Part shown: piece after piece, positions 1 to 64,000 of the stretch | How the letters are laid out: every line of letters begins with the position of its first letter | Numbering within the stretch: position 1 is the first letter of the stretch | Assembly: GCF_002891295.1 (NCBI RefSeq) | Contig: NZ_LGUI01000004.1 | Span: 682,001-746,000 of the forward strand | Direction: 5' to 3' | Source of the DNA: Streptomyces eurocidicus | Lineage (GTDB): Bacteria > Actinomycetota > Actinomycetes > Streptomycetales > Streptomycetaceae | Length of the DNA: 64,000 nt | Program-made: the position numbers and the translations under genes | Notes under the pieces: model-generated | Databases searched by the model: none | What the model was told of the DNA's origin: nothing | The model's input: the letters and a program-made list of their open reading frames with translations, nothing else

Positions 1-411
1 TGCGGGCGCCCCCTCGCGCACAGGTGCGCAGCGCACCCGCGTACGGCCTCCTCAGGTGCTCCCACCACCACCCCGGCGGTCCGGAGCCCGGCCGGAGGGC
101 CTCGCGGGGGCCTCCGGGTGTGCCCGCACCACCATGGGCGCGGTTCCGGGGGCGCGGCGGGCCGGGCCCGGGGACCCGGCCTACGGGCGCGCGGGGGCCA
201 ATCGGCGGACGGGGGTCTCAGCGCGGCGCGGCGCAGCGGATACGGTGGTCCCATGCGCCGAAGCGGTTCACCCCGTGGCAGGCGCATCGCGTCGTTACGC
301 GAGCGGAAAGCTCTCGCGGGCCCGTGAGGGGAACCCGAGAACAACAAGGGAAGATGTGAGCAGGTTGTTGGTGCAGGTCAGCGCGGTCGTCCGGAGCACG
401 GGGTAATCGAC
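1..411. other. Left-edge non-coding stretch upstream of the RCK genes
   Basis: I find no convincing gene here. The forward open frames have arginine/glycine/proline-rich translations with no motif. An imperfect GC hairpin at about 92-117 could be the terminator of a gene lying off the left edge. The last 100 bases should carry the promoter of the RCK operon; a weak GGGG ribosome-binding site lies about 8 bases before the ATG at 412. Confidence 0.5.
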
Positions 412-1080
412 ATGCACATTGTGATCATGGGCTGCGGGCGAGTGGGCTCGGCCCTCGCGCAGACCCTTGAGCAGCAGGGGCACACGGTCGCCGTGATCGA
501 CCAGGACCCGACGGCCTTCCGTCGCCTGGGCTCCGGCTTCGGCGGCCGCCGGGTGACCGGCGTCGGCTTCGACCAGGACACCCTGCGCGAGGCGGGCATC
601 GAGGAGGCCGGCGCCTTCGCGGCGGTCAGCAGCGGCGACAACTCCAACATCATCGCGGCCCGGGTGGCCCGGGAGATGTTCGGCGTCGAGAACGTCGCGG
701 CCCGTATCTACGACCCCCGGCGCGCCGAGGTCTACCAGCGGCTCGGCATCCCGACGGTGGCCACCGTCCGCTGGACCGCCGACCAGATGCTGCGGCGGCT
801 GCTGCCGTCCGGCGCGGAGCCGCTGTGGCGCGACCCGAGCGGCGGTGTGCAGCTCGCGGAGGTGCCCGCCTCGGAGGCGTGGGTCGGCCACAAGGTCAGC
901 CGGCTCCAGGACGAGACCGGCGTGCGGGTGGCGTTCCTCACCCGGCTGGGCGAGGCGATGCTGCCGTCGTCCACGACGGTGCTGCAGGAGGGCGACCTGG
1001 TGCACGTGATGATGCGCACCGACGAGGTCGAGAAGGTCGAGGCCGCGTTCGCGCAGGGGCCCGAGGAGGGACACCGATGA
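412..1080 (+). CDS. trkA: TrkA-family (RCK) potassium transport regulatory protein
   Basis: This is a 222-residue cytoplasmic NAD-binding RCK protein. Such proteins gate K+ channels or Trk/Ktr transporters in response to nucleotides. The Rossmann loop GCGRVG lies at residues 7-12, with an acidic residue after beta-2 (AVIDQDP). RCK_N covers about 1-120 and the smaller RCK_C domain about 135-222. It overlaps the next RCK gene by 4 bases (ATGA), so the two are translationally coupled and probably form one complex, like mycobacterial CeoB/CeoC. No membrane subunit lies directly beside the pair. The start fits the family, since the motif begins at residue 3. Family assignment is firm; the transporter partner is unknown. 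Confidence 0.92.
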   Translation: MHIVIMGCGRVGSALAQTLEQQGHTVAVIDQDPTAFRRLGSGFGGRRVTGVGFDQDTLREAGIEEAGAFAAVSSGDNSNIIAARVAREMFGVENVAARIYDPRRAEVYQRLGIPTVATVRWTADQMLRRLLPSGAEPLWRDPSGGVQLAEVPASEAWVGHKVSRLQDETGVRVAFLTRLGEAMLPSSTTVLQEGDLVHVMMRTDEVEKVEAAFAQGPEEGHR

Positions 1081-1754
1081 GGGTCGCTATTGCGGGCGCC
1101 GGTGCGGTGGGCCGTTCCATCGCGGGCGAGCTGCTGGAGAACGGGCACGAGGTCCTGCTCATCGACAAGGCCCCGACGGCCATCTCGGTGGAGCGGGTGC
1201 CGCTCGCGGAGTGGCTGCTGGCCGACGCGTGCGAGATCACCTCGCTGGACGAGGCGGCGCTCCAGCGCTGCAACGTCGTGATCGCCGCCACCGGTGACGA
1301 CAAGGTCAACCTGGTGGTGTCGCTGCTCGCCAAGACGGAGTACGGGGTGCCCCGGGTCGTGGCCCGGGTGAACAACCCGAAGAACGAGTGGCTCTTCAAC
1401 GAGTCCTGGGGCGTGGACGTGGCCGTGTCCACGCCGCGTCTGATGTCGGCGCTGGTCGAGGAGGCCGTGAGCGTCGGCGACCTGGTGCGCCTGATGCGCT
1501 TCAGCCAGGGTGACGCCAACCTGGTGGAGCTGACGCTGCCGCCGGAGTCCGCGCTGGCGGGCACCCGGGTCGGCGACGTGGACTGGCCGGACGACACCTC
1601 GCTGGTCACGATCATCCGTGGCAACCGGGTGCTGACCCCCAGCAAGGAGGACGCGCTGGAGGCCGGCGACGAGCTCCTCTTCGTCGCCGCCCCCGCGCGC
1701 GAGGAGCAGCTGGAGGACCTGCTGTCCGTCCGCCGTGAGGGCACCTCCGACTGA
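1077..1754 (+). CDS. trkA: Second TrkA-family (RCK) potassium transport regulatory protein
   Basis: This 225-residue protein has the same build as its upstream neighbour: a GAGAVG Rossmann loop at residues 7-12 and LLIDKAP with the NAD-ribose-binding Asp near residue 31, then an RCK_C domain with a typical GDELLFVAAP strand near the C-terminus. The ATG at 1077 overlaps the stop of the first RCK gene, with GAGGAGGG just upstream as ribosome-binding site. Longer forward frames starting earlier are only read-through of the neighbour in another frame. The gene ends at a strong bidirectional hairpin. It probably works as a heteromer with the preceding protein; this is inferred from the overlap. 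Confidence 0.92.
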   Translation: MRVAIAGAGAVGRSIAGELLENGHEVLLIDKAPTAISVERVPLAEWLLADACEITSLDEAALQRCNVVIAATGDDKVNLVVSLLAKTEYGVPRVVARVNNPKNEWLFNESWGVDVAVSTPRLMSALVEEAVSVGDLVRLMRFSQGDANLVELTLPPESALAGTRVGDVDWPDDTSLVTIIRGNRVLTPSKEDALEAGDELLFVAAPAREEQLEDLLSVRREGTSD

Positions 1755-1772
1755 GGGCCCGGACGCCGGACG

Positions 1773-1815
1773 CCGGGAGGCCCCGGGAACCTTCAAGGTT
1801 CCCGGGGCCTCCCGG
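1773..1815. terminator. Bidirectional hairpin terminator between convergent genes
   Basis: Near-perfect inverted repeat with 21-base arms (1773-1793 and 1795-1815) lying between the stops of the forward RCK operon and the reverse DUF3159 gene. Its position and GC-rich stem fit an intrinsic terminator serving both strands. Confidence 0.85.
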
Positions 1816-1834
1816 TGTCGTGTGCGGCGCGGGC

Positions 1835-2680
1835 TCAGTGGCGCGGCGGCGCCGCGCGGTCGGCCGTCGCGCCGGCCTCGTCCACGGCCCGGTCGGCCCA
1901 CTCCGCGAGCAGCGGCTCGGCGACCTTCGCGACGTCCGCGGCCTTGTCGGCGGCCTTGTCCGCGGCCGCCTTCTCGCGCTCGGCGGCCTCCGCCGCCTCC
2001 ATCTCCGCGAAGACGTCGATGGGCGGCGGCGCCTTGGCCAGGAAGATCCAGGTCAGATAGACCGAGAGCAGCATCGGCGGAATGCCGAGGGCCACCTTGA
2101 CCCAGCCCAGCTGGGTGGCGTCGCCCCACCAGTAGAGCGGGAAGAGGATCGCCGACTTGGCGAGCAGGATCAGCCCCCAGGCCCAGCTGGCCTTGGTGTA
2201 CGCGGCCTTGCGGCCGGGGTTGCGGGTGCGCCAGGAGAGGTTCTCCTTGAACACCGGGCCGAGGATCAGGCCGAGCAGCGGATAGCCGAAGAGCGAGGTG
2301 ACGATGTACGCCACGGCCAGCCCGAGGCTGTAGAGCATGCCCGGCAGGTAGAAGTTCTTGGCGTCGCCGGACATCATCGCGAAGACGGCGCCGAAGGCCA
2401 CCCCGAAGACGCCGCTGAAGGCGTGCTTGAGGGTGTCCTTGCCGACCAGCCGGGCGATGCCGAGCGCTACGGAGAGGCCGAGCGCGGCGATGGCCGCGAT
2501 GTGGATGTCGCGCTTCACTGTGTAGATCGCGACGAAGACGAGGCCCGGGACGGTCGTCTCGACCATGCCCCGCACTCCGCCGAACGCCTCGAACAGGGCG
2601 GCCTCCGTGGCCGATCTGGCCTCGGCGTCACCGCCGGCGCCCTGCCCTCGCTGGTCGGTCGGCTTGTCGAGAGACGTCAC
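1835..2680 (-). CDS. DUF3159 family integral membrane protein
   Basis: This is a 281-residue membrane protein of the actinobacterial DUF3159 family, of unknown function. Several hydrophobic segments lie between residues 40 and 215, including TVPGLVFVAIYTV, IAAIAALGLSVALGIARLVG, GMLYSLGLAVAYIVTSLFGY and ALGIPPMLLSVYLTWIFLA. They are followed by a charged Ala/Lys/Glu-rich C-terminal tail that looks helical. The start is GTG at 2680, three bases after the stop of the OB-fold gene, with GGAGTAGCGGGT as ribosome-binding site, so the two form an operon. In this neighbourhood DUF3159, the OB-fold protein and the RCK genes recur together in Streptomyces, which suggests an ion- or stress-related role, but nothing in the sequence proves it. 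Confidence 0.85.
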   Translation of the reverse strand: MTSLDKPTDQRGQGAGGDAEARSATEAALFEAFGGVRGMVETTVPGLVFVAIYTVKRDIHIAAIAALGLSVALGIARLVGKDTLKHAFSGVFGVAFGAVFAMMSGDAKNFYLPGMLYSLGLAVAYIVTSLFGYPLLGLILGPVFKENLSWRTRNPGRKAAYTKASWAWGLILLAKSAILFPLYWWGDATQLGWVKVALGIPPMLLSVYLTWIFLAKAPPPIDVFAEMEAAEAAEREKAAADKAADKAADVAKVAEPLLAEWADRAVDEAGATADRAAPPRH

Positions 2681-2683
2681 CCG

Positions 2684-3082
2684 CTACTCCTGTCCGAGCG
2701 GTCGGAGTTCGTACTTGGGATTGAACAGCACTCTGCGGCCGCGGCTCATGGAGATCCGGCCGGAGGCGATCAGCTTACGGCCGGGTTCTATCCCGACGAT
2801 GGAGCGGCGCCCCAGCCACACCACGTCGAGCGCGGCCGAGCCGTCGAACAGCTCGGCCTCCAGGGCGGGCACTCCGGCGCGCGGGCGGAGGGTGACCGTC
2901 CGGAGCGTACCGGTGACCTTCACTATCTGGCGGTCGTCGCAGTCGCGTATCTTCGTGCAGCCCACGGCCTCGGCGTCCTGCTGCAGCTCGGCGGAGTGGA
3001 GGTCCTCCTGCGAGGTGGACAGCCGGTCGAGCATCCGGCGGAAACGGCCGGTCGGCTTCTCGGGACGGGGTACGGCGCTCAT
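2684..3082 (-). CDS. OB-fold nucleic acid binding domain protein
   Basis: This 132-residue protein has a compact beta-rich core from about residue 50 to 130 (IVKVTGTLRTVTL, ALEAELFDGSAALDVVWLG, KLIASGRISM). It matches the short OB-fold (tRNA-anticodon/RecG-wedge type) domain seen in actinobacterial proteins encoded next to DUF3159. A charged N-terminal helix lies at 10-40. The ATG at 3082 was chosen because upstream residues of the open frame are low-complexity translation of the tandem repeats that end near 3444. It is the first gene of a two-gene operon with DUF3159. Nucleic-acid binding is inferred from the fold; no specific partner is evident. Confidence 0.8.
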   Translation of the reverse strand: MSAVPRPEKPTGRFRRMLDRLSTSQEDLHSAELQQDAEAVGCTKIRDCDDRQIVKVTGTLRTVTLRPRAGVPALEAELFDGSAALDVVWLGRRSIVGIEPGRKLIASGRISMSRGRRVLFNPKYELRPLGQE

Positions 3083-3260
3083 GCGTCCAGCGTACCGGTG
3101 GCCCCCCGGGCGGGCGTACGCCCGGAGGGCCGGTTGTCCAGTGCGAACGGGCGCGCCGGGGGTCCGCCGGGGGCGGCGGGCCGGTCCTTCCGGCGCCGGG
3201 CGACGGGCTCCCGGGCGACAAGGGGGTACGGGGCCCGGCCCCGTACCCGGAGGAAGCCCG

Positions 3261-3484
3261 CTCACACCTCGAAGCGGTATCCCGTCCCCGGCTCCGTAAT
3301 GCCGCAGCCCTCGGGGGCGACCCCCGAACCCCGGGCCGCACCCGCACCACCCCTCACACCTCGAAGCGGTACCCCATCCCCGGCTCCGTAATGCCGCAGC
3401 CCTCGGGGGCAACCCCCGAACCCCCGGCCGCACCCGCACCACCCCTCACACCTCGAACCGGTACCCCATCCCCGGCTCGGTGAT
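3261..3484. repeat. 92-bp tandem repeats copying the 3' end of kdpE
   Basis: Units begin at 3261, 3353 and 3445 with an exact period of 92 bases. The third is only partial and is the genuine 3' end of kdpE. Read on the reverse strand, each unit encodes ITEPG-x-GYRFEV and a stop codon, the C-terminus of an OmpR-type response regulator, followed by the same Pro/Gly-rich downstream sequence. The two outer units differ from each other at a few bases and are detached from any regulator gene. Confidence 0.85.
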
Positions 3485-4135
3485 GAAGTGCTTCGGGTGC
3501 GAGGGGTCCTGCTCCAGCTTCCGCCGCAGTTGCGCCATGTACACCCGCAGATAGTTCGTCTCCGTGCCGTACGACGGCCCCCAGACCTCCTGGAGCAGCT
3601 GCTTCTGGCTGACGAGACGGCCCGTATTGCGGACCAGGACCTCCAGCAGGTGCCACTCGGTCGGCGTCAGGCGGACGTCCCGCCCCTCGCGGTTGACCTT
3701 CTTGGCCGCGAGGTCGACCGTGAAGACCTCGGTCTCGACGATCGCGTCGTCCCCGGCCGCGGCCGCCCCCGTGGGCTCGGCGCGCCGCACGGCCGCGCGG
3801 AGCCGGGCGAGCAGCTCGTCCATGCCGAAGGGCTTGGTCACGTAGTCGTCGGCGCCGGCGTCGAGCGCCTCGACCTTCTCGTCGGAGGTCTGGCGGGCGG
3901 AGAGGACCAGGATCGGCACCCGGGTCCAGCCGCGCAGACCCTTGATCACCTCTACGCCGTCCATGTCGGGCAGGCCGAGGTCGAGGATGACCACGTCGGG
4001 GTGGCGGGCGGCGGCGAGCTGGAGGGCGGTGGCGCCGTCGGGCGCCGCGTCGACCTCGTACTTCCGCGCCTTGAGGTTGATCACGAGAGCGCGGACGATC
4101 TGCGGCTCGTCATCCACCACGAGCACCCGGTTCAT
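3446..4135 (-). CDS. kdpE: Response regulator KdpE
   Basis: This is a 229-residue OmpR-family response regulator for potassium limitation. The receiver domain (1-120) has the acidic pocket DDE at 8-10, phospho-acceptor Asp52 (ILDLGLPD), the LSARQ switch Ser and the conserved Lys in VTKPF. The winged-helix domain (about 130-229) contains LTPTEWHLLEVL, the recognition-helix segment TNYLRVYMAQLRRKLE and ends in GYRFEV. The start is the ATG at 4135, with AGAGGTGG eight bases upstream; an earlier in-frame ATG lacks a site. It lies 88 bases downstream of kdpD and is presumably co-transcribed, and should act on the kdpFABC promoter near 14.7 kb. Two tandem copies of its 3' end follow it. Confidence 0.93.
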   Translation of the reverse strand: MNRVLVVDDEPQIVRALVINLKARKYEVDAAPDGATALQLAAARHPDVVILDLGLPDMDGVEVIKGLRGWTRVPILVLSARQTSDEKVEALDAGADDYVTKPFGMDELLARLRAAVRRAEPTGAAAAGDDAIVETEVFTVDLAAKKVNREGRDVRLTPTEWHLLEVLVRNTGRLVSQKQLLQEVWGPSYGTETNYLRVYMAQLRRKLEQDPSHPKHFITEPGMGYRFEV

Positions 4136-4223
4136 CGGTAACCACCTCTGCTGTTCGTCCGGGCCCATCCGCTGGGCCCGGTGTCCGGTTCTGTGGGTCT
4201 GTCCGTACGGCGGGGCGCCGGGG

Positions 4224-6776
4224 TCATGAGGTGGCCTGGGCGGGCAGGTCCGGGCGCACGGGCGGGCGGCCCGCGGCGACCCGCAGGGTGAGCACCATGG
4301 TCATCCCGCCGCCGGGGGTGTCCTCGGCGGCGAGCGTGCCGCCCATGGCCTCGGCGAAGCCGCGGGCGACGGCGAGGCCGAGGCCCACCCCGGCGCCGCG
4401 CGGGGCGTCGCCGTAGCGCTGGAACGGCTCGAAGATGCGGTCCTTGGCGCTGTCGGGGACGCCGGGCCCGCGGTCGGCGACGCGTACCTCCACCCGCTCG
4501 CCGAGGGCGCTGGCGGCGACGAGGACGGGCCGGCCGTCGGGGTTGTACTTGACGGCGTTCTCGACGATGTTGGCGACGCTGCGCTCCAGCAGCCCGGGGT
4601 CGACGGCGACCATCGGCAGCGACTCGGGGATGTCGAGGCAGACGCTGCCCTCGGGGACGCCGCCGAGGGCCATCGGCACCACCTCGTCGAGGTCGATCTC
4701 GCGGATCAGCGGGGTGACCGTGCCGGTCTGCAGCCGGGACATGTCCAGGAGGTTGCCGACGAGGTGGTCGAGGCGGTCGGCGCCCTCCTCGATGCCGGCC
4801 AGCAGCTCGGTCTCGTCCTCCTCGGACCAGGCGACGTCGTCGGAGCGCAGCGAGGTCACCGCGGCCTTGATCGCGGCGAGCGGGGTGCGCAGGTCGTGGC
4901 TGACGGCGGCGAGCAGGGCGGTCCGGATCCGGTTGCCCTCGGCGAGCTGGCGGGCCTGCTCGGCCTCGCCGACCAGCCGCTGGCGGTCCAGGAAGACGGC
5001 GGCCTGGGCGGCGAAGGCGGCCAGCACCCGGCGGTCCTCGGCGGGCAGCACCCGGCCGGAGAGGGCGAGGGCCATGTTGTGCCCGACGGGCATGTCGACG
5101 TCGGCGTCCTCGGGCCGCAGCAGGGGCTTGCCCGTGCTGGTCACGACGCTGCCCGCGCAGGTCCAGGGGTCGACCTCGCTGACCCGCTCCAGCAGGGCGA
5201 CGGACTCCATGGCGAAGGTCTCGCGGACCCGCTCCAGCAGGGCGTCCAGGCTGGTGTCGCCGCGCAGGACGCTGCCCGCGAGGAAGGAGAGGATCTCGGA
5301 CTCGGCGCGCAGCCGGGCCGCCTGGTGGGTGCGCCGGGCGGCGACGTCCACGACGGAGGCGACCGACACCGCGACCGCGAAGAAGATCACGATGGCGACG
5401 AAGTTCTTCGGGTCCTGGACGGTGATGCTGTGCGTGGGCGGGGTGAAGTAGTAGTTGAGCAGCAGCGAGCCGAAGGCCGCGGAGGCCAGGGCGGGCAGCA
5501 GCCCGCCGAGGAGGGCGGCGGCGACGGTCAGGAAGAGGAAGAGCAGGACGTCGTTGGCGAGGCCGGGGCCGTTCTCCAGGGCCGTCAGCCCGAGCGACAG
5601 CAGCGCGGGCGCGACGACGCCGACGATCCAGCCGGCCACGATCCGGGGGCGGCCCAGCCGGGCACCGCGCGCCACGGGCAGGCCGCGGCCCTTGGCCACC
5701 TCCTCGTGGGTGACGATGTGGACGTCGAGGTCGGGTCCGGAGTCACGGGCGACGGTCTGGCCCACGCCGGGGCCGAAGACGTACTGCCAGGTCTTGCGGC
5801 GGCTGGAGCCGAGCACGATCTGGGTGGCGTTGACGCCGCGGGCGAACTCCAGCAGCGAAGCGGGCACGTCGTCCCCGATCACGTGGTGGAAGGTGCCGCC
5901 GAGGTCCTCGACCAGGGTGCGCTGGACGGCCAGCTCCTTCGGCGAGGCCGACGTCAGCCCGTCGCTGCGGGCGATGTAGACGGCGAGGATCTCGCTGCCG
6001 GAGCCCTTGGCCGCCATCCGGGAGGCGCGGCGGATCAGGGTGCGGCCCTCGGGGCCGCCGGTGAGGCCGACGACGATGCGCTCGCGGGCCTGCCAGATGG
6101 TGGAGACGCTGTGCTCGGTGCGGTACTGCCGCAGGTACTCGTCGACGCGGTCGGCGGTCCACAGCAGGGCCAGCTCGCGCAGGGCGGTGAGGTTGCCGGG
6201 GCGGAAGTAGTTGGAGAGGGCCGCGTCGACCTTGTCCGGCTTGTAGATGTTGCCGTGCGCCATCCGGCGGCGCAGCGCCTGCGGCGACATGTCGACGAGC
6301 TCGATCTGGTCGGCCCGGCGGACGACCTCGTCGGGCACGGTCTCGCGCTGCCGGACGCCGGTTATCGACTCGACGACGTCGCCCAGCGACTCGAGGTGCT
6401 GGATGTTGACGGTCGAAACCACGTCGATGCCGGCCTGGAGGAGCTCCTCGACGTCCTGCCAGCGCTTGGTGTTGCGGGAGCCGGGCACGTTGGTGTGCGC
6501 GAGCTCGTCCACGAGGGCGACGGCGGGGCGGCGGGCCAGGAGGGCGTCGACGTCCATCTCGGTGAAGACGGTCCCCCGGTAGGCGAGCTCCCGGCGGGGC
6601 ACCTCCTCCAGGCCGTGCAGCATGACCTCGGTGCGGGGCCGGTTGTGGTGCTCCACGAAGCCCACGGCGAGGTCGGTGCCGCGCTCCATGCGGCGGTGGG
6701 CCTCGGAGAGCATGGCGTAGGTCTTGCCGACGCCCGGTGCCGCACCGAGATAGATCCGAAGCTTGCCGCGTCCCAT
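4224..6776 (-). CDS. kdpD: Sensor histidine kinase KdpD
   Basis: This 850-residue turgor/K+ sensor phosphorylates KdpE. The N-terminal KdpD domain has the Walker-type loop GAAPGVGKT (about 11-19) and DELAHTNVPGSRNTKRWQD. A universal-stress-protein-like domain follows at about 230-370, with GSSRRKTWQYVFG. Four closely spaced membrane segments of the DUF4118 type lie at about 395-500. Then come a GAF-like linker, the HisKA box SHDLRTPLAAIK and an HATPase with NIVENAVKYN, DRGPGVP and GVGLGLAVARG. The ATG at 6776 was chosen because family members begin MxRGKLRIYLG; an extension to 6932 has no recognisable domain. The gene is divergent from the AAC(2') gene across about 240 bases. Confidence 0.93.
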   Translation of the reverse strand: MGRGKLRIYLGAAPGVGKTYAMLSEAHRRMERGTDLAVGFVEHHNRPRTEVMLHGLEEVPRRELAYRGTVFTEMDVDALLARRPAVALVDELAHTNVPGSRNTKRWQDVEELLQAGIDVVSTVNIQHLESLGDVVESITGVRQRETVPDEVVRRADQIELVDMSPQALRRRMAHGNIYKPDKVDAALSNYFRPGNLTALRELALLWTADRVDEYLRQYRTEHSVSTIWQARERIVVGLTGGPEGRTLIRRASRMAAKGSGSEILAVYIARSDGLTSASPKELAVQRTLVEDLGGTFHHVIGDDVPASLLEFARGVNATQIVLGSSRRKTWQYVFGPGVGQTVARDSGPDLDVHIVTHEEVAKGRGLPVARGARLGRPRIVAGWIVGVVAPALLSLGLTALENGPGLANDVLLFLFLTVAAALLGGLLPALASAAFGSLLLNYYFTPPTHSITVQDPKNFVAIVIFFAVAVSVASVVDVAARRTHQAARLRAESEILSFLAGSVLRGDTSLDALLERVRETFAMESVALLERVSEVDPWTCAGSVVTSTGKPLLRPEDADVDMPVGHNMALALSGRVLPAEDRRVLAAFAAQAAVFLDRQRLVGEAEQARQLAEGNRIRTALLAAVSHDLRTPLAAIKAAVTSLRSDDVAWSEEDETELLAGIEEGADRLDHLVGNLLDMSRLQTGTVTPLIREIDLDEVVPMALGGVPEGSVCLDIPESLPMVAVDPGLLERSVANIVENAVKYNPDGRPVLVAASALGERVEVRVADRGPGVPDSAKDRIFEPFQRYGDAPRGAGVGLGLAVARGFAEAMGGTLAAEDTPGGGMTMVLTLRVAAGRPPVRPDLPAQATS

Positions 6777-7012
6777 GGCCCCATTGTCTTTCACGAATCG
6801 TGACGGTGTTCGGGCCGGTTCTCCGTCCCGAGGTACGACATCGTCGCGCTCTGTTGACCATACGGCCAATGTTCTGGACATTTGGGGCGGGAGGTGGGGA
6901 GGCCCCGGGTATTGACGCGGTTCTGACGCCACGCGCCCGTGTCCTGGCCCGCCTGGGCGTTCATACTCCCCCGCGGACGGCCCTGCGGGGGCGGGACGGG
7001 CTCTCTGGCAGC

Positions 7013-7558
7013 ATGACGACCATGATTCACGTACGCACGGCGCACACCTCGGAGCTCGGCGAAGGCGAGCTCACGGCGATCCGGAACCTGCTGGACACGG
7101 CGTTCGAGGGCAATTTCTCCGACGACGACTGGGACCACTCGGTGGGCGGCGTGCACGCCCTGGCGCACGACGGCGACGAGCTGGTCGGCCACGGCTCGGT
7201 GGTGCAGCGGCGGCTGCTGCACGGCGGGCGGGCGCTGCGCACCGGTTACGTGGAGGCCGTGGCGGCCCGCGCGGACCGGCGCCGCCGGGGCGTGGGCTCG
7301 GCCGTGATGGCGGAGCTGGAGCGGGTGCTGCGGCACGGGGCGTACGAGCTGGGGGCGCTCGGCGCGGCGGAGGCCGCCGCGCCGCTGTACACCGGGCGCG
7401 GCTGGCGGCTGTGGCGGGGTCCGTCCTCGGTGCTCTCCCCCGGCGGGATCGTGCGCACGGAGGAGGAGGACGGCTTTCTGTACGTCCTGCCGCTGACGGC
7501 GGAGCTCGACCTGGACGGGGAGCTGGTGTGCGACTGGCGGCCCGGGGACGTCTGGTGA
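7013..7558 (+). CDS. aac(2'): AAC(2')-I-like aminoglycoside 2'-N-acetyltransferase (GNAT)
   Basis: This 181-residue GNAT protein has the same length as mycobacterial AAC(2')-Ic. It carries that family's landmarks throughout: DDDWDHSVGGVHAL, VVQRRLLHGGRALRTGYVE, the acetyl-CoA loop VAARADRRRRGVGSAV, YTGRGWRLWRGPSSVL and the closing ELVCDWRPGDVW. The family transfers acetyl from acetyl-CoA to the 2'-amino group of gentamicin-type aminoglycosides; in mycobacteria it is chromosomal and intrinsic. The ATG at 7013 is preferred to 7022, but no strong ribosome-binding site distinguishes them. It sits between kdpD and a channel-like gene and ends at a hairpin (7566-7597). Family assignment is strong; resistance is inferred, not shown. 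Confidence 0.9.
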   Translation: MTTMIHVRTAHTSELGEGELTAIRNLLDTAFEGNFSDDDWDHSVGGVHALAHDGDELVGHGSVVQRRLLHGGRALRTGYVEAVAARADRRRRGVGSAVMAELERVLRHGAYELGALGAAEAAAPLYTGRGWRLWRGPSSVLSPGGIVRTEEEDGFLYVLPLTAELDLDGELVCDWRPGDVW

Positions 7559-7565
7559 CGCCGAC

Positions 7566-7597
7566 CGGTCCCGCCGACCTTCCGGCCGGCGGGACCG
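7566..7597 (+). terminator. Hairpin terminator after the acetyltransferase gene
   Basis: 11-base perfect arms (7566-7576 and 7587-7597) around a 10-base loop, eight bases after the stop codon. There is no U-tract, as is usual in Streptomyces. Confidence 0.7.
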
Positions 7598-7635
7598 AGG
7601 CACGTCGCCGGCTAAGCCGGATTGGCGAAGTCCGG

Positions 7636-7705
7636 TGCGGTTCGGCAGCGCCCCGAAGGGACGCGGGGAACCGCGCGGCCGGCCACGACGCACCCGCGGA
7701 TGACT
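7636..7705. repeat. Degenerate copy of a dispersed Streptomyces intergenic repeat
   Basis: The stretch CAGCGCCCCGAAGGGACG, then CGGGGAACCGCGCGGCCGGC and CACGACGCACCCGC, resembles a sequence I know from many intergenic regions of Streptomyces genomes (GCCCCGAAGGGGCGCGGGGA followed by CTGCGCGACCAGCC). The GC-rich core can form a hairpin. It lies exactly where the annotated gene order is disturbed (see the lectin remnant). Recognition is from memory, so the confidence is moderate. Confidence 0.5.
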
Positions 7706-7727
7706 CGCCGGAGTGCCGGCGGAGCGC

Positions 7728-7974
7728 TTAGCGGGCCGGGCGGCTGCCCGGTACCTCCGGGGCGCGCCACTGCCGGCCCGGGGCCGTCACGGCCTCCGTC
7801 CACTGCCGGGCACGGGCGCCGGGCTTGAGGCCGGAGTTGTCGATCTCCAGGAACTTGCCGCTGTTCTTGTTGATGACGGGCGTGATGTCGTTCATGACGT
7901 CGAAGCGCCAGAGCCGGGTGCCGACGCCGTCGACGCAGCTCCACTGCCGGGCGGGGGCGCCGTCGTCCCGTCTC
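7728..7974 (-). pseudogene. Remnant of a ricin-type beta-trefoil lectin domain gene
   Basis: The reverse frame ends at a TAA at 7728. Its last ~80 codons read QWSCVDGVGTRLWRF, then INKNSGKFLEIDNSGLKPGA and RARQWTEAVTAPGRQW. This has the repeated Q-W spacing and 'NKNSGKFLEI' strand typical of RICIN (CBM13-like) carbohydrate-binding modules of secreted Streptomyces proteins. No start, signal peptide or earlier trefoil lobes are present; upstream, the frame merely runs antisense through the next gene, whose stop is at 7976-7978. This is a truncated gene fused by rearrangement to the end of the channel-like gene. It may be carried on that transcript but is unlikely to be translated. Confidence 0.65.
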
Positions 7975-7975
7975 C

Positions 7976-9865
7976 TCAGCCCACGTCCGAGCGGGTGCGC
8001 GGCGCGGGCCGCCGCCCCAGCAGGTCCGCGAGGCCCTGCCGGGTCGCGGTGACGATCAGCCGGTCCTCGGGGCGCAGGACGTAGGAGGACGGCAGGTCCC
8101 GGAGCAGCACCGGGAGCCGGCCGCCGGGACCGGCCGGCTCGGGGCGGTCCTCGACGAGGGCGACCGCCCGCCAGGCCCCCGGCGCGAAGGCGTCCGCGGC
8201 CCGGCGGCCCGCGAGCCCGGCGTGCGCGCCGGCCATCAGCTCGGCGATCAGGATGACCTTCCGCTCCACCGGAACGGCGCCCAGGACCTGACGGCCCACC
8301 ATGGCCGCGGCGAAGGCCGGCGCCACCATGTAGCTGACGCTGCGGCTGCGGGTCAGGCCCTGCGGGTGGGAGTCGCGCAGGGTGCGGTAGACCGCCTTCG
8401 CGAACCCGTCCTCGTACAGCCGCATCACCACCCGGACGTCGGGCCGGACCCCGCGGGCGTACAGCACGGCCTCCAGGTTGGTGACGTCGCTGCTGGTGAG
8501 CGCCATCAGGGTGCGGCACTGCCCGATCTTGGCGGCCTCCAGGACGCCCTCCTCGGTGACGTCGCCGATGACGGTGGGCACCCGCAGCGAGCGGGCCAGC
8601 GCCACCCCACGGGCCTGCGGGTCGCGCTCCACGCAGACCACCGGGATGTCCAGTTCGCGCAGCCGGGCCAGCACCCGGGCCCCGATCTTGCCGAGGCCGA
8701 GCAGGACCACGTGGCCGGACAGGCCGCGCGGCGGGCGGCGCAGCGCCGAGGCGGAGCGGAAGGTGCCGAGCCCCTCCAGGGCGGCGGCCACCAGCAGCGG
8801 GAGCAGCAGCAGTCCGGTCAGCCCGGAGAGCAGTTGGAGGATCTGGCGGCCCAGGCCCTCCCCTATGGCGGGGTCGTTGATGGCGAAGAGGTCGAGGAGT
8901 GACAGATAGGCGGCGCGCATCGGGTGCTCGCCGGTGACGAGCCAGGAGGCGACGGCCAGTCCGCCGACGGCGGCGGCCAGCCAGACCATCGACCAGCGCA
9001 GCCGCCGGGAGAAGAAGGAGCCCAGCGGCAGGCTGCGGGCGGTGAGCCGGGCGGGCGGGGGCCCGGAGTAGTGGGTGGCCTCCAGGACGACCCGGGTGCG
9101 GCCGGTGGCTGCGGCGACGGCGGCCTCGTCCGGGAGCATGTCGGGGCCGTCCGCGTCGGCGCCCGGCGCGGACAGCAGGGCGAGGGTGCCGGCGCCGGGG
9201 CTCCCGCCGGGCGCGCCCGGCGGCCGCTCCACGGCCCGGAACACCAGGCCGCCGGCCTCGACGACCTTGTTGTGCCCGGAGACCGCGGTGGCCACCAGGG
9301 CCGGGGCCGCGGTGTCGGCGTCCGAGAGGACGGTCGTGGTCGCCTCGCCGCCGCCTCCCAGGGACGCCTGGTCGAGGAGTTCCTCCAGGTACTGGCCGAG
9401 CCGGCGGTTGTAGAGGCGGATGACGAGCCGCAGCCGGGGGTTGAGGCGGCGGGCCCGGAGGGCGGCGTGGATGTTGGTCTCGTCGTCGTCGTAGACGAGC
9501 GCGAGGGCCGTGGCGTCGGCGACGCCGGCCTCGGCGAGCGCCTCGTCGTCGGGCCCGGCGGCCTCGACGATCCGCACCGGGCCATGGGCCGCGCCGTTCC
9601 TGCCGGCCACCGGGGGCCCGCCGTTGGCCCCGGACACCCGGCCGACGGCCCCGGTCATCCGCCCGAGGAGCGCCGCGGCCCGCCCGGCCGCCGCCCCGGC
9701 ACGCCGCGGCCGCCCGTCCCGCGCGGACGGCAGGACGAGGGTGACGCACTCGCCGTACACCCCGGAGAGCTCGGCGGCGAGCCGGTGCGCGAGCCCGTCG
9801 TCACCGCACACGACCATGTGCGGGACGCTCGGCGCGACTTGAGGCTGCTGAGGAAGAGTGACCAC
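7976..9865 (-). CDS. Double-RCK NAD-binding potassium channel-like membrane protein
   Basis: This 629-residue protein has two NAD-binding RCK modules and a central membrane part. The first Rossmann segment begins near residue 15 (HMVVCGDDGLAHRLAAEL) and continues to VYDDDETNIHAALRARRLNP. Two hydrophobic segments lie at about 290-315 (MVWLAAAVGGLAVASWLV) and 350-375 (LLSGLTGLLLLPLLVAAALE). The second RCK has GLGKIGARVLARL, the ribose-binding VCVERDP and LMALTSSDVTNLEAVLYAR, then an RCK_C-like end (LRPEDRLIVTATRQG). The layout resembles CASTOR/POLLUX-type channels, but I do not see a canonical TVGYG filter. Start GTG 9865 is weakly supported; an ATG near 9817 is possible. Its position between kdpDE and kdpFABC supports a role in K+ flux. 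Confidence 0.8.
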   Translation of the reverse strand: MVTLPQQPQVAPSVPHMVVCGDDGLAHRLAAELSGVYGECVTLVLPSARDGRPRRAGAAAGRAAALLGRMTGAVGRVSGANGGPPVAGRNGAAHGPVRIVEAAGPDDEALAEAGVADATALALVYDDDETNIHAALRARRLNPRLRLVIRLYNRRLGQYLEELLDQASLGGGGEATTTVLSDADTAAPALVATAVSGHNKVVEAGGLVFRAVERPPGAPGGSPGAGTLALLSAPGADADGPDMLPDEAAVAAATGRTRVVLEATHYSGPPPARLTARSLPLGSFFSRRLRWSMVWLAAAVGGLAVASWLVTGEHPMRAAYLSLLDLFAINDPAIGEGLGRQILQLLSGLTGLLLLPLLVAAALEGLGTFRSASALRRPPRGLSGHVVLLGLGKIGARVLARLRELDIPVVCVERDPQARGVALARSLRVPTVIGDVTEEGVLEAAKIGQCRTLMALTSSDVTNLEAVLYARGVRPDVRVVMRLYEDGFAKAVYRTLRDSHPQGLTRSRSVSYMVAPAFAAAMVGRQVLGAVPVERKVILIAELMAGAHAGLAGRRAADAFAPGAWRAVALVEDRPEPAGPGGRLPVLLRDLPSSYVLRPEDRLIVTATRQGLADLLGRRPAPRTRSDVG

Positions 9866-9910
9866 CTCAACAGAGTGCCTTGTTCAGCCGTTCGAATCCC
9901 GCAACCGCGC

Positions 9911-9941
9911 CGAGGGCCGGGGCGATGTGCCCCGGCCCTCG
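9911..9941 (-). terminator. Terminator of the kdpFABC operon
   Basis: 13-base perfect arms (9911-9923 and 9929-9941) with a 5-base loop, about 60 bases beyond the kdpC stop on the reverse strand. Confidence 0.85.
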
Positions 9942-10003
9942 TGTCCTCATCACGGTTCCCGCGCGGGCGACTTCACGACGCCGCGCTGCGGACTCCGGCC
10001 GTC

Positions 10004-10651
10004 TCAGCCGTTGGCCAGCTCCCGGAGCGCGATGTTCAGTTTGAGGACGTTCACCCGCTCCTCGCCCATGAAGCCGAGGGCGCGGCCGTCCACATGCCGG
10101 TCGACCAGCTCGCGGACCTTCGCCGACGGCAGGTGGTTCGCCTTGGCGACGCGGTCGGCCTGGAGGCGGGCGTAGGCCGGGGAGATGTCGGGGTCGACGC
10201 CGGAGGCGGAGGCCGTGAGGGCGTCGACCGGGACCGACGACGGGCGGACGCCGTTGAAGGCGGCGACGTCGGCGCGGCGCTGCTCGACGTTGGCCAGCAG
10301 GACCTTGCTGTCGGCGGCGAGGTTGGACGGGCCCGAGACCAGCAGGGAGTACTTCGTGTTCTCCGTGTTGGCGCCGGCCGCCGACGGGCGGGGCTGGAAG
10401 TACTTCGGGTCGGGCAGCGGGTTGCCGTCCTTGTCCTTGGCGTCGAGGTTGTAGCTCTGGCCGAGGCGCTCGGAGCCCACGGACTTGCCGTTCACCTTCA
10501 GCTCGGAGCCGTTGGCCTTGCCGTGGAAGGCGACCTGGGCGATGCCCGTGACGACCAGCGGGTAGATCACGCCGCAGACCACCGTGAGGACCAGCAGGGC
10601 CCGCAGGCCCGCCGCCACCAGGCGGGCCGTACCGCTTACGGAAGTGTTCAT
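10004..10651 (-). CDS. kdpC: Potassium-transporting ATPase subunit C
   Basis: This 215-residue subunit stabilises the KdpFABC pump. One N-terminal membrane segment lies at about 10-35 (LRALLVLTVVCGVIYPLVVTG). A periplasmic-side domain follows with the family landmarks GSELKVNGKSVGSERLGQ, KYFQPRPSAAG, SGPSNLA and VPVDALTASASGVDPDISPA, then YARLQADRVAKAN and ALGFMGEERVNVLKLN near the C-terminus. The ATG at 10651 lies 7 bases after the kdpB stop. It is the last gene of the operon. Length and motifs match the family, and nothing is missing. Confidence 0.96.
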   Translation of the reverse strand: MNTSVSGTARLVAAGLRALLVLTVVCGVIYPLVVTGIAQVAFHGKANGSELKVNGKSVGSERLGQSYNLDAKDKDGNPLPDPKYFQPRPSAAGANTENTKYSLLVSGPSNLAADSKVLLANVEQRRADVAAFNGVRPSSVPVDALTASASGVDPDISPAYARLQADRVAKANHLPSAKVRELVDRHVDGRALGFMGEERVNVLKLNIALRELANG

Positions 10652-10658
10652 GGAGAGG

Positions 10659-12763
<2,105 letters not shown>

Positions 12764-12767
<4 letters not shown>

Positions 12768-14455
12768 GAGAGTCCCTCCGCCATCGGGCCAAGGGCCAGG
12801 GCCGGGAAGTAGGTCAAGCCGGTGATGATGAGGATCGCGCCGACGAGCAGGCCGGCGAAGAGCGGCTTCTCCGTGCGCAGGGTGCCCGCGGTCTCGGGCA
12901 CGGGCTTCTGCTCGGCGAGCGAGCCCGCCAGCGCCAGCACGAACACCATCGGGACGAACCGGCCGAGCAGCATGGCGAGGCCGATCGTGGTGTTGTACCA
13001 CTGGGTGTTGGCGTTGAGGCCGCCGAACGCGGAGCCGTTGTTGTTGGCACCGGAGGTGAAGGCGTAGAGGACCTCGGAGAAGCCATGGGCGCCGCTGCCG
13101 TTGACCGAGTTCTCCGCCGTGTTGAGGATGGAGTCCGGCGGGGTCGCCAGCGCCATGGACAGGGCCGTGAAGCCGAGCACCAGGGTCGGGGTGACCAGGA
13201 TGTAGCAGGCGGCGAGCTTGATCTCGCGGGTGCCGATCTTCTTCCCGAGGTACTCGGGGGTCCGGCCGACCATCAGGCCCGCGATAAAGACCGCGATCAC
13301 GGCCATCACGAGCATGCCGTACAGACCGGAGCCGACGCCGCCGGGCGCGATCTCGCCGAGCATCATGCCGAGCAGCGTGATGCCGCCGCCGAGGCCGGTG
13401 AGCGAGGAGTGGAAGCCGTCCACCGCGCCGGTCGAGGTCAGGGTGGTGGTGGTCGCGAAGATCGCGGTGCCGCCGACGCCGAAGCGCTGCTCCTTGCCCT
13501 CCATCGCGCCGCCCGCCGCCTGGAGCGCGGGGCCGTGGTGCGCGAACTCCGTCCACATCATCAGGGCCGTGAAGCCGAGCCAGATCAGGCCCATGGTCGC
13601 GAGGATCGCGTAGCCCTGCTTGACGTTGCCGACCAGCTTGCCGAAGGTCCGGGTCAGCGCGAAGGGGATGACCAGGATCAGGAAGATCTCGAACAGGTTG
13701 GTGAAGGCGTCCGGGTTCTCGAAGGGGTGGGCGGAGTTGGCGTTGAAGTAACCGCCACCGTTGGTGCCCAGCTCCTTGATGACCTCCTGCGAGGCGACGG
13801 CGCCGCCGTTCACCTGCTGGGTGCCGCCGGTGAGCTGCCCGATCTCGTGGATGCCGGCGAAGTTCTGGATCGCGCCGCAGGCGACGAGCACCAGCGCGCC
13901 GATCACGGAGATCGGGAGCAGCACACGGACGGTGCCGCGCACCAGGTCGGCCCAGAAGTTGCCGAGCTCGCCGGTGCGGGAGCGGGCGAAGCCCCGGACG
14001 AGCGCGACGGCCACGGCCATGCCGACGGCGGCCGAGACGAAGTTCTGCACGGCGAGGCCGAGCGTCTGGACGGCGTGGCCCATGGCCTGCTCGCCCGAGT
14101 ACGACTGCCAGTTGGTGTTGGCGACGAACGAGGCGGCCGTGTTGAACGCCTGGTCCGGGCTGATCGCGGTGAAGCCCAGCGACAGCGAGTCCGGCAGCAC
14201 GCCCTGGATCCGCTGGAGCAGGTAGAGGAAGAGAACGCCGGCCACCGAGAAGGCGAGGATGCCGCGCAGATAGGCGGGCCAGCGCATTTCGGCGTTCGGG
14301 TCGGCGCCGATGGAGCGGTATATCCACTTCTCGACGCGCAGGTGTTTCTCGGAGCTGTAGACGCGGGCCATGTAGTCGCCGAGCGGGCGGTACACCAGGG
14401 CCAGCGCCGCGACGAGCGCGGTGAGCTGGAGAACTCCGGAAAGGACGGGGCTCAT
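12764..14455 (-). CDS. kdpA: Potassium-transporting ATPase subunit A
   Basis: This 563-residue K+-translocating subunit has about ten membrane helices. It carries the repeated selectivity-loop sequences of the SKT superfamily, including [15 protein letters not shown] (first pore loop), [20 protein letters not shown] (second), the third loop near [18 protein letters not shown] and the fourth near [15 protein letters not shown]. The ATG at 14455 follows the kdpF stop by 8 bases. It ends in an ATGA overlap with kdpB, so stoichiometric translation is expected. The protein is full length with no visible lesion. Confidence 0.97.
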
Positions 14456-14463
14456 GTCGGCGG

Positions 14464-14553
14464 TCAGAACCTCTCCGGGAAAACGAGGGCGAGGATCAGG
14501 TAGCCCAGCAGGGCGACGGCCACGACCAGGCCGACGACGTTCTCGGCGGTCAC
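14464..14553 (-). CDS. kdpF: Potassium-transporting ATPase subunit F
   Basis: This 29-residue single-span peptide, starting [19 protein letters not shown] and ending ALVFPERF, matches KdpF in length and in its C-terminal PERF motif. It stabilises the KdpABC complex in the membrane. The start is the GTG at 14553, embedded in the stop of the preceding 27-residue ORF (GTGA), so translation is probably coupled. Eight bases separate it from kdpA. It is too short for most automatic gene callers. Confidence 0.92.
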
Positions 14554-14633
14554 AGCTTCGTCACCCCCTTGGCGACGAGAGCCACCAGCGCGAAGACCGC
14601 GATCGTGGTGACGACGAAGGCCACGTCGGCCAT
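14550..14633 (-). CDS. 27-residue hydrophobic ORF heading the kdp operon
   Basis: The reverse strand encodes [20 protein letters not shown] followed by AKGVTKL. This is a single predicted membrane helix with a basic C-terminal tail, beginning at an ATG at 14633 with a good AGGAG site 7-8 bases upstream. Its TGA overlaps the kdpF GTG. The clean ribosome-binding site, coupling and membrane-span composition argue that it is translated. It is not KdpF, which follows separately. It could be an extra small subunit, a second KdpF-like peptide or a leader peptide that sets kdpF translation; no homologue is known to me. Confidence 0.7.
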
Positions 14634-14781
14634 CGTGTGCTCCTAGAGAGGTCGGATAGGAACGGACCTCCACAGCAAACCGCTCTTATCAACGTATGAG
14701 CGCCCCGTTGACGCCTCCCTTACGGCCATTAGCGCGCCCTTGACGGAATCCATACGGGCACCTCCCGGACCTGCGAAAACG
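14634..14781 (-). promoter_or_regulatory. kdp promoter region with a direct repeat
   Basis: This non-coding stretch upstream of the kdp operon must hold its promoter. Two related segments, about 14693-14714 and 14726-14746, share the pattern CGTCAA-(C/G)-GGGCGC...CTNAT on the reverse strand, with starts about 32 bases apart. They are candidate KdpE-binding sites, inferred from position only. Confidence 0.4.
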
Positions 14782-14822
14782 CCGCTGGGCCGCGACCCCG
14801 GAAGGGGGTCACGGCCCAGCGG
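14782..14822 (-). terminator. Terminator of the thioesterase-dut-DUF3710 operon
   Basis: GC-rich hairpin with an 11-base outer stem (starting at 14782, closing at 14822), one C/A mismatch, a 5-base inner stem and a short loop. It lies 35 bases after the DUF3710 stop and just upstream of the kdp promoter region. Confidence 0.75.
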
Positions 14823-14856
14823 AACGGCGTAATCCAGCCGTTTGACGAGCGTTTTC

Positions 14857-15636
14857 TCAGCGGATCTCGGAGATCTCCGGACCGCGCTCCAGCCGCTCCA
14901 CGCCACCGGCGAAGCGGGAGCCCTCGGAGTCGTCCTGCTGGAGGCCCTCGGCCACCATCTGGGCGTCGTCCGGCAGCTTCAGCACGATCGGGTCGCGCGG
15001 CGCCATCGGGGAGTCGCCGCGCACGACGACGGTGTCCTTGAAGATCTGCTCCAGCAGGCCGGCGGTCTGCGGCTGCACCGCGCCCTGGCCGGAGATCACC
15101 CCGCGCAGGAACCAGCGCGGGCCGTCGCAGCCGACGAAGCGGACGAGCTGCACGCCCTGGGTGCCGTCCGGCAGCGCCACCGGCACCTGGGCCCGCAGCT
15201 CCCAGCCGAGCGGGCCCTGCGTCTCGTCGACGACACCGCCCTGCTGGGTGATGCCCGAGGCGATCTCCTCGCGCACCTCGTGCCAGATGCCCTCGCGCTT
15301 GGGGGCGGCGAACGCCTGGAGCTGCACGGCGCTGTCGCGCAGCACGACCGTCGCGGCGACGATCGCGTCGCCGGCGACCTCGACCCGCAGCTCCATGCCC
15401 TCGACCCCGGGCACGAACAGTCCACCGAGGTCGACCCGGCCCTCGCCGGCCTCCCGCACCTCGGAGAGGTCCCACGGCCCGTCGGGGCGCGGTTCCGGCT
15501 CCAGCCGGACCCGGCTCGCGGCCGCGGTGTCCGTCACGGACTCGTCGGCGAGGGTGTCCTCTGCCGACTCATCGGAGGTCACGTCGTCGATGTGATCGAC
15601 GGCGTCCTCGCTGCGCTTGCGGCGACGACCGAACAC
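14857..15636 (-). CDS. DUF3710 domain-containing protein
   Basis: This 259-residue cytoplasmic protein belongs to the actinobacterial DUF3710 family, of unknown function and usually found beside dut. The first 60 residues are acidic and disordered (after GRRRKRSEDAVDHIDD). The conserved domain runs from about 75 to 245 with GPWDLSEV, the strands MELRVEVAGDAIVAATVVLRD, GGVVDETQGPLGWELRAQVP and FVGCDGPRWFLRGVISG, and the motif PMAPRDPIVLKLP. The start is GTG 15636, one base after the dut stop, with GGAAGGA as ribosome-binding site. The longer open frame to 15699 runs into dut. Function is unknown; the operon with dut suggests a housekeeping link to nucleotide metabolism. Confidence 0.88.
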   Translation of the reverse strand: MFGRRRKRSEDAVDHIDDVTSDESAEDTLADESVTDTAAASRVRLEPEPRPDGPWDLSEVREAGEGRVDLGGLFVPGVEGMELRVEVAGDAIVAATVVLRDSAVQLQAFAAPKREGIWHEVREEIASGITQQGGVVDETQGPLGWELRAQVPVALPDGTQGVQLVRFVGCDGPRWFLRGVISGQGAVQPQTAGLLEQIFKDTVVVRGDSPMAPRDPIVLKLPDDAQMVAEGLQQDDSEGSRFAGGVERLERGPEISEIR

Positions 15637-15637
15637 G

Positions 15638-16150
15638 TCACTGTCCTTCCCGGTCGCTGGCGACCGAAGCGAATCCATTCCCCACGGCAGCGTGGCCACC
15701 GGTGGACCCGAAGCCCCCTTCGGCCCGTGCCGAGCCCGGAAGCTCCGCCACCTCGTGGAAGCGGACCTTCTCGACCTGCTGGACGACCAGTTGGGCGATG
15801 CGGTCGAACCTCTCGAACCGGACGGTCTCCCGCGGGTCCAGATTGACCACGATCACCTTGATCTCTCCACGGTACCCGGCATCGATGGTCCCCGGGGCAT
15901 TCACCATGGAGACCCCGCACCTGGCGGCGAGACCCGAACGCGGGTGCACGAACGCGGCGTACCCGTCGGGCAGCGCGATGGAGATCCCGGTGGGCAGGAC
16001 CAGCCGCTCCCCCGGGGGCAGCTCGGCGGCCTCGGTGGTGACCAGGTCGCAGCCGGCGTCGCCGGGGTGCCCGTAGGCCGGGATGGGGACCTCGGGGTCC
16101 ACCCGGCGGATCAGCACGTCGACGGGCGCGCCGCTGGGCGCATGACTCAT
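15638..16150 (-). CDS. dut: Deoxyuridine 5'-triphosphate nucleotidohydrolase (dUTPase)
   Basis: This 170-residue enzyme is of the homotrimeric dUTPase family and hydrolyses dUTP to dUMP and pyrophosphate. The five family motifs are visible: HPGDAGCDL (motif 1), HPRSGLAARCG (2), GTIDAGYRGEIKV (3, with the catalytic Asp), RFDRIAQLVV (4) and a C-terminal glycine-rich arm GGFGSTGG (5). The ATG at 16150 overlaps the thioesterase stop (ATGA), and the stop is one base from the DUF3710 start, so the three genes form a tight operon. A C-terminal extension of about 20 residues follows motif 5. Confidence 0.96.
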   Translation of the reverse strand: MSHAPSGAPVDVLIRRVDPEVPIPAYGHPGDAGCDLVTTEAAELPPGERLVLPTGISIALPDGYAAFVHPRSGLAARCGVSMVNAPGTIDAGYRGEIKVIVVNLDPRETVRFERFDRIAQLVVQQVEKVRFHEVAELPGSARAEGGFGSTGGHAAVGNGFASVASDREGQ

Positions 16151-16731
16151 GGGTTCACCTCAAAAGCTCGCGCGACCTTCACCTGGTCGGGGTCGGCCAG
16201 GGCGGCCTGGATCTCGGCGGGACGGCCGTTCTCGATAAAGTGGTCGATCTTGACCTCGATGAACACCGCCGACGCGCGCACCGCGACGGGGCCCTCGGGA
16301 CCGCCGATCCGGCCGGTGGCCGTGGCGTAGATCTTACGGCCGTGCACGGCGTGCACGGCGGCGTCCAGGTGCAGCACGGTGCCCACCGGTACGGGCTGTA
16401 CGTAGTCGGTCTCCAGCCGGCCGGTCACCGCGATCACCCGCAGCAGCCAGCCCAGCGAGCCCAGCGTCTCGTCCAGCGCGGTGGCCAGCACTCCGCCGTG
16501 CGCGAGGCCGGGGGCGCCCTGGTGCGCCTCCTTGACGCGGAACTCCGCGGTGACGCTCACGCCCTCGCCCGCCCGCGCTTCCAGGTGCAGTCCGTGCGGG
16601 ACGCCTCCGCCGCATCCGAAGCAGTGTTCGTAATGCGACCCGATGACCTCTCCGGGCGCGGGCGCGTCGGGGTGCCGCACCGGCGGCTCGGCCCCGTCCG
16701 GCGGCGCCAGCGCTGTCGTTCTTCCACTCAC
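16147..16731 (-). CDS. PaaI-family hotdog-fold thioesterase
   Basis: This 194-residue protein is a single-domain acyl-CoA thioesterase of the 4HBT/PaaI type. The N-terminal segment has HYEHCFGCG, seen in the actinobacterial branch. The hotdog core (about 55-165) contains HQGAPGLAHGGVLATALDETLG, including the HGG turn and the catalytic-helix acid, then LETDYVQPVPVGTVLHL and GRKIYATATGRI. Substrate cannot be predicted. It is first in the operon with dut and DUF3710 and diverges from the DUF3093 gene over about 60 bases. Confidence 0.88.
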   Translation of the reverse strand: MSGRTTALAPPDGAEPPVRHPDAPAPGEVIGSHYEHCFGCGGGVPHGLHLEARAGEGVSVTAEFRVKEAHQGAPGLAHGGVLATALDETLGSLGWLLRVIAVTGRLETDYVQPVPVGTVLHLDAAVHAVHGRKIYATATGRIGGPEGPVAVRASAVFIEVKIDHFIENGRPAEIQAALADPDQVKVARAFEVNP

Positions 16732-16790
16732 AGGGGCTGACCTTACCCGCGACGGCCGGGCCCGGTCCCGTCCGTGTCAAGCTTGGGCCC

Positions 16791-17234
16791 ATGCAGGGTT
16801 ACGAAGAACGCCTCACCGCGCCCCGTTCCTGGTGGTTCGTCGCGGTTCTGGTCGGGATCGCCATGGGGCTGATCATGCTGCCGCTGGGACCTGTTCCGAT
16901 GATCGGCGGGCTCATCGGCGGCGGCGCGCTGGCCGCGGTGGCCGTGAGCTCCTACGGGTCGGTGCGGATCCGCGTGGTCGGCGGCGATCTGGTGGCGGGC
17001 GACGCGCGGATCCCGGTCGAGGCGCTGGGGCGGGCGGACGTCCTGGACGCGGCGGAGGCCCTGGCCTGGCGCACGCACAAGGCCGACCCCCGCGCGTTCA
17101 TGCTGCTGCGCGGCTATGTGCCCACCGCGGTGCGGATCGAGATCACCGATCCGGCCGACCCGACGCCGTACGTCTATCTCTCCACACGCTCTCCCGAGCG
17201 CCTGACGGCCGCTCTGGCGGCCGTACGGACCTGA
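16791..17234 (+). CDS. DUF3093 family membrane protein
   Basis: This 147-residue protein of the actinobacterial DUF3093 family has two closely spaced membrane helices at about 12-55 (WWFVAVLVGIAMGLIMLPLG and GGLIGGGALAAVAVSSYG). A soluble domain follows with VRIRVVGGDLVAGDARIPV and WRTHKADPRAFMLLRGYVPTA, ending in VYLSTRSPERLTAAL. Function is unknown. It is a single gene, divergent from the thioesterase operon and convergent with the next reverse gene, with 19 bases between stops. Confidence 0.86.
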   Translation: MQGYEERLTAPRSWWFVAVLVGIAMGLIMLPLGPVPMIGGLIGGGALAAVAVSSYGSVRIRVVGGDLVAGDARIPVEALGRADVLDAAEALAWRTHKADPRAFMLLRGYVPTAVRIEITDPADPTPYVYLSTRSPERLTAALAAVRT

Positions 17235-17253
17235 GCGAGCCCCGGGGGCCGCC

Positions 17254-18042
17254 TCAGGGCGTCCCGGGCGGCAGGGCGTCCCAGGACACCTGCTTGCGGC
17301 GCAGGTCCTTGCGGACCTTCTCGGCGAGCTTCCGGGTGTCCCTGCGGTTCATCACCGCGCCGACGGCGGCGCCCACCATGAACGGCGCGAGGCTCGGCAG
17401 ATTGCGGACCGTGCGCTTGAGGATCTGCTGGCGCAGTTCGCGCTTCAGCTGGCCGCCCAGGGCGGCGTTGACGGAGGTGGGGGCGGTGACGTCGATGCCC
17501 CGCTCGTCCGCCCAGGCGGCGAGGTAGGCCGTGGCCCGCTGCCGGGCGCTGCCCGGGGCCCGTACGCCGTAGACCTCGTGCAGCTCGGCGATGAGCTTGA
17601 ACTCCACGGTGGCCACACCGATGATCTCGGCGGCCAGTTCGGCCGGCATGGCCGGCGGGACCGGCATCATCGCCGCGGCGCCGACGCCGGCGCCGACGGT
17701 GGACGTGCCGTTGGCGGCGCCGGTCACCAGCTTGTCCGCGAGCTCCTCCGGGCCGAGGCCGGGAAACTGCTCGCGCAGGGTCGCGAGGTCGCGCACCGGG
17801 ACGCGCGGGGCGGTCGCGATGATCCGGTCGACGACGGCGGTCAGGCCCGCCCGCGCCCCCCGGCCGCCCATCCTGGCGCCGTGGCCGACCGCCGCGGCGA
17901 GCGAGGCCGTGCGGCCCCGCTCGACGCCGGTGCCGGCCACGGCCCCGGCAGTGTCGTCCTGCCGCGCGGCGTCACCGGTCGGCCCGCTGGTCAGCTCGGG
18001 CCGGCGGGAACGCCGCTTCCGGAACGGGGTCGAGCCTGCCAT
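17254..18042 (-). CDS. Conserved alpha-helical protein of unknown function (EcsC-like?)
   Basis: This 262-residue protein lies in an operon with DUF4193, with 14 bases between the two. The N-terminal 50 residues are basic and low-complexity. The rest is Ala-rich helix with short hydrophobic patches, such as NGTSTVGAGVGAAAMMPVPP and LAPFMVGAAVGAVMNRRDTR. The alternation of amphipathic helices with a Gly/Ala stretch and a basic C-terminus is reminiscent of EcsC-type proteins, but I do not recognise a firm motif. The ATG at 18042 was chosen because upstream codons run into DUF4193. It is probably a conserved Streptomyces protein associated with the membrane surface. Confidence 0.75.
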   Translation of the reverse strand: MAGSTPFRKRRSRRPELTSGPTGDAARQDDTAGAVAGTGVERGRTASLAAAVGHGARMGGRGARAGLTAVVDRIIATAPRVPVRDLATLREQFPGLGPEELADKLVTGAANGTSTVGAGVGAAAMMPVPPAMPAELAAEIIGVATVEFKLIAELHEVYGVRAPGSARQRATAYLAAWADERGIDVTAPTSVNAALGGQLKRELRQQILKRTVRNLPSLAPFMVGAAVGAVMNRRDTRKLAEKVRKDLRRKQVSWDALPPGTP

Positions 18043-18056
18043 GGCAGACCCGGTCC

Positions 18057-18353
18057 TCAGTCGCAGTCGCGGCAGATCGGCTGGCCGTTCTTCTCGCGGG
18101 CCAGCTGGCTGCGGTGGTGCACGAGGAAGCAGCTCATGCACGTGAACTCGTCGGCCTGCCGAGGCAGGACCCGGACGGACAGCTCCTCGTTGGAGAGGTC
18201 CGCGCCGGGCAGCTCCAGGCCCTCGGCGGCCTCGAAGTCGTCGACGTCGACCGTCGAAGCCGACTTGTCGTTCCGCCGTGCCTTCAGTTCCTCGATGCTG
18301 TCCTCGTTGACGTCATCGTCGGTCTTGCGTGGGGTGTCGTAGTCCGTTGCCAT
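18057..18353 (-). CDS. DUF4193 family zinc-ribbon-like protein
   Basis: This 98-residue acidic protein of the actinobacterial DUF4193 family begins MATDYDTPRKTDDD. Its C-terminus carries two Cys pairs, CMSC and CRDC, separated by FLVHHRSQLAREKNGQPI, a typical zinc-ribbon spacing. The middle (ELSVRVLPRQADEFTC) is the conserved family block. The ATG at 18353 is the only good start. A nucleic-acid or RNA-polymerase-binding role would fit the ribbon but is not established. It is first in an operon with the helical protein downstream. Confidence 0.85.
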   Translation of the reverse strand: MATDYDTPRKTDDDVNEDSIEELKARRNDKSASTVDVDDFEAAEGLELPGADLSNEELSVRVLPRQADEFTCMSCFLVHHRSQLAREKNGQPICRDCD

Positions 18354-18751
18354 GTCGCTCTCCCCCTCTGGGTGTCTGCGGTGTCTCCAGCGCACGTAAC
18401 GCGTGAGAGGCCGGACTTGTGCCCGACCTGAGGCGGAGATTTTGCCTCACATCAAGGTCTGTTACTCAATCGACACCCAACCGCACACCTGAAGAGGTGA
18501 TGGGGTTGGGTGGCGAACCGGACCGTACACGGTCCGAAAGCCGCATGCGGATACGCCATCCCGTGTACTTCCCGTGATCAGGACCAATGGAAACCCCCAT
18601 TTTCCCGGCGTTCCGCCGGTCCCGTCGATCACGGAGAGTGGATGGCCTGAAGTTTGCGCATGTGAGCGATCACACACGCCTACAGCAAGGGTCGGACCGT
18701 GAAAATTCCGCCCAAAGCGAACCCGCAGCCGCCCTATTCTCGCAGAATCTG
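18354..18751. promoter_or_regulatory. Intergenic region between cutS and DUF4193
   Basis: About 400 bases without a convincing gene; the small open frames here have no motif. It contains an 8-base-arm hairpin (18519-18536) that could end cutS transcription and a TGTGA-GCGA-TCACA dyad at 18661-18674. The DUF4193 promoter should lie next to 18360-18450. Confidence 0.45.
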
Positions 18752-20020
18752 TCAGGTGGGCAGTACCACTCTCATGATCAATCCGCCCCCCTCGCGTGAT
18801 TCGGCCGTGATCCGGCCGCCGTGGGCGCGCGCCACGGAGCGCACGATCGACAGTCCGAGGCCCACCCCCTTGTCGCTCCCGGTGCGCTCCGTGCGCAGCC
18901 GGCGGAACGGCTCGAAGATGTTGTCCAGCTCGTACGCCGGGACGACCGGCCCGGTGTTCTCGACCACCAGCAGGGCGTGGCCCGGCATGGCCTGGGTGGT
19001 GACCTCCACCCAGCCGTCGTCCGTGTTGTAGCGCACGGCGTTCTGCACCAGGTTCAGCGCGATGCGCTCCAGGAGCACGCCGTTGCCCTGGACCACCGCG
19101 GGCTCCCGGGTGCCCCGCAGCTCCACGCCCTTGCCCTGCGCCTCCGCACGGGCCTGGTCCAGCGCCCTGGAGGCCACCTCGGCGAGGTCCACGGGCTTGC
19201 GGTCCACGATCTCGTTGTCGCTCCTGGCGAGCAGCAGCAGGCCCTCCACGAGCTGCTCGCTGCGCTCGTTGGTGGCCAGCAGCGTCTTGCCCAGCTGCTG
19301 GAGCTCCACCGGGGCCCCCGGATCGGAGAGGTGGACCTCCAGCAGCGTGCGGTTGATCGCCAGTGGGGTCCGCAGCTCGTGCGAGGCGTTGGCCACGAAG
19401 CGCTGCTGCGCGGTGAAGGCCCGCTCCAGCCGGTCGAGCATCTCGTCGAAGGTGTCCGAGAGCTCCTTCAACTCGTCCTCCGGCCCACCCAGTTCGATCC
19501 GCCGGGAGAGGTCCGTGGCGGCGACCCGGCGGGCGGTGCGGGTCATCCTGCCCAGGGGCGAGAGGACCCGGCCGGCCATCGCGTAGCCGAAGGCGAAGGC
19601 GATCACGGCGAGGCCGAGGAGGGCGAGGAGGGAGCGCTTGAGCAGGCCGTCGAGGGCCACGGCGCGCTGGTGCTCCATGCAGCGGCGCAGGCCGCTCATG
19701 AAGACGTCGCTGTCGTTGGTCGAGGTCAGGTACCCGCAGGTGCCGCTCGTCTCGACCCGCGCGTTGACGATCCGGAACGGCAGCTCGTTGCCCTGGCTCA
19801 GGGCGCTCGCCGCCAGCAGGTAGATGATCGTCAGCAGCAGCACCCCGGCCATCAGGAACATCCCGCCGTACAGCAGCGTGAGGCGTATCCGGATGGTCGG
19901 GCGCAGCCAGGGGAACGGCCGCACGACCGGCTGGCGGGGGTCCCAGCTGGGCTTGGGCGGCGTGGGCCGGGAGCCGGCCGGCGGGGCCGGGGCGGCGGAG
20001 GCGGGGGGTGTGGAGGGCAA
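18752..20020 (-). CDS. cutS: Sensor histidine kinase CutS
   Basis: This membrane kinase of about 422 residues is the partner of CutR. After a Pro-rich N-terminus, a first membrane segment (LYGGMFLMAGVLLLTIIYLL) precedes a short extracytoplasmic sensor of about 50 residues. The sensor contains exactly two cysteines (SGTCGYL and LRRCMEHQ). A second membrane segment (LALLGLAVIAFAFGYAMAG) follows, then HAMP, the HisKA box ASHELRTPLAINRT and an HATPase with NLVQNAVRYN and GVGLGLSIVRSVARAHGG. The two sensor cysteines match what is reported for CutS, where they are proposed to respond to extracellular disulfide stress. The start is probably TTG 20020, five bases past the CutR stop; longer frames overlap cutR by over 100 bases. 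Confidence 0.9.
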   Translation of the reverse strand: MPSTPPASAAPAPPAGSRPTPPKPSWDPRQPVVRPFPWLRPTIRIRLTLLYGGMFLMAGVLLLTIIYLLAASALSQGNELPFRIVNARVETSGTCGYLTSTNDSDVFMSGLRRCMEHQRAVALDGLLKRSLLALLGLAVIAFAFGYAMAGRVLSPLGRMTRTARRVAATDLSRRIELGGPEDELKELSDTFDEMLDRLERAFTAQQRFVANASHELRTPLAINRTLLEVHLSDPGAPVELQQLGKTLLATNERSEQLVEGLLLLARSDNEIVDRKPVDLAEVASRALDQARAEAQGKGVELRGTREPAVVQGNGVLLERIALNLVQNAVRYNTDDGWVEVTTQAMPGHALLVVENTGPVVPAYELDNIFEPFRRLRTERTGSDKGVGLGLSIVRSVARAHGGRITAESREGGGLIMRVVLPT

Positions 20021-20025
20021 GGGGA

Positions 20026-20679
20026 TCAGATCCGGTATCCCGAGCCGGGCACGGTCACGATGACCGGCGGCTCGCCGAGCTTGCGGCGCAGGGTCATGAC
20101 GGTGACCCTGACGACGTTGGTGAACGGGTCGGTGTTCTCGTCCCACGCCTTCTCCAGCAGCTGCTCGGCCGAGACGACGGCGCCCTCGCTGCGCATGAGG
20201 ACCTCCAGGACGGCGAACTCCTTCGGCGCGAGCTGGACCTCACGGCCCTCGCGGAAGACCTCGCGGCGGTTGGGGTCGAGCTTGATGCCGGCCCGCTCCA
20301 GGACCGGGGGCAGGGCCACGGTCGTACGGCGGCCGAGGGCCCGGACGCGGGCGGTCAGCTCGCTGAAGGCGAAGGGCTTGGGGAGGTAGTCGTCCGCGCC
20401 GATCTCCAGGCCCTCCACGCGGTCGCTGACGTCGCCGGAGGCGGTCAGCATCAGCACCCGGGTGGGCATGCCGAGCTCGACGACCTTGCGGCAGACGTCG
20501 TCGCCGTGGACGACGGGCAGGTCACGGTCGAGCACGATGACGTCGTAGTCGTTGACGGCGATGCGCTCCAGGGCCGCGGCCCCGTCGTACACGACGTCGA
20601 CGGCCATGGCCTCCCGGCGCAGTCCGGTGGCGACGGCATCTGCGAGCAGCTGCTCGTCCTCGACGACGAGTACGCGCAC
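20026..20679 (-). CDS. cutR: Response regulator CutR
   Basis: This 217-residue OmpR-family regulator has the same length as S. lividans CutR. The receiver has DE at the acidic pocket (VVEDEQ), phospho-Asp in VIVLDRDLPVVHGDD and KPFAFSEL. The C-terminal winged helix contains LAPKEFAVLEVLMRSEGAVV, TNVVRVTVMTLRRKLG and ends VPGSGYRI. The start is GTG 20679, with GGAAGGAAG about 7 bases upstream; the open frame beyond it is non-coding. Gene order cutR-cutS on the reverse strand with about 5 bases between them indicates an operon, divergent from a 55-residue ORF. Confidence 0.92.
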   Translation of the reverse strand: MRVLVVEDEQLLADAVATGLRREAMAVDVVYDGAAALERIAVNDYDVIVLDRDLPVVHGDDVCRKVVELGMPTRVLMLTASGDVSDRVEGLEIGADDYLPKPFAFSELTARVRALGRRTTVALPPVLERAGIKLDPNRREVFREGREVQLAPKEFAVLEVLMRSEGAVVSAEQLLEKAWDENTDPFTNVVRVTVMTLRRKLGEPPVIVTVPGSGYRI

Positions 20680-21001
20680 GGCGTTCTTCCTTCCCTTTGA
20701 GCCCTGGGGGCACATGATGAGACCCGGTTCCCGGGTATATCCATCCTGCCTGCAACGCCGGTAAACCGGCCGTAAGGGGCTCCTGGCAGCCAGTGAGCAT
20801 CGGGTTCCGGCGAGATTCCGGATTGGCGTGTGGCGGCAGGTTTCCGCGCGGAGCACGGTGGGGAAGACGTCTGCACACCCGCGATCACACCGGCCCTGGC
20901 GGCCGCACGCCGTGTGCCACCCGCCCTCCGGGCCCGGTCGTGATCGTTTCGCCGTCGGCACACCCCCGTGCCATCGACCCACGACGAGGGGGCGCAGCAC
21001 C

Positions 21002-21169
21002 ATGGACGCGTTCACCGCTGGCATTCTGCAGCGCATAGAGACCACCCGGTCCGACCTGGACCAGGCCCGTAGGTCGGGCGACGAATTCCTCGCCGAGGTG
21101 GAGCAGGCCGCACTGGACGATCTGCACCGCCTGGCCGCCGAACACGGCGTCCAGGTCACGGCCGCTTAG
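21002..21169 (+). CDS. Small helical protein divergent from cutR
   Basis: This 55-residue protein, MDAFTAGILQRIETTRSDLD onward, is strongly charged and heptad-like (LDQARRSGDEFLAEVEQAALDDL), consistent with a short coiled coil. The ATG is preceded by GAGGGGGCGCAGCACC. A strong hairpin terminator follows at 21197-21228, which supports its being a real transcription unit. I recognise it only as the kind of small protein found beside cutRS in Streptomyces. Function is unknown. Confidence 0.75.
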   Translation: MDAFTAGILQRIETTRSDLDQARRSGDEFLAEVEQAALDDLHRLAAEHGVQVTAA

Positions 21170-21196
21170 GCCGTAAGGGGCCGATCCACGCAGCGG

Positions 21197-21228
21197 AGCG
21201 CCCCCGTGCCGGTCGGCACGGGGGCGCT
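21197..21228. terminator. Hairpin terminator between convergent genes
   Basis: 14-base perfect arms (21197-21210 and 21215-21228) with a 4-base loop, between the 55-residue ORF and the convergent inositol monophosphatase gene. Confidence 0.85.
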
Positions 21229-21282
21229 CTGTGCGCTCTGTGCGGCCGCCTCGCGACCTGCCGGGCCCGCCGGGGTCCCGGT

Positions 21283-22083
21283 CTAGTCCCGCCAGGCCCC
21301 GAGCTCGTCCAGGCGGGCCTGGAGGGGTTCGAAGAGGCCGGGCGGGGCGGCCACGGTGAGCTCGCCCGATTCCGCTTCGCCGGGGCGGCCGCCGGTCAGG
21401 GCGCCCGCCTCCCGGGCGATGAGGGCGCCGGCCGCGTGGTCCCAGGGGTTGAGGCCCCGCTCGTAGTAGCCGTCGAGCCGGCCGCAGGCCACGTCGCAGA
21501 GGTCGATGGCGGCCGAACCGCCGCGCCGGATGTCCCGCACCTCGGGCAGCAGCGCCCGCAGCACCTCGGCCTGGGCGGCCCGGCGCTCGGTGAGGTAGCC
21601 GAAGCCCGTGCCGATCAGGGCCTGGCCGAAGGCGGGCGCGGGCCGGACCGTCAGCGGCAGGTCGCCGGCGAAGGCGCCCCCGCCGCGGACCGCGCGGTAC
21701 GTCTCGCCGCGTACGGGGGCGGCGACCACGCCTACGGCCGTCTCGCCGTCGATCTCGGCGGCGATGGAGACGGCCCAGGAGGGCAGCCCGTACAGATAGT
21801 TGACCGTGCCATCGATCGGATCGACGACCCAGCGCACTCCGCTGGTGCCGGCGGTGCTGGCGCCCTCCTCGCCCAGCACCCCGTCGGCGGGGCGGCGCTC
21901 GGCCAGGAAGTCGGTGATCAGCTTCTCGGCGGCGAGGTCCATCTCGGTGACGACGTCGATCGGGCTGGTCTTGGTGGCGGCCACGCCCAGGTCGGCCGGG
22001 CGGCCGTCGCGCAGCAGCGCGCCCGCGCGGGCGGCGGCCTCCAGGGCGACGGAGAGGAGTTCGGCCTTCAGGGGGTCGGTCAT
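21283..22083 (-). CDS. Inositol monophosphatase family protein
   Basis: This 266-residue Mg2+-dependent phosphatase belongs to the SuhB/IMPase superfamily. Metal-ligand motifs are complete: GEEGAS (Glu after the lid), WVVDPIDGTVNYLYGLPSW (DPxDGT) and GLNPWDHAAGALIAREAGA (WDxxAG). The ATG at 22083 lies 14 bases after the ferrochelatase stop, so the two are probably co-transcribed. Substrate could be myo-inositol-1-phosphate or another small phosphate ester; the sequence does not decide. Length and motifs are normal. Confidence 0.92.
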   Translation of the reverse strand: MTDPLKAELLSVALEAAARAGALLRDGRPADLGVAATKTSPIDVVTEMDLAAEKLITDFLAERRPADGVLGEEGASTAGTSGVRWVVDPIDGTVNYLYGLPSWAVSIAAEIDGETAVGVVAAPVRGETYRAVRGGGAFAGDLPLTVRPAPAFGQALIGTGFGYLTERRAAQAEVLRALLPEVRDIRRGGSAAIDLCDVACGRLDGYYERGLNPWDHAAGALIAREAGALTGGRPGEAESGELTVAAPPGLFEPLQARLDELGAWRD

Positions 22084-22097
22084 GGTGCGGGGGCTCC

Positions 22098-23261
22098 TCA
22101 GGCGTACGGGCTGTCGGCGCCGGCGGCGGCCGGGCGGGGGGCCCGGGCCGGGCAGCAGCCGACGGGGCAGAGGTCGTGCGAGGGGCCGAGGGCGCCGAGG
22201 GCGCAGCGCCCGGGCCGCTCGCCGCGCTCGGTGGCGGCGCGCTCCAGGACCAGCTCGCGGACGGCGGCGGCGAAGCGCGGGTCGGCGCCGACCGTGGCGG
22301 CGCGGGCGACCGGCAGTCCGAGGTCGGCGGCCTTGGCGGTGGCCTCGGTGTCGAGGTCGTACTTGACCTCCATGTGGTCCGAGACGAAGCCGATGGGGAC
22401 CATGACGACGGCGGGGACGCCCTCGCCGTGCAGGGTCTCCAGGTGCTCGCAGATGTCGGGCTCCAGCCAGGGGATGTGCGGGGCGCCGCTGCGGGACTGG
22501 TAGACGAGCCGCCAGGGGCGGTCGGCGCCGGTCTCCTCGCGGACCGCCTCGGCGACCGTCCGGGCGACGTCGAGGTGCTCGGCGACGTAGGCGCCGCCGT
22601 CGCCGTGGCCCTCGGCGGGCCCGGAGGAGTCCGCGGCGGCCGTGGGGATGGAGTGTGTGGTGAAGGCCAGGTGGGCGCCGGCCCGTACGTCCTCGGGCAG
22701 CTCGGCGAGCGCGGCGAGCGTCGCGTCGACCATGGGTCGGACGAAGCCGGGGTGGTTGAAGTAGTGCCGCAGCTTGTCGACGCGCGGCGGGGTCAGGCCC
22801 TCGGCCTCCAGGGCGGCGAGGGCGTCCGCGAGGTTCTCGCGGTACTGCCGGCAGCCGGAGTAGGAGGCGTAGGCGCTGGTGGCCAGGGTCAGGACGCGGC
22901 GGTGGCCGGCGGCCGTCAGCTCGCGCAGGGTGTCGGTCAGGTACGGCGCCCAGTTGCGGTTGCCCCAGTGGACCGGCAGGTCGAGGCCGTGCTCGGCGAA
23001 GTCCTCGCGCAGCGCGCCGAGCAGCTCGCGGTTCTGGTCGTTGATCGGGCTGACGCCGCCGAAGAGGAAGTAGTGCTGCCCGACCTCCTTGAGCCGCTCG
23101 CGGGGGATGCCGCGCCCCCGGGTGACGTTCTCCAGGAACGGGACGACGTCGTCCGGGCCTTCGGGGCCGCCGAAGGAGAGCAGCAACAGGGCGTCGTACG
23201 GCGCGGCTGCCGACGGGGGTGCCTGCTGGTCTGCTGGCTTGTCTGCTGTCTGGTCCGACAT
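22098..23261 (-). CDS. hemH: Ferrochelatase (coproporphyrin III type)
   Basis: This 387-residue enzyme inserts Fe2+ into a porphyrin. In Actinobacteria it acts on coproporphyrin III (the CpfC role) rather than protoporphyrin IX. Visible blocks are [34 protein letters not shown], the catalytic-His region LAFTTHSIP and the Glu-containing [18 protein letters not shown]. Cysteines in [10 protein letters not shown] and the C-terminal C-x12-C-x2-CC cluster match the [2Fe-2S] ligands known from mycobacterial ferrochelatase. A His-poor Ala/Pro tail follows. The ATG at 23261 is clear, and the gene diverges from the MFS transporter. Confidence 0.94.
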
Positions 23262-23400
23262 GCGTCCGATCCTGCCACCCTGTCCTGACGGGCAGGAAAT
23301 GGCCGTGCGTAGGACGCGCGTACGCACGTAAGCTGTATCGGCCACTTACAGCCCTTACGGACGTCCCGTCGCCGCTCGTGCCCCGCCCGGCCCCCACGCC

Positions 23401-24732
23401 GTGCCGTCCCGCCCGCCCGTCCCCCTCCCGAGCCTCCTGGCGGTCCTCTTGCCCAGCTCCTACCGCGACATATTCGCCGTCCCCGGCGCCAGGGGCTTCT
23501 CCGCCGCCGGCCTCATCGGCCGGATGCCGCTGTCCATGCTCGGCATCGGCATCGTCACGATGATCTCCCAGCTCACCGGCCGGTACGGGCTGGCCGGCGC
23601 GCTCTCCGCGGCGCTGGCCGTCTCGGCCGCCGTGCTCGGCCCGCAGGTGTCCCGGCTCGTCGACCGGCACGGACAGCGCCGGGTGCTGCGCCCGGCGATG
23701 CTGATCGCCGTGGTCTCGGTGGCGGGGCTGGTGCTCAGCGCCCAGCAGCGCTGGCCGGACTGGACCCTGTTCGTCTTCGCGGCCTGCGCGGGCAGCACGC
23801 CCAGCGTGGGGTCGATGGTGCGAGCCCGCTGGGCGGCGGTCTACGGCGGCACCCGCGAGCTGCACACGGCCTACGCCTTCGAGTCCGTCGTCGACGAGGT
23901 GTGCTTCATCTTCGGGCCGATCCTGTCGATCGGGCTGTCCACGGCCTGGTTCCCGGAGGCCGGACCGCTGCTGGCCGCCGCCTTCCTCGCGGCCGGGGTC
24001 TGGTGGCTGACGGCACAGCGCGGCACCGAGCCCGCCCCGCACCCCCGCGGGCAGCACACGGGGGGCTCCGCGCTGCGCTCGCGCCCCCTCCAGGTGCTGG
24101 TGGCGACCTTCGTCGCGATGGGCGCGATCTTCGGCACGATCGACGTGGTGACGGTCGCCTTCGCCGAGGACGAGGGCCACAAGGCGATGGCGAGCCTGGT
24201 GCTCGCCGTGTACGCGCTGGGCTCCTGCCTGGCCGGCGCGATCTTCGGGCTGCTCCACCTCAAGAGCGATATGGCGCTCCGCTGGCTCCTGGGCGTGAGT
24301 GCGATGGCCGTGAGTATGATCCCCCTCCAACTGGTCGGGAGCCTGCCGCTCCTGGCCGTGGCGCTCTTCGTCGCGGGCCTGTCCATCGCGCCGACCATGG
24401 TGACGACGATGGCCCTCGTCGAACAGCACGTACCGCGCGCGAAGCTGACCGAGGGCATGACCTGGACGAGCACCGGGCTCGCGGTCGGCGTGGCGCTGGG
24501 GTCGTCGGCCGCCGGCTGGGCGGTCGACGCCGCGGGGCCCGAGGCGGGGTACGGGGTGGCCGGCGTGGCGGGGGTGCTCGCGGCGGCGGTCGCGTTCCTG
24601 GGATACCGCCGGCTCCGGGAGCCGGCGCCGCAGCGGCCCGGCCCGTCCGCGCCGCAGGCAAGGGGAGGGGCTGGGGCGGATGGCGGAGACGACGACCGCG
24701 ACGGGAAGCGGGACAAGGGGCGCGTGGCGTAA
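23401..24732 (+). CDS. MFS transporter
   Basis: This 443-residue membrane protein has 12 predicted helices and the major-facilitator pattern: DRHGQRRVLRP after helix 2-3 (the conserved D-x-x-G-R/K loop) and a long central loop around 200-220 (AQRGTEPAPHPRGQH). A second half follows with TFVAMGAIFGTIDVVTVAFAE and MALVEQHVPRAKLTEGMTW. It is likely an exporter of small molecules of the actinobacterial 'YbfB/arabinose-efflux-like' kind; substrate is unknown. The start is GTG 23401. Its 3' end overlaps the next gene by 53 bases in another frame, so the two are coupled. The hydrophilic C-terminal tail is Asp/Gly/Lys-rich. Confidence 0.88.
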   Translation: MPSRPPVPLPSLLAVLLPSSYRDIFAVPGARGFSAAGLIGRMPLSMLGIGIVTMISQLTGRYGLAGALSAALAVSAAVLGPQVSRLVDRHGQRRVLRPAMLIAVVSVAGLVLSAQQRWPDWTLFVFAACAGSTPSVGSMVRARWAAVYGGTRELHTAYAFESVVDEVCFIFGPILSIGLSTAWFPEAGPLLAAAFLAAGVWWLTAQRGTEPAPHPRGQHTGGSALRSRPLQVLVATFVAMGAIFGTIDVVTVAFAEDEGHKAMASLVLAVYALGSCLAGAIFGLLHLKSDMALRWLLGVSAMAVSMIPLQLVGSLPLLAVALFVAGLSIAPTMVTTMALVEQHVPRAKLTEGMTWTSTGLAVGVALGSSAAGWAVDAAGPEAGYGVAGVAGVLAAAVAFLGYRRLREPAPQRPGPSAPQARGGAGADGGDDDRDGKRDKGRVA

Positions 24733-26011
24733 CTGGGCGGGGAACGTCACCGCCCGGCCCGCGCGGACCGTGGCACCCGCGAGCACGGCGGAACTGGCGG
24801 CGGCGGTGGCCCGGGCCGCGTCGGACGGGTTACGGGTCAAGGCCGTCGGCTCGGGCCACTCCTTCACCGCGGCGGCCGCCACCGACGGCCTGCTGGTCCG
24901 CCCCGACCGCCTCACCGGCGTCCGGGACGTCGACCGGCGCGCCGGGACGGTGACGGTGGCCGCCGGCACCACGCTGCGGCGGCTCAACACGGAGCTGGCC
25001 GCGCGGGGCCTGTCGCTGGCCAACATGGGCGACATCATGGAGCAGACCGTCTCCGGGGCCGTCAGCACCGGCACCCATGGCACGGGACGGGACTCGGCCT
25101 CACTGTCCGCCCAGGTCAGAGCCCTGGAGCTGGTGACCGCCGACGGCCGTGCGCTCCGCTGTTCGGCGCGGGAGCACCCCGAGGTCTTCGCGGCGGCCCG
25201 GCTGGGGCTGGGCGCGCTGGGCGTGATCAGCGAGCTCACCTTCGCGGTGGAGCCGTCGTTCCTGCTCAGGGCCTGCGAGGAGCCCATGGCGCTGGACCGG
25301 GTGACGGCCGAGTTCGATCAGCTCGTGGCCGAGAACGAGCACTTCGAGTTCTTCTGGTTCCCCCACACCTCCGGCTGTGTCACCAAGCGCAACAACCGCA
25401 GCGCGGGCCCCGCGGCTCCGCCCGGCCGAATAGGCGCCTGGGTCGAGGACGAGCTGGTCTCCAACGGTCTCTTCCAGGCCGTCTGCACGGCCGGCCGCGC
25501 CGTGCCCGCGGCCGTGCCGGGCCTGGCCCGGGTCGCCGGCCGCGCCCTGTCCGCCCGCACCTACACCGACGTCGCCTACAAGGTCTTCACCAGCCCGCGC
25601 CGGGTCCGCTTCGTGGAGATGGAGTACGCCCTGCCGCGCGAGACCGCGCTGGCGGCGCTGGCCGAGCTCAAGGCGATGATCGAACGCTCCCGGCTGCGGA
25701 TCGGGTTCCCGGTGGAGGTACGGATCGCGCCGGCCGACGACATCCCGCTGTCCACCGGGCAGGGCCGGGAGACGGCCTATCTCGCGGTGCACATGTACCG
25801 GGGCGCGCCCTATCGCGCGTACTTCGCGGCGGCGGAGCGGATCATGACGGCGCACGGGGGGCGGCCGCACTGGGGGAAGCTGCACGGGCGCGACGCGGAG
25901 TATCTGGCCGGGGTGTATCCGCGGTTCGGGGAGTTCATGGCGGTGCGGGATCGGGTGGATCCCGGGCGGGTGTTCGGGAACGAGTATCTGCGGCGGGTGC
26001 TGGGCGGGTGA
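24680..26011 (+). CDS. D-arabinono-1,4-lactone oxidase family FAD protein
   Basis: This 443-residue flavoprotein belongs to the aldonolactone oxidase/alditol oxidase family. The N-terminal FAD_binding_4 (PCMH) domain carries RVKAVGSGHSFTAAAATDG and GTTLRRLNTELAARGLSL, then GAVSTGTHGTGRDSASLS, with the GTHGTG FAD-binding loop. The C-terminal ALO domain (about 180-440) contains EFFWFPHTSGCVTKRNN, PVEVRIAPADD and the closing HWGKLHGRDAEYL, with DPGRVFGNEYLRRVLG at the C-terminus. It oxidises a sugar lactone or polyol using O2 or another acceptor; the true substrate is undetermined. It overlaps the MFS gene by 53 bases and ends before a strong shared terminator. Confidence 0.92.
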   Translation: MAETTTATGSGTRGAWRNWAGNVTARPARTVAPASTAELAAAVARAASDGLRVKAVGSGHSFTAAAATDGLLVRPDRLTGVRDVDRRAGTVTVAAGTTLRRLNTELAARGLSLANMGDIMEQTVSGAVSTGTHGTGRDSASLSAQVRALELVTADGRALRCSAREHPEVFAAARLGLGALGVISELTFAVEPSFLLRACEEPMALDRVTAEFDQLVAENEHFEFFWFPHTSGCVTKRNNRSAGPAAPPGRIGAWVEDELVSNGLFQAVCTAGRAVPAAVPGLARVAGRALSARTYTDVAYKVFTSPRRVRFVEMEYALPRETALAALAELKAMIERSRLRIGFPVEVRIAPADDIPLSTGQGRETAYLAVHMYRGAPYRAYFAAAERIMTAHGGRPHWGKLHGRDAEYLAGVYPRFGEFMAVRDRVDPGRVFGNEYLRRVLGG

Positions 26012-26121
26012 GCGGGTGGGGGGCGGGGGTGGGGTGCCGCTGCGCGGGGCTTTTTCCCCTACCCGCCCCTTCCCGTAACCGGGGCTGACGCCCCGGGCCC
26101 CTTTCCGCGCTCCGCGCGGTG

Positions 26122-26170
26122 TCCTCAAACGCCGGACGGGCTGAAAATCAGCCCGTCCGGCGTTTGAGGA
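26122..26170. terminator. Perfect 23-bp hairpin between convergent genes (dispersed element)
   Basis: Arms at 26122-26144 and 26148-26170 are perfect complements with an AAA loop. It lies between convergent stops at 26011 and 26200, so it can terminate both strands. The arm sequence (CCGTCCGGCGTTTGAGGA) is one I recognise as recurring in intergenic regions of many Streptomyces genomes, so it is probably a dispersed palindromic element recruited as terminator. Confidence 0.85.
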
Positions 26171-26199
26171 CATTCGAGAAAGGGCGGGGCGGGTCCCCG

Positions 26200-27309
26200 T
26201 TATGAGACCGGGGTCTGCTTGCCCGTTGTGGCGGCGCCCGCCGCCGCGTTCTGCTCCGGCGGCTTCGGCGTGCTCTGGCCGCCACTCGTGCCCTGCCCGC
26301 CGGTCGTCGTCCCGCCGTCGGTCTTGCCGCCGTCGGAACCCCCCTTGCCGCTGTCGGGCGACTGCCCGCCCCCGGAGGGGTTCGGCTTCGGGGACGGCGA
26401 GGAGCCGCCCGTGGACGGGTCCACCGGGTCCGGGGACGTGGACGGGTCCGGCGACCGCTTGCCCGGGTCGCCGCCCGGCTCGGACGTACCGGGGTCCGGC
26501 GCGCCGCCGTCCCGGTCCTTGCCGCTCTCCCGGCCGCCGCCCTGCTCCGTGCCCCGCTCGGGTCCGGGGTCCTGCTTCTTGCCCGAGTTCCCGCCCCCGC
26601 CGGTCAGGATCTGGTTGACGGACGTGCCCTTGCCGCCGTCGGCGGTCTTGCCGCTGACCAGTTCGACGGCGGTCACCGTGCCCATGGCCAGGACGAAGAT
26701 CGCGGCGGCGGCCAGCAGCGGGCGCTTGTAGCCGCGCCACCGCGTGCCGTGCGTGATGCCGGACGTGTACTCGTCATCGAACGGGGCAGCCGTGCCGTCA
26801 TGACCATCGGAGTGCGGATCGGCGTGCGGGGTGGAATTCGCTCCCGCGTGTGCGCCGTTTCGCTCCGGCGGATGATCCACGCTGCGCAACAGCTGGGTCG
26901 CGTCGGCGGCGGGCCGTGCGGCGGCCGGGTCGACGCCGGGGAGCAGCCGCGTGGCGTCCGCGTCACCCACCTGGCCCAACAGCTGGGTGCGATCCCACGC
27001 GGGGCCGCCACGCCCGACCGCGCGACCCGCGTCCCGGACCGGGACCTGCCGCATCTTCGGCCGTGCGGCCTGGGTCGTCGCCTCTCTGAGCTGCTCGCCC
27101 GTGCGTTTGAACAAGTGCTGGAAGATCGTGCCGCCCGACGTGGCCACGACACTGACGACGCCGGCACCGATGACGGTGCCGTACACCCCGAGCTTGCCGG
27201 CGAGCAGAGCGGCGATCACCGCCGCCAGGGCGCTGCCGGCGACCTGCGCGACGCTCAGTTCCAGACGCTTGTTCTTCTGTTTTGCCTCGCTTTCGCCTTT
27301 GCCGTCCAT
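26200..27309 (-). CDS. Membrane-anchored Pro/Gly/Ser-rich protein of unknown function
   Basis: This 369-residue protein begins with a charged stretch, then two hydrophobic segments at about 22-62 (VAGSALAAVIAALLAGKLGV and GTVIGAGVVSVVATSGGTIF). A long polar linker with repeated TQLLG/TRLLPG/TQLLRS pieces runs from about 105 to 145. A third membrane segment follows at about 200-222 (PLLAAAAIFVLAMGTVTAVELV), then an external tail of 145 residues almost entirely Gly, Ser, Pro, Asp and Lys. The tail looks like a disordered cell-wall-crossing linker without any folded domain. It is divergent from sepH across a 380-base promoter region, and both ends of the gene are well bounded. I do not recognise the family. 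Confidence 0.82.
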   Translation of the reverse strand: MDGKGESEAKQKNKRLELSVAQVAGSALAAVIAALLAGKLGVYGTVIGAGVVSVVATSGGTIFQHLFKRTGEQLREATTQAARPKMRQVPVRDAGRAVGRGGPAWDRTQLLGQVGDADATRLLPGVDPAAARPAADATQLLRSVDHPPERNGAHAGANSTPHADPHSDGHDGTAAPFDDEYTSGITHGTRWRGYKRPLLAAAAIFVLAMGTVTAVELVSGKTADGGKGTSVNQILTGGGGNSGKKQDPGPERGTEQGGGRESGKDRDGGAPDPGTSEPGGDPGKRSPDPSTSPDPVDPSTGGSSPSPKPNPSGGGQSPDSGKGGSDGGKTDGGTTTGGQGTSGGQSTPKPPEQNAAAGAATTGKQTPVS

Positions 27310-27689
27310 CTCCTGCCTCTGTTAGCTCTTCGGTCCCTCTTGCAGCTAGAAGAGACATTCGAGCGTAACGAACAGTTCCGATTCGGGCGATTGTGTGAAC
27401 CTCGACACCCGGACAACAGCCGTCCGTGTCGGTGGCTCCCGACCAACTCCCTTCTCCCGCGTGAACTTCGATGGCGCGCCGATCCACCCCCCCGTGGCCC
27501 GAATGGAGTACTGTGGCGAGCCCTGGCCCGGTGTCCCGTCCGGCTGCCCGGACCCAACGGGAGGGATCCAGGCGGCTCTCGCCCCGTCAACTCGGCAATG
27601 TTGTGGCAGGCTGCACCCGGGCAGGCCACACTCGACTAGCGGAAGCAGCGACGCAGGTGACGTCGGCAGGCACCACCCGGGAGGTCCCC
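27310..27689. promoter_or_regulatory. Divergent promoter region of sepH and the anchored protein
   Basis: 380 bases with no credible gene; in-frame upstream extension of sepH has no homology or ribosome-binding site. It should contain promoters for both flanking genes. I see no clear operator. Confidence 0.45.
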
Positions 27690-28745
27690 ATGCCCGAACT
27701 GCGTGTCGTGGCCGTCTCCAACGACGGCACACGGCTGGTGCTCAAGGCTGCGGACAGCACGGAGTACACCCTTCCCATCGACGAACGGTTGCGTGCGGCC
27801 GTACGTAACGACCGTGCTCGCCTGGGCCAGATCGAGATCGAGGTGGAGAGCCATCTCCGCCCCCGTGACATCCAGGCACGTATACGCGCAGGCGCCTCCG
27901 CCGAGGAGGTCGCCCAGCTCGCGGGCATCCCCGTGGAGCGCGTCCGCAGGTTCGAGGGCCCGGTGCTCGCCGAGCGCGCGTTCATGGCCGAGCGCGCCCG
28001 TAAGACCCCCGTGCGCCGCCCCGGCGAGAACACCGGCCCCCCGCTCGGCGAGTCCGTGGCGGAGCGGCTGGTGCTGCGCGGCGCCGAGAAGGACAGCGCG
28101 CAGTGGGACTCCTGGCGGCGCGACGACGGCACCTGGGAGGTCCTGCTCGTCTACCGCGCGGCAGGTGAGCCGCGTGCCGCCAGCTGGAGCTTCGACCCGC
28201 CGAGGCGGATCGTCCAGGCGATGGACGACGAGGCCCGGGCGCTCATCGGCGAGACCGACGACACGCCCGAGCCGAGCTTCCCCTTCGTGCCGCGCATCGC
28301 CCGGCTGCCCCGGGACAGGCCGCTGGACCGCAGCCAGGACCGGACTGCCGACAGGCAGTCCGGCGCGCCCACCGGCTCCGACGAGGACGCGGGCGCCGCG
28401 ACGGCGGAGGCGTCCAAGGAGCGGGATTCGCTGACGAGCCTGCTGGAGGCCGTGCCCAGCTTCCGCGGTGACATGGTCGTGCCCGAGCCGCCCTCGGTGG
28501 CCCCGGTGCCGGCCGAGGAGCCGGGCGAGGAGGCGGAGGCCGTCGAACCGCCGGCCCCCGCGGCCAGCGCGGGCGCGGCGTACGCCGATGTGCTGATGCC
28601 GCGGTCCGTGGCCGGTCACCGCGACCGGCTGACCGGGACGACGGACCGTCAGGCGGAGGCGGACGGCGTCCGGCCGGGCCGCCGGGCGGCGGTGCCCAGC
28701 TGGGACGAGATCGTCTTCGGCACACGCCGGAAAAAACAGGAATGA
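27690..28745 (+). CDS. sepH: Cell division protein SepH (DUF3071)
   Basis: This 351-residue actinobacterial protein binds FtsZ and promotes assembly of sporulation septa. The N-terminal DUF3071 domain (1-100) starts MPELRVVAVSNDGTRLVLKA. It contains the helix-turn-helix that contacts FtsZ (IQARIRAGASAEEVAQLAGI, VERVRRFEGPVLAERAFMAE). A conserved block at about 110-185 follows (DSWRRDDGTWEVLLVYRA, SFDPPRRIVQAMDDEARAL). The remainder is an acidic, Pro/Glu-rich disordered region ending in the short conserved tail PSWDEIVFGTRRKKQE. The ATG at 27690 has GGGAGG at proper spacing. Function is from work on S. venezuelae SepH; the residue-level match is clear. Confidence 0.93.
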   Translation: MPELRVVAVSNDGTRLVLKAADSTEYTLPIDERLRAAVRNDRARLGQIEIEVESHLRPRDIQARIRAGASAEEVAQLAGIPVERVRRFEGPVLAERAFMAERARKTPVRRPGENTGPPLGESVAERLVLRGAEKDSAQWDSWRRDDGTWEVLLVYRAAGEPRAASWSFDPPRRIVQAMDDEARALIGETDDTPEPSFPFVPRIARLPRDRPLDRSQDRTADRQSGAPTGSDEDAGAATAEASKERDSLTSLLEAVPSFRGDMVVPEPPSVAPVPAEEPGEEAEAVEPPAPAASAGAAYADVLMPRSVAGHRDRLTGTTDRQAEADGVRPGRRAAVPSWDEIVFGTRRKKQE

Positions 28746-28772
28746 CGAGAAGAAGAGAAGAGAAGTAACCAT

Positions 28773-28800
28773 CCGTCACGCCCCGGCCGGGACGTGACGG
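28773..28800 (+). terminator. Probable terminator of sepH
   Basis: Inverted repeat with 8-base outer arms (28773-28780 and 28793-28800) extended by CCC/GGG pairs inside, 27 bases after the sepH stop. Confidence 0.65.
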
Positions 28801-28870
28801 ACGGCTGCCGGGCCCTGTCGGCAGGCGCCCGGCCCACCCGGATCCGGCCACCGCTCCCCGGCCCGTAGCT

Positions 28871-29205
28871 CCCGGACCGGGTCCACGCCGTGACGGCGGG
28901 GCGGATGAACCGGCGGACCGCGTACTCCGGGAATCCGGGGCCCGGCGGACTCACCTACCCGCTCCAGCCGGACCAGGCCCACGCCCGCCACGACCGGACA
29001 GGCGCACCTGCGGAGCACGCGCTCCAGCGTCCCGGGGCCCGGCGGGCTCCCCTGCCCGCCCCTCCCGGACCAGGCCCACGCCCGCCACGACCGGACAGGA
29101 CGAACCGGCTGACCGCGCACCCCAGGAACCCCGGTCCCGGCCGAGTTACCCCGCCCGCCCCACCCGGACCAGGCCCACAACCCGCCCCCCAGGACCCCGC
29201 CCCGC
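28871..29205. repeat. Three imperfect ~98-bp tandem repeats
   Basis: The conserved segment CCGGACCAGGCCCACGCC (slightly degenerate in the last copy) begins at 28968, 29065 and 29164, giving periods of 97 and 99 bases. The intervening parts (GAACCGGC-GACCGCG..., CCGG-GGCCCGGC...) are also related between copies. The array fills the gap between sepH and the sulfurtransferase gene and reaches the latter's stop codon. No open frame in it looks coding. Confidence 0.7.
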
Positions 29206-29210
29206 CCCGC

Positions 29211-30056
29211 TCAGCCCGGCAGGGCCCCCGTGGCCACCGGGCGGGACGTGTCCGCCGACCACTCGCTCCAGGAGCCCACGTAGAGGGCCGCCGGAGTGCC
29301 CGCCACCGTCAGGGCCAGCACCTCATGGGCCCCGGAGACGCCCGAGCCGCAGTAGACGCCCACCTCCGGGCCCGGCTCCCCCGCCGCCCCGAGCTCCGCG
29401 AACCGCGCGGCGAGCTCCTTCGCGGGCCGGAAGCGTCCGTCCTCGCCGACGTTCTCGGTGGTCGGCGCCGAGACCGCGCCCGGGATGTGCCCGCCGACCC
29501 GGTCGATCGGCTCGACCTCGCCGCGGTACCGCTCCCCGGCCCGCGCGTCCAGCAGCAGCCCCCGCCGGGCCAGCGCCGCCGCGCCGTCCGCGTCGAGCAG
29601 CGGCAGCGCCCCGGGCTCCGGGGTGAAGTCGCCCTCCGCCACGGCAGGCACCTCCGTGGTCAGCGCCCCGCCGCGCGCGGTCCACTCCGCCAGCCCGCCG
29701 TCGAGGACCCGTACGTCCCCGTGCCCGGCCCAGCGCAGCAGCCACCAGGCGCGGGCGGCGGCCCAGCCCTGCCCGCCGTCGTACACGACGACCGTGCGGT
29801 CCCGGCGGACCCCGGCCCGCCGCATGGCGGCCCCGAACTCCCCGGGGTCCGGCAGCGGGTGCCGGCCGCCGCCCTCCCCCGCCGGACCGGCGAGCTCGGT
29901 GTCGAGGTCCACATAGACCGCGCCCGGCACGTGCCCGGCCTCGTACGCCGGCCGGCCGGGCGGGCCGCCGAGCTGCCAGCGGACGTCCAGCAGGGTCGGC
30001 GGCCGCTCGCCGGCCGCCGCGTTCATGAGTTCGACTGCGGTGATGAGTGGGGTCAT
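29211..30056 (-). CDS. sseA: Thiosulfate/3-mercaptopyruvate sulfurtransferase (rhodanese)
   Basis: This 281-residue protein has two tandem rhodanese domains. The inactive N-terminal one (1-140) has LLDVRWQLGG, HVPGAVYVDLDTELAG and VVVYDGGQGWAAARAWWLLR, with Asp replacing the catalytic Cys. The active C-terminal one (about 155-281) has LLLDARAGERYRGEVEPIDR, HIPGAVSAP and the catalytic loop YCGSGVSGAHEVLAL, whose CGSGVSG reads like mercaptopyruvate/thiosulfate sulfurtransferases. It transfers sulfane sulfur to cyanide or another thiophile. The ATG at 30056 is the natural start. The loop alone does not separate the two activities. Confidence 0.9.
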   Translation of the reverse strand: MTPLITAVELMNAAAGERPPTLLDVRWQLGGPPGRPAYEAGHVPGAVYVDLDTELAGPAGEGGGRHPLPDPGEFGAAMRRAGVRRDRTVVVYDGGQGWAAARAWWLLRWAGHGDVRVLDGGLAEWTARGGALTTEVPAVAEGDFTPEPGALPLLDADGAAALARRGLLLDARAGERYRGEVEPIDRVGGHIPGAVSAPTTENVGEDGRFRPAKELAARFAELGAAGEPGPEVGVYCGSGVSGAHEVLALTVAGTPAALYVGSWSEWSADTSRPVATGALPG

Positions 30057-30321
30057 GACCCCATCCTGGCGTACCGGGCATTGGGCCGAACGGTCCTCTG
30101 GCCAGACCGCACACAGTCGATCGATACTGGACCGCCATGACATCGGAGCGGGACCGAAAGGCGAATCCGGGCATTCTCCTGCGGGAACCCGTGAAACCCG
30201 GCGCGGCCGGGGGGCGCGCCACGGCCGGTGGTGCAAACATCTCCACGTGCCCCGTCCCGTACCACCCGCGCGCCGCGTGCCGGTGCGGGACGCGCGGCCA
30301 CCCCGATGGTCCGAGGAGAGA

Positions 30322-31131
30322 ATGACGATGACCGAGGTTTGGGGGTCTCCCCAGAGCGATACCGGGGAGGCTCGGCACACCCCCGGCACCCCGTGCTGGA
30401 CGAGCCTGCTGGCGCACGACCTGGAATCGATCAAGGACTTCTACAGCGGCCTGTTCGGCTGGGCCTACTACAGCCCGGGCCCCCGCCAGCTGGGCCCGTA
30501 CGTGCGTGCCACCCTCGACGGCCGGGACGTCGCGGGGCTCGGTGAGCTGACGCCCGGCCGCCGGCTACCGACCGTCTGGACCACATATCTCGCCAGTGAC
30601 GACGCCGACGAGGCGGCGGAGTGGATCCGCTGCTGCGGCGGCACGGTCGGGGTGGGGCCGCTGGCCGCGGAGGACGCGGGGCGGCTGGTGATCGCCTCCG
30701 ATCCGGCCGGGGCGCCGTTCGGCGTGTGGCAGGGGCAGCGGATGCCCGGGGCCCAGCTGAGCGGGGTGCCGGGCACCCCGGTCTGGCACGAGCTGGTGAC
30801 CCGGCGGACGGCCACGGTCGTCAAGTTCTACCAGGCGCTGTTCGGCTATCAGACCAAGCGGGCGGAGACGCCGGACACCGACCACCTCACGCTGCACCTG
30901 GACGGCCGGCCGGTCGCCGGGATGCGCGGCGTCGGGGCCGAGCTGCCCCGGGAGCGGGGCCCGCACTGGATGACGTACTTCGAGGTGGCAGACGCCGAGG
31001 CCGCCGCGGCGCGGGTGACCGGGCTGGGCGGCCGGGTGCTGCTGCCCCCGCGGCAGGGGCCGGGCGGCGACGAGACCACCGTCGCGGACCCGGAGGGGGC
31101 CGTGTTCACGCTCAGGCGGTCGGCTCGCTGA
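30322..31131 (+). CDS. VOC family (glyoxalase-fold) protein, two domains
   Basis: This 269-residue protein is built from two vicinal-oxygen-chelate modules. The first covers about 22-130 (TPCWTSLLAHDLESIKDFYS, GLFGWAY, DPAGAPFGVWQG) and the second about 145-265 (TPVWHELVTRRTATVVKFYQ, ALFGYQT, DPEGAVFTLRR). The set resembles the actinobacterial hydroxylase/CFP30B-like branch. Reaction and substrate are unknown. The ATG at 30322 has CGAGGAGAG immediately upstream. Its last 20 bases overlap the convergent thymidine kinase gene. Confidence 0.88.
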   Translation: MTMTEVWGSPQSDTGEARHTPGTPCWTSLLAHDLESIKDFYSGLFGWAYYSPGPRQLGPYVRATLDGRDVAGLGELTPGRRLPTVWTTYLASDDADEAAEWIRCCGGTVGVGPLAAEDAGRLVIASDPAGAPFGVWQGQRMPGAQLSGVPGTPVWHELVTRRTATVVKFYQALFGYQTKRAETPDTDHLTLHLDGRPVAGMRGVGAELPRERGPHWMTYFEVADAEAAAARVTGLGGRVLLPPRQGPGGDETTVADPEGAVFTLRRSAR

Positions 31132-31777
31132 CGGGGTCCACGGGCAGCACGTCGGGCGACAGGGCCGCGGCGCGAGCCGCCGCCGCGGTCAGCCGGCGCC
31201 GGTGGTGACGGCGGCACAGCACCTCGTAACCCACCACGGTCTCCGGCTGGTTGACGTCGCCGACGACGACCTGCGCGCCCTCGACGACCATCTGTCCGCC
31301 GACCGTGCGGGCGTTGTGGGTGGCCCGCGCGCCGCACCAGCAGAGCGCCTCGACCTGGAGCACCTCTATCCGGTCGGCCAGCTCGACCAGGCGCTGGGAG
31401 CCGGGAAAGAGCCTGGTGCGGAAGTCGGTGGTGATGCCGAAGGCGAAGACGTCGAGCTCGAGGTCGTCGACGATGCGGGCCAGCTGGTCGATCTGCTCCG
31501 CGGTGAGGAACTGCGCCTCGTCGGCGATGACGTAGTCGGCACGGCCGCCGGCGGAGACATGGGCGACGATGTGCGCGTAGAAGTCGAACCCCTCGCCCGC
31601 CTCGACGGAGTCGGTGACCAGGCCGAGCCGGGAGGAGAGCTTCCCCTCGCCCGCGCGGTCGTTGCGGGTGTAGATCATCCCTTGCAGGCCGCGGGCGGAA
31701 CGGTTGTGTTCGATCTGCAGAGCGAGGGTGCTCTTTCCGCAGTCCATGGTTCCGGAGAAGAACACCAGCTCGGGCAT
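31112..31777 (-). CDS. tdk: Thymidine kinase
   Basis: This 221-residue type II thymidine kinase phosphorylates thymidine in the salvage pathway. The P-loop SGTMDCGKSTLAL is at about 8-20. The Walker B/lasso region is YVIADEAQFLTAEQI, with the catalytic Glu in DEAQF, and FGITTDFRTRLFPGS follows. The structural zinc ligands are CWCG and, further on, LCRRHH. The start is ATG 31777 (MPELVFFSG), which fits the family; an extension to 31798 is possible but unsupported. The tail after residue 190 is Ala-rich and not conserved. It overlaps the convergent VOC gene by 20 bases. Confidence 0.94.
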   Translation of the reverse strand: MPELVFFSGTMDCGKSTLALQIEHNRSARGLQGMIYTRNDRAGEGKLSSRLGLVTDSVEAGEGFDFYAHIVAHVSAGGRADYVIADEAQFLTAEQIDQLARIVDDLELDVFAFGITTDFRTRLFPGSQRLVELADRIEVLQVEALCWCGARATHNARTVGGQMVVEGAQVVVGDVNQPETVVGYEVLCRRHHRRRLTAAAARAAALSPDVLPVDPVSEPTA

Positions 31778-31844
31778 GGGGAAGCCAATGCCTTTCATAC
31801 GTCGTCGGGTGGGGGGCGGGTGGGGCGGTAGAGGCGTGGGTGGC

Positions 31845-33059
31845 TCAGGACCGGACTTCGAGGAGCGGCACCAGTTGCTCCACGGGGGTCATGGAGCCGT
31901 GCAGGCCGACCATCCGGGACTCGTTGGGCTCGGTCTCGGTGGCGACGATCGCGATGTCGTCGCGGGCCGCGGCGACCACGTCGCCGATCCGGCCGTACAC
32001 CCGGTCGTCCACGCCGTCGCCGGGCCGGCCGAACCAGCCCGCCTCGATGGCCTCGTCGCGCCCGGCGACCCACATCTGCTCGCCGAGCACCTCGCGCCAG
32101 ACGGCCAGGACGTCGCCGGCCGCGCCGGGCACGGCGTAGACGTGGCGGGCGCGGGCCTCGCCGCCGAGGAGGGCGACGCCGGCCCGCAGCTCCCAGTCCT
32201 CGTCGAAGTCGATGCGCGACTCGGGGTCGAACGGGATGTCGATCATGCCGTGGTCGGCGGTGACGTAGAGCACCGAGCGGGGCGGCAGCTGTTCGGCGAG
32301 GCGCTGGGCCAGCCGGTCGACGTACATCAGCTGACCGCGCCAGTCGTCGGAGTCGACGCCGAAGCGGTGCCCCTTGCCGTCGAGGTCGCTGTAGTAGGTG
32401 TAGACGAGCGAGCGGTCGGCGGCGCCGAGCCGGTCGGCGGCGAGGTCCATGCGGTCCTCGCCGGAGAGCCGGCCGTGGAAGGTGCCGCCGCTGAGCGCGA
32501 TCTTCGTCAGCGGGGTGTGCTGGAAGTCGGGCGCGGAGACCTGGCAGGTGTGCACGCCCGCGGCGTCCGCGAGCTGGAAGACCGTGGGGTAGGGCTGCCA
32601 GACGTGCGGGTCGGTCCACGGGCGCCAGCGCAGCTGGTTCATCAGCGCGCCGGTCGCCGGGTCGGCGACGGTGTAGCCGGGCAGGCCGTGGGCGCCCGGC
32701 GGCAGGCCGGTGCCGACGGAGGCCAGCGAGGTCGCGGTGGTGGACGGGAAGCCCGCGGTCATCGGTTCGCCGGTGCCGTTCAGGGAACCGGCCATCAGCG
32801 AGTGCAGGAACGGCGCCTCGGCGGGGTGGGCGCGCAGCTGCTCCCAGCCCATGCCGTCGACCAGGAAGACGCAGACCCGGTCGGCGGGGGCCAGCTCCAG
32901 GCCGGTGGAGAGGCCGGGGACGCCCATGCCGGAGGCGACGGCGGGCAGCAGGTCGGCCAGCGAGCCGGTGCCGTAGCGCGGGAGGGGGGCGGAGCGGGGG
33001 TCGAGCGGGGCCGGGTCGGACCAGGAGGACGGGCCGCCCGAGGTCAGCGGGTAGGACAT
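31845..33059 (-). CDS. Alkaline phosphatase superfamily (nucleotide pyrophosphatase-like) protein
   Basis: This 404-residue hydrolase has the metal-binding alkaline-phosphatase core of the phosphodiesterase/nucleotide pyrophosphatase branch: CVFLVDGMGWEQL (first metal-binding Asp), AGFPSTTATSLASVGTG (nucleophilic Thr), YYSDLDGKGHRFG (Asp and His ligands) and LYVTADHGMIDIP (DHG motif with Asp and His). No signal peptide is visible, so it is probably cytoplasmic. It follows DUF5998 with a one-base overlap (TGATG), so the two genes are coupled. Substrate is unknown. Confidence 0.9.
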   Translation of the reverse strand: MSYPLTSGGPSSWSDPAPLDPRSAPLPRYGTGSLADLLPAVASGMGVPGLSTGLELAPADRVCVFLVDGMGWEQLRAHPAEAPFLHSLMAGSLNGTGEPMTAGFPSTTATSLASVGTGLPPGAHGLPGYTVADPATGALMNQLRWRPWTDPHVWQPYPTVFQLADAAGVHTCQVSAPDFQHTPLTKIALSGGTFHGRLSGEDRMDLAADRLGAADRSLVYTYYSDLDGKGHRFGVDSDDWRGQLMYVDRLAQRLAEQLPPRSVLYVTADHGMIDIPFDPESRIDFDEDWELRAGVALLGGEARARHVYAVPGAAGDVLAVWREVLGEQMWVAGRDEAIEAGWFGRPGDGVDDRVYGRIGDVVAAARDDIAIVATETEPNESRMVGLHGSMTPVEQLVPLLEVRS

Positions 33060-33646
33060 CAGCGGCCGGTCGCCGCGGTCGCCTCGGAGAGCGCCTGGGC
33101 GAAGGCGAGGGCCTGCCGGACGGTGTCCGGGCCGTCGCCCGCCTCGCTGACCCGCAGGCTCAGGTCGTCCGCGGTGGCGGAGCCGGTGTAGCCGTGGTCG
33201 GCGTCGCAGTTGGGGTCGCCGCAGGCGGCGGGCTCCAGGTCGATCCGGGAGACCGCGCCCCAGCCGATGGTGAGGACGACCTCGCGGGGCAGGGTGCCCG
33301 GGGTGTACGCCTCGGGGTTGGCGACGACGCGGCTGAGCACCACCGAGGAGATCCGGTCGAGCTTCACGGACTCGGTGGAGGTGGTGGCGTACGGGGACGG
33401 GGAGGTGCCGTCGGCCGCCTGCTCGTCGGTGTGGCTGACGATGAAACGGTTGCCCGTGAGGACGAGGACCGTCACATGGCGGCGCACCTCGTTGGAGTCG
33501 AACGTCGTCTCCTGGTGCACGAGGTACGACACGACCGGCTCCCCGCCCACGGCGGCCTCCACCGCCTCGGCCACGAGGGCCGGGTAGTAGCCGCTGCGCT
33601 CGATCGCCGCGCGCAGCCCTTGGGTCGTCGTACCGGTCTTCGCCAT
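33059..33646 (-). CDS. DUF5998 family protein
   Basis: This 195-residue cytoplasmic protein begins MAKTGTTTQGLRAAIERSGY. The middle has beta-rich segments (EVRRHVTVLVLTGNRFIVSH, VKLDRISSVVLSRVV, REVVLTIGWGAVSRIDLEPA) that resemble a PH-like domain. A Cys-containing loop CGDPNCDADHG could bind metal. It is recognised as the conserved protein encoded before the alkaline-phosphatase-like gene in Streptomyces (DUF5998). Function is unknown. It is translationally coupled to the phosphatase gene by TGATG. Confidence 0.8.
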   Translation of the reverse strand: MAKTGTTTQGLRAAIERSGYYPALVAEAVEAAVGGEPVVSYLVHQETTFDSNEVRRHVTVLVLTGNRFIVSHTDEQAADGTSPSPYATTSTESVKLDRISSVVLSRVVANPEAYTPGTLPREVVLTIGWGAVSRIDLEPAACGDPNCDADHGYTGSATADDLSLRVSEAGDGPDTVRQALAFAQALSEATAATGR

Positions 33647-33677
33647 ACGCCCATCCTACGGGGCGTACGGGGTCTGC

Positions 33678-33695
33678 CCGTGCGTGCCCGCACGG
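33678..33695 (-). terminator. Probable terminator of the Pat-like gene
   Basis: 7-base perfect GC arms (33678-33684 and 33689-33695) with a 4-base loop, about 50 bases after the stop of the reverse-strand acetyltransferase gene. Confidence 0.6.
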
Positions 33696-33744
33696 ACGGA
33701 CGGCGGAGCCCCGGGGGTCGCACGGGGCCGGTGGCGGCGGGCCG

Positions 33745-36573
33745 TCAGTAGGCCGGGAGGCTGCGCGGGCCCAGGTCGGTGCGGGCCGGGGGCGGGGCGA
33801 GGCGGATCACGGCGCCGAGCACATGGACGCCCCGGGGTGCGACGATCACCGGCTCCAGGTCGGCGCCGACGACCTCGGGGTGGTCGTCGACCAGGCGGGA
33901 GACGCGGAGCAGCAGCTCCTCCAGGGCCCGGGTGTCGACGGGGGTGCTGCCGCGCCAGCCGAAGAGGAGCGGGGCGGTGCGGATCGAGCGGATCTGCTCC
34001 GCGGCGTCCCGGTCGGTGACGGGCACGAGGCGGTGCGCGGTGTCGCCGAGCAGCAGGGAGGGCGCCCCGGCGAGACCGAAGGAGAGGACGGCGCCGGCGG
34101 CGGGGTCGATGACGGCGCGGACGACGGTGTCGACGCCGCGCGGGGCCATCGACTGGACGACGAAGCGGGTCTCCTCCGGCTTGCCGAGGAGCTCGGTCAA
34201 TTCGGCGTAGGACCGGCGGAGTTCCGTCTCGCCGCCCAGGTCGAGCCGGACGCCGCCGAGGTCGGCGCGGTGGCGCAGGTGCGGGGCGGTGGGCTTGAGG
34301 GCGACGGGGAAGCCGAGCCGCCGGGCGGCCCGGACGGCGGTGTCGGGGTCGGGCGCGGGCAGCGCCGGCAGCACGGCGATGCCGTACCGGGCGAGCAGCC
34401 GCTGGGTGTCGGCGGCGGAGAGGGTGACGGCGCGGGGGTCCGCGGGCTCCGGGAGCGGGCCGCCGGGCAGGGCGCCGTGGGCGGCGAGCAGGACGTCGAT
34501 GTCGGCGGCGGCGCCCGCCTCGTCGATGTCGTCGTATTCGGGCACCTTGCCCGGCTCAGCGGCCAGCCGGCGCCAGCGCGCGTACCGCACGGCCTCGGCC
34601 AGGGCGCGCACGGCGCGCTCGGCGGCGGGGAAGGCGGGGATCCGGACGGCGGGGGCCGGGTGCCCGCGGTCCTCGCCGCGTTCGTCGTCATCGGCTTCGG
34701 CTTCGCCGGTGGGGCCGGGGGCCGGTGCCGCGAGGGCCTCGGCGAGGCCCGGGATCTCCAGGTGGACCACCGTCACCGGCTTCGCCGCCGGGGAGGCGGC
34801 CACCGCGGTGCGCAGCGCCGTGGCGAGGTCGGCCGCGGACGCCTCGCCGACCCAGGGGATGGCGGTGACGACGACGGCGTCGCACTCGTCGTCCGCCAGG
34901 GCCAGGGCGAGGGCGGCGCGGAAGTCCTCCGGCTCGGCGGCGGTCGACAGGTCGTACGGCGGCTGGGGGCGCAGGCCGTCGGTCAGACAGGCGTCGTAGG
35001 TGAGGAGGGCCAGGGACTCGGAATTGCCGAGGATGGCGACGCGGGGGCCGGCCGGCAGCGGCTGGGAGGCGAGCAGCAGCCCGGTGTCGGCCAGCTCGGT
35101 GACGGTGTCGACGCGGATGACGCCGGCCTGCCGCAGCAGGTCGGAGACGGTGGCGTCGGGGATGCGGGTGGAGGGGACGGCGTGGCCGGTGGGGGCGGCG
35201 CCGCCGTGCCGGGCGCCCTTGACGACGACGACCGGCTTACGGGCCGCGGTGCGCCGGGCGAGCCGGGCGAACTTGCGGGGGTTGCCGATGGACTCCAGGT
35301 ACATGACGACGACGTCGGTGTCCGGGTCGTCGTGCCAGTACTGGAGGAAGTCGTTGCCGGAGACGTCGGCGCGGTTCCCGGCGGAGACGAAGCTGGAGAC
35401 GCCGACCAGGCCGGCGGCGCGCCGGTGCAGCCCGGAGAGCAGGGCGATGCCGATGGCGCCGGACTGGCTGAAGAGGCCGAGCCGGCCGGCGGCGGGCAGC
35501 TCGGGCGAGAGCGAGGCGTTGAGCCGGACGCCGGGGGCGGTGTTGATCAGGCCGAAGGCGTTGGGGCCGATGAGGCGCATGCCGTACGAGCGGGCCTGGC
35601 GGACCAGCTCGCGCTGGCGGTCGCGGCCGTCGGCGCCGCTCTCGGCGTAGTCGGCGGAGAGGACGACGAGCCCCTGGACGCCGTGCTCGCCGCACTCGGC
35701 GACGACGGAGGGGACCTGCTCGGCGGGGACGGCGACGACGACGAGGTCGACCGGGCCGGGGATGCCGAGGACCGAGCGGTGGGCCGGCACGCCCTCGGGC
35801 TCCAGGACGGAGGCGCCCTCGGGGAAGGCGCGGTTGACCGCGTACAGACTCCCGGTGAATCCGCCCTCGCGCAGATTGCGCAGCACGGCGCGGCCCATCC
35901 CGCCGGGCTCGCGGCCGGTGCCGACGACGGCGACGGAGCCGGGGGCGATCAGGCGGTGGACGGAGCGGGCCTCGGCGCGCTGCTCGCGGGCGCGCTGCAC
36001 GGCGAGGGAGCGGTCGGTGGGCTCCAGGTCCAGCTCCAGGCGGACGACGCCGTCCTCGAAGCTGCGCTTCTGGGTGTAGCCGGCGTCCGTGAACACCTTG
36101 ATCATCTTGGTGTTGGCGGGCAGCACCTCGGCGGCGAAGCGCCGGATGGAGCGCTCGCGGGCGACGGCCGCGATGTGCTCCAGGAGGGCGGAGGCGACGC
36201 CGCGGCCCTGGTGGGCGTCCTGGACGAGGAAGGCGACCTCCGCCTCGTCGGCCGGGCCGGAGGAGGACTGGCCGCGGGCGTCGATGCGGTCGTAGCGGAC
36301 GGTGGCGATGAATTCGCCGCCGACGGTGGCGGCGAGGCCGACCCGGTCGACGTAGTCGTGATGGGTGAAGCGGTGCACGTCCCGGTCGGAGAGGCGGGGG
36401 TAGGGGGCGAAGAAACGGTAGTACTTCGACTCGTCCGAGACCTGTTCGTAGAAGCTGACCAGCCGCCCGGCGTCGTCGGCCGTGATGGGGCGGAGGTGCG
36501 CGGTACCGCCGTCGCGCAGCACCACGTCGGCTTCCCAGTGGGCCGGATACACCTGCTCGGACGGCGTCTGCAT
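33745..36573 (-). CDS. GNAT / NDP-forming acyl-CoA synthetase fusion (Pat-like protein acetyltransferase)
   Basis: This 942-residue fusion has an N-terminal GNAT domain at about 10-175 (VVLRDGGTAHLRPITADDAG, SDESKYYRFF, the acetyl-CoA loop DAHQGRGVASALLEH). A CoA-binding domain follows (about 215-320, VAVVGTGREPGGMGRAVLRN), then succinyl-CoA-synthetase-like flavodoxin modules (GPNAFGLINTAPG, GLFSQSGAIGIALLS). The C-terminus is an ATP-grasp domain (about 700-940, LARYGIAVLPALPAPDPDTA, GFPVALKPTAP, VIDPAAGAVLSFGLAG). This matches actinobacterial Pat-type protein acetyltransferases that modify acyl-CoA synthetases, in the version with GNAT first. An ADP-forming acetate-CoA ligase is the alternative. 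The ATG at 36573 is used. It diverges from HPr over 120 bases. Confidence 0.88.
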   Translation of the reverse strand: MQTPSEQVYPAHWEADVVLRDGGTAHLRPITADDAGRLVSFYEQVSDESKYYRFFAPYPRLSDRDVHRFTHHDYVDRVGLAATVGGEFIATVRYDRIDARGQSSSGPADEAEVAFLVQDAHQGRGVASALLEHIAAVARERSIRRFAAEVLPANTKMIKVFTDAGYTQKRSFEDGVVRLELDLEPTDRSLAVQRAREQRAEARSVHRLIAPGSVAVVGTGREPGGMGRAVLRNLREGGFTGSLYAVNRAFPEGASVLEPEGVPAHRSVLGIPGPVDLVVVAVPAEQVPSVVAECGEHGVQGLVVLSADYAESGADGRDRQRELVRQARSYGMRLIGPNAFGLINTAPGVRLNASLSPELPAAGRLGLFSQSGAIGIALLSGLHRRAAGLVGVSSFVSAGNRADVSGNDFLQYWHDDPDTDVVVMYLESIGNPRKFARLARRTAARKPVVVVKGARHGGAAPTGHAVPSTRIPDATVSDLLRQAGVIRVDTVTELADTGLLLASQPLPAGPRVAILGNSESLALLTYDACLTDGLRPQPPYDLSTAAEPEDFRAALALALADDECDAVVVTAIPWVGEASAADLATALRTAVAASPAAKPVTVVHLEIPGLAEALAAPAPGPTGEAEADDDERGEDRGHPAPAVRIPAFPAAERAVRALAEAVRYARWRRLAAEPGKVPEYDDIDEAGAAADIDVLLAAHGALPGGPLPEPADPRAVTLSAADTQRLLARYGIAVLPALPAPDPDTAVRAARRLGFPVALKPTAPHLRHRADLGGVRLDLGGETELRRSYAELTELLGKPEETRFVVQSMAPRGVDTVVRAVIDPAAGAVLSFGLAGAPSLLLGDTAHRLVPVTDRDAAEQIRSIRTAPLLFGWRGSTPVDTRALEELLLRVSRLVDDHPEVVGADLEPVIVAPRGVHVLGAVIRLAPPPARTDLGPRSLPAY

Positions 36574-36693
36574 GGGGCCAGCGTAAGGCCGGGCACCGAC
36601 AAGCCGCCCAGGGCCGACCGGGGTGCACGGGAGCACCGTCACCCCTGTGCAACACTGGTCTAGACAACTCCTTACGACTTGAAGGGCAACACC

Positions 36694-36975
36694 ATGGCTG
36701 AGCGCCGCGTCAACGTCGGCTGGGCCGAGGGCCTGCACGCCCGTCCGGCGTCGATCTTCGTTCGTGCGGCGACCGCCGCCGGCGTCCCGATGACGATCGC
36801 CAAGGCCGACGGCAACCCCGTCAACGCCGCCTCCATGCTGGCCGTGCTGGGCCTGGGCGCCCAGGGTGGCGAGGAGATCGTGCTCGCGTCCGACGCCGAG
36901 GGTGCCGAGGCCGCCCTGGACCGTCTGGCGAAGCTGGTCGCCGAGGGCCTCGAGGAGCTCCCGGAGACCGTCTGA
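36694..36975 (+). CDS. ptsH: Phosphocarrier protein HPr of the PTS
   Basis: This 93-residue phosphocarrier passes phosphate from enzyme I to sugar-specific EIIA proteins. The active-site His15 lies in EGLHARPAS, with Arg17 next to it. Ser47 in NAASMLAVL is the regulatory-serine position of Gram-positive HPr. The ATG at 36694 is preceded by GAAGGGCAACACC. It is a single-gene unit with a perfect 16-base hairpin terminator. In Streptomyces HPr serves N-acetylglucosamine and fructose uptake. Confidence 0.96.
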   Translation: MAERRVNVGWAEGLHARPASIFVRAATAAGVPMTIAKADGNPVNAASMLAVLGLGAQGGEEIVLASDAEGAEAALDRLAKLVAEGLEELPETV

Positions 36976-36995
36976 TTCACGGGAATCGCGCGCGG

Positions 36996-37033
36996 CGGGG
37001 CCGCGGTGGCCGGGAGAGGCCACCGCGGCCCCG
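36996..37033 (+). terminator. Terminator of ptsH
   Basis: 16-base perfect arms (36996-37011 and 37018-37033) with a 6-base loop, about 20 bases after the stop. Confidence 0.9.
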
Positions 37034-37114
37034 TTGTCGTTCCCGGACCGGTTTCCCGGTGCGTGCCGCCGGGGAATTCCGGCGTTCCCGCCGGGCGGGA
37101 ATAGCAGCCAATTG

Positions 37115-37924
37115 TTAAGAACGTGCGCTCGCCGTGTGCACGGATTGTTTCGGGGATTGTTTTCCGTGCCGCCCGTCCGTACGGCCCGGGTCGCGGTCCG
37201 GGGTCCGCTCCGGGTCCCGGGGGCGCCGCGGCCCGGCGGCGGCCCGCAGCCGGTAGGCGCCGGGGGCCCGCTCGGCGCGGGCCTCGGCGAGCGTCCGCGC
37301 CCGGTCGGCGTCCCCGCGCGCGACGGCGTCGACCAGGGCCGCGCAGGTGCCCCACGCCTCCACCGGCCGGGCCGGCGGCTCCGGCACGTACACCCAGGAG
37401 ATCTTGAGCCGGAGCTGGGTGAGCAGGGCGGCCAGGCTGGGGCTGCCGGACGCCTGGGCGAGCGTCTCGTCGAACCAGTCGTCCAGCGGGCGCAGCTCGC
37501 CCGCACGGCCGCCGCGGGCGCGCTCCTGGCCGAGCCTGACCAGCCCGCGCAGCACCTTCAGGTGCGCCTCCGTGCGGCGCTGGGCGGCGCGTGCGGCGCC
37601 CAGCGGCTCCAGCAGCGCGCGGACCTCGATGAGGTCGGCCGCCTCCTGCTCGGTGGGCTCGGCGACACAGGCGCCCGCGTGCCGGCGGGTGGTCACGAAC
37701 CCTTCGGAGGCGAGGGTGCGCAGTGCCTCGCGGACGGGCACCCGGGAGACGCCGTACCGGCGGGCGAGGACCTCCTCGGTGAGCCGGCCGCCGGGTGGGA
37801 AGACGCCCGTGACGATGTCGTCGCGGATCGCCGTGCAGACCGCGTGCGCCGAAATGCGGCCGCCGTTCGGTGCCGCTTTACCATCGCCGTTCACGTACGG
37901 CCCCGCATGGGTGAACCTCCGCAT
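37115..37924 (-). CDS. GntR-family (FadR/FCD subfamily) transcriptional regulator
   Basis: This regulator of about 269 residues has a winged-helix N-terminus at about 25-90 (CTAIRDDIVTGVFPPGGRLT, EEVLARRYGVSRVPVREALR, TLASEGFVTT). An FCD-type helical ligand domain follows at about 105-225 (EVRALLEPLGAARAAQRRTE, DDWFDETLAQASGSPSLAAL). The last 40 residues are a basic disordered tail. The start is ATG 37924; an extension to 38011 has no motif and no ribosome-binding site. Ligand and target are unknown. Its place beside ptsH invites a carbon-metabolism role, but that is inference only. Confidence 0.86.
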   Translation of the reverse strand: MRRFTHAGPYVNGDGKAAPNGGRISAHAVCTAIRDDIVTGVFPPGGRLTEEVLARRYGVSRVPVREALRTLASEGFVTTRRHAGACVAEPTEQEAADLIEVRALLEPLGAARAAQRRTEAHLKVLRGLVRLGQERARGGRAGELRPLDDWFDETLAQASGSPSLAALLTQLRLKISWVYVPEPPARPVEAWGTCAALVDAVARGDADRARTLAEARAERAPGAYRLRAAAGPRRPRDPERTPDRDPGRTDGRHGKQSPKQSVHTASARS

Positions 37925-38030
37925 TGACCCCCGCGAAACGCGGCCGATTGACGCCTGGTCAATGACTCTATTGCAGCGGCCCGCGATTTCCGATGGCACC
38001 GAAGATTTCATCGATATGTTTTGGCCAACA

Positions 38031-38061
38031 CGAAGGCCCCGGCCGGGGGCCGGGGCCTTCG
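38031..38061 (-). terminator. Terminator of the M23 endopeptidase gene
   Basis: 14-base perfect arms (38031-38044 and 38048-38061) around a 3-base loop, 25 bases downstream of the reverse-strand stop. Confidence 0.9.
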
Positions 38062-38086
38062 TGGAACGACGCGGTGCGCGCGAGGG

Positions 38087-38890
38087 TCAGATGCCGACGC
38101 CGTGCGAGCGCAGGTACTCCACCGGGTCGATGTCGGAGCCGTAGGAGGGGCCGGTGCGGGCCTCGAAGTGCAGGTGCGGGCCGGTGACGTTGCCGGTGGC
38201 GCCGGAGATGCCGATCTCCTGACCCGGGGTCACCGTCTGGCCGGCGCTGACGCCGATGGACGACAGGTGGCCGTACTGGGTGTAGGTGCCGTCGTTGTGC
38301 TTGATGACGACGTTGTTGCCGTAGGCGCCGCCCCAGCCGGCCTCGACGACGGTGCCCGCGCCGACGGCGTGGACAGACGTGCCGGATTCGGCGTGGAAGT
38401 CGACACCGGTGTGGCTGCCGGACGACCAGAGGCCGCTGGACGCCTTGTAGGAGGTCGAGACGTACGAGCCGTCGATCGGCGACACGTAGGCGTTGAGCTT
38501 CTTGCGCTCTTCCTCGCGGGCGACGCGCTCCCGCTCCTTGCGCTCGGCCTCGGCCTTGCGGGCGGCCTCGTCCGCGACCTTCTTGGTCGCGGCGGCCTGC
38601 TGGCGGGCCTCGGCCTCGGCGTGCAGCCGGGCGCTGGCCTCGTCGGCGGAGCTGCGCTGGACCTCGGCCTGCTCGCCCACGCGGTTGGCGGTGTCCTCAC
38701 CGATGACGATGGCCTGGGTGAGGCCGGTGTCCTCGGTGCGCGGGGCGTCGTCGGTGGCGGCGAGCGCGGGGGCGGCGAAGCCGGCGACGACGCCGGTGGC
38801 CGTCAGGGTGGCTATGCCCGCGATGTTCGCGCCGGTGCGCACGGCGCGGCTCGGACGACGGTGCTTCCCGGTGGCACGAGTGAACGCCAT
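38087..38890 (-). CDS. Secreted M23 (LytM-type) peptidoglycan endopeptidase
   Basis: This 267-residue exported cell-wall hydrolase has a signal peptide (about 1-44) with basic KHRRPSR, a hydrophobic core and an APALA cleavage site. An Ala/Glu/Lys-rich coiled coil spans about 70-130. The M23 domain is C-terminal (about 140-267) with zinc ligands SHTGVDFH (HxxxD) and GPHLHFE (HxH) and the GHLS histidine. It should cut peptide cross-links of peptidoglycan. A ydaO-type riboswitch occupies its 5' leader, a pattern known for Streptomyces wall hydrolases, so expression is expected to fall at high c-di-AMP. All catalytic residues are present. Confidence 0.93.
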   Translation of the reverse strand: MAFTRATGKHRRPSRAVRTGANIAGIATLTATGVVAGFAAPALAATDDAPRTEDTGLTQAIVIGEDTANRVGEQAEVQRSSADEASARLHAEAEARQQAAATKKVADEAARKAEAERKERERVAREEERKKLNAYVSPIDGSYVSTSYKASSGLWSSGSHTGVDFHAESGTSVHAVGAGTVVEAGWGGAYGNNVVIKHNDGTYTQYGHLSSIGVSAGQTVTPGQEIGISGATGNVTGPHLHFEARTGPSYGSDIDPVEYLRSHGVGI

Positions 38891-38911
38891 AGGTGCGGCT
38901 ATTCCTTTCCT

Positions 38912-39045
38912 TCCCTCTCGCCTACCGGGTTAGCTGACGGGTTCGGAGCAGGAAGGTCTCCTACGGCGCCCTCCGGAAAGGGAACCGATTCACCCCAGGG
39001 GACATGTGGGTCCCCGGCTCCCCTGGCTCGCGCCGTACGGGGACT
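38912..39045 (-). ncRNA. ydaO-type (c-di-AMP) riboswitch in the leader of the M23 gene
   Basis: On the reverse strand the leader carries landmarks of the ydaO aptamer in order: CGCGAGCCAGGGGAGCC, then GGGGTGAATCGG, a variable stem with CCGGAGGGCGCC, GTAGGAGACC and finally CGAACCCGTCAGCTAACC followed by CGGTAGGCGAGAGG. The last block is nearly invariant in actinobacterial ydaO RNAs. The aptamer ends about 20 bases before the start codon, and AAGGAAAGGA forms the ribosome-binding site. This class binds c-di-AMP; in Streptomyces it represses wall-hydrolase genes. Exact borders are approximate. Confidence 0.9.
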
Positions 39046-39200
39046 CGGCGATGGTTGCCCGGGGCCGCGGATGCGACTCACATCTGACGGACAACCGCCC
39101 TGACGCTAAACGGCGCCCGATTCGAACGGCAAACAGAACTCATGTTTTGTGGCGTACGCCACACACCAGACGTGCAACCACTCCACTAAATCGGACATAA

Positions 39201-39237
39201 GGGAGGCGCGTGGGTCTCGCCGACCCCACGCGCCTCC
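39201..39237 (-). terminator. Terminator of the M16 peptidase operon
   Basis: Inverted repeat with 16-base arms and one bulge (39201-39216 and 39222-39237), about 20 bases beyond the stop of the second M16 gene. Confidence 0.8.
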
Positions 39238-39255
39238 CCGCACCCTGATAAAGCG

Positions 39256-40644
39256 TCAGCCGGTGACGACCGTCACCTCGCCGATGCCCAGCGCCTTCAC
39301 GGGCTCCTCGATCTGCGCGGCGTCACCCACCAGGATCGTCACCAGCCGGTCGACCGGGAACGCGCTGACCGCGGCCGCCGTGGCCTCCACCGTGCCGGTC
39401 GCCGCGAGGCGTTCGTAGAGATGCGCCTGGAAGTCGTCCGGGAGGTGCTGCTCGACCTGGTCGGCCAGCGTGCCCGCGACGGCCGCCGCCGTCTCGTACT
39501 TCAACGGCGCGACGCCGACGAGGTTCTGCACCGCCACGTCGCGCTCGGCGTCCGTCAGGCCCTCGGCCGCGAGGGTGCGCAGCACGGTCCACAGGTCGTC
39601 GAGAGCCGGGCCGGTGGACGCGGTGTCCACCGAACCGCTGATGGCGAGCATGGCCGCGCCCGTGCCGTCCGGCGTGGAGCGCAGCACCTGGCCGAACGCC
39701 CGGACGCCGTAGGTGTAGCCCTTCTCCTCGCGCAGGACGCGGTCCAGGCGGGAGGTGAGGGTGCCGCCGAGGCAGTAGGTGCCGAGCACCTGGGCGGGCC
39801 AGACGCGGTCGTGCCGGTCGGCGCCGATCCGGCCGATGAGCAGCTGGGTCTGGACGGCACCGGGCCGGTCCACGATGACCACGCGGCCCTTGTCGTCCGC
39901 CGTGATGGGCGGGGCCTGCCGGGGGGCGGCCGGGGAGCCCGTCCAGGCGCCGAGGGTGTCGGCGAGCGCGGCGTCCAGGTCGACGCCGGTGAAGTCGCCG
40001 ACGACCACGGCCGTCGTGGTGACGGGACGGACGTGCGCCTCGTAGAAGGCCCGGACGGCGGCCGCGTCGATGCGCTCGACGCTCTCCTCGGTGCCCTGAC
40101 GGGGGCGGGACATCCGCGAGTCGGCCGGGAAGAGCTGCGCCGAGAGGGCCATGGCCGCCCGGCGGGCGGGGTTGGCCAGCTCGTGCGGGATCTCGTCCAG
40201 GCGGTTGCGGACGAGCCGCTCGACCTCGCCGTCGGGGAAGGCGGGGGCGCGCAGCGCGTCGGCGAGCAGGCCGAGCGCCTTCACCAGCCGGGAGGCCGGG
40301 ACCTCCAGGGAGATCCGGACGCCCGGGTGGTCGGCGTGCGCGTCGAGGGTGGCGCCGCACCGCTCCAGCTCGGCGGCGAACTCCTCGGCCGTCAGCTTGT
40401 CGGTGCCCTCGGAGAGGGCACGCGCCATGATGGTGGACACGCCGTCGAGGCCGGCCGGCTCGGCCTCCAGGGGCGCGTCGAGGTTGATCTCGACGGCGAC
40501 GACCTGCTGGCCGGGGCGGTGGCAGCGCAGCACCGTGAGGCCGTTGGGCAGCTGACCGCGCTCGGGGGCCGGGAAGGCCCACGGCGTGGCCGGGCCGGGC
40601 TGGGGCTGCGGGTGGAAGGTCATGGTGGCCGCGGCGTCGCTCAC
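39256..40644 (-). CDS. M16-family peptidase-like protein lacking the zinc motif
   Basis: This 462-residue pitrilysin-fold protein has no HxxEH. The equivalent position reads DGVSTIMARALSEGT, so it cannot bind catalytic zinc. It keeps the C-terminal-domain R/Y pair in EKGYTYGVRAFGQV, which in heterodimeric M16B enzymes completes the active site of the partner. This is the arrangement of alpha/beta pairs such as mitochondrial processing peptidase. The start is GTG 40644 within the stop of the upstream M16 gene (GTGA overlap). It is therefore the non-catalytic subunit of a pair with the next protein; heterodimer formation is inferred. Confidence 0.9.
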   Translation of the reverse strand: MSDAAATMTFHPQPQPGPATPWAFPAPERGQLPNGLTVLRCHRPGQQVVAVEINLDAPLEAEPAGLDGVSTIMARALSEGTDKLTAEEFAAELERCGATLDAHADHPGVRISLEVPASRLVKALGLLADALRAPAFPDGEVERLVRNRLDEIPHELANPARRAAMALSAQLFPADSRMSRPRQGTEESVERIDAAAVRAFYEAHVRPVTTTAVVVGDFTGVDLDAALADTLGAWTGSPAAPRQAPPITADDKGRVVIVDRPGAVQTQLLIGRIGADRHDRVWPAQVLGTYCLGGTLTSRLDRVLREEKGYTYGVRAFGQVLRSTPDGTGAAMLAISGSVDTASTGPALDDLWTVLRTLAAEGLTDAERDVAVQNLVGVAPLKYETAAAVAGTLADQVEQHLPDDFQAHLYERLAATGTVEATAAAVSAFPVDRLVTILVGDAAQIEEPVKALGIGEVTVVTG

Positions 40645-42005
40645 TGGGCCGTCTCCGTCTCTTCAGCGTCTTCGGCGGTCACATCGGCCTCGGCGGCCTC
40701 GGGGGCGGTCGGTTCGTACACCAGCGCCGCGCGGTTGTCGGGGTGCAGCCTGGCCTCGGCGACCGCCCGCACCTCCTCCGGAGTGATGTCCAGCACGCGC
40801 TCCACGGCGGTCAGGGCGAGCTGCGGGTCGCCGAAGAGCACGGCGAAGCGGCACAGTTCGTCGGCGCGGCCGCTGACGGTGGCGAGCCGGTCCAGCCACT
40901 CGCGCTCCAGCTGGGCCTGGGCGCGCTCCATCTCCTCCGGGGTCGGGCCCTCGGCGGCGAAGCGGGCCAGCTCGTCGTCGACGGCGGCCTCGATGTCCGG
41001 GACCTCCACGCCGCCCGACGCCTTGACGTCCAGCCAGCCGAGCGAGGGCGCGCCCACGAGCCGGAGCAGTCCGAAGCCGGCGGCGACGGCGCTGCGGTCG
41101 TGGCGGACGAGGCGGTTGTGCAGCCGGGAGGACTCGCCGCCGCCGAGGACGGTCAGGGCCAGGTCGGCGGCGTCGGCCTCGCGGGTGCCGTCGTGCGGCA
41201 GCCGGTAGGCGGCCATCAGGGCGCGCGAGGGCACCTCCTCGCGCACGACCTCGCGCAGCTCCTCGCCCATCACGTCGGGCAGGGTGCCGTCGCGCGGGGG
41301 CTGCTTGCCGTCGTGCGCCGGGATGGAGCCGAAGTACTTCTCGATCCAGGCGAGCGTCCGCTCGGGGTCGATGTCGCCCACGACCGACAGCACGGCGTTG
41401 CCCGGCGCGTAGTACGTCCGGAAGAAGGCGCGGGCGTCCTCCAGGGAGGCGGCGTCCAGGTCGGCCATGGAGCCGATCGGGGTGTGGTGGTACGGGTGGC
41501 CGTCGGGGTAGGCCATGGCCGTCAGCTTCTCGAAGGCCGTGCCGTAGGGCACGTTGTCGTACCGCTGGCGGCGCTCGTTCTTGACGACGTCCCGCTGGTT
41601 CTCCATCGACTCCTCGTCGAGAGCCGTCAGCAGCGAGCCCATGCGGTCGGCCTCCAGCCAGAGGGCGAGCTCCAGCTGGTGGGCGGGCATGGTCTCGAAG
41701 TAGTTGGTGCGCTCGAAGCTGGTGGTGCCGTTGAGCGAGCCGCCGGCGCCCTGCACCAGCTCGAAATGGCCGTTCCCCTTGACCTGGGCGGAGCCCTGGA
41801 ACATAAGGTGCTCGAAGAGGTGGGCCAGCCCGGTGCGGCCCTTGACCTCATGGCGCGAGCCGACGTCGTACCAGAGGCAGACGGCGGCGACCGGGGTCAG
41901 ATGGTCTTCTGAGAGCACCACCCGCAGGCCGTTGGCCAGCCGGTGCTCGGTCGCTGTCAGGCCGCCGGAACCGGCCTGTTGCGTGGCCGTGTGACCCATG
42001 GGCAT
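40641..42005 (-). CDS. M16-family zinc peptidase (catalytic subunit)
   Basis: This 454-residue pitrilysin-family metallopeptidase has the inverted zinc motif HLFEH at residues 62-66 and the downstream Glu ligand in SMENQRDVVKNERRQRYDN. The core continues with TMAYPDGHPYHHTPIGS-type loops (here AMAYPDGHPYHHTPIG) and a second M16 domain. It is predicted to degrade peptides in the cytoplasm; no signal peptide is seen. The ATG at 42005 has GAAGGGACGTAC before it. The gene is divergent from parC across 217 bases and overlaps the zinc-less partner gene. Confidence 0.92.
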   Translation of the reverse strand: MPMGHTATQQAGSGGLTATEHRLANGLRVVLSEDHLTPVAAVCLWYDVGSRHEVKGRTGLAHLFEHLMFQGSAQVKGNGHFELVQGAGGSLNGTTSFERTNYFETMPAHQLELALWLEADRMGSLLTALDEESMENQRDVVKNERRQRYDNVPYGTAFEKLTAMAYPDGHPYHHTPIGSMADLDAASLEDARAFFRTYYAPGNAVLSVVGDIDPERTLAWIEKYFGSIPAHDGKQPPRDGTLPDVMGEELREVVREEVPSRALMAAYRLPHDGTREADAADLALTVLGGGESSRLHNRLVRHDRSAVAAGFGLLRLVGAPSLGWLDVKASGGVEVPDIEAAVDDELARFAAEGPTPEEMERAQAQLEREWLDRLATVSGRADELCRFAVLFGDPQLALTAVERVLDITPEEVRAVAEARLHPDNRAALVYEPTAPEAAEADVTAEDAEETETAQ

Positions 42006-42222
42006 GTACGTCCCTTCGATCGCTTGAAATCTCGCGATGGTCCGCGATGACTCGCGTGATGAACAGTCCTGTCACTGTATGCAAGCGCGCCGACATCTGG
42101 CGAAGTTCCCGGGGCGGTCCGCCCTTACGGACGGGTCGCGGTCGGCGATGTCGGTGGGGCGGGCCACAATGGTCGGCGTCAGAACCCTGCCTCGGCAATC
42201 GATCGAAGGAGCCGCAGCCGCG

Positions 42223-44679
42223 ATGGCCCGCCGCAGCACGAAGACCCCGCCGCCGGAGAACTTCGAGGAGCGCATCCTCGACATCGACGTCGTCGACGAG
42301 ATGCAGGGTTCCTTCCTCGAGTACGCCTATTCGGTCATCTACTCCCGGGCCCTGCCGGACGCCCGGGACGGCCTGAAGCCCGTTCACCGCCGCATCCTCT
42401 TCCAGATGAACGAGATGGGCCTGCGCCCCGACCGTTCGTACGTGAAGTGCGCCAGGGTCGTCGGCGAGGTGATGGGCAAGCTGCACCCGCACGGCGACGC
42501 CTCCATCTACGACGCTCTGGTCCGCATGGCCCAGCCGTTCTCGATGCGGGTGCCGCTGGTCGACGGCCACGGCAACTTCGGCTCGCTGGGCAATGACGAC
42601 CCGCCCGCGGCCATGCGCTACACCGAGGCCCGGATGGCCTCGGCCACCTCGCTGATGACGGAGTCGATCGACGAGGACACCGTCGACTTCGCGCCCAACT
42701 ACGACGGCAGCGAGCAGGAGCCCGTAGCCCTCCCCGCCGCCTATCCGAACCTGCTGGTCAACGGCTCGTCCGGGATCGCGGTCGGCATGGCGACGAACAT
42801 GCCGCCGCACAACCTCGGCGAGGTCATCGCCGCCGCCCGGCACCTCATCAAGCACCCGGGCGCCGACCTCGACACGCTGATGCGGTTCATCCCCGGCCCG
42901 GACCTGCCCACGGGCGGCCGGATCGTGGGCCTCGGCGGCGTCCGCGACGCCTACGAGACCGGCCGCGGCACCTTCAAGATCCGCGCCACGGTCGCCGTGG
43001 AGAACGTGACGGCCCGTCGCAAGGGCCTGGTCGTGACGGAGCTGCCCTTCACGGTCGGCCCCGAGAAGGTCATCTCCAAGATCAAGGACCTGGTCGGCTC
43101 GAAGAAGCTCCAGGGCATCGCCGACGTCAAGGACCTCACGGACCGCTCGCACGGCCTGCGCCTGGTCATCGAGATCAAGAACGGCTTCAACCCCGAGGCC
43201 GTCCTGGAGCAGCTCTACAAGCTGACGCCGATGGAGGAGTCCTTCGGCATCAACAACGTCGCCCTGGTCGACGGCCAGCCGCTGACCCTGGGCCTCAAGG
43301 AGCTGCTGGAGGTCTATGTCGACCACCGCTTCGAGGTGGTCCGCCGGCGGAGCGAGTTCCGGCGCGGCAAGCGGCGCGACCGGCTGCACCTCGTCGAGGG
43401 TCTGCTGGTGGCCCTCATCGACATCGACGAGGTCATCAGAATCATTCGATCGAGCGATAACGCCGCGCAGGCCAAGGAGGCCCTGATCGCGCGGTTCTCC
43501 CTCTCCGAGATCCAGACGCAGTACATCCTCGACACCCCGCTGCGCCGTCTGACGAAGTTCGACCGGGTCGAGCTGGAGTCGGAGCGCGACCGCCTGACGG
43601 GCGAGATCGAGGAGCTGACCCGGATCCTGGAGTCCGACGCCGAGCTCCGCAAGCTGGTCTCCGGGGAACTGGCGGACGTGGCGAAGAAGTTCTCCACCGA
43701 CCGGCGCACGGTGCTGCTGGAGTCGGCGGGCGCCCCGGCGTCGGCCGTGCCGCTCCAGGTCGCGGACGACCCGTGCCGGGTGCTGCTCTCCTCCACCGGC
43801 CTGCTGGCCCGTACGGCCTCGGGCGAGCCCTTCCCGCCCGGCTCCGGGGAGGCCAAGCGCGTCAAGCACGACGTGATCGCCTCGGCGGTGCCGGCGACGG
43901 CGCTGGGCGAGGCGGGCGTGGTGACCTCGGCCGGGCGGCTGCTGCGGCTGCGGGTGATCGACCTCCCGCAGCTGCCGGAGACGGCGGCCGCGCCGAACCT
44001 CTCGGGCGGCGCCCAGGTGACGGAGTTCCTGTCGCTGGACGACGGTGAGCGCGTGGTCTGTCTCACCACCCTGGACGAGTCCTCGCCGGGCCTCGCGATC
44101 GGCACGGAGCAGGGCGTCGTCAAGCGCGTGGTCCCCGACTATCCGGCGAACAAGGACGAGTTGGAGGTCATCTCCCTCAAGGACGGCGACCGCGTCGTCG
44201 GTGCGGTCGAGCTGCGCACCGGTGAGGAGGACCTCGTCTTCGTCACCGACGACGCCCAGTTGCTGCGCTATCCGGCGGGGCAGGTGCGGCCGCAGGGCCG
44301 CCCGGCGGGCGGCATGGCGGGCATCAAGCTGACCGCCGGTGCGAAGGTGATCTCTTTCACGGCCGTCGACCCGGCGGCGGACGCCGTGGTGCTCACGGTC
44401 GCGGGCGCGGCGGGCACGCTGCTGGGCGCCTCGGAGACGACGGCGAAGCTGACACCGTTCGACCAGTACCCGCGCAAGGGCCGGGCGACGGGCGGCGTGC
44501 GCTGCCAGCGGTTCCTGAAGGGCGAGGACTGCCTGGTCCTGGCCTGGGCGGGCCCGGCCCCGGCACTGGCCGCGGGCGCGAACGGCACCCCGGTCGACCT
44601 CCCGGAGCCGGACCCGCGCCGCGACGGATCGGGCACGCCGCTGGCGAAGGCGGTGGAGGCGGTGGCGGGGCCGGTGTAG
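42223..44679 (+). CDS. parC: DNA topoisomerase IV subunit A (GyrA/ParC-like)
   Basis: This 818-residue type IIA topoisomerase A subunit has the catalytic Tyr133 in AAMRYTEARM and the winged-helix motif KLHPHGDASIYDALVRMAQ. The coiled coil (ELESERDRLTGEIEELTRIL) and a C-terminal beta-pinwheel with degenerate GyrA-box-like strands follow. Together with parE at 54.9 kb it makes topoisomerase IV for decatenation; the genomic gyrA is elsewhere. The quinolone-pocket residue equivalent to E. coli ParC Ser80 is Ala93, and the Glu84 equivalent is Asp97. The ATG at 42223 has GAAGGAGCC as ribosome-binding site. A hairpin terminator follows. Confidence 0.94.
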   Translation: MARRSTKTPPPENFEERILDIDVVDEMQGSFLEYAYSVIYSRALPDARDGLKPVHRRILFQMNEMGLRPDRSYVKCARVVGEVMGKLHPHGDASIYDALVRMAQPFSMRVPLVDGHGNFGSLGNDDPPAAMRYTEARMASATSLMTESIDEDTVDFAPNYDGSEQEPVALPAAYPNLLVNGSSGIAVGMATNMPPHNLGEVIAAARHLIKHPGADLDTLMRFIPGPDLPTGGRIVGLGGVRDAYETGRGTFKIRATVAVENVTARRKGLVVTELPFTVGPEKVISKIKDLVGSKKLQGIADVKDLTDRSHGLRLVIEIKNGFNPEAVLEQLYKLTPMEESFGINNVALVDGQPLTLGLKELLEVYVDHRFEVVRRRSEFRRGKRRDRLHLVEGLLVALIDIDEVIRIIRSSDNAAQAKEALIARFSLSEIQTQYILDTPLRRLTKFDRVELESERDRLTGEIEELTRILESDAELRKLVSGELADVAKKFSTDRRTVLLESAGAPASAVPLQVADDPCRVLLSSTGLLARTASGEPFPPGSGEAKRVKHDVIASAVPATALGEAGVVTSAGRLLRLRVIDLPQLPETAAAPNLSGGAQVTEFLSLDDGERVVCLTTLDESSPGLAIGTEQGVVKRVVPDYPANKDELEVISLKDGDRVVGAVELRTGEEDLVFVTDDAQLLRYPAGQVRPQGRPAGGMAGIKLTAGAKVISFTAVDPAADAVVLTVAGAAGTLLGASETTAKLTPFDQYPRKGRATGGVRCQRFLKGEDCLVLAWAGPAPALAAGANGTPVDLPEPDPRRDGSGTPLAKAVEAVAGPV

Positions 44680-44692
44680 GCGGTCCGTGGCG

Positions 44693-44719
44693 CGGCCCGG
44701 GCGGGCGACGCCCGGGCCG
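44693..44719 (+). terminator. Terminator of parC
   Basis: 11-base perfect arms (44693-44703 and 44709-44719) with a 5-base loop, 14 bases after the stop. Confidence 0.85.
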
Positions 44720-45032
44720 CCGTACGGGGCCCGTAGCCCGTCGGCGCGCGACGGCGGCCGGGTCGCACGTCGACCGGGTCGCACGTCGGCGGCCCGGCGC
44801 GCGGAAGGGCGTACGCGTCCGCCCGCCGTGCCGGGCCGTCGGGTGCGCGGGCCGGGGACGACGGCCGCCGGCGCTGTCCTGGGCCAGGACCGTCCGGCGT
44901 GCGGGGCCCGGGGCGTCCGTGCCCGGGCCGCGCGCCCGGCGTCTCCGGGCGAGCCCCGGCGTCTCCGGGCGAGCCCCGGCGTCTCCGGGCGAGCCCCGGC
45001 TTTCCGGTCCGGCGCCCGGCCGGATCGCGGGG
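44720..45032. repeat. Non-coding stretch with short tandem repeats after parC
   Basis: GC-rich, no gene seen. Within it, 44941-45000 consists of three perfect copies of a 20-base unit (GTCTCCGGGCGAGCCCCGGC), and the segment near 44758-44790 has CGGGTCGCACGTCG twice. Each 20-mer contains an internal CCGGGC...GCCCCGG dyad. Confidence 0.8.
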
Positions 45033-46148
45033 TCAGCCCTGCGCGTACCGCAGCACGCCCCACATCGTGTGCTCCTCCGCGTCCTCCTCGGCCAGGTGCC
45101 GGCACGCTTCGAGCCCGGACCGCAGGGCCTCCGGGTCGATGCCCGTGCCGATCAGCACCAGCTCGGTCGGCCCGTCCTCGCCGCGCGCCGCGGGCGTGGC
45201 GTAGAAGCGGAGGAAGTCGCCGACGGCGTGCACCTCGTACCGCGTGCGCCGGTGTCCCGCCGCGCCGAAGCGGACGTACCCCTTGATGCGGTAGAGGCCG
45301 TCGGGGCGGTTGTCGAGGAAGTCCATGAGCCGGCGCGGGTCCATCGGCCCGTCGGCCGTGAAGGCGACGCTGTCGTAGGCGGCGTGCAGGTGGGCGCCGT
45401 GGCCGCAGGCGTCCGCGCAGCCGTCCGTGCAGCCGTCGCCGTGCCCGTCGGCGCCGTGCCCGTGCTCCCGCGCGTCCGCCCGCTCCCGCTCCTCGCGGAC
45501 GAGGTCCTCGAAGGACAGCTGCCGTATCGCCGCGGTGTCCTCCTCGCGCGGCTTGCGGTCGAAGAGCAGCTCCGGGTCGACCCGCCCGTAGGACGCCTCG
45601 ACGACGGGCGTGCCGGGGCGGCCGATCCGGCCGAGCTCCTCGCGCAGGGCCCGGCGCGCGTCCTCCGGCACCCGGTCCGCCTTGTTGAGGACGACGAGGT
45701 CGGCGAGGGCCAGGTGCCGGTCGATCTCGGGGTGCCGGGCCCGGGTGCCGGCGAACTCGGCGGCGTCCACGACCTCGACCAGTCCGCCGTAGACGATGCT
45801 GGTGTTGTCGCTGGCCAGGATCATGCGGATGAGCTCCTGCGGCTCGGCGAGCCCGCTGGCCTCGATCACGATGACGTCGATCCGGGCGGCCGGGCGGGCC
45901 AGCCGGTCGAGGAAACCGTCCAGCTCGCTGGTGTCGACGGCGCAGCACAGGCAGCCGTTGCCCAGCGACACCATCGAGTCGACCTGCCCGGCCACGCTCA
46001 TGGCGTCGATCTCGATGCTGCCGAAGTCGTTGACGACCACGCCGATCCGGCTGCCCCCGCTTCTGCTCAGCAGGTGGTTGAGCAGGGTGGTCTTGCCGGA
46101 GCCCAGGAAGCCCGCGAGCACGATGACCGGGATCTGTCGTTTCGCCAA
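45033..46148 (-). CDS. CobW/COG0523-family GTP-dependent metallochaperone
   Basis: This G3E-family GTPase of about 371 residues has the P-loop AGFLGSGKTTLLNHLL, the metal-binding GCLCC motif (GNGCLCCAV), Walker B VIEASGLAEPQE and the NKAD guanine-recognition motif VVLNKADRVPED. A linker rich in His, Asp and Cys (AREHGHGADGHGDGCTDGCA, CGHGAHLH) and a C-terminal CobW_C domain follow (IKGYVRFG, ELVLIGTGIDPEALRSGLE). It probably delivers zinc or another divalent metal to client proteins. TTG 46148 is chosen because GGGAGG lies 8 bases before it; a GTG at 46166 overlaps the citrate-synthase remnant's stop. Client and metal are unknown. Confidence 0.88.
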   Translation of the reverse strand: MAKRQIPVIVLAGFLGSGKTTLLNHLLSRSGGSRIGVVVNDFGSIEIDAMSVAGQVDSMVSLGNGCLCCAVDTSELDGFLDRLARPAARIDVIVIEASGLAEPQELIRMILASDNTSIVYGGLVEVVDAAEFAGTRARHPEIDRHLALADLVVLNKADRVPEDARRALREELGRIGRPGTPVVEASYGRVDPELLFDRKPREEDTAAIRQLSFEDLVREERERADAREHGHGADGHGDGCTDGCADACGHGAHLHAAYDSVAFTADGPMDPRRLMDFLDNRPDGLYRIKGYVRFGAAGHRRTRYEVHAVGDFLRFYATPAARGEDGPTELVLIGTGIDPEALRSGLEACRHLAEEDAEEHTMWGVLRYAQG

Positions 46149-46162
46149 CGGGGGCGCCTCCC

Positions 46163-46321
46163 TCACATGTCGGACGCAGCGGGAACCGGCTGCGGCGGGG
46201 GCGGGCCGACATAGCGGGCCGCCGGGCGGATGATCTTCGAGTCCTCCGCCTGCTCCAGGATATTGGCGCTCCAGCCGATCACCCGGGCCGCGCAGAAGGT
46301 CGGGGTCAGCTTCTCGGCCCT
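46163..46321 (-). pseudogene. C-terminal remnant of a citrate synthase-family gene (reverse)
   Basis: The last 49 codons before a TGA at 46163 read [20 protein letters not shown] then [16 protein letters not shown]. This is the conserved C-terminal end of citrate synthases (a 'TPLF-x-AR-x-x-GW-x-AHxxEQ...RPxARYVG' pattern). Nothing further upstream in this frame is citrate synthase, because the TnpB element begins within about 40 bases. The original gene was probably co-transcribed with the CobW-type GTPase, whose possible GTG start overlaps this stop. The catalytic residues are all lost. Confidence 0.8.
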
Positions 46322-47574
46322 GAAGGGACCGGGCCTGCCGGCTCGGTCGGGAGGGCGTTGATTACAAGTGGAGCGCGGCCGGCTACCGCGTGGTTCCCCT
46401 GCGTCCGGAACCGGCTCGCGCCGGTTCTGGGGCGGTTGACTGCGCCCCGCTGCCACGCAGCCTCGCCGCGATAGGCGATGTTGCGGGAGCCGTTGTGGTC
46501 CGCGTGCCGCACGGTCCCGCAGGACCGGCATACGAACCGCGCTTGATCCACCCGGTTGGTCCGGTGGGTGTGCCAGCACTCCGAGCACTGGCGGGAGGTG
46601 TTGCGCGGGTCCACGAAGACCACGGGCACACCCGCCCGTCGCGCCTTGTACTCGACGTATGCGCCGAGCTGGGCGAAAGCCCAGGAGTGCAGCCGTGCCC
46701 GCTGGTCCTTCTTGGCCGTAACCCTCTGCCGGATACCGCCCAGGTCTTCCAGGGCGATCCCGCGCGAGGTGCGTTCAGCGGTGGCAACGAGCTTCTTGGC
46801 GATGATGTGGTTGGTGTTCGCGGCGTGCCGGGCCTCGCGGCGGCGGACACGCTTCAGGACCCGCTTCGCGGACTTGGTCCGCTTCTTCTGCAACTTGGTC
46901 CGCAGATCACGCTGCCGCTTGCGGTACCGATTGAGCCCACGCCCGGCCATGATCTGACCGTCACTGGTGGTGGCGATATTGACGATGCCCAGGTCCACGC
47001 CGAGGAACCCGTCCGGCTCGAACACCTCGGGCTCTGGCACGTCGATAGTGGCGATGAGGAAAAACATCCCGTCCCGCATCACCAAGTCGGACTCCCCCTT
47101 ACGGGAAGCCAGCAACTTCATGGTCTGCTCGGAACAGACGAACGGGATGCCCTTCAACCGTCCGGCCACGGTCCAGATCGACACCGTGCGCTGATCGAGG
47201 TTCCACGTCAGGATGCGGTCATCGAACGGCTGCGCCGCGTCCTCTCGGAACACGATGGGCTTGGACTCCGCGCGGCGGCGACCCTTCGAACCCTCCGGGC
47301 CAAGATTCCCGGCCTTGATATTGCCCTTCAGCGTGGCGTAGGCGTCACAGACCTTCTTCACCACCCGCACAGAGGGCTGGGCCCCGAGGTCGTAGTCAGC
47401 CTTGAGCGCGAAGTACACCTCCTTCTGCAACACGTTTCGCCGTTTGAGGCCCTTGGCGAACGCCACCCCGGAAGCGTGGTTCGCGGCCCGGTTGCAAGCA
47501 CGCAGAGTCGCTGCCAGTGCGTCCGCGTCGTGCGCGGCCACAGGCACCAACTTCACCTGCGCGACAATCTTCAC
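46306..47574 (-). CDS. tnpB: TnpB-type RNA-guided endonuclease (IS200/IS605 superfamily)
   Basis: This 422-residue TnpB has an N-terminal REC/wedge part ([28 protein letters not shown]) and a split RuvC nuclease. Asp194 lies in [11 protein letters not shown], Glu276 in [11 protein letters not shown] and Asp359 in [10 protein letters not shown]. The zinc finger ligands are C330, C333, C349 and C352. All three acidic residues are intact, so it may be an active omega-RNA-guided nuclease. The start is GTG 47574; the open frame extending to 47895 is antisense to a citrate synthase remnant. The last 15-20 residues run past the likely element end into flanking sequence, so the native C-terminus may be shorter. 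No tnpA is present. Confidence 0.9.
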
Positions 47575-47655
47575 GCAAAACACGCTAGTACGACTCGCCA
47601 CAGAGAGACAACTTGCCCTCGGAGCCGCGCCGAAGAGAATTCCGCCTCTTCGTGG
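46340..47655 (-). mobile_element. IS200/IS605-like element carrying only tnpB
   Basis: The element contains tnpB and its ends. A hairpin within the tnpB 3' region (46405-46430, arms around AACCGGC/GCCGGTT) fits the structured right end and omega-RNA. On the 5' side a CGAAGAG...CTCTTCG hairpin at 47631-47652 fits the subterminal left-end hairpin. There is no TnpA, so mobility would need one in trans. Terminal inverted repeats and target duplications are absent, as expected for this family. Exact borders are uncertain by about 30 bases at each end. Confidence 0.65.
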
Positions 47656-47659
47656 CCCC

Positions 47660-48304
47660 GCGTCGAAGGAGCCATTCCCAGAGCTGACGCCCCGGATGCC
47701 CGACGCGGCGTCACTGCGGGCCCTGGAGGCCGCCCTCGTGCTGCTCATCGACCACGACCTCGCCGCCTCCACGCTCGCGGTGCGGGTCGCGGCCTCCGCG
47801 CGGGCCCACCCGTACGCGGTGGTCTCGGCCGGGCTCGGCGCGCTGGAGGGGCCGCTGCACGGCGCGGCGAGCGGCCTGGCGCACCGGATGCTCACCGAGG
47901 TGCTGGAGCGCGGCAGTGCGGCGGCCGTGGTGGCGGACCATCTGCGGGGCGGGCGGAGCGTCCCGGGGCTGGGGCACCGGCTCTACGCGGGCCCGGACCC
48001 CCGGGCGCGGGCGCTGTTCGCCCGCCTGGAGTCCGTCCCGGGCGCCCGGGACGCCCTGGCGGCGGCGCGGGAGGTGGAGGCGACGGCGGCCCGGCAGGGC
48101 ACCCCGCACGCCAACGCCGACCTCGCGCTCGCGGTGCTCACGGTCGCGTCCGGGATGCCCCCGGAGGCGGGCGAGACGGTCTTCGCCGTGGCCCGTACGG
48201 CCGGCTGGATCGCCCATGCCCTGGAGGAGTACGCGGAGCGTCCGCTGCGGCTCCGGCCCGTCGGCCAGTACTGCGGCCCGAAACCCCCTCGGGCGATGCC
48301 GTGA
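47660..48304 (+). pseudogene. C-terminal half of a second citrate synthase-family gene (forward)
   Basis: About 200 codons encode the small domain of a citrate synthase: SLRALEAALVLLIDHDLAAS, GPLHGAA (first catalytic His), VPGLGHRLYAG (second His), NADLALAVLT (catalytic Asp region) and FAVARTAGWIAHALEEY, ending LRLRPVGQYCGPKPP. The large-domain N-terminal half is absent, since the TnpB element lies immediately upstream. An ATG at 47696 could start a 202-residue product, but it has no spaced ribosome-binding site, and half a citrate synthase is unlikely to fold normally. This gene and the reverse remnant at 46163 point away from each other. Confidence 0.78.
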
Positions 48305-48353
48305 ACGGTTCGTATCGCCCTGCCCGCCACGCCCGTTCGGCCCGATCCGAACA

Positions 48354-48388
48354 TACAATCTACGCCGAGGTAGGTTAGGCTAACCTTC
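48354..48388 (+). promoter_or_regulatory. Iron box (DmdR1/IdeR-type operator) with a -10-like hexamer
   Basis: The 19 bases at 48370-48388 match the actinobacterial iron-box palindrome at about 16 of 19 positions, with the core TAGGTTAGGCTAACCT intact. A TACAAT hexamer at 48354-48359 could be the -10 element, which would put the transcript start inside or at the edge of the box. The box ends one base before the GTG start, so a bound iron-loaded repressor would block transcription. Confidence 0.88.
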
Positions 48389-49306
48389 GTGAGTACGTGC
48401 GCGACCGCCTCTCGCCGCCTTGCCGAGCCGTTGTCCGGTACCGCGGCCACCGCCCGGACGTGGCTGCTGATCGAGCAGCCCGGCCCGTGGGGCGCCGACG
48501 CCCTCACCACCAGCCACCTCGACCCCGCCGTGGGCCGGGCCCTGGCGGCGGCCACCGAGGGCACCGGCGTACGGGTCGCGCTGATCCGGCGCCCCGGCCG
48601 GCACGCCGACTGCCACGGGCCCACGACGCAGCGGGTGTTCGCCGCCCACACCGCGCCGGGCCGCTCCTGGGTCCGCACCGCCGCCCTCGCCGACCCGGCG
48701 TCCCTGACCTCGCTGGACTTCGCGGCGCTCGGTGCGGGCGAGCACGGCGGCCTGTGGGAGCCGCACACCGGCGAACCGCTGGTCTTCGTCTGCACCAACG
48801 GCAAGCGCGACCGCTGCTGCGCCCTGCTGGGCCGCCCGCTGGCCGCCGAACTCGCCGCGACCGGGTCCATCGACACCTGGGAGATCACCCACATCGGTGG
48901 GCACCGCTTCTCCCCCACCCTCTTCGTCCTGCCGTACGGCTACGCCTACGGACGGGTCACCGCCCACGAGGTCAAGGACATCGTCGAGGCGGCCCGCGAC
49001 GGCCGGATCACCACCGGGAACTGCCGCGGCCGCTCGGCCTGGGAGCGCCCGGCGCAGGCCGCCGAGCTGGCGGTGCGCGAGCTCACCGGCGAGGAGGGCG
49101 CGGGCGCGCTGGACGTGACGCGGGCGGAGGGACCCGCCCCGCACTGGTCCGTGACCGTCACCCACGCCGACGGCCGCGCCTGGCGGGTCGCGGTGGAGCA
49201 GGGCGCCGCCGAGCCGCCCCGGCCCGAGAGCTGCGGCCGGGTGCCCGGCAGCCCGGCCCGGATGGACGTCGCGTCGGTCACCCCGCTGGTGCCCGTCTCC
49301 CCTTAG
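48389..49306 (+). CDS. Sucrase/ferredoxin-like (thioredoxin-fold, iron-sulfur) family protein
   Basis: This 305-residue protein is of the sucrase/ferredoxin-like family. The visible core is ATARTWLLIEQPGPWGADAL at the N-terminus and PLVFVCTNGKRDRCCALLGR at about 133-152, the thioredoxin-like ferredoxin Cys cluster. WEITHIGGHRFSPTLFVLPY follows and then YGYAYGRV. Members probably bind a [2Fe-2S] cluster and donate electrons; the enzymatic role is not established. The start is GTG 48389. There is almost no leader and no clear ribosome-binding site, because the iron box fills that space. Iron repression points to a role in iron acquisition, for example reductive iron release from siderophores. 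This is inference. Confidence 0.87.
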   Translation: MSTCATASRRLAEPLSGTAATARTWLLIEQPGPWGADALTTSHLDPAVGRALAAATEGTGVRVALIRRPGRHADCHGPTTQRVFAAHTAPGRSWVRTAALADPASLTSLDFAALGAGEHGGLWEPHTGEPLVFVCTNGKRDRCCALLGRPLAAELAATGSIDTWEITHIGGHRFSPTLFVLPYGYAYGRVTAHEVKDIVEAARDGRITTGNCRGRSAWERPAQAAELAVRELTGEEGAGALDVTRAEGPAPHWSVTVTHADGRAWRVAVEQGAAEPPRPESCGRVPGSPARMDVASVTPLVPVSP

Positions 49307-49345
49307 GGAAGCCGTCAGCCGGCTCAGGAAGCCGTCAGACCGACG

Positions 49346-50419
49346 TCACCCGGCCTTCTTCACGAACTCCGTGGTGTAGGTCTTCTCCAGGTCCACCTTG
49401 GCGTTCTTGAGGTTGGGGTTGAAGGACTTGAGCACCTCGTGGACGGTCCTCGGCCCGTCGGCGGGCATCACGCCGTCCGGGGTGAACATCGGCAGCGTGT
49501 TCTTCACCGCCTCGACGTACTGTTCCTTGCCGCCCTTCGCGTAGTCCTCCGGCATCTTGGCGGCGATCTCCTCCGGGCTGTGCGTGGACATCCACTTCAG
49601 GGTCTTCACGAAGGCGTTGGCCAGCTTCTGCGCGGTCTCCTTGTGGTCGTTCACCCAGCCGGTGTTCATATAGAGGCTCGACGCGGGGTAGAGGCCGCCG
49701 AGCGCCGCCCGGGAGCCCTCCGGGGTGCGCATGTCGACGAGCACCTTGCCCGCGTCCTTGGCGAGGATCTGCGCGACCGTCGGGTCGGTCGTCATGCCCG
49801 CGTCGATGGAACCCTGCTGGAGCGCGGCGAGGAAGGTCTGGCCGGCGCCGACGGCCACGGGCGTGATGTCGCTCACCTTCACCCCGTTCTTGACCGCCAG
49901 ATACTTCGTCAGGAAGTCGGTGGAGGAGCCGAGTCCGGTGACGCCGAGCTTCTTGCCCTTGAAGTCCTTGGGCGAGGTGAGGTCCGGTGCCGCCTTCTTG
50001 GAGACGATCTCCACCTCGCCCGGCGTCCGGGCCAGCTGCACCACCGACTCCACGTTCTTGCCCTTCACCTGAAGGTCGAGCGTGTGGTCGTAGAAGCCGA
50101 CGACGCCCTGGACCTCCCCGGAGACGAGCGCGGTGGTGGCCTGCACCCCGGCCGGCTCGCTCAGCAGAACGACCGCCACGCCCTCCTCCTGGAAGTAGCC
50201 CAGCCGCTGGGTGAGCACGGCCGGCATGTAGATGACCTTGTCCAGGCCACCGACCATGATCTTGACGGTGTCCCCCTTGGCCGCCTCGGCGGCCTTCTCC
50301 GCGGTGTGCGTCGCCGAGGAATCGTCGGCGCACCCGGCGAGGCTCCCCGTGAGGAGGAGGCAGAGTGATCCCGCGGCGGCCGCCGTACGGACGGGGGCGC
50401 GCTTGCTGAAGATGGGCAT
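49346..50419 (-). CDS. ABC transporter substrate-binding lipoprotein (SsuA/NMT1-like)
   Basis: This 357-residue lipoprotein has a signal peptide ending LLLTGSLAGC, with lipid-modified Cys30, followed by a polar Asp/Ser/Thr linker. The periplasmic-binding fold of the NMT1/TauA/SsuA type spans about 50-340: MVGGLDKVIYMPAVLTQRLG, YFQEEGVAV, GVVGFYDHTLDLQ, FKGKKLGVTGLGSSTDFL and GSIDAGMTTDPT. The family carries thiamine-precursor pyrimidines, sulfonates, nitrate or riboflavin precursors; the ligand cannot be read from the sequence. The ATG at 50419 has AGGGAAAC upstream. It is last of a three-gene operon after the ATPase and permease. Confidence 0.9.
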   Translation of the reverse strand: MPIFSKRAPVRTAAAAGSLCLLLTGSLAGCADDSSATHTAEKAAEAAKGDTVKIMVGGLDKVIYMPAVLTQRLGYFQEEGVAVVLLSEPAGVQATTALVSGEVQGVVGFYDHTLDLQVKGKNVESVVQLARTPGEVEIVSKKAAPDLTSPKDFKGKKLGVTGLGSSTDFLTKYLAVKNGVKVSDITPVAVGAGQTFLAALQQGSIDAGMTTDPTVAQILAKDAGKVLVDMRTPEGSRAALGGLYPASSLYMNTGWVNDHKETAQKLANAFVKTLKWMSTHSPEEIAAKMPEDYAKGGKEQYVEAVKNTLPMFTPDGVMPADGPRTVHEVLKSFNPNLKNAKVDLEKTYTTEFVKKAG

Positions 50420-50501
50420 CAAGTTTCCCTACGGTCGGGACGTACGCCGGAACGCACGGCCGGAAGTGACGGACGGGGCGTGGGGAGTGCGGTGGGCGGT
50501 C

Positions 50502-51371
50502 TCAGCCGCCCGCGCCCGGATCGGTGGGCTTCCAGCGGAAGAGGCGTTTCTCCGCGAAGGTCAGCAGCCCCTCCGCGAGGAGGGCGACGACGGCGAGGAT
50601 GACCATCGCGGCGTAGACGCCGGCCGTGTTGAAGGCGCCCTGGGCGCTGGCGATGAGCATCCCGATGCCCTTCATGGCACCGATGTACTCGCCGACGATC
50701 GCGCCGATCAGCGCGAAGCCGAAGCTCACATGGAGGCTGGTGAAGATCCAGGAGGTCGCGGACGGGACGACGACCTGAAGGGTCACCCGGCGGTTGCTCG
50801 CACCCAGGATGCGGGCGTTGGCCACCAGATTGCGGTCGACCTCGCGGGCGCCCTGGAAGGCGTTGAAGAAGACCGGGAAGAAGACCAGCACGACGGCCGA
50901 GGCGACCTTGGACGCGGGGCCCAGCCCGAACCAGATCAGGAAGATCGGCGCCAGCACGATCCGCGGCACCGCGTTGAGCACCTTGATGTACGGGCCGAAG
51001 ACGTCGGCCAGGAAGCGGACCCGGCCGAGCACGATGCCGAGCACCACACCGGCGAGGACGCCGATGACCCAGCCGAGCAGCGCCTCGTAGAGCGTGTACC
51101 AGATCTGCTCGCCGAGCGAGCCCTGCGCGGTGCCGTGCAGCGTCCACTGGACGATCTGGTCCCAGATCGCCGACGGCATCGAGAAGTTGAACGGATCGAT
51201 CAAGCCATTCCGGGACAGCGCCTCCCACGCGGCGAGCACCGCCACGAGCAGCAGCACCCGGGCCCCGTACACGAGCGCCCTGCGGCGGCGGGCGGCCTGC
51301 GCGCGGGTCACCGTCCGGCTGGTGCGGAAGGCGGTGGGCGCGCCGACGGACTCCACGGACTCAAGCGACAC
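50502..51371 (-). CDS. ABC transporter permease (SsuC/TauC-like)
   Basis: This 289-residue BPD-type permease has six membrane helices. After a charged N-terminus come ARVLLLVAVLAAWEALS, LLGWVIGVLAGVVLGIVLGR, RIVLAPIFLIWFGLG, VVLVFFPVFFNAFQG and the EAA-like ATPase-coupling loop NARILGASNRRVTLQVVVPS. Two final helices end in LAVVALLAEGLLTFAE. The start is GTG 51371, overlapping the ATPase gene by 11 bases. It forms the membrane part of the importer with the lipoprotein at 49.3 kb. Confidence 0.92.
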   Translation of the reverse strand: MSLESVESVGAPTAFRTSRTVTRAQAARRRRALVYGARVLLLVAVLAAWEALSRNGLIDPFNFSMPSAIWDQIVQWTLHGTAQGSLGEQIWYTLYEALLGWVIGVLAGVVLGIVLGRVRFLADVFGPYIKVLNAVPRIVLAPIFLIWFGLGPASKVASAVVLVFFPVFFNAFQGAREVDRNLVANARILGASNRRVTLQVVVPSATSWIFTSLHVSFGFALIGAIVGEYIGAMKGIGMLIASAQGAFNTAGVYAAMVILAVVALLAEGLLTFAEKRLFRWKPTDPGAGG

Positions 51372-52218
51372 GGGAGGCCCCCCTCTCCCGGGTGATGCGG
51401 ACCTCTTCGCCGAGGGAGGACCAGATCTCGCGGTAGATCTCCACGAACTCCGGCTCCAGCCGGACGGCTTCGACCTTGCGCGGCCGGGGCAGCCGGACGG
51501 GGAAGACCTCCTTGACGGTCGCCGGGCCGGCGGTCATCACCACGACCTTGTCGGCGAGCGCGATCGCCTCCTCCAGGTCGTGGGTGACGAAGACGACGGA
51601 GGCCGCCGCCCCATCGGCGCGGCTGGCGCTCCACAGCTCCAGGAGTTCGTCCGACATCAGCGCCCGCGTCTGTACGTCGAGCGCCGAGAAGGGCTCGTCC
51701 ATCAGCAGGATCGCGGGGTCGCACACGAAGGTCTGGGCGAGCGCGACGCGCTTGCGCTGCCCGCCGGAGAGCTGGTGCGGATAGCGGTCGGCGAAGGCGT
51801 CGAGGCCGACCCGGCCCAGCCAGTCGCGGGCCCGGTCCCGGGCCTCGGCCTTGGGCACGCCGCGGAAGCGGGGACCGGCCGTCACGTTGGAGAGCACGGT
51901 GCGCCAGGGGAAGACCGCGTCCTGCTGGAAGACGAAGCCGACCTCCGGCCGGATCCCGCGCACCGGCTCGCCGCCGACCAGCACCTCGCCCTCGGTCGGC
52001 TCCTCCAACCCGCTGACCAGGGTGAGCGTGGTGGACTTGCCGCATCCGGTCGGTCCCACGACCGCCACGAACTCGCCCCGCTCCACGGTGAGGTCGAGAT
52101 CCCGTACGGCCGTGTGCGCGGCCCCCGAGGGGGTCCGGAACACCTTGCTCGCGCCCCGCAGCTCGATCGCCGGGGTGTGCCCGCCCGGCGCGGGGCCGCC
52201 GCGCCTGTCGCCGTTCAT
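51361..52218 (-). CDS. ABC transporter ATP-binding protein (SsuB/TauB-like)
   Basis: This 285-residue ATPase of the nitrate/sulfonate/taurine importer class has Walker A VVGPTGCGKSTTL, Q-loop VFQQDAVFPWRTV, signature LSGGQRKRVALAQ, Walker B ILLMDEPFSALD and switch His in VTHDLEEAIAL. The ATG at 52218 is preferred because AAGGAGG lies 8 bases before it; the ATG six bases earlier would touch the ribosome-binding site. The longer open frame to 52527 is non-coding promoter region. It is first gene of the operon, divergent from the two-component system. Confidence 0.93.
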   Translation of the reverse strand: MNGDRRGGPAPGGHTPAIELRGASKVFRTPSGAAHTAVRDLDLTVERGEFVAVVGPTGCGKSTTLTLVSGLEEPTEGEVLVGGEPVRGIRPEVGFVFQQDAVFPWRTVLSNVTAGPRFRGVPKAEARDRARDWLGRVGLDAFADRYPHQLSGGQRKRVALAQTFVCDPAILLMDEPFSALDVQTRALMSDELLELWSASRADGAAASVVFVTHDLEEAIALADKVVVMTAGPATVKEVFPVRLPRPRKVEAVRLEPEFVEIYREIWSSLGEEVRITRERGASRVA

Positions 52219-52541
52219 CCGCATGCCTCCTTCGCCCGGCCGCCTCGTCGGACCCCCGCTGTCCTGGGGCCCGGTCGGCCGGTGCTGGAGGTTAGGTGCG
52301 GCGCGCGGCGACGGCACAGGCTTGTGGGCGCTGTGCGGCTTCCGCGCACGAACCCCGTTCTGCTCGTTCTGCTCACGGTGGAACCTCGCGGTAGCGCAAC
52401 GAATGCGCCACGGGGCTGGGCTACGGGGGCAGGGCCCGGATACGTTCTGTTGACGCCGCAGAAGCGGACAGCCGCTGAACCGGAATTGACCAATCCGGTC
52501 CGGCTGGGCGACTGGCCGGTCCCGCATGGGCGGGAGACGAC
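52219..52541. promoter_or_regulatory. Divergent promoter region with an inverted repeat
   Basis: 323 bases between the ABC transporter operon and the sensor-kinase gene, without a credible gene. A dyad at 52480-52498 (CCGG-A-ATTG-AC-CAAT-CCGG, one unpaired base) lies 43 bases before the kinase start and is a candidate operator for the regulator encoded downstream. This is inferred from symmetry and position only. Confidence 0.45.
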
Positions 52542-54164
52542 ATGAAAGGGACAGAGATGCGCCCCCGGTGGCCCCGCCGCGTCTTCGCCCAGGTCCTGCT
52601 CGTCCACCTCCTGATCATCACCGGGGTCACCGGGCTCGCCGCCGGGCTCTTCCTCGCGCCCCTCGGTGCCCAGCTGGACGAACAGGCCGAGCGCCGGGCG
52701 CTGTCCATCGCCCAGGCCACCGCCGCCCAGCCGGGCCTCGCCCACGACCTGCTGGCCGGCAGGCCCACCCCGGACGGCCCGGTCCAGGCCGGCGCCGAAC
52801 GCGTCCGGCTGGCCACGGGCGCCAGCTATGTGGTGATCGTCGACACCCGGGGCATCCGCTACTCCCACACCACCCCCTCCCGGATCGGCGGCCGCGTCAG
52901 CTCCGACCCCGGCCCGGCCCTCGGCGGCCGTGAGTGGACGGGCATCGGGCGGGGCACCCTCGGCCGCTCCGCCCGGGGCAAGGTGCCGCTGCGCGACGGC
53001 GAGGGGGCCGTCGTCGGCGCCGTCTCCGTAGGCATCGCCTACGACAACGTGCACGCCCTGCTGATCCGCGCGGTGCCGGGCATCCTGCTCTACGCGGGGG
53101 CCGCGCTCGCGGCCGGCGCGCTGGCCGCGGTCGCCGTGTCCCGGCGGCTGCGCAAGCGCACCCACGGCATCGAACTCACCGAGATATCAGCGCTCCTGAA
53201 CGAGCGTGAGGCCATGCTGCACGGCATCCGCGAGGGCGTGGTGGCGCTGGACCGGCGCGGCCGGGTGCGCCTGGTCAACGACGAGGCGCAGCGGCTGCTC
53301 GGCCTCGGGCAGGACGCCATCGGACAGCCCCTCGACACCGTCCTGCCGCCCGGCAGGACCACCGATGTCCTGGCCGGCCGGGTGACCGGTACGGACCTGC
53401 TCACCGTGCGGGACGGCCGGGTGCTCGTCGCCAACCGGATGGACACCGCCGACGGCGGCACCGTGGCGACCCTGCGCGACCGCACGGAGCTGGAGCAGCT
53501 GCGCAGGGAGCTGGACGGCACCCGGGGGCTGACCGACGCGCTGCGCGCCCAGGACCACGAGCACGCCAACCGGCTGCACACCCTCCTGGGCCTGCTGGAG
53601 CTCGGGCTGCACAAGGAGGCCGCCGAGTTCGTCGCGGAGGTGACGGGCGCGCACCGGGCCACCGCCGAGCAGGTCACCGAGCGGGTCCGGGACCCCGTGG
53701 TCAGCGCCCTGCTGGTGGGCAAGGGCGCGGTGGCCGCGGAGCGCGGGGTGGCCCTGCGGGTGAGCCCCGGCAGCCGGCTGCCCGACCGGGTGGTGGACGC
53801 GCGGGACGTGGTGACGGTGCTCGGGAACCTCGTGGACAACGCCCTGGACGCGCTGGCCGCCGGACCGCGCGGGGAGCCCTGGGTCGAGGTCGACCTGCGC
53901 GCGGTGGGCTCCACCGTGGTCCTCCGGGTCTCGGACAACGGGCCGGGCATACCGGAGGCCGCCGGGGAGCTGGTGTTCACGGACGGCTGGTCCACCAAGG
54001 AGTCGTCCCCGCACCGCCGCCGGGGCCTCGGCCTCGCGCTCGTACGGCGACTGGCCGAGCGCTACGGCGGCTCGGCGCGGTCGGGTGATCGGGAAGGCGG
54101 CGGCGCGGTGTTCACCGTGGAGCTGCCGGAAGCACTGAACCACCTCGAAAGGGTGAATCGATGA
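52542..54164 (+). CDS. CitA/DcuS-family sensor histidine kinase
   Basis: This 540-residue kinase has two membrane helices (about 15-38, VLLVHLLIITGVTGLAAGLF, and 178-200, GILLYAGAALAAGALAAVAV) flanking an extracytoplasmic PAS-like (PDC/CitAP) sensor. The sensor has SYVVIVDTRGIRYSHTTPSR and GAVSVGIAYDNVH. A cytoplasmic PAS lies at about 220-320. The unusual phospho-His box of this family is RAQDHEHANRLHTLLGLLEL, and the HATPase has LGNLVDNALDAL, DNGPGIP and GLGLALVRRLAE. Such kinases sense citrate or C4-dicarboxylates; here the ligand is unknown. ATG 52542 is used, and an ATG at 52557 is equally possible. It is coupled to the regulator by ATGA. Confidence 0.9.
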   Translation: MKGTEMRPRWPRRVFAQVLLVHLLIITGVTGLAAGLFLAPLGAQLDEQAERRALSIAQATAAQPGLAHDLLAGRPTPDGPVQAGAERVRLATGASYVVIVDTRGIRYSHTTPSRIGGRVSSDPGPALGGREWTGIGRGTLGRSARGKVPLRDGEGAVVGAVSVGIAYDNVHALLIRAVPGILLYAGAALAAGALAAVAVSRRLRKRTHGIELTEISALLNEREAMLHGIREGVVALDRRGRVRLVNDEAQRLLGLGQDAIGQPLDTVLPPGRTTDVLAGRVTGTDLLTVRDGRVLVANRMDTADGGTVATLRDRTELEQLRRELDGTRGLTDALRAQDHEHANRLHTLLGLLELGLHKEAAEFVAEVTGAHRATAEQVTERVRDPVVSALLVGKGAVAAERGVALRVSPGSRLPDRVVDARDVVTVLGNLVDNALDALAAGPRGEPWVEVDLRAVGSTVVLRVSDNGPGIPEAAGELVFTDGWSTKESSPHRRRGLGLALVRRLAERYGGSARSGDREGGGAVFTVELPEALNHLERVNR

Positions 54165-54841
54165 TCGAGGTCCTGGTCGTGGACGACGACTTCCGCGTCG
54201 CCGAGATCAACGCCGCTTACGTCGCACGGGTCCCCGGCTTCCACGTCGGCGCCAAGGCCCACAACGCGGCGCAGGCCATGGCGGTCCTGGAGCGCGGCGG
54301 CATCGACCTGGTCCTGCTGGACCACTTCCTGCCGGACGAGACCGGGCTGTCCCTGGTCCGCCGGATACGTCAGCGGGGGCACCTCACCGACGTCATCATG
54401 GTGACGGCCTCGCGCGACATCGCGACCGTACAGGCGGCGATGTGTTATGGCGCGCTGCAGTACCTCGTCAAGCCGTTCACCTTCCCCGGGCTGCGGGTGA
54501 AGCTGGAGGCGTACGCGCAGCTGCGGCGGACCCTGGACGACGCGGAGGAGGCGGGCCAGGACCAGGTCGACCGGATCTTCGGCACGCTGCGGACGGCGGC
54601 CACCAGCGCGCCCCTGCCGAAGGGGCACTCCGCGCCGACGGCCGAGCTGATCCGCCGGGTGCTCTCGGACGCGGCCCGGCCGCTGTCGGCGCACGAGGTG
54701 GCGGCCCGCTCCGGGCTGAGCCGCTCGACGGCGCAGCGCTACCTCAAACGGCTGGAGGAGTCCGGGCGGCTCCGGCTCACCCTGAAGTACGGCGAGACGG
54801 GCCGTCCGGAGCACCGCTACACCTGGGCGGTGGCCGGCTGA
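54161..54841 (+). CDS. CitB/DcuR-family response regulator
   Basis: This 226-residue regulator has receiver motifs DDD at 8-10, phospho-acceptor Asp54 (LVLLDHFLPDETG), the switch Thr in VTASRD and Lys in YLVKPFTF. The C-terminal domain (about 160-226) is a helix-turn-helix of the DcuR type (AHEVAARSGLSRSTAQRYLK, then RLEESGRLRLTLKYGETGRP and EHRYTW). It is translationally coupled to the kinase. Its probable target is the divergent ABC transporter promoter, on the usual pattern of divergent regulation; no direct evidence is in the sequence. Confidence 0.92.
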   Translation: MIEVLVVDDDFRVAEINAAYVARVPGFHVGAKAHNAAQAMAVLERGGIDLVLLDHFLPDETGLSLVRRIRQRGHLTDVIMVTASRDIATVQAAMCYGALQYLVKPFTFPGLRVKLEAYAQLRRTLDDAEEAGQDQVDRIFGTLRTAATSAPLPKGHSAPTAELIRRVLSDAARPLSAHEVAARSGLSRSTAQRYLKRLEESGRLRLTLKYGETGRPEHRYTWAVAG

Positions 54842-54883
54842 CGCGGGCCGGCCACCGCGCTCGTCAAGGCGCCCGAGGGACCG

Positions 54884-57004
54884 TCAGGCGTCGATGCGCG
54901 AGCGGTCCAGCGTCGCCGCCGAGTTGGTGATGAACTCCTTACGGGGGGCCACCTCATTGCCCATCAGCAGGTCGAAGGCGCGCTCGGCCGCCTCCAGGTC
55001 GCTGATGTTGATGCGGCGCAGGGTGCGGTGGCGGGGGTCCATCGTGGTCTCCGCGAGCTGGTCGGCGTCCATCTCGCCGAGGCCCTTGTAGCGCTGGATG
55101 CCGTCCTTGTACGGGACGTTCTTGCGGTCCAGCTCCAGCAGCGTCTGCCGCAGCTCGCTGTCGGAGTAGGTGTAGATGTACTTGTCCTGGCCCTTCTTCG
55201 GGCGGGTGAGCTCCACCCGGTGCAGGGGCGGCACCGCGGAGAAGACCCGGCCCTCCTCCACCATGGGGCGCATGTAGCGCTGGAAGAGGGTCAGCAGCAG
55301 ACAGCGGATGTGCGCGCCGTCGACATCGGCGTCGGCGAGGAAGATGACCTTGCCGTAGCGCGCGGCGTCGATGTCGAAGGTCCGCCCGGACCCGGCTCCT
55401 ATGACCTGGATGATCGCGCCGCACTCGGCGTTCTTCAGCATGTCGGAGACCGACGACTTCTGGACGTTCAGGATCTTGCCGCGGATCGGCAGCAGCGCCT
55501 GGAACTCGGAGTTCCGGGCGAGCTTCGCGGTGCCGAGCGCGGAGTCTCCCTCGACGATGAACAGCTCGCTGCGCTCGACGTCGTCGCTGCGGCAGTCGGC
55601 GAGCTTGGCCGGCAGCGAGGAGGACTCCAGGGCCGTCTTCCGCCGCTGGGCCTCCTTGTGCTGCCGGGCGGCGATGCGCGTACGGGCCGCCGCGACGACC
55701 TTCTCCATGACGGCGCGGGCCTGCTGCTTGGCATCGCGCTTGGTGGAGGTCAGGAACGCCTTGAGCTCCTTCGCGACCACGTTCGCCACGATCCGGGTGG
55801 CGGCCGAGGTGCCCAGGACCTCCTTGGTCTGCCCCTCGAACTGCGGTTCGGCCAGCCGGACCGTCACCACGGCCGTGAGGCCCTCCATGGCGTCGTCCTT
55901 GACGACGTCGTCCTCGGCGACCCTCAGCAGCTTCGACGAGCGGAGCACCTCGTTGACGGTCTTGGTGATGGAGCGCTCGAATCCGGACACGTGCGTGCCG
56001 CCCTTGGGGGTGGCGATGATGTTGACGAACGACTTCACGTTCGTGTCGTAGCCGGTGCCCCAGCGCAGGGCGATGTCCACGCCCAGCTCGCGGGTGACCT
56101 CGGTCGGCGTCATGTGGCCGCGGTCGTCGAGGACCGGCACGGTCTCCTTGAAGGTGCCCTGGCCCGTCAGCCGCAGCACGTCGCAGACGGCCTTGTCCTG
56201 CGCGAGGTACTCGCAGAACTCGCTGATGCCGCCGTCGTAGCGGAACGTCTCCTCGGTGGCGCCCTCGCCGTCGAGGCCGCGCTCGTCCCGGACGACGATC
56301 GTCAGGCCCGGCACCAGGAACGCCGTCTGCCGGGCGCGCCCGTAGAGCGTCTCCAGGGAGAGCTTGGCGTCCTTGAGGAAGATCTGGCGGTCCGCCCAGT
56401 AGCGCACCCGGGTGCCGGTGCGGGTCTTGGGCACCTTCTTGCCCTTGAGGAGGCCGTTGCCCGGGTCGAAGGGGGCGTCCGGGCCGGACTCGGTGAAGAT
56501 GCCGGGGACGCCGCGGCGGAAGCTGATGGCGTGCGTCCGGCTGTTCCGGTCGACCTCGACGTCCAGCCGGGCGGAGAGGGCGTTGACGACGGAGGCGCCG
56601 ACGCCGTGCAGACCGCCGGAGGCGGCGTACGAGCCGCCGCCGAACTTTCCGCCGGCGTGCAGCTTGGTCATGACGACCTCGACGCCGGACAGGCCGGTCT
56701 TGGGCTCGACGTCCACCGGGATGCCGCGGCCGTTGTCCCGCACCTCCACGGAGCCGTCGTCGTGGAGGATCACGTCGATCCGGTCGCAGAAGCCGCCCAG
56801 GGCCTCGTCCACGGAATTGTCGATGATCTCCCAGAGGCAGTGCATCAGACCGCGGCTGTCGGTCGAGCCGATATACATGCCGGGGCGCTTGCGAACGGCC
56901 TCGAGGCCCTCGAGGACGAGCAGGTGCCGCGCGGTGTAGTTGGATCCGTCCCGGTCTGCCCCGGTCAGCAACGCAGTGGACGGCACGGACATATCGGCGG
57001 TCAC
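54884..57004 (-). CDS. parE: DNA topoisomerase IV subunit B (ParE/GyrB2)
   Basis: This 706-residue ATPase subunit has the GHKL ATP site with EIIDNSVDEALGG, DNGRGIPVDV and the lid GGLHGVGASVVNAL. The transducer Lys region is followed by the TOPRIM domain with FIVEGDSALGTAK, LPIRGKILNV and the metal-binding DADVDGAHIRCLLL. It ends with PRKEFITNSA, matching the family's C-terminus. The start is GTG 57004, with GAGGAGCG 6-8 bases upstream; the ATG four codons later is an alternative. It is monocistronic and convergent with the CitB-type gene (42 bases). Subunit A is encoded at 42.2 kb. Confidence 0.95.
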   Translation of the reverse strand: MTADMSVPSTALLTGADRDGSNYTARHLLVLEGLEAVRKRPGMYIGSTDSRGLMHCLWEIIDNSVDEALGGFCDRIDVILHDDGSVEVRDNGRGIPVDVEPKTGLSGVEVVMTKLHAGGKFGGGSYAASGGLHGVGASVVNALSARLDVEVDRNSRTHAISFRRGVPGIFTESGPDAPFDPGNGLLKGKKVPKTRTGTRVRYWADRQIFLKDAKLSLETLYGRARQTAFLVPGLTIVVRDERGLDGEGATEETFRYDGGISEFCEYLAQDKAVCDVLRLTGQGTFKETVPVLDDRGHMTPTEVTRELGVDIALRWGTGYDTNVKSFVNIIATPKGGTHVSGFERSITKTVNEVLRSSKLLRVAEDDVVKDDAMEGLTAVVTVRLAEPQFEGQTKEVLGTSAATRIVANVVAKELKAFLTSTKRDAKQQARAVMEKVVAAARTRIAARQHKEAQRRKTALESSSLPAKLADCRSDDVERSELFIVEGDSALGTAKLARNSEFQALLPIRGKILNVQKSSVSDMLKNAECGAIIQVIGAGSGRTFDIDAARYGKVIFLADADVDGAHIRCLLLTLFQRYMRPMVEEGRVFSAVPPLHRVELTRPKKGQDKYIYTYSDSELRQTLLELDRKNVPYKDGIQRYKGLGEMDADQLAETTMDPRHRTLRRINISDLEAAERAFDLLMGNEVAPRKEFITNSAATLDRSRIDA

Positions 57005-57436
57005 GCGGTTCGCTCCTCGCTGAATTTCTTTTTGGCCCGGGTCGGGCGCAGTGATGGCTCTGTCGCCGTTCAGAGGGTACCGACGCCTGGTAGAGCCTTT
57101 GCGCAGCCACCCGTGGGAACGCCCATGCTAGTCCAGGGTCGATCAGATGTTCGATGACTCGATGGGGTGACGTGCACATCACGTTCCCTTGGAGGCATGA
57201 ACCATTTAGGCTCCGGGCACGTCCTGAACAACAACCCGGCAAGCCGGCCGGGTGGACGAGAACTCCCCAGCGATGTGAAACCGTAAGCCCACGCAATACG
57301 GCTCATTCGCCGCCAACCGTCAAGATCCGGCCTGCTCCGAAGGAAGTTTCGAGGAAAAGCCGCGAGCGGGAACGTTTTCGGCCTGGTTGGATGTTGACCC
57401 TGGTACGACAGCTCGTCGAGCTAGAGAAGAGGCGAC
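57005..57436. promoter_or_regulatory. Divergent promoter region of parE and the zinc-ribbon gene
   Basis: About 430 bases, less GC-rich than the neighbours, without a credible gene. It should contain both promoters. I could not assign -35/-10 boxes with confidence. Confidence 0.45.
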
Positions 57437-57667
57437 GTGACTACTGTTCTGACCCCCGCGAGCCCGCTGACGGCCGCTGACCGCTGCGACCGGTGCGGCG
57501 CTCAGGCTTACCTGCGCGTCGTTCTCATGAGCGGCGGCGAACTGCTCTTCTGCGCCCACCATGGGCGTAAGTTCGAGCCAGAACTCAAGAAGATCGCCGC
57601 GGAAATACAGGACGAGACGGAGCGGCTCACCACCCCTCCGGCGTCCGCGTCCGACGAGGACCGCTGA
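57437..57667 (+). CDS. DUF7455 family small zinc-ribbon protein
   Basis: This 76-residue protein begins at GTG 57437 (MTTVLTPASPLTAADRCDRC). It has a CxxC pair (CDRCGAQAYLRVVL) and a second site, LLFCAHHGRKFEP, where one Cys and two His probably complete a zinc site. The tail is Lys/Glu/Thr-rich. It is a conserved Streptomyces protein found between parE and hrdB and now called DUF7455; function is unknown. GAGAAGAGGCGAC provides the ribosome-binding site. A long hairpin follows at 57738-57771. Confidence 0.85.
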   Translation: MTTVLTPASPLTAADRCDRCGAQAYLRVVLMSGGELLFCAHHGRKFEPELKKIAAEIQDETERLTTPPASASDEDR

Positions 57668-57737
57668 GTCCGCAGTGGAACGCTGACACATCGCATCCGA
57701 CGACGAGCGAGGTCCGGCCATCCAGGGCCGGGCAGCC

Positions 57738-57771
57738 GCGGGCGGCCACCCCCACGGGGGAGGCCGCCCGC
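57738..57771 (+). terminator. Hairpin terminator after the zinc-ribbon gene
   Basis: 10-base perfect outer arms (57738-57747 and 57762-57771) with an additional CCCC/GGGG inner stem, about 70 bases after the stop. The rest of 57668-58048 is GC-rich and shows no gene. Confidence 0.8.
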
Positions 57772-58048
57772 TCTCGTGCGCGCGCCCGGCCGGCGGGCCT
57801 CTCCGGCGGCGCGCCGCGGCGACCCTGCGCGTGTCGCGGCCCGGCGGCCTGACGGCGACCCGGGTGGCAGCGCGTACCGCGGGCCGGGCGCGAGCCGGGC
57901 GACGCCGGGGCGCGTGTAGCCGGCCTTCCCGGCCGCGGCAGCGGCGTGGCCCGCGGACCCGTACGCACCTCGGCCCACGGACCCGTACGACCCCCGGCCC
58001 GCAACCCCCGCGTCACCCCCAGCGGGCCGCCACAGGCCCTCACTGCCG

Positions 58049-59110
58049 TCACCACGGCCTCCGGGGGTGCTCCCCGGCACTCCTTTGCCCCGCCGCCCCA
58101 CGAGGCGGCGAGACGGGCCTCTGGCCCCTCACCGGCACCGGCGGGGGCGGCACGGCGTGCGAGCGGCCCTTCGGCCGTGCCGGCCGGCCGGCGTGCGACG
58201 CCGGCTGCCGGCCGTGCTTCCGGGCGACCGGCCCGGCGCCCCCCGTGACCCGGCCCGACCGCGCCTCCGAGGGCGATATCGGCGGAGCGGGCTTCAGTAC
58301 GTCGACGCTGTGCTCCTTCACCTTGTCGATGGCCGCCGAGATCCGTGTGTACACCCCCGGGTGGCCGGGCTGGGCGCAGCCGCTCCCCCAGGACACCAGC
58401 CCCACCAGCCGCCCCCGGGCCACCAGCGGTCCTCCGCTGTCGCCCTGGCAGGCGTCCCGGCCGCCCGCGGGAAGCCCCGCGCAGAGCATCGTGGCCCGCC
58501 GGTACACGCCCTCCGCGCTGCCGGGGTACGCCCGCTCGCACTGCGCGTCGTCCATCATGACCAGCCCCGCCGCCCGCAGGGTCTCGGAGTACGTGCCGTT
58601 GCCGAACATGTCGCCCCAGCCGTAGACCGCCGTCGGCGTGCCCGTGCGGTAGACGCCGTCGCCCGCCTGCGCCAGCGCGATCGCGCTGTCGTGCGGCAGC
58701 GGGTCCTTCAGCGTGAGCACGGCCAGGTCGCCCTCGTTGGTCTCGGTGTCGAAGTCCGGGTTGACCCAGGTGGCACGCAGCTCCAGCTCGGACCCGGACA
58801 CGCCCCTCAGATCGTCCCGGCCGTAGATCACCCGGAGGTCCTTCGCCTCGCTCACGTCCGTCCCGAGGACCTCGCGGCTGAGGCAGTGCGCCGCCGTGAG
58901 CACGGTCCGCTGCCCCACCACGGCACCGCCGCAGAACTGCCCCGAACGGGCGGGGCCGAACCGCTGGCGGCTGGCCAGGGCCACCGCCCAGGGCGCCTCC
59001 GCGGCCCGGACGGACTGCCCTCCGACGACCGCCAGGTCCGCCTGCGCGGGGACCGGCGCCGCCAGCAGCAGCGCGACCGCGCCGGCCAACGGGTAGCTCA
59101 GCGAACGCAT
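58049..59110 (-). CDS. Secreted trypsin-like serine protease with a long C-terminal tail
   Basis: This 353-residue S1-family protease starts with a signal peptide (1-27, AGAVALLLAAPVPAQA). Activation is at VVGGQSVRAAEAPWAVAL. The catalytic triad is His in VLTAAHCLS, Asp in NEGDLAVLTL and Ser in RDACQGDSGGPLV. The Asp six residues before the Ser suggests trypsin-like cleavage after Lys/Arg. Paired cysteines are in place. The S1 domain ends near VDVLKPAPP at about residue 280; the remaining 70 residues are Arg/Gly/Pro/Ala-rich with no fold. That tail could be a linker or read-through after loss of the original stop. The ATG at 59110 is chosen; upstream codons lack a signal. Confidence 0.88.
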   Translation of the reverse strand: MRSLSYPLAGAVALLLAAPVPAQADLAVVGGQSVRAAEAPWAVALASRQRFGPARSGQFCGGAVVGQRTVLTAAHCLSREVLGTDVSEAKDLRVIYGRDDLRGVSGSELELRATWVNPDFDTETNEGDLAVLTLKDPLPHDSAIALAQAGDGVYRTGTPTAVYGWGDMFGNGTYSETLRAAGLVMMDDAQCERAYPGSAEGVYRRATMLCAGLPAGGRDACQGDSGGPLVARGRLVGLVSWGSGCAQPGHPGVYTRISAAIDKVKEHSVDVLKPAPPISPSEARSGRVTGGAGPVARKHGRQPASHAGRPARPKGRSHAVPPPPVPVRGQRPVSPPRGAAGQRSAGEHPRRPW

Positions 59111-59182
59111 GCACACTCCTGACCGTATGAAGTCCCCTGCATACCCAGGGTCACCCCGTCCGCCGATCATCGCATCCCGAAG

Positions 59183-59224
59183 CCCGAAGGCCCGGCACCT
59201 CGGAAGAGGTGCCGGGCCTTCGGG
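59183..59224 (-). terminator. Terminator of hrdB
   Basis: 18-base perfect arms (59183-59200 and 59207-59224) with a 6-base loop, just downstream of the hrdB stop. Confidence 0.93.
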
Positions 59225-59256
59225 GACTTTCGGGGAACGGGCGACCGCCCCGGTTT

Positions 59257-60804
59257 CTAGTCCAGGTAGTCGCGCAGGACCTGCGAACGGGACGGGTGGC
59301 GCAGCTTGGACATGGTCTTCGACTCGATCTGGCGGATGCGCTCGCGCGTCACGCCGTAGACCTTGCCGATCTCGTCCAGCGTCTTCGGCTGACCGTCGGT
59401 GAGGCCGAAGCGCATGGAGACCACGCCCGCCTCGCGCTCGCTGAGCGTGTCGAGGACGGAGTGCAGCTGCTCCTGGAGGAGCGTGAAGCTGACCGCGTCG
59501 GCCGGCACGACCGCCTCGGAGTCCTCGATGAGGTCACCGAACTCGCTGTCGCCGTCCTCACCCAGGGGGGTGTGGAGGGAGATCGGCTCACGGCCGTACT
59601 TCTGGACCTCGATGACCTTCTCGGGGGTCATGTCGAGCTCCTTGGCCAGCTCCTCCGGGGTGGGCTCGCGGCCCAGGTCCTGGAGCATCTGGCGCTGGAC
59701 ACGCGCGAGCTTGTTGATGACCTCGACCATGTGCACCGGGATACGGATGGTGCGGGCCTGGTCGGCCATCGCGCGCGTGATGGCCTGGCGGATCCACCAG
59801 GTCGCGTAGGTGGAGAACTTGTAGCCCTTGGTGTAGTCGAACTTCTCGACCGCACGGATCAGACCCAGGTTGCCTTCCTGGATGAGGTCCAGGAAGAGCA
59901 TGCCGCGGCCGGTGTAGCGCTTGGCCAGGGAGACCACCAGACGGAGGTTGGCCTCCAGGAGGTGGTTCTTGGCGCGGCGCCCGTCCTCGGCGATGATCTC
60001 CAGCTCGCGCTTGAGCTTCGGGGCGAGCTTGTCGGAGTTCGCCAGCTTGTCCTCGGCGAACAGGCCCGCCTCGATGCGCTTGGCGAGCTCGACCTCCTGC
60101 TCGGCGTTGAGGAGGGGGACCTTGCCGATCTGCTTGAGGTAGTCCTTGACCGGGTCGGCGGTGGCACCGGCCACCGCGACCTGCTGCGCGGGAGCGTCGT
60201 CCTCGTCGTCGTCGGAGAGGACGAAGCCCTTGTTCTCGCCGGTCTCGTCCTCCTCCTCGCCGGCCTTGCCGGGGGTGGGGGTCTCCTCGACGAGCTCGTC
60301 CTCGAGCAGCTCGTCGGCGTCCTTCTTGGAGGCGGTCTTCTTGGCCGCCGTCTTCTTCGCGGTGGCCTTCTTCGCCACCGTCTTCTTGGCCGCCGTCTTC
60401 TTGGCGGCGGCCTTCTTCACGGGCGACGCGGTCTCGTCACCCTCGGCGTCGCCGTACGCGCCGACGGACGCGCCGGACGTGGCCTGCCGGGACGTGACCG
60501 TCTTGGAGGCGACGGTCTTGGTCGCGGTGCGCTTCGCCGGGCTCTTCGCTGCGACGCTCTTGCGGGTGCGCTTGGGCGCCTCGGCGGCACTGACCATCAG
60601 CGTCACACCCTCCTCGTCGAGGACCTGGTTGAGGCTGCGCAGAACATTCTTCCACTGGGTTGGCGGAATCTGGTCAGCCTCGAAGGCCCGACGCACGTCG
60701 TCGCCGGCGATCTGCCCCTCGGCCTTTCCCTGCTCGATGAGCGCCATCAGAGACTCGGATTCGGCGATCTCCGGCGGGAGCGTACGGGATGTGCTGGCCG
60801 ACAC
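59257..60804 (-). CDS. hrdB: Principal RNA polymerase sigma factor HrdB
   Basis: This 515-residue group 1 sigma-70 factor is essential for growth. The N-terminus [15 protein letters not shown] matches Streptomyces HrdB. An acidic/Ala-Lys-rich spacer with [10 protein letters not shown] repeats covers about 85-190. Region 1.2 begins at [16 protein letters not shown]. Regions 2.1-2.4 include [39 protein letters not shown] and [17 protein letters not shown]. Region 3 and region 4.2 ([20 protein letters not shown]) complete it. The start is GTG 60804, because GAGAGG lies six bases upstream; a TTG two codons earlier would overlap that site. It is monocistronic with a strong terminator. Confidence 0.97.
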
Positions 60805-61138
60805 GAACAACCTCTCGGAACGATGGAAACGGCTTCCGGCCCCGGTCCGCTCTGAACGACGGACCGGTTCCGACGACCGCCGGCAAAGGATGAACCGACG
60901 GCGCGCGGGTGGTGAGTACGGACGGACACAGCACCTCGAACGAGGCCGGTATTCCCTCCGCCGCTGCCACCTCTTTAGTCATCGCACTGCCTCAAAGAGC
61001 GTTACGCCCAATCCTCGTGGCCCGAGTCACACCACATAACGGAGTGAAAGGCCATACAAGAGGACATAGCATCCCGTCGCTCTCCGCCGAGGCCCCCGTC
61101 CGAGCTCCGAGGGGCGGCCGGCGGCGCCCGTCCCGCGA
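60805..61138 (-). promoter_or_regulatory. hrdB promoter and leader region
   Basis: About 330 bases between the whiH terminator and hrdB. The part near 60960-61075 is distinctly less GC-rich than its surroundings and is the likely promoter zone. No gene is seen. I do not assign specific boxes. Confidence 0.5.
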
Positions 61139-61184
61139 CGGATCGGGCGCGCCCGGCCGGGGTGTCGGCCGCGCGCCCGATCCG
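61139..61184 (-). terminator. Terminator of whiH
   Basis: 14-base perfect arms (61139-61152 and 61171-61184) with an 18-base GC-rich loop, about 65 bases past the whiH stop. Confidence 0.8.
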
Positions 61185-61249
61185 CTCCCGCGGTCCCGCG
61201 CGCGGCCCGGCCGTACGACCCGGCCCGTACCGTCCCGCCTCTCCCGCGG

Positions 61250-62134
61250 TCAGTGTTCGCGCGGCGCGGGCACCACGCGCTCGACGTCGGGGTGGGCGAT
61301 CAGCAGCTGGCGCATGGCGGCCTCCGCCCCGGCGGCGTCGCCCGCGCCCACCGCGTCGACGATCCGGAGGTGGTGTCCGACGCCGGCCTCGGTGGGGCGG
61401 TCGCAGCCGCCGGCCGGGGCGCCCGAGACGTGCAGCGCGGCGGAGACGATGCCGGAGAGGTGCTCCAGCATGCGGTTGCCCGCGACCTGGAGGAGCAGGG
61501 AGTGGAACTCGGCGTCGGCGCGCGAGAACGTGAGCGAGTCGCCCTGGGCCAGCGCGTGGCCCATGATCTCGGCCATGTCGGCGAGGCGCTGCTGGACGTC
61601 CTCCCGGCCGTGCCCGGCGGCGAGGCGGGCGGCGAGCGGCTCGATGGTCCAGCGGAGCTCGCAGAGCTCGCGGCGCTGGTCCTCGCGCTGGGGGCCGAAG
61701 GCCCGCCACTCGATGATGTCCGGGTCGAGGAGGTTCCAGTCGGCGACGGGGCGGACCCGGGTGCCTACGTTCGGCCGGGCGCTGACCAGGCCCTTGGCCT
61801 CCAGGACGCGCAGGGATTCGCGGACGACGGTGCGGGAGACCTCGAAGCGCTGCCCGATCTCCTCCGGGACGAGGGGGCGGTCGGCCCCCAGGTCCCCGGA
61901 GACGATCATCTGGCCCAGCTGCTGCACGAGCTGTCCGTGCAGCCCTCGGCCCCGGCTGCCGGCCGCGCGGCGGCCGGCCCGGCTGAGCTCCGCCTCGCTG
62001 TCCCAGGCGGGTGGGGTCCCACGGTCGGCCCCGGGGGCCTCTCCGTAGGAGTATCGGTCCAGCTCGCCCGGGCCTGTGAGGCCGGAGTCGGAGGGGCGAG
62101 CCGCGGTCATCATGGTGTGCGCAAGGGTACTCAC
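61250..62134 (-). CDS. whiH: Sporulation regulator WhiH (GntR/FadR family)
   Basis: This regulator of about 294 residues is required for sporulation septation of aerial hyphae. After a disordered Pro/Gly/Ser N-terminus (about 60 residues), the winged helix reads GLHGQLVQQLGQMIVSGDLG, VPEEIGQRFEVSRTVVRESL and RVLEAKGLVSARPNVGTRVR. The FCD domain (about 150-285) has LCELRWTIEPLAARLAAG, SRADAEFHSLLLQVAGNRML and HHLRIVDAVGAGDAAGAEAA, with Asp/His metal-ligand positions present. Identification as WhiH rests on the family and on its place directly beyond hrdB, as in S. coelicolor. GTG 62134 follows AAAGGAGG very closely; the precise start is uncertain. Confidence 0.88.
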   Translation of the reverse strand: MSTLAHTMMTAARPSDSGLTGPGELDRYSYGEAPGADRGTPPAWDSEAELSRAGRRAAGSRGRGLHGQLVQQLGQMIVSGDLGADRPLVPEEIGQRFEVSRTVVRESLRVLEAKGLVSARPNVGTRVRPVADWNLLDPDIIEWRAFGPQREDQRRELCELRWTIEPLAARLAAGHGREDVQQRLADMAEIMGHALAQGDSLTFSRADAEFHSLLLQVAGNRMLEHLSGIVSAALHVSGAPAGGCDRPTEAGVGHHLRIVDAVGAGDAAGAEAAMRQLLIAHPDVERVVPAPREH

Positions 62135-62336
62135 GCCTCCTTTGTCGGCGACACCTCCAGCTCCCTTGAGGTCTTTGGTGAAAAGCACACGAAAGGGTGA
62201 TCGCCCATTACCTCATAATTGACGCCTAACTGTGCGGAAACGGGCGTACTTCCTGGGCGCTTTGAATGCGGAGCGTGACATTCGAGGCGCCGGGCTCACG
62301 GGGAGTTCATGGGCGTGAGCGGGCGGGCGCGCGCCC

Positions 62337-64000
62337 TCACCGCGGGCGACCGCGGAACACGGTGAGAACGTACGCGCCGAGGAGCGCGGTCAGCGAGAGC
62401 GCGAGGCCCCACCCGACGGGCTGGGAGACCAGCCGCAGGGCCGCCGAGACGCCCTGGTCCACACCGGAGGGCCACTGCACGACGGCCGCCGAGCGCAGCC
62501 GCTCCGGGAGCCCGACCAGCGACCGGGCCGCGGGCTCGGCCAGCAGCCCGCCCAGCACGGGGACCACCAGGGTCGGCACCGCCAGCACCGCCACCAGCCC
62601 GAGCGCCGTGGACCGGAACAGGCCGGCGGCGAGCAGGCCGGCCCAGGCGCAGCCCAGGGTGAGCCCCGCCCAGCCGGCGAGCGCGACGGCCAGTTCGCCG
62701 GAGGGGCCGACGGTGACGTCGCCGAAGAGCAGCCCGACCGCCGCCGCGTCGAGGGCGACGGAGGCGAGCGCGAGCAGCAGGGCGGCGGCGGCCGTGACGG
62801 CGAGCTTGGCGCCGAGGAGGCCGAGGCGGCGGGGGACGGTGCCCTGGTCGGGGGCGAGCGCGGGGTAGCGGAACTCCTGGCCGAAGGAGAGCGCGCCGAT
62901 GAACCCGGCGCCGAAGGCGGCCGGGGGCAGCGGCAGCAGGGTGGGCCAGCCGGTGAACAGGCGGGGCTCGGGCGATCCGGTGCGGGCGAGGAGCACCGAG
63001 GCGAGGACCGAGACGAGGAGCGCTGCGGCGGCCGCCACCCAGGCCGTACGCACCCCGGCGGTGCGGCGGAGTTCGTAGCGGAGCGGCCAGGCGGGGTCGG
63101 ACGCCGGGAGGCGGGGCTGGACGCGGGGGGACAGGGCGGAGCGGGCTGCCGCGCGGCCGCTCCGGGCGGACCGGCCACGGGCTTCCGCCCGACCGAGGGG
63201 CGCACCGGGCTTTCCGGGCACCTCAAGCGCATCAGGTGCCTCAGGCGCCCTGGGCGGTGACTCGGCGGGAGTGGCGGTGTCGGCGGGGGCGGCAAGGCCA
63301 GTGGGATCAGGGAGGCCGGTGGGGTCGGGGACGGGCCGCCTGCCGTCGGCGCGCGGCAGGGGGGCCACCGGGCCGGTGTCGCCGACCTCCTCGGTCAGCC
63401 GGTGGACGAGGATGCCGTGGCGGTAGGCGACCTCCCCCACGGCGGCACAGCTGCTGTTGTAGACGGAGAGCCGGCCGCCGCCCTCGTTGACGACCTCCAT
63501 GCGCGGCCCCGCGTCGGCGGCTCCCGCGGCATCCGTGGCACCCCGGACCTCCGCGGCACGGCCCGCGTCGGCCTCGGAGTCGAGGACATGGGCGAGGCGG
63601 TCGGCGAGCGGGGTCCGCACGGCGACGCGAGGGCGCAGCCGGGTGCGGGCGAAGTCGTCGACGACCTGGTCGGCCACGAGGCGGCCGTGGTCGATGGTGA
63701 CGACCTGGTCGGCGAGGCGGGCGGCCTCCTTGGGGTCGCGCGAGGTGACGAGGACGGCGCCGCCCTGGCTCGCGTAGCCGCGCAACAGCCCGTGGAGCCA
63801 GGCGGTCTCGCGGGGGGAGAGCTCATGGGCGGGCTCGTCGAGGACGAGCGAGTGCGGGTCGCCGAGGAGGGCGGCGGCGAGCCCGAGGCGGCGGTCCATG
63901 CCGAGGGAGAAGGTGCCGAGGCGCTGGTCGGCGAGACCGCTGAGGCCGACGACCTCCAGGACCTCGTCGGCGCGGGCCACGGGGACCCCCGCGGCCGCGC
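62337..64000 (-). CDS. ABC transporter ATPase-permease fusion (5' end off the window)
   Basis: The reverse frame is open to the right edge, so the N-terminus with Walker A is missing. Visible parts are the signature-like FSLGMDRRLGLAAALLGDP, Walker B SLVLDEPAHELSP, the switch region VLVTSRDPKEAARLADQV and a regulatory/linker stretch with low-complexity Asp/Pro/Ala residues. At least six membrane helices follow (about 315 onward of the visible 547+ residues), for example VRTAWVAAAAALLVSVLASV and VLAVPTLVVPVLGGLLAEPA. It is a Streptomyces-type export or lantibiotic-immunity-like ABC system. The signature is degenerate (SLGMDRR rather than SGGQ). It is upstream of whiH on the same strand, 200 bases away. 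Confidence 0.82.
   Translation of the reverse strand, partial: AAAGVPVARADEVLEVVGLSGLADQRLGTFSLGMDRRLGLAAALLGDPHSLVLDEPAHELSPRETAWLHGLLRGYASQGGAVLVTSRDPKEAARLADQVVTIDHGRLVADQVVDDFARTRLRPRVAVRTPLADRLAHVLDSEADAGRAAEVRGATDAAGAADAGPRMEVVNEGGGRLSVYNSSCAAVGEVAYRHGILVHRLTEEVGDTGPVAPLPRADGRRPVPDPTGLPDPTGLAAPADTATPAESPPRAPEAPDALEVPGKPGAPLGRAEARGRSARSGRAAARSALSPRVQPRLPASDPAWPLRYELRRTAGVRTAWVAAAAALLVSVLASVLLARTGSPEPRLFTGWPTLLPLPPAAFGAGFIGALSFGQEFRYPALAPDQGTVPRRLGLLGAKLAVTAAAALLLALASVALDAAAVGLLFGDVTVGPSGELAVALAGWAGLTLGCAWAGLLAAGLFRSTALGLVAVLAVPTLVVPVLGGLLAEPAARSLVGLPERLRSAAVVQWPSGVDQGVSAALRLVSQPVGWGLALSLTALLGAYVLTVFRGRPR

What the first reader, a model, noticed from the sequence alone, without database searches (positions are those of the whole stretch)
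46163..48304. TnpB element sitting between two decapitated, divergent citrate synthase genes
On the left is the last ~50 codons of one citrate-synthase-family gene (reverse); on the right the C-terminal ~200 codons of another (forward). Both 5' parts and the shared promoter region are gone, and a tnpB with intact D194/E276/D359 and zinc finger occupies the gap. Simple insertion would have left the 5' halves in place, so an insertion with a deletion of some 1.5-2 kb, possibly caused by TnpB cutting and repair, is the best reading. The strain thus probably lacks both accessory citrate synthases.
Basis: partly seen in the sequence, partly recalled or inferred. Interest (0 to 1): 0.7.

Follow-up and report, generated by a model that had tools for sequence, protein, structure and literature searches.

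The report
TnpB insertion decapitating two citrate-synthase genes
In this Streptomyces, a small mobile element that carries an RNA-guided DNA-cutting enzyme landed in one of two neighbouring citrate-synthase-like genes, and about 1.8 kb next to it was lost, removing the front parts of both genes; the insertion is ordinary for its kind, and how the DNA was lost is open.

Summary
Left: the last 46 codons of one citrate-synthase (CS) gene; right: about the last 207 codons of a divergent one; between them an open, conserved tnpB (D194/E276/D359, zinc finger). Intact relatives fix the event. The element's right end (RE, 46305) sits where left-CS orthologs carry TTCAC (80 of 81 scored), and TTCAC also precedes the left end (LE) of three copies in one relative genome: a TAM-directed insertion into the left gene. 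The LE side is not such a joint: TTCAC is absent and right-CS sequence starts mid-gene at about 47683. Against relative G060 about 1,779 bp are missing. That TnpB caused the deletion is not shown: its cut would fall on the guide side, where the junction is clean, and another species lost both 5' halves without the element. An aborted TnpB-driven repair copying (RE kept, LE lost) stays possible. The pair is dispensable (right-gene match in 128 of 199 genus genomes, own fragment counted), and three other CS-family genes are intact. An ordinary kind of event, well resolved.

The parts
46163..46304 (-). 3' fragment (46 codons plus stop) of the left citrate-synthase gene
   Evidence: Pfam positions 326-357 of 357; frame [11 protein letters not shown]... 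matches intact orthologs
46285..46304 (-). Guide-equivalent 20 nt next to the RE; its target lies in the left CS gene
   Evidence: TTCAC directly 5' of this stretch in 80 of 81 scored of 87 loci given and 82 of 83 scored of 89 given, 2 of 83 match all 20 nt and 6 differ at one
46305..46449 (-). Element right end with predicted omega-RNA scaffold; ends in CTGAC (TTGAC or TCGAC in close copies)
   Evidence: RE boundary from three G040 copies with different flanks; hairpin kept with differing pairs in the 14 copies folded
46306..47574 (-). tnpB, GTG start, 422 aa; lacks the stop codon used by close copies
47575..47687 (-). Left-end remnant; tip and TTCAC lost (outer limit uncertain)
   Evidence: No TTCAC within 330 bp upstream of tnpB here; 15 of the 16 other copies at 75% identity or more have one, though not all of those need be true TAMs. 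Best local LE alignments to 15 copies end anywhere from 47608 to 47711
47677..47687 (.). Likely deletion joint between LE and right CS; possible GCTGA micro-homology at 47683-47687
   Evidence: ancestral bases inferred from relatives only
47683..48304 (+). 3' fragment (about 207 codons) of the right citrate-synthase gene

Best explanation
A tnpB-only element of the IS200/IS605 type inserted 3' of a TTCAC target in the conserved [10 protein letters not shown] codons of the left citrate-synthase gene. Afterwards one illegitimate deletion, starting in the element's left-end tip, removed that tip, the TTCAC, the 5' part of the left gene, the shared promoter region and the 5' half of the right gene, perhaps through a short GCTGA micro-homology. 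Shown: both partial genes, the TTCAC in orthologs, the RE boundary, the missing segment. Inferred: the order of events, the micro-homology, and that the joining was ordinary repair and not driven by TnpB. What is left is an immobilised but apparently intact tnpB and omega-RNA gene whose guide matches the intact CS allele of some relatives.
For: The RE junction falls on TTCAC of left-CS orthologs: 80 of 81 scored, 82 of 83 scored (one locus, L048/L069, is counted twice in both). Three copies in G040 (L051, L052, L187) all have TTCAC before the LE and diverge right after TTGAC at the RE. G060 has 1,783 bp between the matched flanks where the window has 1,381; about 1,779 bp of host DNA are missing. 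No TTCAC at the window's LE; in G060 the three TTCAC of the 2.6-kb pair lie 546 bp or more from the right break point. tnpB is under constraint: dN/dS 0.145-0.228 against eight close copies. The right fragment has dN/dS 0.145-0.182 against four relatives, intact orthologs 0.137-0.194 in the four pairs computed, so the loss looks recent. In one search (392 genus genomes) no listed match except the own one runs past base 55 of the 86-base left-junction probe, that is, more than 12 bases into the element; weaker matches were not listed.
Against: No strain with the intermediate state (full LE, no deletion) was found, so the order is inferred. The LE of this lineage is unknown, close copies differ (L157 and L159 lack the usual hairpin), and best LE alignments end anywhere from 47608 to 47711, some running into certain CS sequence; so the LE bases lost (roughly 10-40) and the micro-homology are uncertain. 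L-T at the expected spacing, my sign for where CS begins, is present in 23 of the 29 orthologs printed. TTCAC holds for the close clade only: of 23 more distant copies (60-66%) 2 have any TTCAC within 330 bp upstream.
Confidence: 0.62

Rival explanations
1. Aborted TnpB homing. TnpB cut an empty copy of the left CS gene; the guide-side end, fully homologous to the occupied copy, invaded it and copied RE, tnpB and part of the LE; synthesis stopped in the LE and the end was joined to the resected other side, 1.8 kb away, in the right CS gene. The polarity (RE clean, LE and TAM side lost) follows from the cut position.
For: RE and guide flank intact, loss only on the LE/TAM side; LE similarity to hairpin-bearing copies fades at or near that hairpin; tnpB conserved and its guide matches some orthologous alleles; cut 15-21 bp from the TAM and a repair-by-copying model in PMC8612924 (passages).
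Against: LE loss is also what drift would leave, since TnpB needs only the RE (inference); one event gives no statistics. No Y1 transposase in this genome, so empty sites would have to come from incoming DNA or from a past transposase. L130 lost both 5' halves without an element. L157 and L159 lack the LE hairpin at which copying is supposed to stop.
Confidence: 0.2
2. One-ended or faulty integration: the RE was joined to the target but the LE never to TTCAC; the break was mended by end joining to a distant site.
For: Same final structure as above.
Against: Known IS200/IS605 integration joins both ends (recalled); nothing in the sequence tells it from the leading reading.
Confidence: 0.1
3. 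Two element copies, one in each CS gene, recombined and removed the part between them.
For: Would explain loss of both 5' parts.
Against: The right junction has no TTCAC, and G060 has none near the right break point. The genome holds one full copy.
Confidence: 0.03
4. Assembly artefact.
For: None found.
Against: One full copy of the element in the genome, inside an 801,731-bp contig; the RE junction coincides with a TTCAC of the orthologs.
Confidence: 0.03

Closest known systems
IS200/IS605-type elements with TnpB, ISDra2 as the studied case
   Same: TnpB with RuvC D/E/D and zinc finger; RE overlaps the tnpB 3' end; insertion 3' of a fixed pentamer that doubles as TAM (TTGAT in ISDra2, passages of PMC8612924; TTCAC here); guide read from the flank
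   Different: No Y1 tnpA in the whole genome; LE tip and TAM lost; usual tnpB stop lost
tnpB-only elements (IS1341 group; name recalled)
   Same: tnpB without tnpA between LE and RE
   Different: LE truncated with a 1.8-kb flank deletion
SCO5831 (citA3) / SCO5832 (citA4) pair of S. coelicolor
   Same: Two CS-family genes with a shared intergenic region, which was predicted to hold, and shown by EMSA to bind, an MtrA site (passages of PMC12323332). Orthology with this locus is assumed from the layout; the S. coelicolor genes were not compared here
   Different: Both 5' parts and the intergenic region are gone

Membership tests
IS200/IS605-type TnpB | RuvC D, E, D and zinc-finger cysteines | tested here: met
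   D194, E276, D359; CSEC and CRSC motifs
IS200/IS605-type TnpB | Profile membership over a curated cut-off | tested here: met
   NF040570 guided_TnpB 178 bits, cut-off 100, and TIGR01766 58.6 bits, cut-off 32; PF07282 and PF01385 over cut-off. The IS200_TnpB (55.5 of 425) and IS607_TnpB (52.7 of 350) exception models are not reached
IS200/IS605-type element | Insertion 3' of a fixed short motif | tested here: met
   TTCAC at the empty site in 80 of 81 orthologs scored; same motif before the LE of three G040 copies
IS200/IS605-type element | Structured right end ending at the boundary (omega-RNA scaffold) | tested here: inconclusive
   One hairpin kept with differing pairs in the 14 copies folded; fold of the window's RE region not better than shuffles (z -0.97); Rfam in E-value mode gave one match, below its gathering score
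IS200/IS605-type element | Y1 transposase tnpA | tested here: not met
   PF01797: 0 matches in the genome, control positive in 5 of 14 genomes. Isolated tnpB genes are known in the family (passage of PMC8612924)
IS200/IS605-type element | Intact left end joined to the motif | tested here: not met
   No TTCAC at the LE side; right CS joined instead
IS200/IS605-type TnpB | RNA-guided cleavage | not testable with these tools
   needs biochemistry
IS607-type element | Serine recombinase tnpA | not tested
   no search was made
Citrate synthase (left and right genes as they stand) | Full CS domain | tested here: not met
   326-357 and 160-351 of 357 positions only

The most novel reading that the evidence does not exclude
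This is the fossil of an aborted TnpB homing event: the RNA-guided cut of an empty allele was repaired by copying the element from its RE towards its LE, the copying broke off in the LE, and end joining to the resected TAM side deleted 1.8 kb of host DNA. TnpB elements would then be a directional source of flank deletions, on the TAM side.
Probability: 0.2. Interest if true: 0.62.

Novelty: new member of a known kind. Interest (0 to 1): 0.36.

Why it matters
It is a natural insertion whose target, TAM, guide and deletion can be read closely, in a well-studied genus. If TnpB repair leaves one-sided flank deletions, these elements would be a mutational force on host genes; this locus gives a concrete, testable prediction (loss on the TAM side, RE kept). 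It also points to a TTCAC-type TnpB clade with a target that is nearly invariant in one CS gene of Streptomyces, and shows that the CS pair is dispensable.

Tried and rejected
Rfam search of the locus: one sub-threshold snoU54 match, taken as chance. Single-sequence fold of the RE: z -0.97, no support by itself. Two-copy recombination: disfavoured for lack of a TTCAC at the right joint. A TnpB cut in the right gene: in the 2.6 kb of the intact G060 pair three TTCAC sites exist, and only the insertion site resembles the guide (1 mismatch in 12; the others 5 and 7). Self-targeting: TAM plus 15 nt of guide with up to 3 mismatches hits the genome three times, the best being the RE junction itself with 2 mismatches; the reversed control hits five times. 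Reading LE loss in other copies as a trend: L160, L188, L157 and L159 have unclear left ends, too few and without empty sites, so not counted. Apparent truncation of the right CS in G019 and G149 was an alignment effect; both are full length. Plasmid search: 25 records, two at 80-90% identity and 23 at 60-80%, so no close copy there. Phage records were not searched.

Paper searches. The search for flank deletions or truncated left ends of TnpB elements returned no paper; one search listed 8 of 17 papers, of which only PMC12477157 was opened, for other passages. Passages of PMC11870625 and PMC10711439 were seen and gave nothing on such deletions. No claim that aborted homing is unreported is made beyond these.

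Full report
What is there. Window 46163-46304 (-) holds the last 46 codons of one citrate-synthase (CS) gene, 47683-48304 (+) about the last 207 codons of a divergent one, and a tnpB on the minus strand (46306-47574) lies between. The tnpB has no internal stop; with the GTG at 47574 as residue 1 the RuvC residues are D194, E276 and D359, and the zinc-finger cysteines are present. The genome has this one copy, one 30% relative, and no Y1 transposase match. The window is part of an 801,731-bp contig of a 7.93-Mb genome. The genus is inferred to be Streptomyces: most named relatives are, and G048, of the same genus, has a contig of the same length and locus sequence as S. rimosus L069. The strain itself is not named to me.

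The intact state. In G060 (L044) the left CS is 382 aa on the minus strand and the right CS 430 aa on the plus strand, 99 bp apart, with cobW and a sucrase/ferredoxin-like gene on the outside as in the window. Of 80 named loci fetched for the right fragment (best 80 of 119), 73 show a left CS beside it (L095 in two pieces); L116, L131, L134, L137 and L143 show none in the stretch held, L119 only a piece at the edge of the stretch, and L130 a fragment. In a draw of 199 genus genomes (own included) 128 have a right-CS match, the own fragment counted, and 125 a left-CS match at E <= 1e-90. So the pair is common but dispensable.

The insertion. Three copies of a related element in G040 with different flanks all have TTCAC before the left end and diverge right after TTGAC. 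In the window the right end finishes in CTGAC at 46305. At that point left-CS orthologs read TTCAC in 80 of 81 scored of 87 given, and in 82 of 83 scored of 89 given (largely the same loci, and L048/L069 are one locus counted twice); it encodes F-T of the [10 protein letters not shown] stretch. So the element went in 3' of a TTCAC inside the left gene, and the flank from 46304 downwards is the guide. Among the 83 the 20-nt guide matches fully in 2 and with one mismatch in 6. The TTCAC assignment is for the close clade: 15 of 16 other copies at 75% identity or more have a TTCAC within 330 bp upstream of tnpB, at varied distances, against 2 of 23 copies at 60-66%.

The deletion. On the other side TTCAC is missing: none lies within 330 bp upstream of the window's tnpB. 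Right-CS codons begin at about 47683: L-T stands at the right distance before PDAASL, as in 23 of the 29 orthologs printed. Where the left end stops is less sure: best local alignments with 15 copies end anywhere from 47608 to 47711, some running into certain CS sequence; read together with the CS start I put the joint at 47677-47687. Against G060 the missing host DNA is about 2156-3934, 1,779 bp: about 337 left codons, the intergenic region and 223 right codons. Relatives suggest a shared GCTGA at the joint (left-end hairpin apex and right CS), but the ancestral bases are not known, and close copies L157 and L159 lack that hairpin.

Age. The right fragment shows dN/dS of 0.145-0.182 against four relatives, and intact orthologs 0.137-0.194 in the four pairs computed, so there is no sign of long decay. 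tnpB shows 0.145-0.228 against eight copies. With an 86-base probe over the left junction, no listed match in 392 genus genomes other than the own one went past base 55, 12 bases into the element (weaker matches not listed). The stop codon that close copies have in or beside a hairpin has become a sense codon here, while the hairpin has the lowest fold energy of the 14 folded; the protein runs 35-37 codons further than those of L156 and L015, to the element's end.

Did TnpB cause it? Experiments on ISDra2 place the cut 15-21 bp from the TAM in the empty site and propose repair by copying from the occupied sister (passages of PMC8612924). A plain cut and end joining would damage the guide side and leave no element; here the guide side is clean. 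An aborted copying event, starting from the guide-side end and stopping in the left end, would give what is seen; but so would any later deletion starting in the left end. Streptantibioticus ferralitis (L130) has lost both 5' halves by a direct join at about 4960 with no element, and G018 (L061) has no CS pair between cobW and the ferredoxin-like gene. Such losses thus arise without TnpB. I therefore rate ordinary deletion first and aborted homing second.

Consequences. Three CS-family genes remain intact: a citrate synthase (PRK05614), a bifunctional 2-methylcitrate/citrate synthase (PRK14033) and a PRK12350-type (660 bits, cut-off 332), the subfamily to which the left gene of G060 also belongs (343.5 bits). 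The right gene of the pair has an excisionase-type DNA-binding domain at residues 30-78 in G060 (29.3 bits, cut-off 28.8) and scores below the cut-off of each CS model listed, so it may be a regulator; that part is deleted here. In S. coelicolor the region between SCO5831 and SCO5832 binds MtrA (passages of PMC12323332); orthology is assumed from layout.

Verdict.

Noticed in passing
L044:3265-4554 (G060); the N-terminal part is deleted in the window: The right 'citrate synthase' carries an N-terminal excisionase-type helix-turn-helix (residues 30-78, 29.3 bits, cut-off 28.8) and falls below the cut-off of each NCBIfam CS model listed: a possible regulator made from a CS.
   Followed up: partly
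L130, about 4960: Streptantibioticus ferralitis JCM 14344 has both CS genes decapitated by a direct join without any element: an independent double decapitation.
   Followed up: partly
L061 (G018), 1661-1806: cobW and the sucrase/ferredoxin-like gene lie side by side; the CS pair is absent.
   Followed up: partly
L197 and L198 (G012): Left CS gene split between two chromosomal places about 4.5 Mb apart: residues 78-379 at one, residues 4-96 beside the right CS at the other; looks like a rearrangement break point in the gene.
   Followed up: partly
L196 (G137), 2417-3786: Right CS in two frames with a gap of about 165 bp between the two matches, probably a frameshift or insertion.
   Followed up: no
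46405-46428 (-): The tnpB stop codon that close copies carry in or beside a hairpin is lost here while the hairpin is fully paired, so TnpB reads on to the element end.
   Followed up: partly
L044:3166-3264: The intact intergenic region holds two copies in tandem of AGCAGGTGATCGAT, perhaps an operator.
   Followed up: no
48370-48388 (+): GTAGGTTAGGCTAACCTTC upstream of the sucrase/ferredoxin-like gene resembles an iron box (motif recalled; sequence).
   Followed up: no
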